Shown one piece after another: positions 1 through 20,023 of a stretch of DNA of 20,023 bases (position 1 is the first letter of the stretch; each line of letters opens with the position of its first letter). Made by a program: the position numbers and the translations under genes. This stretch comes from a virus. Location of the stretch: the IMG/VR virus record IMGVR_UViG_3300029952_000589, positions 1-20,023 of that record, one strand, 5' to 3'. The notes beneath the pieces were generated by a model. It searched no databases and was not told the origin of the DNA. It saw only the letters and a list, made by a program, of their open reading frames with translations.

Positions 1-282
1 GATGCAGAAGGCATCAAGCAAAGGATTAACCGTTGTAGAGACAGGGAAGCCAGTGGTCCGGAGTGCTACAGCTACGGTTAGCACTCTCTTTTCAATCCCC
101 GTGTCCCATTCTTCGTCTAGGTCTTCCTTGATGTCTTTCTGTGGATAAACAAAGACAACCGGTAATTGCTTTACCGGTGTTGTTTCATATTCGTCTGCAC
201 TAATAGTCCAGCCCGAGAATGCAGGAAGCGCCTGAATCTTGGCTGTGATGTTTTGCAGGATAGAATTTATTTCTTGGATCAT
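1..282 (-). CDS. Partial tail gene, possible tail terminator/completion protein
   Basis: The reading frame is open from an ATG at 282 to the window edge (94 residues, MIQEINSILQNITAKIQALP...), so the C-terminus is missing. It follows the FII-like gene by one base (TAG-C-ATG), which suggests translational coupling. The predicted product is a small alpha/beta protein with an amphipathic first helix and an acidic middle (KEDLDEEWDTGIEKR) before a valine-rich strand. In λ-type maps the genes after FII encode gpZ and the tail terminator gpU, and size and position fit the latter. The assignment rests on gene order and general appearance, not a diagnostic motif. It could also be another small neck or tail-completion protein. 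Confidence 0.6.
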   Translation of the reverse strand, partial: MIQEINSILQNITAKIQALPAFSGWTISADEYETTPVKQLPVVFVYPQKDIKEDLDEEWDTGIEKRVLTVAVALRTTGFPVSTTVNPLLDAFCI

Positions 283-283
283 G

Positions 284-577
284 CTATGCCTGCAACAATA
301 AGTCTGACTCTAGACCATCACCAACCTTATTGGCCCCGATGATCTTATATGTAGTGCCACTAATTATAATTGTTGACTGATTTACAATGACAGACGTAAT
401 GCTTGAAGTCATGACTCTAAAGGTTTGCTTGGTAACGCTAACAATACCTTGCCCATCTGCGCCTAAGACATCCATAGATGCAGCATCATAATAACCATAG
501 ACCGTGGCCCCATTGAAGGAAGCCACGGTCCCGGTGTCTTGGTAGACTAGGGCAAGATCCCCAGCAAAATCAATCAC
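284..577 (-). CDS. Putative head-tail joining protein (λ FII-like position)
   Basis: A 97-residue protein starting at GTG 577, directly after the TAA of the capsid gene (TAAGTG), so its translation probably depends on ribosomes finishing the capsid gene. The sequence is beta-rich, with strands such as GATVYGYYDA, SVIVNQSTIIISGTTYKI and GDGLESDLLLQA, and has no signal peptide or membrane segment. In λ-like phages the gene after the major capsid protein encodes the head-tail connector FII, a small beta-sheet protein that binds the portal/gpW complex and receives the tail. Size (λ FII is 117 residues), order and predicted fold agree, but no motif proves the family. Confidence 0.6.
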   Translation of the reverse strand: MIDFAGDLALVYQDTGTVASFNGATVYGYYDAASMDVLGADGQGIVSVTKQTFRVMTSSITSVIVNQSTIIISGTTYKIIGANKVGDGLESDLLLQA

Positions 578-2536
578 TTAGGCAGCGATTGCGTCTGTGA
601 TAACCGCGAAGGCGCTGGGACGGAGCAAGGCAACATCCATGAGCTGGTTAGCGATTAGACGATACTGAGCCTGCCCGGCGAGGGTGTAAGGGTCCACGGT
701 GAGGATTAGATCACCAAAGATCCCGTAGGCCACGTTGGAGGGGTCGCCCATGATGACAGCGTTACAAGTTCCTACTGCGGAACCCTTGGTCAAGCTATTG
801 GGCAGGTTATTGGTGCCGATGGCACTGTAACCACCTAGCTTGTCCTGATACCAGTAAGGCACTGTTGCATAGGTAAGGCCAGGGTAAACAGTCTTCTCTA
901 GGACACCCTGGATATCGGGGGTAGTCATATAGATAGGATTGAAACCGTTTAGAGCATTTGCCTTGTTCAACAGGGTCTTGAGGTTAAGCACAGCGGCTGC
1001 ATCAACGCTGATACTCCCACCGTTAACTCCCAGGCCACCGGCAACAGTCTGGACACCAGGATCCAGAAGAATTCCCTGGCTTGGAGCACCAGACAGCGCT
1101 GTAAGAACACCAGCAGTGCTGTAATTACCGAAGCCAGCAATATCGGAAGCAATTGCAAGCTCGCGGGTCATCCAGGAAGTTGCCAGCACGTCAAATGGGG
1201 TAGTGCCAGGGGTCTGGACCAACTGCTGACGGGAGAAGATCATCTTAGCCATGAGGCTATGAGGTGAAAGGGTTTTTGTGGTGGTGCCATCGTAGGATGT
1301 TGCAACATCTTGACCGGGATTCTCGGATACCCAGTAAGTTGAGGGGTAAGCATTTTCCTGGAGGAATTTATAGTTATTGGTTAGGCCAGAAAATACCTTA
1401 GCGTTATGTGCAAGAAGCACAGACTGAGGGCGGAGCATGTCAACGAATCCAGCAAACTCAGTGAACTGATAATTTGCACCCTGGCCAGAGATAGCCATAA
1501 CGTTAGGATCGGCAGCGCGTAGGGCCTCATGCGGGACAATCAGTCCGCCGTTGAAATTGACCTGACGGCTTTCCCACTGGCGCTGTACATCCTTTTCAAA
1601 GCCAGCCTTAGACCAGTCGCCAGAAATTTTGGCCTCAAGAGCGCGGGAAAGACTAAAAGACTTCTTTAGCTCCTTCGCATCCTCAACAGAAACAGTGGTG
1701 GTGATAGGCTGATTGCGTTCCCCGATGGCATCCATCAGGGCGGCCCTGATCTCATCCACGGACTTATCCGATCCGGAAAGCTCCTCATACTCGCGCAGGC
1801 AATTCTGCTTGGTTGCGAAGTTGTGAAGCTGGTTTAGTGCTTTTCTTTCCTCTGGCGTCATAGGTGATACCTCAATAACAATGTTTGGAATACCGGCTGT
1901 ATCAACAGCACGTGTTTCTTCTTTAATAACTTCTAAAACTTCTGTTTTAGCTTCTATTACAGGCTCAGTAGTCTCTACGGTTACCGCAGCTACAGGTTCA
2001 TCTGACCTGACAGAGTCAACATCAATCTCAATAGTTTCTTCTGAGTCAAAGCTTCTAGTAGATATCCCAACCGAGGGGTCAAATGGGATCCCAACAATAG
2101 AGATTTCCTTGATAGTAGATTTTGTAATGTTAACTACAGGCTCAGTCTTCCTATCCGCTGACCTAACAACTGTGTAGTCATCAACCGAATAACGGAATGA
2201 TGTTTCCCTGTGGCCCTGGTCAACCCAGTTGCGGACCTTGTCCGCCATGGGGTCATCTTTGAAGAATCTAGCGTCTGCCTCGCCCTGTTTAGTGGTGGGG
2301 TTGATCCTTACATTTTCAGCCCTACCAATAACCTTATCTGGGTCATGGTCCCAAAGAAGGGGGACACCATTACGGGCATAGTCCATATTGATTGAGCCAG
2401 GATCATGCTTGATGATTTCTTTACCAAAGGCTCGCTGTCCCGCATATTCGGAACTGAAGGTGAGATGATAGCTCCCATCCTCATTAGGCTTTTCAGCTAT
2501 AAATGATCGGCATTCCTGTATCTTTAGAATCTTCAT
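578..2536 (-). CDS. Prohead protease–major capsid protein fusion
   Basis: This 652-residue protein joins two head functions. Residues about 1-165 resemble an HK97-type (U35) prohead protease: LLWDHDPDKVIG contains the expected active-site His (H64), ETSFRYSVDDY contains the nucleophile-type Ser (S113 or S117), and KEISIVGIPFDP is the typical end of the domain. Residues about 165-310 are charged and helical and look like a delta/scaffold region. From about residue 325 (GGLIVPHEALRA) to the end lies an HK97-fold capsid protein with typical stretches such as NNYKFLQENAYPSTYWVSENPG and a tail ending FAVITDAIAA. The protease is expected to cut itself and the scaffold from about 400 copies of capsid during head maturation. 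A start at 2536 is supported by AGAGGA upstream. Such fusions are known in other phages. The exact cleavage site is not visible. Confidence 0.88.
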   Translation of the reverse strand: MKILKIQECRSFIAEKPNEDGSYHLTFSSEYAGQRAFGKEIIKHDPGSINMDYARNGVPLLWDHDPDKVIGRAENVRINPTTKQGEADARFFKDDPMADKVRNWVDQGHRETSFRYSVDDYTVVRSADRKTEPVVNITKSTIKEISIVGIPFDPSVGISTRSFDSEETIEIDVDSVRSDEPVAAVTVETTEPVIEAKTEVLEVIKEETRAVDTAGIPNIVIEVSPMTPEERKALNQLHNFATKQNCLREYEELSGSDKSVDEIRAALMDAIGERNQPITTTVSVEDAKELKKSFSLSRALEAKISGDWSKAGFEKDVQRQWESRQVNFNGGLIVPHEALRAADPNVMAISGQGANYQFTEFAGFVDMLRPQSVLLAHNAKVFSGLTNNYKFLQENAYPSTYWVSENPGQDVATSYDGTTTKTLSPHSLMAKMIFSRQQLVQTPGTTPFDVLATSWMTRELAIASDIAGFGNYSTAGVLTALSGAPSQGILLDPGVQTVAGGLGVNGGSISVDAAAVLNLKTLLNKANALNGFNPIYMTTPDIQGVLEKTVYPGLTYATVPYWYQDKLGGYSAIGTNNLPNSLTKGSAVGTCNAVIMGDPSNVAYGIFGDLILTVDPYTLAGQAQYRLIANQLMDVALLRPSAFAVITDAIAA

Positions 2537-2541
2537 ATTTA

Positions 2542-2563
2542 GTCCTCTGGAAATAACTTCTTA
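2542..2563 (-). promoter_or_regulatory. Leader element upstream of capsid gene, copy 1
   Basis: This 22-base segment in the gap before the capsid gene matches 18 of 22 bases of the segment at 4786-4807 before the gpW-like gene. On the coding strand it reads AGAAGTTATT, two variable bases, then CAGAGG, which is the ribosome binding site. Identity extends upstream of the Shine-Dalgarno into a U-rich stretch, so it may enhance translation. A shared late-promoter element or an old duplication is also possible. Confidence 0.4.
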
Positions 2564-2572
2564 CTTTTATAA

Positions 2573-4213
2573 TTATTTGGATTGTTTTCCTTGATCCTGA
2601 GCTGTTGGGTCAGGCTCGGTAGCAAAGTTGTTTGGCTTAATAGGCCCCTGGACCTGGGTATTAGCTGGAGCACCGGGCTTACCAAGAGCGGGGTCGTTAG
2701 TAGGCTTAACAGTTTCGTCAGTTTCGCCGTAATGGGTCTCTAGTTCCCTGTCGTGCTGGCGCTCAAGTAGTATCTCTTCATAGCTTTCGCCTCTAGCCGC
2801 AGCTAGCCGCGACTTAGACGTTGTACCTAAACCAAAATCAGCAATCTGGGCCTGGATATCCTTCAGGGGATCAGCAAATGGGAAGGCTGGCGCAATGAAT
2901 TTGTGATCCTTATAGATATCGTAATTGCCACCTACCGCTGGAAGATCAATGATCCCCTTCATGCAGGCCCATTCGATCCAATTCTCATAGATAGGATCTA
3001 GGATTTTTTGAATGAAGAAGTCCTGTAAATCCTCCAGGAATTGCTTGTCTTGGTTGTACGCGGCCTTCATAGAGCTAAAGGATGTGCTCTGCCAGTCCCC
3101 ATATAGGATGTTGTACGACAGCTTTAGTCCAGCCGCGATATCCAACTTAAGGGACCGGGTGAAGGCATCAAAAGCTGTAGCTGGATGGCTTGGATTTAAA
3201 AAATGGGGAGTGACCCCTGCTGGTAGGGCCTCTGCCATGCCTGGCTCCAGATGGTTGGTCGTTACACCTGGTTCTAGGATTTGACCCCCAATAGGGCCGT
3301 CCAGGGCTACTCCACCCTCATTGATGGGTGCTGGTGATCCTGCCGCTGGGCCAGCTCCTGCACCGTTGTAGGGGTCAGCAGTGACGGAGCCATCCTGGGT
3401 GTAGAAAACGGCTGTGCAGGACCCAACCAGCGCGGCTGTTACCTCTGCTTGCCGGTATTTGTCTAGCTGCTTAATCAAGGTCATGGAGGCCATGCATGGA
3501 GGCAGGCCACGGCAGGCCCCAATCTGGTGAGGCTTAAATGCGTGAATGACTTCATTGGGGGACAGCTTTAGAAGCGGACCACCATTAGCAGATTCCTGGG
3601 GATACCTGCTGTGGATCCAGTATTTGATTACGCGGTCCCACTCATCGCGCTCAACCCCCATGGAGTACAGGGAAGATTTACTTGCACCATCATAGGTTTC
3701 TTTAGCCAGAAGGTCAGAGTTAAGCAGTTGGACACAGTAACCGTCTGGGCCTTGTCCAAATAGGTGCCGGGCCAAGACTTCACCGTCTGTAGCCCAAGCC
3801 TGAGCCCACATCTTGACGCACTCATCAAAGCTAAAACGACCTGAGACCTCAAAGTTTCCTGGCTTGCAATGTTCCTCCCAGGCATCTTCAATGATCTTGG
3901 ATGCTGTTCTATTGATTCCCTTTCTGGCATTACCGACTTTTGACTGGACCTTAAACGGGGTTAGGTTCTGCTGCAGGAGCCCAACATAACCTTGCATGAC
4001 AGGGGAGTTTTCTACTAGATCCCTAGCCCTGGACCGGACTAGGGTAAAACCTGCCCTTACTTCCTGGTTAGGGGACAGCATAGAGCCAAACCAGTCACCA
4101 TTTAGCCTATCCAGCTTCATGCCGTCTGGCATATAGCGTTTCTGTTCCCTTGGAACCACAGGCTTATCCATCACAGGCTTAATATTGAATCCAAAAAAAT
4201 CCTTGAAACCCAT
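2573..4213 (-). CDS. Portal protein (λ gpB family)
   Basis: A 546-residue protein (λ gpB is 533) that should form the dodecameric ring at the head vertex through which DNA enters and leaves. Family-like features include the N-terminal LDRLNGDWFGSMLSPNQEVRAGFTLVRSRARDLVENSPVMQGYV, the stretch GDGEVLAR-like TDGEVLARHLFGQGPDG, HAFKPHQIGACRGLPPCMASM (the R-G-P/L region of λ portals), and NILYGDWQSTSFSSMKAAYNQD near residue 370. The C-terminal about 60 residues are low-complexity, Pro/Gln/Asn-rich (KPTNDPALGKPGAPANTQVQGP). The start at 4213 follows AAGGA, which overlaps the stop of the gpW-like gene. Position between large terminase/gpW and capsid agrees with the λ order. Confidence 0.9.
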   Translation of the reverse strand: MGFKDFFGFNIKPVMDKPVVPREQKRYMPDGMKLDRLNGDWFGSMLSPNQEVRAGFTLVRSRARDLVENSPVMQGYVGLLQQNLTPFKVQSKVGNARKGINRTASKIIEDAWEEHCKPGNFEVSGRFSFDECVKMWAQAWATDGEVLARHLFGQGPDGYCVQLLNSDLLAKETYDGASKSSLYSMGVERDEWDRVIKYWIHSRYPQESANGGPLLKLSPNEVIHAFKPHQIGACRGLPPCMASMTLIKQLDKYRQAEVTAALVGSCTAVFYTQDGSVTADPYNGAGAGPAAGSPAPINEGGVALDGPIGGQILEPGVTTNHLEPGMAEALPAGVTPHFLNPSHPATAFDAFTRSLKLDIAAGLKLSYNILYGDWQSTSFSSMKAAYNQDKQFLEDLQDFFIQKILDPIYENWIEWACMKGIIDLPAVGGNYDIYKDHKFIAPAFPFADPLKDIQAQIADFGLGTTSKSRLAAARGESYEEILLERQHDRELETHYGETDETVKPTNDPALGKPGAPANTQVQGPIKPNNFATEPDPTAQDQGKQSK

Positions 4214-4225
4214 ATTATTTAATCC

Positions 4226-4780
4226 TTAAAATCTGAAATAGATAGCATTGCCCATCTGGAGTCCTTTTTCTTTGCGGACTTCATACTCATAGTGGTATTG
4301 AAGCTTCAGTAGCTCAGTCCGCCCCTTGCGAAAGGTGCGACCCCCTACGCTATATTCGACGACCGCGTTAGTTAGATCATTAGCCAGGGCCGTTCTGATG
4401 GCGTCTAACATCTTTTCATTGGGGGTTCGCTGGTCAACCGTAGGTTGATTTAGCGATAGGTCAGGCATTATTCTAATGATGGTTTCACATAGGGTTCTGC
4501 GATTACCAGCACCGTCAACTATATATGCCTGGGCGTTATATCTCCCAGGTGCATAGGTGGTGGTAATGCTACTAGGTTGCAATAGCTGGAATTTATTTGG
4601 ATTACCGGGATAGGCAATAGAGCTTAGAATAATAGGGGTTCCACCAGTTGACAAAACTAGTGCATAATATAGCGTATGAGTTGCGGGACTTACCCCAGGC
4701 AAATAGACTACAATATCCCAAGAATCAGATTGCAAGAGCTTTAAATTAGGGATGGGAAATACATTTTCGACGTTATACAC
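4226..4780 (-). CDS. Putative gpW-like head-tail connector with N-terminal extension
   Basis: A 184-residue protein starting at GTG 4780 (GAGGG eight bases upstream) between terminase and portal, where λ carries W. Two parts are visible. Residues about 1-105 look like a beta-sandwich (SDSWDIVVYLPGVSP, YALVLSTGGTPIIL, RYNAQAYIVDGAGNRRTLCETIIRI). Residues about 120-184 contain EKMLDAIRTALAN, then VVEYSVGGRTFRKGRTELLKLQYHYEYEVRKEKG, an amphipathic helix, a small beta hairpin and a second helix, which matches the layout of the 68-residue gpW. gpW is added to the packaged head before FII. The extra domain is unusual; it may bind the head or protect the connector. The gpW assignment is by layout and position, not proven. 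Confidence 0.65.
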   Translation of the reverse strand: MYNVENVFPIPNLKLLQSDSWDIVVYLPGVSPATHTLYYALVLSTGGTPIILSSIAYPGNPNKFQLLQPSSITTTYAPGRYNAQAYIVDGAGNRRTLCETIIRIMPDLSLNQPTVDQRTPNEKMLDAIRTALANDLTNAVVEYSVGGRTFRKGRTELLKLQYHYEYEVRKEKGLQMGNAIYFRF

Positions 4781-4785
4781 AGATT

Positions 4786-4807
4786 GCCCTCTGTGAATAA
4801 CTTCTGA
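4786..4807 (-). promoter_or_regulatory. Leader element upstream of gpW-like gene, copy 2
   Basis: Second copy of the element described at 2542-2563 (18 of 22 bases identical). It lies in the 36-base gap between the large terminase stop and the GTG start at 4780, and includes the AGAGGG Shine-Dalgarno sequence. Of the head-gene gaps I compared by eye, only these two show it. Confidence 0.4.
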
Positions 4808-4816
4808 TTAGGTGTA

Positions 4817-6718
4817 TTACCTCCAGCTTCCACTGTTCTGAATCTTATATTTAGCCGTCCTGGGCTGTTGCTGGGGTGTGACTACCTGCCTAGGAGGTGT
4901 AATAGGTTGCGCAACCTCTGCCTGGACAGGACCGCGATACCGTAGCTCTTGCAGCCTAGTAGGGAGGATGTTGGAATAGTTGGCCATTTTGAACCCACCA
5001 TAAGCATAAACCCAGCAGTCTAGGGCCTCATTCCTTCTAATTTGCTTATAGTATTTGGTTTTCTGGCCTGATACATAGTGATAGGCGGGAACCTCGGCAA
5101 CAATCTGCTTAAAATATTCTTCATCGTACTCTGGATTGATAGAAATAGCATGCTCCGGGAAGTGAACATAGCCGGGGCCTTCCGTATCGATCTGGAGATA
5201 TGAGAATAGTTGATCCTTGATCGAGTCAACGCCCAGGTCATACCGCAGGATGTTCCTTGGTCCTGCTGGAGCCCCACGGGCCGGGGTCATTGGAGCCCCT
5301 AGAACTGAGGATCCCTTGATAGGGACAATTTGAGGCCATCGCTTGTGAACAAAATTGTATACCTGGGAAGTGAAGTGACCTCCAGTATCGACACAGACCC
5401 GGTCTAGGGGGATGGATGCCCCTGATTCATGGGCGTAATCGCTATAGATCACAGATTCCAAGGTTTCCCAGGCCCTGGCTAGGCCGGGGGACTCCAAGAT
5501 GATGCCGTGACGGATAAGCCAACTTTCATCATCCTTACCCCAGCCCCAGACCGAATACTCTAGGCGGTCATCCTGCACGTCCACGCCCATGGTGAGCATC
5601 CCCACACCGTAGGGGATGGGGTAGCTGTAGCGTTCACGCCTATTAAAGATAGAGTTACTTGATATCTGGTTAGGTGCCTTTTCTTCCCACGGTTGGCCTA
5701 GTCTCTCATTGATGAAGTTTTTTAGCTTCAATTGGTCCATGCCGATATCCAACCATTCCCGGACAATGGCCACCAGTCCACCAGACAGGGGACTGATTAA
5801 ATCATTAAATGAGAAGCCAGGGAAACCGGCCCTTTCAGGGCTGTGGTTTGTAACGCGCCATTCGCCCTTGCGAACCATTGGCATACGCTGTAACTCGGAT
5901 ATATGCCCCTTACATGCTATGCACTCTATATAGATATCATCCAGGGTTTCCTTGCAATGGGAATACTTAACATTTGCCCATTCTATCGTCTGATACTCTC
6001 CACAATAAGGGCAAGGGCTAAACCATTTCCTCATATCGCTTTTAGTGCTATATAGATCCCCTACAGTATTTTCAGACCCTGCAAGCTCCGGAGTTGATAC
6101 ATATATTAATTTCCGGCCATAGCCGGTGAATGTCTTGGACCTTGTCTCTGCAAGGTCTAGGACGTTGCCGACACCAGGTACTGGCTTCATTTTGTCTACT
6201 TCGTCAATCAGGACTATCTTGGCAGAGAACCCAGCGAGTGCCCCAGCACTACCAGAGCCGATCATTGTTAGGGATCCACCAGGGAATAGTTTTAGCTTGA
6301 TGTTGTTACTCTGTTCCTTGCCTTTAGATTCCTTAAAAAACCCGCGCAAATTAGGTGAGCCGTCTAGAAGGTTTTTTAATTCCTTTTTGCTGAATTTCTG
6401 GACATCCTCATCCGATGGGCGAACATAGAGAATATGTGTAGGCTCCTGAAAGATGCTGTAAAGCATCATCCCAGCTAGGACAGTTGTAGTGATACCTGAC
6501 TGTCCACTTTTAATTACCACAATCCGCTCATACCTGGGATCAGTGCAAGCATCCATGATTGATCGCTGAAACGGAGCGAAAGTAGGATCCCACCGGCCTG
6601 CCTTGCGGGAAGCCGCAGCACTGAATACAATATTCTTCTGATACCATTCACTCAGGGATAGGTTTTCAGGTGGCCTTAAGGTATTGACCACACGGCTTAA
6701 GAGGGTATGGGCCTTCAT
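4817..6718 (-). CDS. Terminase large subunit (λ GpA family)
   Basis: A 633-residue packaging motor (λ gpA is 641). It translocates DNA into the prohead with ATP and cuts genome ends. Visible parts in order are an N-terminal ATPase with a divergent Walker A (SGQSGITT, 71-78), Walker B KIVLIDEVD (167-175), and the coupling motif YVSTPE (207-211). A zinc-ribbon-like insert has CPYC at 236-239 and CIAC at 266-269. The C-terminal RNase H-fold nuclease has acidic residues in MGVDVQDDRLEYSV (D380, D383, D384), CVDTGGHFT (D444) and NEALDCWVYA near the end. The start at 6718 overlaps the small-subunit stop by ATGA, so the two are co-translated. GpA-type terminases usually cut at cos sites, which fits the cos candidate at 7377-7479. 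Confidence 0.93.
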   Translation of the reverse strand: MKAHTLLSRVVNTLRPPENLSLSEWYQKNIVFSAAASRKAGRWDPTFAPFQRSIMDACTDPRYERIVVIKSGQSGITTTVLAGMMLYSIFQEPTHILYVRPSDEDVQKFSKKELKNLLDGSPNLRGFFKESKGKEQSNNIKLKLFPGGSLTMIGSGSAGALAGFSAKIVLIDEVDKMKPVPGVGNVLDLAETRSKTFTGYGRKLIYVSTPELAGSENTVGDLYSTKSDMRKWFSPCPYCGEYQTIEWANVKYSHCKETLDDIYIECIACKGHISELQRMPMVRKGEWRVTNHSPERAGFPGFSFNDLISPLSGGLVAIVREWLDIGMDQLKLKNFINERLGQPWEEKAPNQISSNSIFNRRERYSYPIPYGVGMLTMGVDVQDDRLEYSVWGWGKDDESWLIRHGIILESPGLARAWETLESVIYSDYAHESGASIPLDRVCVDTGGHFTSQVYNFVHKRWPQIVPIKGSSVLGAPMTPARGAPAGPRNILRYDLGVDSIKDQLFSYLQIDTEGPGYVHFPEHAISINPEYDEEYFKQIVAEVPAYHYVSGQKTKYYKQIRRNEALDCWVYAYGGFKMANYSNILPTRLQELRYRGPVQAEVAQPITPPRQVVTPQQQPRTAKYKIQNSGSWR

Positions 6719-7308
6719 AGATCCACGTCCTCTATCGTCTCAGGTTGGTCATCTGGCTTTAGCTCTGATAGATCAGATAGTGCCTGATAAATATAACGAT
6801 CATATACAGCACCGATCTCTGGATAGGCTAAGGTTTCTAGTCGTAGGATGTCCTCTGCCAGGGCAGACCTTGAACCCAGTAACGTGGACCTAAACCGCGA
6901 TAAGGCCCCCGTCCAGGTTCTCTCTACATCTTGGACCTCCAGCAGCTCATCTTTACGCCGGGCTAGCTCTAGCTCCTTCAGCTCAGCGTCAGCTATCGTC
7001 TTGCGCAGGGTGGCCGCTGCCTGGTTCTCTGGGCTGGCATCCACACGGGACAGGGCGGCCCTGGCCGCATCGTCGCACAGCCATTTGACTACCTGGGCTA
7101 GGCTATAGCGGGTCTCACGATCATTGGCACCCTCGATCCTGGGGAATGGGTAAGCAGGGTCCGCATCCTTGATCCAGTTCCTGATCGAGCGGTCTACTAC
7201 CCCCAGGGCTCCAGCTAGCTGGGTCTGGGTTAGACGTTGCAAGTTCAAAGCTGGCTGAGATATTTCAGATTCTATTGTTGTTGGTTGTATTTTACGTGGT
7301 CTGCCCAT
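6715..7308 (-). CDS. Terminase small subunit (λ Nu1-like)
   Basis: A 197-residue protein (λ Nu1 is 181) that should bind the packaging site and recruit the large subunit. The N-terminal part has a helix-turn-helix, LTQTQLAGALGVVDRSIRNWIKDADP (about 26-51), followed by TRYSLAQVVKWLCDDA, the winged-helix layout of Nu1. A long charged helix (ATLRKTIADAELKELELARRKDELLEVQDVERTW, about 98-131) is likely the oligomerisation and assembly part. The C-terminal end contacts the large subunit in λ. The Shine-Dalgarno sequence is weak (TAGG, ten bases before ATG). The gene lies directly downstream of the cos candidate, as nu1 does in λ. Confidence 0.85.
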   Translation of the reverse strand: MGRPRKIQPTTIESEISQPALNLQRLTQTQLAGALGVVDRSIRNWIKDADPAYPFPRIEGANDRETRYSLAQVVKWLCDDAARAALSRVDASPENQAAATLRKTIADAELKELELARRKDELLEVQDVERTWTGALSRFRSTLLGSRSALAEDILRLETLAYPEIGAVYDRYIYQALSDLSELKPDDQPETIEDVDL

Positions 7309-7511
7309 TATATTTACCTAAAAGTGTTGCATTTTGCATCATGGTAGGAATTACTGCCTCATAAATGTTGTGTGTAGGTCCACCCCGAGCCTCATTCGAA
7401 ACCCTCGACGTTTAAAAGGTCGCCAGAGGACCCTTTTAGCAGACCGGCGCATACCGGGCTATCTTTATATAAGTGGACCATGAAATGAGTGCATCCATAT
7501 GAATGTCGCTA
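7309..7511. other. Gene-free segment, probable cos (packaging) region
   Basis: This 203-base gap between the small terminase and the next upstream gene has no credible ORF on either strand. It holds the dyad structures annotated at 7377-7479 and a small TGCATTTTGCA dyad near 7327-7337, close to the terS start. In λ the cos region (cosQ, cosN, cosB) occupies the equivalent place upstream of nu1. The segment is therefore the best candidate for terminase recognition and cutting. Direct proof would need virion end mapping. Confidence 0.5.
7377..7479. repeat. Multi-arm inverted repeat with λ cosN-like octamer
   Basis: The outer arms GGTCCAC (7377-7383) and GTGGACC (7473-7479) are perfect inverted repeats. 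Three further stems lie inside: CGAG/CTCG (7386-7389 with 7404-7407); a nine-pair dyad with one bulged C, TAAAAGGTC with GACCCTTTTA (7413-7421 with 7429-7438) around a seven-base centre; and CCGG/CCGG extended by TAGC/GCTA (7437-7461). The second and third stems share two bases, so they may be alternatives at that point. On the minus strand the central dyad carries GGCGACCT (7416-7423), identical to bases 5-12 of the 12-base λ cohesive end. Rotational symmetry is expected at a cosN nicking site. A structured RNA is the alternative reading. Confidence 0.45.
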
Positions 7512-8237
7512 TCATCTGGCTGTCCTGATAGCGTGATCGACTGCATCCGTCATCACATCTGCTAGTCTGGTGTCTACGATGTTGTTAGCAGTCGTGATAA
7601 ACTCTAGCTTTGCTGGGACCTTGCTGGACTTGACCAATGTATACAGGATACGGTTACCAATACGTGGATCTTTCTTGTTTAGTCCACGTTCTAGCTTCTT
7701 CAGTGTCTTGAGGTTCCCAGCATTCTTATAGGCGATTGCTGACATGTCCTGTAGGACTAATGGTGTTCCAGTTGTCTTGCTGTCGATCAAGAATGTTCCA
7801 TAGTTGCCTTGAAGATGGTTAGGCTTAGTTTCTTTCAGTTGTAGATTGCGTATGGATAGTGGATCGCTGGACCGAATAATATCTTTGAAGATAGTCTTGT
7901 TCGGTATGACTAAGTGATTGTGCCCATTGTATGGAAAGTGTGTACCTCCATCTTCAAACTTATTAAGGATGTCTCTTGGTTCATCAACCTTGATGATAAC
8001 AACCCAGTTATCCTTTGTTGCTCTGTCTGCCTTGCTGATATAAATCCTATGCAGTACCCAAGTCTTACGCCTTAGATTGAATCGACGTTCAACGCTGGCC
8101 TGAATTGCTGACTGTATCTCTAGCGCGAGTTTATTTAGTCCATACGAGACGCCAAAGGCAACCTGTTTAGGTGCGGCTGATTCTAGCCATTCCACAACAG
8201 GTTTTACATCGACTTCGACAGTCAGCATATCAGCCAT
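7512..8237 (-). CDS. Possible minor tail protein Z-like (gpZ) protein
   Basis: A 241-residue protein. Its N-terminal half has the general layout of the prophage minor tail protein Z family: a helix with AFGVSYGLNKLALEIQSAIQASVERRFNLRRKTWVLHRIYISKADRA (about 28-73), then strands NWVVIIKVDEPRDILNKFEDGGTHFPYNGHNHLVIP (about 77-112). λ gpZ likewise has an Ala-rich helix with an Asn-Arg pair, then basic VRRKLVK. gpZ is involved in tail completion. The start at 8237 lies one base after the previous stop (TAA-T-ATG). Its place upstream of the terminase, away from other tail genes, is unusual. No catalytic motif is seen, and I hold the family call loosely. Confidence 0.45.
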   Translation of the reverse strand: MADMLTVEVDVKPVVEWLESAAPKQVAFGVSYGLNKLALEIQSAIQASVERRFNLRRKTWVLHRIYISKADRATKDNWVVIIKVDEPRDILNKFEDGGTHFPYNGHNHLVIPNKTIFKDIIRSSDPLSIRNLQLKETKPNHLQGNYGTFLIDSKTTGTPLVLQDMSAIAYKNAGNLKTLKKLERGLNKKDPRIGNRILYTLVKSSKVPAKLEFITTANNIVDTRLADVMTDAVDHAIRTAR

Positions 8238-8238
8238 A

Positions 8239-8502
8239 TTATCCTGCCATCGTCTGGATTACATAGTCAGATACCGCTGAGTCATTCTGTAGTGCCATAT
8301 AGTGCGCGGTCTCGATGGTAATAAGCGCTATCTTTGAATTTATCAGGCTACCATTAGCATCTAGCGAGAACTGTCTAGCATAGATGCATCCATCTTGGCT
8401 AATGTCGTTACCCTGATAATACTTATATACGATATAGGTTGAATTTAATGCCTTGGTGATTACTTGGTATCCATTGGTTTTATAGGTGTCAACTGCACTC
8501 AT
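8239..8502 (-). CDS. Small hypothetical protein (87 aa)
   Basis: I set the start at ATG 8502 (MSAVDTYKTNGYQVITK...) because AGGAG lies eight bases upstream and the sigma-like gene stops only two bases before (TAA-AT-ATG). A longer frame beginning at 8628 would overlap that gene by 124 bases and is unlikely. The protein is short, beta-rich and tyrosine-rich (STYIVYKYYQGNDI), with a C-terminal helix ETAHYMALQNDSAVSDYVIQTMAG. No membrane segment or known motif is visible, and I do not recognise it. It is co-transcribed between the sigma-like gene and the gpZ-like gene. Confidence 0.65.
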   Translation of the reverse strand: MSAVDTYKTNGYQVITKALNSTYIVYKYYQGNDISQDGCIYARQFSLDANGSLINSKIALITIETAHYMALQNDSAVSDYVIQTMAG

Positions 8503-8504
8503 AT

Positions 8505-9245
8505 TTAGCTCCTCTTTACTAACTTCGATTCTTCGGCTGGATAGGTTGGTTGCGAAACCTCTTTTTTCTTGCGCCACGGGGAATTTGACATCAGAGAATC
8601 GAATGATTGTTGTGGATATTCTCGCCATACACCGTCTATCCTGATATATGGCATAGGATCACCAGACACAGCCGATTCCATATAGTCATCATCCCAATTT
8701 GTAGCGTTGAATTTTTCTAGTGCCTTGTTCCTATACTTGGTCGTGATTGTTATTAGTTCCATTTTTGTCGCATAGTTGAAATAAGCAAAGGTTGTTGCGG
8801 GTGATTGTGATTTACCCATGGTTTTACTGCTGTCAAACTTTGGAATTCTTCTGATCATGGACAGAACCAGCTCTTGAAATAGCTCTGGGTAGCTTATTTG
8901 CCACATCTTGCTAGCTGAGCGTCTAAATATTTGTCCATCAATGATAGGATAGATGTATGTCAGTAGGTTATTGCGGTCATTATCGTCTTTGCTGGTGTTC
9001 CACCTACTCCAGAGATAGGATCCGACTTCTTCCCAGTAGTAGACAGCCTCGTTCTTAAATAGTGGAGCCACCCGGATTATCTTTGTGTCGCCTAGTGTGG
9101 CTTGCCATTCCGGGTGATAGTGTTGCATCACGTATTGGATGAATGTTGGATTATATGAGTATAAATCAGGGTTAAGGGCTAGAAGCTCATCAATAGCCTG
9201 CCTTTCAACCGCTATTACATCGTTTATTTGATATGCGCGATCCAT
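8505..9245 (-). CDS. Putative phage RNA polymerase sigma factor
   Basis: A 246-residue protein. Residues about 95-178 resemble sigma-70 region 2 as found in small phage sigma factors of the T4 gp55 type: YIYPIIDGQIFRRSASKMWQ, then ISYPELFQELVLSMIRRIPKFDSSK (the D/E-L-x-Q-E-x...KFDxxK pattern, 118-141), then PATTFAYFNYATKMELITITTKYRNK (helix for core and -10 contacts). No clear region 4 is seen; the C-terminus is basic and Pro-rich (PWRKKKEVSQPTYP). If correct, it redirects host RNA polymerase to phage promoters, probably late ones, since packaging and head genes lie just downstream. ATG 9245 overlaps the previous stop (TAATG). The call rests on pattern recognition and needs a profile search. 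Confidence 0.6.
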   Translation of the reverse strand: MDRAYQINDVIAVERQAIDELLALNPDLYSYNPTFIQYVMQHYHPEWQATLGDTKIIRVAPLFKNEAVYYWEEVGSYLWSRWNTSKDDNDRNNLLTYIYPIIDGQIFRRSASKMWQISYPELFQELVLSMIRRIPKFDSSKTMGKSQSPATTFAYFNYATKMELITITTKYRNKALEKFNATNWDDDYMESAVSGDPMPYIRIDGVWREYPQQSFDSLMSNSPWRKKKEVSQPTYPAEESKLVKRS

Positions 9246-9631
9246 TAATGTAAGAGCCGATCATTAGTTCTACTGCCGCAAAGGTAATCATCGCCTGTGT
9301 ATTGGTCAACCTCATAATGCATGGCCTCACTAACATCTTTCTTCTTCCTGCGCCAGATGACAGGGTTAGGCTTGTTTTCTTCCTTGTTCCATGTGGCGAT
9401 ACGCTCAAATCCAGCCTCATACATGCAGTGTGAAATAAAGTCAGGTGTTACCTTAGACCAGCCAGCCAGAGCACTAGTATAGACCAAGTAAGTAACATGT
9501 TCATTTGTGTAGGCATCATCCTTGAATGTGTTATTTAGCAGTTCATGGAAATTTGCTATACTTTCCTTAGTGGGGGCAGACTCAAGCCTTGTCTGATTGG
9601 TTACTTTTTCATTCCGCTTAAATGGCCACAT
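9245..9631 (-). CDS. Hypothetical protein upstream of sigma-like gene (128 aa)
   Basis: The start is set at ATG 9631 (MWPFKRNEKVTNQ...), one base after the previous stop (TAA-T-ATG) and with AGAGG upstream. An upstream frame to 9691 would overlap the previous gene. The sequence is mostly helical: ESIANFHELLNNTFKDDAYTNEHVTYLVYTSALAGW, then CMYEAGFERIATW, with a basic patch RRKKKD. No membrane segment or known domain is visible and I do not recognise it. Its stop overlaps the start of the sigma-like gene (TAATG), so the two are translationally coupled. A role as regulator or partner of the sigma factor is possible but purely positional. Confidence 0.65.
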   Translation of the reverse strand: MWPFKRNEKVTNQTRLESAPTKESIANFHELLNNTFKDDAYTNEHVTYLVYTSALAGWSKVTPDFISHCMYEAGFERIATWNKEENKPNPVIWRRKKKDVSEAMHYEVDQYTGDDYLCGSRTNDRLLH

Positions 9632-9632
9632 A

Positions 9633-9881
9633 TTATTTAGCCTCTCTTTCCAGCAAATCATTAGCAAGTATCTGCATATTAAGCTTTTCAACGAATACTC
9701 TCTCCAGCTTGTCTAGCTGTCCACATAGCCCTTCCATGTGTGTAGTAAGGCCGTTTACCACATCTGTGGAGTTAGGACAGGCCCGGAGTGTGCTGATTAG
9801 CCTTGTCTCATCTACGATCTCTCCCATGATGGCTAGGTAATCGGTCTGGTAGTCGCGGAGTAGGGTTATGGTGTCTTTCAT
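9633..9881 (-). CDS. Small helical hypothetical protein (82 aa)
   Basis: ATG 9881 follows AAGGAG at good spacing. The protein is almost entirely helical with heptad-like leucines (HMEGLCGQLDKLERVFVEKLNMQILANDLLEREAK) and may form a coiled coil. No known family is recognised. It is the first gene after the promoter candidate at 9921-9949, and is followed one base later by the 128-residue gene, so it probably heads or sits near the head of the sigma-factor operon. Confidence 0.65.
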   Translation of the reverse strand: MKDTITLLRDYQTDYLAIMGEIVDETRLISTLRACPNSTDVVNGLTTHMEGLCGQLDKLERVFVEKLNMQILANDLLEREAK

Positions 9882-9920
9882 TATGTTTGCTCCTTCTCTC
9901 TCTTAAAGGCAAATACACGG

Positions 9921-9949
9921 AGTATACCTAATTTCATATTTTTTGTATG
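9921..9949 (-). promoter_or_regulatory. Candidate promoter for sigma-factor operon
   Basis: On the minus strand CATACA (9949-9944) and TATACT (9926-9921) are 17 bases apart. The -10 matches five of six sigma-70 consensus bases and the -35 three of six. The spacer is A-rich. It lies in the 71-base gap between two genes and points toward the 82-residue gene. Only sequence resemblance supports it. Confidence 0.35.
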
Positions 9950-9952
9950 CGA

Positions 9953-10141
9953 TTACTTATCCGCTGCTTTCCGCTGGTCATGTATTCCATTATACACTTC
10001 AATAGCAAGTCTATTGATTTCTTCTTCGTTATACATCATAGGGTTAGCGTTAACTCGGTTGTACTTTGCTTCCAGGATTGCGTAATCCTTAGCCAACTCA
10101 TAATACATGGCCTGCCAGCGCTTCTCTGTTTTGTCGATCAT
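9953..10141 (-). CDS. Small hypothetical protein (62 aa)
   Basis: ATG 10141 is one base after the stop of the RusA C-terminal frame (TAG-T-ATG), with AGAGG upstream. The product is charged and helical (DKTEKRWQAMYYELAKDYAILEAKYNRVNANPMMYNEEEINRLAIEVYNGI). No known domain is seen. Its last codons (QRKAAD) are encoded by a 17-base sequence found again at 14151-14167 in non-coding DNA. Confidence 0.6.
   Translation of the reverse strand: MIDKTEKRWQAMYYELAKDYAILEAKYNRVNANPMMYNEEEINRLAIEVYNGIHDQRKAADK
9961..9977. repeat. 17-bp direct repeat, copy 1 (copy 2 at 14151-14167)
   Basis: CCGCTGCTTTCCGCTGG occurs identically at 14151-14167 in the same orientation. Here it codes for the end of the 62-residue protein; there it lies in a gene-free gap. 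An exact 17-base match is unlikely by chance in 20 kb. A past short recombination or a shared binding site could explain it. Confidence 0.5.
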
Positions 10142-10142
10142 A

Positions 10143-10259
10143 CTATGCTGCCTCTTCTATATAAATCTCAACCCATTCATGGTCATCAATACCCTTGGTA
10201 AGCGTCAGGCTCCAGGTATAGCTGTCATCCCGGGCTAGGCCCATGAACACGGCATCCAT
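10143..10259 (-). CDS. RusA-like C-terminal fragment in a shifted frame
   Basis: This 38-residue frame (MDAVFMGLARDDSYTWSLTLTKGIDDHEWVEIYIEEAA) is the missing second half of a RusA Holliday-junction resolvase: it has the helix end (L-x-D-A-x-x-G), the catalytic-type Asp pair ARDDS, the strand with K, and the closing beta strand WVEIYI. It starts at ATG 10259 with GGAG eight bases upstream and overlaps the end of the first half by 25 bases in another frame. Joining the halves needs a one-base backward shift at GCC-TTA/ATG. It may be translated separately by reinitiation, or the gene may be broken. It is followed one base later by the 62-residue gene. Confidence 0.6.
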   Translation of the reverse strand: MDAVFMGLARDDSYTWSLTLTKGIDDHEWVEIYIEEAA

Positions 10260-10573
10260 AAGGCCTTCTCCATATTGGCAACATCCTTCTTCCTTACAGA
10301 GCCGTTCTTACATATCCAGCTTGGACCATAGAAGGTAGCCACAACCCTTACCTTGGCCCCTAACAGGCCCGCTAGAGCCTCTGGGTATCCTGGTGTGCTC
10401 ATTACCTGCTCTGTCACCTCGGCCTGTGCTGAGGCCTTCCAGGCCCTGGCAACATCTGCCTGTGCTGAGGCCTTCCAGGCCCTGGCAACATCGGTTAGGA
10501 CACGATGACGGCCCCGCTGGAAATAGAGGTGACTGGTTGTTGGGGGAAAACTGGAAAGGGTAAAGCGAAGCAT
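10235..10573 (-). CDS. RusA-like Holliday-junction resolvase, N-terminal part, frameshifted
   Basis: The 112-residue frame begins MLRFTLSSFPPTTSHLYFQRGRHRVLTD, the standard RusA start (strand, PPTTSxxY, basic loop, then an RxWKxxxxA helix). VRVVATFYGPSWICK and VRKKDVANMEKAL follow, equivalent to the RusA strand and the D-x-D-N-L-x-K active-site helix. RusA cuts Holliday junctions as a dimer using three Asp residues. Here the second Asp of the motif is Ala (D-V-A-N), a 12-residue segment (DVARAWKASAQA) is duplicated in tandem, and the frame then runs into 16 or fewer unrelated residues (WMPCSWA) and stops, while the expected C-terminus continues in the next frame at 10259-10143. This looks like a decayed or split gene. 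A sequencing error could explain the frameshift but not the Ala or the duplication. Confidence 0.65.
   Translation of the reverse strand: MLRFTLSSFPPTTSHLYFQRGRHRVLTDVARAWKASAQADVARAWKASAQAEVTEQVMSTPGYPEALAGLLGAKVRVVATFYGPSWICKNGSVRKKDVANMEKALWMPCSWA
10422..10492. repeat. 36-bp in-frame tandem duplication in RusA-like gene
   Basis: A 35-base sequence starting GCCTGTGCTGAGG occurs at 10422-10456 and again at 10458-10492, a period of 36 bases. It doubles the segment DVARAWKASAQA in the first helix of the RusA-like protein. The copies are identical, so the event is recent or maintained by gene conversion. Confidence 0.85.
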
Positions 10574-10684
10574 ATGGGGTCCTAGAGTAAGTGTCTGAAT
10601 AGGGATTGCTGGGGCTGCAGTGGGCCTAGAAGACTTGAAAGGTGGTGGGGTGGGTAATGTGGGGGCGGTTAGGCCCTTGGTGTT

Positions 10685-12259
10685 CTAAAGGTTAAATGGC
10701 GGGGTATCTAGCTTTGGGGTAGGTGGGACAGGATCACCAGGATAATGCTTAGGCCTCTTCTTGGCTTTTGTGCTTCCCTTGTAGTCATCATCAGATCCAA
10801 ATTCTTTTGGCTTAGCAATAGGTGGGACCTGTGCGTCTGTGATTCTACCAGTCATGATATCTACATCATAGGTCCAGCCCGGAACATCTTGAGACCATCG
10901 GCCCTTTAAGCCATGTATGAGACTACGATCATTATCTCGCATCCATTCCGGGGCTGAAATAGCAATACATTGTGAACAATGCCTAAAGATATCTGCTGAG
11001 TCTGCAATGGCTAACTGGTTATAGAAACCATCGTTTCTTTCGGCTTCCTTGATGCCATCCCTTGAAGCCTGCACAGGAGCTATGACAGCGATACCCTTTC
11101 CATTATTCCAGCTATCTGCCAGCACTTTGAGGCTTCTATGTAGCTCCCCGATCACCTTAAAGGTGGGGAGATTCTTTATGCGGGGAAGCTCCATTAGGCT
11201 GGGGCTATCGATGACCACAAATTGATAGGGCCTTGCTGGGTCCTCAAGGCCCTTCAGAACCGTTTCGATGCCTTGGGTGGTGTAACCTGCCGAGGTTCCA
11301 TCGATGATCGTTAGGCGGCCAGGGAGCAGGCTAAAATCATTGATGACAAAATCCCGCATGAAGTTGCCCTGCTCCTCTGTGAGTGAGCCTGTGGCCATGT
11401 CCAGGAATGGAACCTTGTTTCCGTAGGGTTCAAACTTTTCATGGCCTGAGTGCATGGAGTAGAGACGATATTGGACCTCCATTTTCCCCATCTCCAAGCT
11501 TACATAGGCCCCTGAGCATCCATTTTGAAGTGCGTTGTAGGCGATATTCTGGCACAGGGTTGATTTTCCATCCCTTGAGGCACCCAGGACAGTCAGGTAA
11601 TCCCCACCTCTGAGGCCCCGGAATGTATTGTCAATCATTTCATAACCTGTGAGGACAGGGTTACTCTGAGCATTCCGGGAGACCATGGCGTTATACTCTT
11701 TGATCCAGGTTGATGGGGATTGGACATGTTCCCATGTTTGGACTCCAGGGGTTCCTACCAGGGCATCTAGAAGTCCTACAGCTTCTTCTCTGATCTCAGA
11801 GAAGGCTTTCCCAGAGTAAAGCATTCCAGAGGCATTAGAGGCAATGTTAGTCCAGGAATCCATCTGTACGGCCCGGATCCATTGTTCCGTGAGGCCTGCC
11901 ACGTCTGAGGGGCTATAGGGGCAACCTTGCTGATACATCTGGACTAAAGATTGAAAGTCTGCTTCTTCATATGCCTTGGGGGCATCTTCTGGCTTTAGGT
12001 CTAGCTCTGTGTCTACCCGTCCAGCCAGGGAAGCAAATACTGTGGAAAATAATGTGATGGTTGGGGCCACTCCATGAGCTTCATAGTATGCCCGGCAATA
12101 ATTTAGGGCTCTGAGTTCAAAGTTACGGCTGTCAACCCTGCCAAGGATGGAAGATATTGAGTCCCAGGGCATCCTTGAACAGGCAAGGGAACCATCGTAG
12201 TCTTGTTCTTTGACTGAAAATAGCAACATGAGTGTATAGCTTGCTTCTGCGCAGATCAT
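10685..12259 (-). CDS. DnaB-like replicative helicase/ATPase
   Basis: A 524-residue RecA-fold ATPase that should unwind DNA at the phage fork as a hexamer. The N-terminal about 180 residues are helical and DnaB-N-like (NFELRALNYCRAYYEAHGVAPTITLFSTVFASL). The motor begins at GLRGGDYLTVLGASRDGKSTLCQNIA with Walker A GASRDGKST (226-234). Then come SLEMGKMEVQYRLYS (254-268, the catalytic Glu of SLEM), Walker B-like YQFVVIDSPSL, and IAPVQASRDGIKEAERNDGFYNQLAIADSADIFRHCSQCIAI, the sensor/H3 and H4 region of DnaB-type helicases. The C-terminal about 50 residues are Lys/Pro-rich and probably disordered. It follows the replication initiator by five bases. The TAG stop is followed by 37 open codons in the same frame before the RusA ATG. 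Confidence 0.88.
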   Translation of the reverse strand: MICAEASYTLMLLFSVKEQDYDGSLACSRMPWDSISSILGRVDSRNFELRALNYCRAYYEAHGVAPTITLFSTVFASLAGRVDTELDLKPEDAPKAYEEADFQSLVQMYQQGCPYSPSDVAGLTEQWIRAVQMDSWTNIASNASGMLYSGKAFSEIREEAVGLLDALVGTPGVQTWEHVQSPSTWIKEYNAMVSRNAQSNPVLTGYEMIDNTFRGLRGGDYLTVLGASRDGKSTLCQNIAYNALQNGCSGAYVSLEMGKMEVQYRLYSMHSGHEKFEPYGNKVPFLDMATGSLTEEQGNFMRDFVINDFSLLPGRLTIIDGTSAGYTTQGIETVLKGLEDPARPYQFVVIDSPSLMELPRIKNLPTFKVIGELHRSLKVLADSWNNGKGIAVIAPVQASRDGIKEAERNDGFYNQLAIADSADIFRHCSQCIAISAPEWMRDNDRSLIHGLKGRWSQDVPGWTYDVDIMTGRITDAQVPPIAKPKEFGSDDDYKGSTKAKKRPKHYPGDPVPPTPKLDTPPFNL

Positions 12260-12264
12260 TATCT

Positions 12265-13314
12265 CTATCCTTTAAAATTAGCGAGTGCTGGTAGGTCAAT
12301 TGCGGATGGCCCTTGGGCCTTGGCAACCCCGACAGAAAGGGCGCCAGCCAGGGAAGTAAGGGTCGCAGGCTTGATTGCTTTGGGTCCCTGTGGCTTAGGT
12401 TGGGGTTGAGTCTTGGCCATGAGTGCGGCCTGCTGCTGCGCAGCCTTCCGCTTGCGGGCTCGCTCCCCATTCCAGCGGGTGATCTGACCTCTCATCAGGG
12501 CGGCATACTCTGCCGCTTTCCCTGGGGCTATGGCCCAGTGGAGGGGTGGGGAAAACTGATTACCTGCCTTACTAGGGAGGTCAAGGTCCCACCTGTGGTG
12601 GCCACACCATTGGATGGCAAGCCAAGCATTTTCAAGCCAGTCAGGGTTCTTGGTATGATAGGACCATAGATTCTCAGGGAACAATTTTGGTGATGCTGGC
12701 CTCAATAGGCCTGATTTATCCGAGGCCAGGACCTCATTCCACTGGGATAGGACCCATTCATAGAGATCATCCTGTGATGATGGGGTAGGGATATCAGGGA
12801 TTCTAATAGGTTCTAGACCGGGATCAATAGGGGAAACCTTGATAGGCTCACTCTCCCTTTCAGAAATAAGATCAACCTCAACCAATGGCACCTCTGGTGC
12901 TGCTAGGTTAGTCGTTGTCGGTTTATTGTTTATTGGTTTATCGTTATTGGTTATTGGTTGATATGCATTTCGGTGTACCTCCGGTGTACCTTTCGGTGTA
13001 CCTTTCGGTGTACCTTCGGTGTCCCTTATTTTGTTTTCCTTAAGCCTGCCATCACTATCTTTGATAGGTGGATGACTCTTATTCTCCCTGTAGTTCCTGG
13101 TAGCCCCTAACGTTTCTGCACCTAAAGTGTACCCCATCATGTATGTCTGGTCGTCCTTATACGGAACCGGGACGGGTGCCCCATTGAATCCTTTAGCAAG
13201 ACCACGTAAAAACATAGCCATCTCGATATCCGTATCCAGACTCATAAATACATAATTGAAGCTATCAAGATTAAGTTGCAGTGCCCATAATCTATCATCC
13301 TTTTTCCTTGGCAT
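12265..13314 (-). CDS. Replication initiator-like protein (λ O/DnaT-like role)
   Basis: A 349-residue protein in three parts. Residues 1 to about 85 form an N-terminal domain (WALQLNLDSFNYVFMSLDTDIEMAMFLRGLAKGFNGAP...TYMMGYTLGAETLG). Residues about 95-185 are a Thr/Pro/Asn-rich linker with TPKGTPKGTPE repeats. From about 190 a C-terminal domain (LYEWVLSQWNEVLASDKSGLLRPASPKLFPENLW...WLENAWLAIQWCGHHRWDLDLP) resembles the tryptophan-rich helical C-terminus of phage replication proteins that load a helicase. It is placed directly before the DnaB-like helicase, and the linker DNA holds iteron-like repeats, as λ O carries ori in its own gene. Start ATG 13314 is one base after the previous stop, with AAGGGG upstream. 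The N-terminal domain is not one I recognise. Confidence 0.65.
   Translation of the reverse strand: MPRKKDDRLWALQLNLDSFNYVFMSLDTDIEMAMFLRGLAKGFNGAPVPVPYKDDQTYMMGYTLGAETLGATRNYRENKSHPPIKDSDGRLKENKIRDTEGTPKGTPKGTPEVHRNAYQPITNNDKPINNKPTTTNLAAPEVPLVEVDLISERESEPIKVSPIDPGLEPIRIPDIPTPSSQDDLYEWVLSQWNEVLASDKSGLLRPASPKLFPENLWSYHTKNPDWLENAWLAIQWCGHHRWDLDLPSKAGNQFSPPLHWAIAPGKAAEYAALMRGQITRWNGERARKRKAAQQQAALMAKTQPQPKPQGPKAIKPATLTSLAGALSVGVAKAQGPSAIDLPALANFKG
12921..13025. promoter_or_regulatory. Candidate origin of replication (iterons + AT-rich element)
   Basis: Five copies of CGGTGTACC (last copy CGGTGTCCC) start at 12971, 12982, 12994, 13006 and 13017, about 11-12 bases apart and so roughly on one face of the helix. 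Directly adjacent, 12921-12960 is a tract of short TTATTGG/TTTATTG repeats suited to be the unwinding element. The set lies in the linker-coding part of the initiator gene, the arrangement known for λ ori inside gene O. The simple protein repeats (KGTP) may be a consequence of the DNA constraint, or the reverse. Confidence 0.6.
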
Positions 13315-13315
13315 A

Positions 13316-13558
13316 TTACTTGCGCCCCTTTCTTCCCAGGATGTTTCCCCCTGAAATTCCGAGTAGATAACCCATCACGTAAGGCTCAGGTTTATCTGTG
13401 ATCCCGTGCCTTTCGCTCAGAACCCTATTCACCACTTGGAGGTGTACTAGATCACCCTCAAGTTTCTTAATCTTTCCCTGCAGGTACGCAATTTCAACGT
13501 CCTTAGGATCTTCACTAGTAATATTGACCACCTTCATTTTATCCCCAGATTCTTTCAT
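13316..13558 (-). CDS. Small hypothetical protein with coiled coil (80 aa)
   Basis: The frame starts at ATG 13558, overlapping the stop of the upstream gene (TAATG); a second ATG seven codons later (MKVVNI) has GGGG upstream and could also be used. Residues about 15-50 form a coiled-coil helix (KDVEIAYLQGKIKKLEGDLVHLQVVNRVLSER). The C-terminus YVMGYLLGISGGNILGRKGRK repeats the pattern Y-x-M-G-Y-x-L-G found in the N-terminal domain of the next gene, the replication initiator (YMMGYTLGAETLG). One base separates the two genes. It may be a replication accessory protein or a fragment related to the initiator; I do not recognise a family. Confidence 0.62.
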   Translation of the reverse strand: MKESGDKMKVVNITSEDPKDVEIAYLQGKIKKLEGDLVHLQVVNRVLSERHGITDKPEPYVMGYLLGISGGNILGRKGRK

Positions 13559-13842
13559 TACTTACCTCTCTCGGTTTCTTTCCGTAGCGCCTTATTTTCT
13601 TCTTTCCATTCATCCCATGCTGCATGTAGGGCCTCTATAGCCTCAGAACATGCTCCACGGATAATTATGTGATTCTCCCAGGAAACAATGCCCCGTGGGT
13701 AAAGCTTCCAGATGGTTTTTTTATCTGGCCGGGCTCCCTCAGTATTAATCCAATAATCACGGATAGCGTCTGATGCTAGGTCCCCAATAGAATCATCTCT
13801 GTCGGCTTGGTAGTGAAGCCACCTGTTGAATGATTTAGCCAT
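13558..13842 (-). CDS. YozE SAM-like domain protein
   Basis: I place the start at ATG 13842 (MAKSFNRWL...), because AGGAG lies seven bases upstream; the longer frame to 13887 has poor spacing. The 94-residue protein matches the YozE_SAM_like pattern: F-x-x-W-L-x-x-Q (SFNRWLHYQADRDDSIGDLASDAIRDYW) and a closing helix with ALHAAWDEWKEE, which corresponds to the AWDQY end of Bacillus YozE. The fold is a small helical bundle whose function is unknown. In phages such genes sit among early genes, as here, just upstream of the replication block. Its stop overlaps the next start (TAATG). Confidence 0.7.
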   Translation of the reverse strand: MAKSFNRWLHYQADRDDSIGDLASDAIRDYWINTEGARPDKKTIWKLYPRGIVSWENHIIIRGACSEAIEALHAAWDEWKEENKALRKETERGK

Positions 13843-14199
13843 TTCGGCTCCTATAGATAAATTCCACCCCAACCTATCTGAAGTCATCCCCCAGGATTCA
13901 ACCGCGAGCGGTAATCACAGGCAACAGATAGATTGAGGTGAAGGGTTTGATATTGACGATCATTGTTTTCTTCCATGTGGGATGAGCCACGGTATGTATT
14001 ACTATACGGCAGATGTTTCTACCAACTAAAGGGGAAAGATGCCTCCCAACCTAGCCTTAAAGGCCAGTCCGTAATCAGGCTTACACATTTGCCCCAAAAA
14101 TAAATTTAACCTCAAACAATTTGTGTGAGATTAGCAGGGCTGTCCATCTGCCGCTGCTTTCCGCTGGAGGTTTCATGAGGCCCCAGGGGATCCCAGGGC
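13843..14199. other. 357-base gap without a confident gene
   Basis: No convincing gene is seen on either strand. Two tiny minus frames exist, 13884-13976 (30 codons, ATGA overlap with the longer YozE frame) and 14081-14176 (31 codons), neither with a good ribosome site. The segment holds a short dyad ACCGC-GA-GCGGT (13901-13912), a GCCTTAAAGGC dyad near 14054-14064, an A/T-rich patch at 14095-14120 and the second copy of the 17-base repeat. It may carry the promoter of the YozE/replication operon, but no clear -35/-10 pair was found. Confidence 0.5.
14151..14167. repeat. 17-bp direct repeat, copy 2
   Basis: Identical to 9961-9977, same orientation, here in the gap downstream of the 119-residue gene. 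Confidence 0.5.
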
Positions 14200-14559
14200 C
14201 TATCGACTATTCCGCCGGATTACGTTCTTGCTCTTCCTGATCCCGTAAATGGTAAGCCTACCATCCCAGGTAATATGGAAGTCCTTTCCTTCCATAAGTC
14301 CAGATTCATTTGCTGATTCAGCCAAGTCATACTTGAGTTCTTCCAGGGCAATTTCATCCGCATGCTCTTCCATATATGTGCGGTGATTATCCCGGATAAT
14401 ATTTTCCCTGGCCGTGATGAATGCCACCTCCAACCAGTCTGGAAGGAACCAACCCTTAGCATGGCCATATCGATTTATCCCTGTCTTTACCAGCTTACTT
14501 GGATTGACGTTGAGGCTATGCAGGGCCAATACGTTGTTACTCTGATTTTTAACGCGCAT
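14200..14559 (-). CDS. Hypothetical protein (119 aa)
   Basis: ATG 14559 is preceded by AAGGAG at good spacing, one of the strongest ribosome sites in the window. The protein begins MRVKNQSNNVLALHSLNVNPSKLVKTGINRYGHAKGWFLPDWLEVAFITARENIIRDNHRTYMEEHADEI, with a Trp-rich middle and an acidic helix (YMEEHADEIALEELKYDLAESANESG), and ends in a beta/basic stretch (HITWDGRLTIYGIRKSKNVIRRNSR). The basic tail could bind nucleic acid. No known family or membrane segment is recognised. It lies among early genes, downstream of a more GC-rich neighbour. Confidence 0.7.
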   Translation of the reverse strand: MRVKNQSNNVLALHSLNVNPSKLVKTGINRYGHAKGWFLPDWLEVAFITARENIIRDNHRTYMEEHADEIALEELKYDLAESANESGLMEGKDFHITWDGRLTIYGIRKSKNVIRRNSR

Positions 14560-14603
14560 TACTTTATCTCCTTAAGTTAGGTTACAATAGCTGATACGAT
14601 CAA

Positions 14604-14879
14604 TCATCCCAGCACCCATCCGGCGGGCGTCCAGGTCCACCCGGTCAGGGCGCGGGCAATGTCGGCACTGGTGATCCGGCAGGCCCCTACCCCCAGGACT
14701 AGATCAGCCGTGGCCTGGGCTACGTCCCGCAGATCCCGGACGCCATAGGGCAGGTAGTCGCCATGGCTGGTATTTTTCCGGATGGTTGCGCGGATGATCC
14801 TGGCCGCGACCGGATCCACATAGACGGCGAATCGGCCACTGCTGTCTCGCGCCTGAGTCTTGTACACGGTCTTGTTCAT
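14604..14879 (-). CDS. Hypothetical protein, GC-rich (91 aa)
   Basis: ATG 14879 has GGGAGGAGC upstream and overlaps the stop of the previous gene (ATGA). The product starts MNKTVYKTQARDSSGRFAVYVDPVAARIIRATIRKNTSHGDYLPYG, then an Ala-rich helix VRDLRDVAQATADLVLGVGA and ITSADIARALTGWTWTPAGWVLG. The coding DNA is clearly richer in G and C than the genes on either side, which hints at a separate origin. No known domain is recognised. Confidence 0.65.
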   Translation of the reverse strand: MNKTVYKTQARDSSGRFAVYVDPVAARIIRATIRKNTSHGDYLPYGVRDLRDVAQATADLVLGVGACRITSADIARALTGWTWTPAGWVLG

Positions 14880-15115
14880 TGGTTGCTCCTCCCGCTACGT
14901 CCTGCCACCTGATTAGGTAGTCCACGGACAAGGTCTGCCTTGATCTCCTGATATGTCCTCTGGATATCCTCCATGACCGTCTTTGTACGCTCAAACTTGG
15001 AAACAAGGTCCTCTATGGTTTCCTTCTGCTTTAGGTTTTCCTGGATCAGTTCCCGGATGATCTCCTCATCCTCTAGTAGTTCCGCTTCCAGTTCCGCCTT
15101 AGTGCTCTTGCTCAT
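14876..15115 (-). CDS. Small coiled-coil protein (79 aa)
   Basis: Start chosen at ATG 15115 (MSKSTKAELEAELLEDEE...), because GGAGG lies seven bases upstream; a frame from TTG 15160 is open but lacks support and overlaps a promoter-like site. Nearly the whole protein is one charged helix with heptads (ELEAELLEDEEIIRELIQENLKQKETIEDLVSKFERTKTVMEDIQRTYQEIKADL), ending in a basic tail (GRSGRSNQ). It should form a coiled-coil dimer. No family is recognised. The stop overlaps the next start by ATGA. Confidence 0.7.
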   Translation of the reverse strand: MSKSTKAELEAELLEDEEIIRELIQENLKQKETIEDLVSKFERTKTVMEDIQRTYQEIKADLVRGLPNQVAGRSGRSNQ

Positions 15116-15131
15116 ATTGCCTCCGGACCAC

Positions 15132-15160
15132 ATAGTGGAGTCGGCTACTGACAGTGTCAA
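15132..15160 (-). promoter_or_regulatory. Candidate promoter with operator-like dyad
   Basis: The minus strand has a perfect -35 TTGACA (15160-15155) and, 17 bases on, a weak -10 CACTAT (15137-15132). The -35 is part of a perfect dyad TGACA-N-TGTCA (15149-15159), which could be bound by a repressor. The start of the 79-residue gene is only about 17 bases beyond the -10, so the leader would be very short. Weak evidence overall. Confidence 0.28.
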
Positions 15161-15221
15161 CGCCTTATTTCAGGAGATTATATTTACAGCATTTCAAGCA
15201 AGGCAGAGAGTATTTAGATAA

Positions 15222-15265
15222 TAGCCGACCATGGCCACAGGACTAGCCTATAGCCATGTCGACTA
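15222..15265. repeat. Imperfect inverted repeat in intergenic gap
   Basis: TAGCCGACCATGGC (15222-15235) and GCCATGTCGACTA (15253-15265) are inverted copies with one mismatch and one gap, separated by 17 bases. No T-run follows on either strand, so it is not a simple terminator. It could be an operator, a recombination site or an RNA hairpin in the leader of the 79-residue gene. A perfect TATAAT lies nearby on the minus strand (15182-15177) without a good -35. Confidence 0.45.
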
Positions 15266-15278
15266 TATTTAGAGTGAG

Positions 15279-15524
15279 CTAAAGACAGGCTAGCCTTTCG
15301 TAGTCTGCCAGCATTTTCAGATGCCCCACCGCCCATGAGTCCCTGTCCATGATCATCACATCAGGGGTTACGCTGGCCAGGACCCGGGCACACTCCCCAT
15401 AGCTCCGCTGGGGGATCAGAATACGCATACGCAGGTATGCCACATGGATCCTGTCCAGGGCATCATTCATGGCGTCCAGGACCTCCATCTCATGGACCTG
15501 CATTTCTGCTTTGGTCTGCCTCAT
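15279..15524 (-). CDS. Hypothetical protein (81 aa)
   Basis: ATG 15524 follows GGAGG at good spacing. The protein is helical: MRQTKAEMQVHEMEVLDAMNDALDRIHVAYLRMRILIPQRS, then YGECARVLASVTPDVMIMDRDSWAVGHLKMLADYERLACL. No known motif or membrane segment is visible, and I do not recognise it. It stands alone between the terminator at 15569-15607 upstream and the inverted repeat at 15222-15265 downstream. Confidence 0.65.
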   Translation of the reverse strand: MRQTKAEMQVHEMEVLDAMNDALDRIHVAYLRMRILIPQRSYGECARVLASVTPDVMIMDRDSWAVGHLKMLADYERLACL

Positions 15525-15568
15525 GCCTGCCTCCTAATCCAGATACTTTCGGCGGCTGGGGATCTATC

Positions 15569-15607
15569 AAAAAAGTTTGAGGCCCCAGGTGGTGGTCCAG
15601 GGCCTCA
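15569..15607 (-). terminator. Intrinsic terminator
   Basis: On the minus strand the perfect eight-pair stem TGAGGCCC/GGGCCTCA encloses 14 bases and is followed after AAC by six T. It lies about 85 bases downstream of the small overlapping frame at 15691-15831. TTGATA, a -35-like hexamer, begins in the last T residues and points to the next gene, but no good -10 follows. Confidence 0.65.
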
Positions 15608-15690
15608 GGGTGGGATGCCTCGGGATCTGCTCCCTCTCATACAATTTAGATTTCTTCTGACCCCTAAGAAACTTGACCCTCACCCCAAAC

Positions 15691-15831
15691 TTATTTCAGG
15701 TGATCCACGTAAAATATTCTCCGGTTGCTTCTTTCTCTGTCCAGTTCCCTCATCCTCAGTATCATTTCTTCTATCAGTTTCAGTTTTTCCGGGTCTCTCT
15801 CAGGCCCCAGTCCTTCTCCATCACCGTCCAT
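15691..15831 (-). CDS. Possible small overlapping gene (46 aa)
   Basis: From ATG 15831 an open frame of 46 codons overlaps the last 52 bases of the 90-residue gene in another frame and continues past its stop. Its second half, DPEKLKLIEEMILRMRELDRERSNRRIFYVDHLK, reads like a real amphipathic helix. The ribosome site is weak, so translation would depend on the upstream gene. A shorter start at the internal ATG (MILRMRELD) is possible. It might instead be the frameshifted C-terminus of the upstream gene. Confidence 0.4.
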   Translation of the reverse strand: MDGDGEGLGPERDPEKLKLIEEMILRMRELDRERSNRRIFYVDHLK

Positions 15832-16052
15832 ACCGCTATCTTGACCCCATCAATAGTATTTTGCAGATAAGTATACTTGTCATCATCATACGTAATGCTA
15901 TATGTTAGCTCTAGTTCATCATAACTGACAATCCGGCCTAGCTCCAGTTCCATCAAATATTCCAGGATGGCTAGGCCACTTGTGCCACCAGCCTTGTGTT
16001 TAAAATGCTTGCCATTGGGTCTCCTGATCGAGACCATAAAAATATTGCTCAT
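15780..16052 (-). CDS. Hypothetical protein (90 aa)
   Basis: ATG 16052 has GAGG eleven bases upstream. The sequence MSNIFMVSIRRPNGKHFKHKAGGTSGLAILEYLMELELGRIVSYDELELTYSITYDDDKYTYLQNTIDGVKIAVWTVMEKDWGLRETRKN suggests a small mixed alpha/beta protein rich in tyrosine and acid residues. I recognise no family and see no membrane segment. It is the second gene after the promoter at 16274-16302, downstream of the FmdB-like gene, and before the terminator at 15569-15607. Confidence 0.65.
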   Translation of the reverse strand: MSNIFMVSIRRPNGKHFKHKAGGTSGLAILEYLMELELGRIVSYDELELTYSITYDDDKYTYLQNTIDGVKIAVWTVMEKDWGLRETRKN

Positions 16053-16083
16053 GATATTTGATCCTCTCTACTAAAGAGAAGTA

Positions 16084-16260
16084 TCAAGAATATCCATTCT
16101 CATAGCTATATCCGGCTATCACAAAAGAGCATGAGGTAAGCACTCTTTCCATGGCTTCCTGGTGGCAATTGGGACACTCAATAGGGTCTATGGATTCCAT
16201 GCGCTCTAGGTAATCTTCACATAAATTGCATGACTTACAAAATCGCTGATACATCGGCAT
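16084..16260 (-). CDS. FmdB-type zinc-ribbon protein (58 aa)
   Basis: This short gene starts MPMYQRFCKSCNLCEDYLERMESIDPIECPNCHQEAMERVL and ends SFVIAGYSYENGYS. This is the FmdB-family pattern: M-P-x-Y, CxxC (C8, C11), a second CxxC (CPNC, 29-32), the R/K-V/L-x-S motif and a hydrophobic Tyr/Gly-rich end. Four cysteines should bind one zinc. Such proteins are short and often encoded by phages; their role is not established, and DNA or regulatory binding is assumed. The ATG at 16260 follows GAGG at ten bases, downstream of a promoter-like site. It is the first gene of its transcription unit. Confidence 0.75.
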   Translation of the reverse strand: MPMYQRFCKSCNLCEDYLERMESIDPIECPNCHQEAMERVLTSCSFVIAGYSYENGYS

Positions 16261-16273
16261 CTATAATATCCTC

Positions 16274-16302
16274 ACTATACTTAATTCTGATTTTAGATAC
16301 AA
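16274..16302 (-). promoter_or_regulatory. Candidate promoter for FmdB-like gene
   Basis: On the minus strand TTGTAT (16302-16297) and TATAGT (16279-16274) are separated by 17 bases; the -10 matches five of six consensus bases. The -35 begins inside the T-run of the preceding terminator, so the upstream unit ends and a new one starts within a few bases. Confidence 0.5.
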
Positions 16303-16331
16303 AAAGGCCCCAGCGTTTTGCCAGGGCCTTT
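16301..16331 (-). terminator. Strong intrinsic terminator
   Basis: On the minus strand AAAGGCCCTGGC pairs with GCTGGGGCCTTT (twelve pairs, two of them G-T) around the loop AAAAC, followed by TTTTT. It lies about 20 bases after the stop of the 242-residue gene. The opposite strand has a weaker TTTGTTT run, so weak bidirectional action is possible. Confidence 0.85.
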
Positions 16332-16350
16332 GTTTATGTATTGATATATG

Positions 16351-17079
16351 CTACTTGGCCAGCGCCTTTGCAGACTTAGCTGCTTTGTTCGCTGCAACCT
16401 TGGCAGGGTCCTTCTCAGCCCGCAGCCGGATAGCTCCAGTTCCCTTGATGCGGCCATTAGCCGCCATGCAACCGCCCAGATGAAGGACAGCCTTCTCCAT
16501 CAGGACATCATCATTGACCAGGGTCCTCAGCTTTTCCTTGAGCATGTCAGGATCCAGATACTCAGCCTGATTCAGGGTCTCTGGCTGCATCCCTACCATG
16601 ATCTTGGCCAGTTCGCCTACCACGGCATCAACCCCAGCCTTCGCAGCCTTGGGGGCCTTCTCGCGCTCCCCTAGCTTGGCCGTGGCATCTGCCCTGGCCC
16701 ATTCGATGACAGGCTCTAGGTCTAGCTTGGCCTTTTCCAGTGAATTCAACAGGTCAAGGCCCAGGATATTGAGCGCTGCATTTTCCAGGGTGGATTTACG
16801 GCCAGCCTTAATAAGCTCGTCATGCTTTTTGATGATGGCGTCAACATCGGCCAGCCTCAAGGTAGGCTGCTTGCACTCATAGCTAACTTTGTCCTTACCG
16901 CCCTTGCTTGTCACAGTCCGGGTGGGGGTATCAATGGCAAAATGATGGAAGTGTGCCATGTACTTTCCATTGGGGTCTGCATGGAAAGCTAGCACCTGGG
17001 AGGGGTCTGCAAACTTTTCTACCATGTCTGGGGTCTCCTGTGGGTTGGGGTTGGGGGTAAACTTTTTGATGGTAGCCAT
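16351..17079 (-). CDS. Hypothetical protein (242 aa), Lys/Ala-rich C-terminus
   Basis: I chose ATG 17079 (MATIKKFTPNPNPQETPDMV...), since AGGAG stands seven bases upstream; the longer open frame from 17205 would overlap the 53-residue gene. The protein has an N-terminal beta-like part with His-rich YMAHFHHFAIDTPTRTVTSKGGKDKVSYECKQPTLRL, then a mostly helical stretch with ENAALNILGLDLLNSLEKAKLDLEPVIEWARADATAKLGEREKAPKAAK, and ends in AEKDPAKVAANKAAKSAKALAK, a Lys/Ala tail that may contact nucleic acid. No known family is recognised. The strong terminator at 16301-16331 follows directly, so this gene ends its transcript. Confidence 0.7.
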   Translation of the reverse strand: MATIKKFTPNPNPQETPDMVEKFADPSQVLAFHADPNGKYMAHFHHFAIDTPTRTVTSKGGKDKVSYECKQPTLRLADVDAIIKKHDELIKAGRKSTLENAALNILGLDLLNSLEKAKLDLEPVIEWARADATAKLGEREKAPKAAKAGVDAVVGELAKIMVGMQPETLNQAEYLDPDMLKEKLRTLVNDDVLMEKAVLHLGGCMAANGRIKGTGAIRLRAEKDPAKVAANKAAKSAKALAK

Positions 17080-17176
17080 TGGTAAGCTCCTGTGCTGGTC
17101 TGAGTGTAAGAGGGTTGAGGTTAATTGTGGTAGGGGAAATATCTGAATCACGGTGATCTTGCCATGTCTGCCCTCT

Positions 17177-17338
17177 CTAGTCTGTGGGTTGCTTGCCGTG
17201 GCCATGGATGGCCTTACGCTTGGCTTGGTAGTCCTTCCAGTAGGCCTCTAGCTGCTGGCCATACTTTTTCACGATGCTTACTCGGTCATTACCTGCTAGG
17301 AATTCCTCAAGCTTTGCTTCGATGTTGTCATTAGCCAC
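17177..17338 (-). CDS. Small hypothetical protein (53 aa), GTG start
   Basis: An open frame from GTG 17338, with GGAGGCGAA directly upstream, encodes MANDNIEAKLEEFLAGNDRVSIVKKYGQQLEAYWKDYQAKRKAIHGHGKQPTD. It is charged and helical, with a His-Gly tail. No family is recognised. The ribosome site begins about eight bases after the T-run of the hairpin at 17358-17378, so there is no room for a promoter between them: transcription must read through the hairpin. The next gene begins 97 bases downstream. Confidence 0.65.
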   Translation of the reverse strand: MANDNIEAKLEEFLAGNDRVSIVKKYGQQLEAYWKDYQAKRKAIHGHGKQPTD

Positions 17339-17345
17339 TTCGCCT

Positions 17346-17387
17346 CCAATGCAAAAAGGCTACCTCTTAGAGGTAGCCCAATGCAAA
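17346..17387 (-). terminator. Terminator/attenuator hairpin flanked by direct repeats
   Basis: GGCTACCTC (17358-17366) and GAGGTAGCC (17370-17378) form a perfect nine-pair stem with a three-base loop, followed on the minus strand by TTTTTGC. The identical ten-base sequence CCAATGCAAA flanks it on both sides (17346-17355 and 17378-17387). It terminates the integrase transcript but also lies only about 20 bases before the 53-residue gene, which fits attenuation. Confidence 0.75.
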
Positions 17388-17435
17388 GGATATTTTTTGG
17401 TAATGTGTAAGTAGGGTTACGGATTGGGGTTAGGA

Positions 17436-18584
17436 CTACTTTAGAATGTCCTCAGCAGTGAGACCCAACAGCTTAAGGATACGCTTGCTCACCCTTTCGG
17501 CCACTGGCCGTAATGGCTTAACATTTTGCATGAAGTATGCTTGCCGGGAACCTTTGTGGCCGTGGTCGATTAGTGAATCAAGCTGGTTAATCTGTTCCGC
17601 CATGTCCTCCCCGCAGGATGCAAAGCTCTTTCTTAGGCTATGTGGTGCCAAATGTGGCATATTGGAATGCCTTGTTATCCATTTGCAAGTTCTGTTAAGC
17701 CTATAATGATCAGATTCTACAAACTTAGCTATAAGTGGCTGAGCAGCCTTAGGGATAACATGTCCCGTGGATAGTTTGACTCCCCGTGTCCCCTCAGGGA
17801 AAAACAATGTCCCTTCATCAACCCTCCACTGCGGGTCATAGTTGAGCATTACTCCATCACGGCAACCGCATAACAGTTGAAACATGAGCAGGTATTTATC
17901 TTCCCTGGGGCATTCCATCCAAGCCTGACCCCAGGGCTTCCACTCTTGGGGTTCCAAACTTCTCTTTTTAACAGGTATTTTATATTTTTTTCTGCCCCAT
18001 ACAGGATTAAGTCTTGTGCCTTCTTCTTTTGGCCAATAGATACCCGCAATTCTCCATAGCTCAGATATTAAGCTCTGGATCTTGTTTGCCATGGCCTTAC
18101 GGGTTAGGCCGATGCCATCAAGAAAATTGTTAACCATTCCGCTATCAATATCCTTGATTGGTTGTCCCGCAAAGAATGGCTGCACCAGACGGGTCCAAAC
18201 ATCCTCTTGGAATTCCTGATGATCAATGGAGACCTTAGGAAGATGAACCACCTTGTACTTTTCCCAGACTATATCCAGGGTCAGGGCCTTTGGTGCTGCT
18301 GGAGGTGGGGCAGGAGCTTCCACCTTGCGGGGGTCAATCCCCTGGAGCAACATTCTGCGCTTGGCTACTGCCTCTTCCTTGGCCTGCTCTAGGGTGGCCT
18401 TGCCAAACTCAGCGTCCAGGGTGAACACGATTGGTTTCTTTCCCCCATATCTGAGGATCCAGCTTTTCCGGCCAGCAGGGGTCATCGCAAAGGTTAGGCC
18501 AGGGGTCCCCGGCCAGGAATACCAAAGCTGCTTTCCAGTAGCCTCTAGGGTCCTGAGTTCTGTGTATGTGTACCGCTTGGCCAT
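17436..18584 (-). CDS. int: Tyrosine integrase
   Basis: A 382-residue site-specific recombinase for integration and excision of the phage. ATG 18584 (MAKRYTYTELR...) has GGAGG seven bases upstream and is preferred to the longer frame from 18608. The N-terminal domain (about 20-85, WYSWPGTPGLTFAMTPAGRKSWILRYGGKKPIVFTLDAEFGKATLEQAKEEA) resembles the arm-binding domain of P4-type integrases. A SAM-like core-binding domain follows (about 105-190). The catalytic domain shows the set Arg in CGCRDGVML (R242), HSLR (H315, R318), DHGHKG (H341/H343) and the nucleophile Tyr in RQAYFMQN (Y350). A Pro/Ala linker (EAPAPPPAAPKA) joins the first two domains. The attP candidate lies directly upstream. A terminator follows. 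Confidence 0.93.
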   Translation of the reverse strand: MAKRYTYTELRTLEATGKQLWYSWPGTPGLTFAMTPAGRKSWILRYGGKKPIVFTLDAEFGKATLEQAKEEAVAKRRMLLQGIDPRKVEAPAPPPAAPKALTLDIVWEKYKVVHLPKVSIDHQEFQEDVWTRLVQPFFAGQPIKDIDSGMVNNFLDGIGLTRKAMANKIQSLISELWRIAGIYWPKEEGTRLNPVWGRKKYKIPVKKRSLEPQEWKPWGQAWMECPREDKYLLMFQLLCGCRDGVMLNYDPQWRVDEGTLFFPEGTRGVKLSTGHVIPKAAQPLIAKFVESDHYRLNRTCKWITRHSNMPHLAPHSLRKSFASCGEDMAEQINQLDSLIDHGHKGSRQAYFMQNVKPLRPVAERVSKRILKLLGLTAEDILK

Positions 18585-19021
18585 GGATGACCTCCCAGGA
18601 TCCAGCATACAACCTTGGCCCCCTGGCTATACAACTAAATCCTGTGATGGCATTCATCATTCCATGTTTTCATCATGACCAGAGGCTAGGCCGAGAGTAT
18701 TTAAGTTGATTAGAAAAGCCACTTTGTGTATTCCTGCTTACACCTTGAGCCCTTACCCCAAAATGGCCATTCATCCATGACAATTCACCACCTGGGATTT
18801 TCCCATTTGTCTTAACTCCCTGTATTATCAACGTTTTGGCATAGGGTTGTATTGGGTACCCGGCCATAGCTATACAACCTGTATACAACTGAGCTTGGGC
18901 CAACAGTCTGCCTCACAGGCCCCCAGGGCTCAGGAGACCTCAGACCATCTCTACACCCTCCAGGGTCCTTCGACGCCTTCCAGCCCCCATGGAGCCCCTG
19001 CATAAGCCAGCCTATTAATTT
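18585..19021. other. 437-base gene-free segment, candidate attP
   Basis: No confident gene is seen; a TTG-start minus frame at 18673-18903 runs through the repeats and is rejected. The motif ATACAAC occurs five times: 18607-18613, 18629-18635, 18872-18878 and 18883-18889 on the plus strand, and 18846-18852 on the minus strand. Two clusters, about 210 bases apart, flank an internal segment. Copy spacing of 22 and 11 bases is near whole helical turns. Such clustered repeats beside an integrase gene are typical arm-type sites, with the core crossover site expected between them (about 18640-18840). The core itself cannot be identified from one sequence. Confidence 0.6.
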
Positions 19022-19633
19022 CTACAGCAGGCAGACGGCAATCTTGACCAGGATCCCGCCCACCGTTACCAGTAGCGCTGTCCTGTATCTTTTCTTCCTG
19101 GTGGTCTGAGTCTGGAGGTCCGTACTCGTGGCTGCAAGGTCTGCCTGGACGGTCACAATCTGGGTTCCCTGATCTTGGATCACCTGACTCTGGCCCTGTA
19201 CGGTTTCCTGACAGGTGGTCAAGGCATCCTGGGTATCTGTGATGACAACCTCATCCGCAGCTATCACGGTCTGGTCTATGGCGTCAACATTTTTTATGGG
19301 TTCCTGCGCATCTGCCGGGGCCTCAGCTTCGATCTCCTGCACGGTCTGCTTTGCCTTGGCCGTGGCGCAAAGCGCCTGCGCCTTGGCAACTGGAATCTGG
19401 GCCACCTGGACAGCAAGCTTGGCCTGTAGAGAGGCAACCAAGGTCTTATCGGCATCAATAACCTTTGCCTGCGCATCGATCTTACCGGTATAAGCATTCT
19501 GGAGAGCCTTAGCTTTGTGATCCCTTACGTATGAACAGGTATAGGTTGAGCCCCCAATAATAAGCAATGCTGCTAGGCAAATAAGGATTGGCTTTATATA
19601 CTTTACTGTTGGTAATGTTATCGATTCAAACAT
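19022..19633 (-). CDS. Two-TM coiled-coil membrane protein, probable lysis accessory (spanin-like)
   Basis: A 203-residue protein. A short cytoplasmic start (MFESITLPTVKYIK) leads into a membrane segment PILICLAALLIIGGSTYTCSYV (about 15-35), then a long Ala/Gln-rich helix with heptads (KALQNAYTGKIDAQAKVIDADKTLVASLQAKLAVQVAQIPVAKAQALCATAKAKQTVQEIEAEA) and a second helical run rich in Gln/Thr (QGQSQVIQDQGTQIVTVQADLAATSTDLQTQTT). A second membrane segment ends it (ALLVTVGGILVKIAVCLL, about 185-203). Rz-type spanins have an N-terminal anchor and periplasmic coiled coil, but usually no C-terminal anchor. Position one base after the lysis enzyme suggests a spanin-like or holin-related role. Family not certain. 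Confidence 0.6.
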   Translation of the reverse strand: MFESITLPTVKYIKPILICLAALLIIGGSTYTCSYVRDHKAKALQNAYTGKIDAQAKVIDADKTLVASLQAKLAVQVAQIPVAKAQALCATAKAKQTVQEIEAEAPADAQEPIKNVDAIDQTVIAADEVVITDTQDALTTCQETVQGQSQVIQDQGTQIVTVQADLAATSTDLQTQTTRKKRYRTALLVTVGGILVKIAVCLL

Positions 19634-19634
19634 A

Positions 19635-20023
19635 TTAAGCCGTAACCGTAATTGTATCTGGCTTCATATTCATCACAGTTTCCCTATCATCACGGTGGAG
19701 CACAACACAGCCTTCTGAGCTGTTGAATACATCCAATGCAGCCCCGCCGTGGATGAAGAATCCAGACCGTCCATAGGTCTCACCTTCAAACTGAGTCAAG
19801 GGGGCAGACATGGGCCCTAGTGGTGGATGATCTCCCCAGGTCCCCACCGTATACTTTCCCTTGGGCAAAGGTCCGATACCATGGATAGACTCAGCTTCAG
19901 GATTATCAAACCCGTGGATATGGTTTGGGTTAACCCCTGGTCTTGAATCATTTCCAGCAAACCCAGTGCAGATATGCTTACCATTATCGTCTGTAAGATT
20001 ACCAGTAGATTGGGAATAGTTTA
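19635..20023 (-). CDS. L,D-transpeptidase/Tlde1-like (DUF2778) murein enzyme, 5' end missing
   Basis: The frame runs open from the right edge to TAA 19635 (about 128 residues); the apparent TTG start at 19868 is internal, because coding sequence continues upstream. Visible features are YSQSTGNLTDDNGKHICTGFAG, the loop GIGPLPKGKYTVGTWGD, and the active-site region YGRSGFFIHGGAALDVFNSSEGCVVL, with the His of HGG and the Cys of S-E-G-C expected to be catalytic. This is the signature of DUF2778/Tlde1 enzymes, which attack or cross-link Gram-negative peptidoglycan and act in the periplasm. In a phage, next to a membrane protein, an endolysin role is likely. The N-terminal residues and any signal peptide lie outside the window. 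Confidence 0.75.
   Translation of the reverse strand, partial: NYSQSTGNLTDDNGKHICTGFAGNDSRPGVNPNHIHGFDNPEAESIHGIGPLPKGKYTVGTWGDHPPLGPMSAPLTQFEGETYGRSGFFIHGGAALDVFNSSEGCVVLHRDDRETVMNMKPDTITVTA

Follow-up and report, generated by a model that had tools for sequence, protein, structure and literature searches.

A probable iteron-type origin of replication inside the initiator gene of an uncultured phage

The window analyzed here is a whole IMG/VR virus record of 20,023 bases (IMGVR_UViG_3300029952_000589, positions 1–20,023), in which all recognizable phage genes lie on the minus strand. The features at issue occupy two neighboring genes and are as follows.

13314 to 12265, minus strand: open reading frame of 349 residues, probable replication initiator by position and embedded array.
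13126 to 13133, minus strand: lone one-mismatch copy of the repeat, AGTGTACC, in the initiator gene upstream of the array.
12968 to 13027, minus strand: iteron array, four copies of GGTACACCG and one of GGGACACCG as read on the coding strand, spaced 11–12 bp and in three codon phases.
12920 to 12962, minus strand: AT-rich tract, candidate unwinding element, built from about five CCAATAA-like 7-mers and lying between the iterons and the 3′ end of the initiator gene.
12259 to 10685, minus strand: gene for a DnaB-like replicative helicase of 524 residues, its start 5 nt beyond the stop codon of the initiator gene.

On the plus strand, exact copies of GGTGTACC stand at 12972, 12983, 12995 and 13007, and a fifth copy at 13018, GGTGTCCC, has one mismatch, giving spacings of 11, 12, 12 and 11 bases. 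Along the coding strand of the initiator-like frame the array reads GGGACACCGAA GGTACACCGAAA GGTACACCGAAA GGTACACCGGA GGTACACCGAA; it lies about 290 nt inside the gene, at 28–32% of the way along the 349-residue frame. The lone copy at 13126–13133 could be either an outlying site or a product of chance. With one mismatch allowed, the motif occurs 17 times in the window against 11.8 expected, which is about chance frequency.

The arrangement of the copies is harder to obtain by chance or by coding. Among arrays of exact 8-mers within 60 nt, the richest in the window has four copies, and in 100 dinucleotide shuffles of the 20-kb sequence the best never exceeded three (three copies in 4 shuffles, two in 96). 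When the gene was recoded synonymously with the phage's own codon usage, the observed array score of 37 was reached in 0 of 1,500 recodings (best 30, mean 5), and the four copies of GGTACACC compare with a mean of 0.26 and a maximum of 3 across 3,000 recodings. Read along the gene, the five copies have codon phases 1, 0, 0, 0 and 2, because two 11-nt spacings shift the reading frame, and they translate as DTE, then GTP GTP GTP, then VHR. A peptide repeat would not preserve a DNA motif through such a change of frame. Because the copies occupy three codon phases and none of the 1,500 recodings equals the array, it is the DNA and not the peptide that has been kept, and these tandem iterons in the coding region of the initiator gene are preserved at the DNA level.

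Beside the iterons, on the 3′ side of the gene and arranged as in phage L and P22, lies a tract of 43 bases that is 72% A+T and repeats with a 7-nt period 5.3 times (TTATTGG-like on the plus strand). Its sequence, ATCAACCAATAACCAATAACGATAAACCAATAAACAATAAACC, sits a few bases further into the gene than the iterons. Tandem arrays are few in the 20 kb; the iterons and the AT repeats are two of them and adjoin each other. Among the 43-mers of the 14 window genes tested, just 0.5% are equally A+T-rich; 8 of 3,000 recodings matched the 7-mer score of the tract, and 104 of 3,000 matched its A+T content. In predicted duplex stability the tract ranks among the lowest 0.7% of 40-nt stretches (137 of 19,983), although ten or more sites elsewhere in the window are weaker still.

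The gene directly downstream, across the 5-nt gap, encodes a DnaB-type helicase, as in modules of the P22/L type. Its product matches PF03796 DnaB_C (E = 2e-12) and the DnaB-like family phrog_19 (E = 3e-26), and its match to TIGR03600 phage_DnaB (2.5e-11) is below the family cut-off. The loader P of the lambda O–P module is absent after the initiator, where the next gene is this helicase. Searches for relatives of the helicase gave none in IMG/VR and only distant DnaB-like matches among phages. A perfect 36-bp tandem duplication (two copies, 10422–10492) lies in a small frame just after the helicase gene. The initial annotation of this DNA had listed five CGGTGTACC repeats at 11–12-base spacing, an adjoining AT-rich tract of TTATTGG-like repeats and a DnaB-like helicase gene directly downstream of the initiator-like gene; the tract and the helicase are borne out by the measurements above, as are the spacing and four exact copies, but the fifth copy carries a mismatch.

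The 349-residue frame consists of an N-terminal region of about 100 residues, a low-complexity linker that holds both the iterons and the AT-rich tract, and a C-terminal part. Pfam, PHROGs and NCBIfam gave no family match for the protein up to E 1. It has no profile match to Phage_rep_O (PF04492), gp18 or lambda O, in agreement with the earlier description of a non-lambda N-terminal domain with different iterons, and Pfam detects no DUF1376 (PF07120) N-terminal domain in it up to E 1. There was likewise no match in the PDB, no BLAST similarity to phage L gp18, and no relative in IMG/VR, phages or plasmids; at the DNA level, positions 10000–18700 found none among phages. Single-sequence AlphaFold models reached a pLDDT of 40 over the full length and of 51 over residues 1–100, too poor for naming a fold. 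Because no homologue was found, it is by position and layout that we take the protein to be, probably, the initiator. Just upstream lies an 80-residue gene (13316–13558) whose product has a YxMGYxLG stretch in common with the N-terminal region of the initiator (BLAST E 0.03). The two genes also share a 19-nt DNA repeat at 79% (13130–13148), and a partial duplication is possible. Two short IMG/VR contigs (L002 and L003) are 98–100% identical to the window in the terminase, so the phage or a very close relative is present in other samples. The match is confined to the C-terminal part of the terminase, near where the contigs end, and neither contig reaches the initiator.

The repeats are best read, with a probability of about 0.8, as an iteron-type origin of replication lying within the initiator gene. 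The repeats, their three-phase reading, the AT-rich tract, the gene order and the helicase domain all support the embedded origin that the initial annotation had proposed. In such an origin the five iterons would most likely be bound by the 349-residue protein, a different protein being a less likely binder; at 11–12 bp the iterons recur about once per helical turn and would thus present themselves on one face of the DNA. Initiator and iterons could then form a nucleoprotein complex that destabilizes the neighboring 43 bp of AT-rich DNA toward the 3′ end of the gene, and the DnaB-like helicase encoded by the next gene could be recruited onto the melted strands. We infer binding, melting and helicase loading from lambda, SPP1 and P22, and likewise that replication would start here. 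Cumulative GC skew, which had been suggested as a check, has a local maximum near 12.9 kb, where an origin would usually show a minimum; with its sign reversed, it lends the origin no support. No DnaA boxes occur near the array (the nearest is at 12041), an Rfam search gave no match and a tRNA search found none. The record is possibly a fragment, and a further origin may lie outside its 20,023 bases.

Other phage initiator genes, found without searching for the motif of the window, also contain embedded arrays. DUF1376 genes were collected by searching 299 genomes of a single phylum, and at 5 of 25 loci the array clearly outdoes every one of 12 synonymous shuffles; the period of these arrays is mostly 11 nt. 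At the loci L198, L199, L201, L211 and L212, 11-nt arrays beat their synonymous shuffles with motifs that vary by locus; the DUF1376 array motifs include AACGACCGTGC, AACGGCGTTCC, GACGGGGACAG and TGTAACGCC, and at L201 the array stands at the start of the open frame. These observations suggest that DUF1376 proteins are replication initiators with embedded origins. Several loci with Phage_rep_O genes have arrays about 20–24 nt apart, and O-like initiator homologues, fetched by protein similarity, have lineage-specific linker motifs (GCACATAA, GCACATG, CGATGAACC and TGTCTCTAA). Embedded arrays of diverging sequence are common in phage initiators, and the window fits this pattern.

In IMG/VR a search for three spaced copies of GGTGTACC turned up 20 loci; 7 of these lie in the linker of that same O-like family and one just after a DUF1376 frame. 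Two control motifs gave 5 and 13 loci, none of them clearly an initiator. Searching with GTACACC added a further initiator, L041, whose copies stand in several phases. Of the proteins that share the core, those compared have no similarity to the window protein apart from the repeat-encoded peptide. A GGTACACC core common to several initiators is only suggestive, because the O-like loci are one family. GTACACC by itself is not diagnostic, because arrays with 11-bp spacing also occur in unrelated places, and as a universal phage iteron it was rejected: it is found in structural genes with GTP repeats, near terminase-like genes and between bacterial genes, and the independent families are too few. 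For example, triple GTACACC arrays with 11-bp spacing, apparently mostly intergenic, occur at loci L052–L131, chiefly in Rhodobacteraceae (such as L053, L057, L063 and L081), and in Nioella and its relatives they occur many times per genome, away from recognized initiators. Short non-coding GTACACC-type arrays with 11-bp spacing also lie a few kilobases from T7-like large-terminase-like genes (L043/L044, L045/L047/L050 and L049), where they are possibly genome-end repeats. More broadly, the 349-residue protein could be the earliest known representative of a novel family of initiators that bind DNA through a fold unlike those of lambda O, P22 gp18 and DUF1376, and its GGTACACC iteron, recurring in unrelated phage initiator genes, could be a recognition sequence common to initiator families; the two proposals taken together we regard as improbable.

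A special case of the embedded origin, overlapping with our preferred reading, is that what binds the iterons is a protein of the host or a different protein of the phage. The 349-residue protein has no recognizable DNA-binding domain, and the GGTACACC core appears in the linkers of unrelated initiators (L026, L028, L030, L031, L033, L036 and L039 of the O-like family, and L041) and just after the DUF1376 frame in L023. However, that core was found by searching for it, and per independent family its excess over the two control motifs is too small for a claim; moreover, in characterized embedded origins the binder is the product of the surrounding gene, as with lambda O and SPP1 gp38 (PMC7466680, PMC6316719). 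We judge a foreign binder improbable.

Alternatively, the repeats could be only a low-complexity peptide linker of GTPK repeats, grown by DNA slippage and with no function at the DNA level. The array does lie in a linker, three of its five copies share a frame and encode GTPKGTPKGTPE, and phage structural genes with GTP-repeat proteins contain the same DNA. Nevertheless, the motif is kept through the two 11-nt spacings that change the frame, the recodings of the gene never equal the array score, and a second and different repeat array lies beside it, which together make this explanation quite improbable. In a further and similarly improbable reading, the array could be a protein-binding site with another job, such as an operator of the initiator–helicase operon or a partition-type site; iteron arrays can also serve as control sites, and intergenic GTACACC arrays with 11-bp spacing exist in many bacteria with no initiator nearby, but the array lies well inside the gene and not at a promoter, promoter-like sites in the region are no commoner than in shuffles, and the adjoining AT-rich tract gives an order typical of embedded origins.

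The embedded-origin reading places a likely replication start, together with its initiator, in an uncultured phage whose initiator the databases do not recognize. It also provides a practical rule, in which a short linker repeat that is kept across reading frames flags both an initiator and its origin, with no need for sequence homology. The same test reveals embedded arrays in a share of the genes of DUF1376, a Pfam family labeled ‘unknown function’.

Iterons inside an initiator gene are known from other phages. The origin of lambda and Stx phages lies midway through O and comprises iterons and an AT-rich tract (PMC7466680), a layout shared by the window; by contrast, these phages have 4–6 long iterons, the gene that follows encodes the loader P instead of a helicase, and the lambda O family has no sequence similarity to the window initiator. 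SPP1 oriL lies within gene 38, where direct repeats and an AT-rich unwinding element also fall inside the initiator gene (PMC6316719), but SPP1 has a separate loader, gp39, besides its helicase gp40, and a second origin, oriR, elsewhere. The O-like IMG/VR initiators (L036 and L028, for example) and L041 share with the window a GGTACACC/GTACACC core at 11–12-bp spacing in the linker, followed by an AT-rich stretch, and are unrelated to the window protein outside the repeat-encoded GTP stretch.

The modules of the Salmonella phages L (MW013502) and P22, re-read with the same code as the window, served as positive controls. P22 gene 18 contains repeats 20–24 nt apart and an 80% A+T tract and is followed by the DnaB-like gene 12; the annotated origin inside gene 18, the AT-rich tract 3′ of the repeats and the helicase gene next in line all resemble the window, whereas the 20–24-bp iteron spacing and an initiator annotated as O-like do not. 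Gene 18 of phage L was reported to have six imprecise 11-bp repeats as a likely origin, and gp12 should be a DnaB-type helicase (PMC8022706). In our reading the O/gp18 gene of phage L contains copies of TGTCCAACG at 11-nt spacing in phases 0, 2, 1, 0 and 2, at 44–53% of the gene; a tract of 85% A+T follows, succeeded by the DnaB-like gene 12, and MW013502 annotates a rep_origin inside O/gp18. Phage L and the window thus have in common 11-bp iterons in three phases within the initiator gene, an AT-rich tract on their 3′ side and a DnaB-type helicase gene next. They differ in the iteron itself (TGTCCAACGGA in phage L, GGTACACCGAA in the window), in the earlier position of the window array within its gene, other features of the layout matching, and in their proteins, the initiators having no detectable similarity and the helicases sharing only a short stretch at 22% identity. 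The initial annotation had likened the locus to the lambda O/ori plan, and an origin inside the initiator gene is indeed common to both; P22 and phage L are closer, however, as a helicase gene follows and not the loader P. Salmonella phage L is the closest match, and the plan is P22/L-like, with initiator and helicase, rather than strictly lambda-like. The design is already known from lambda, P22 and L, and the window is a further example, best read as a gene 18–gene 12 module of the P22/phage L kind with an unrelated initiator sequence.
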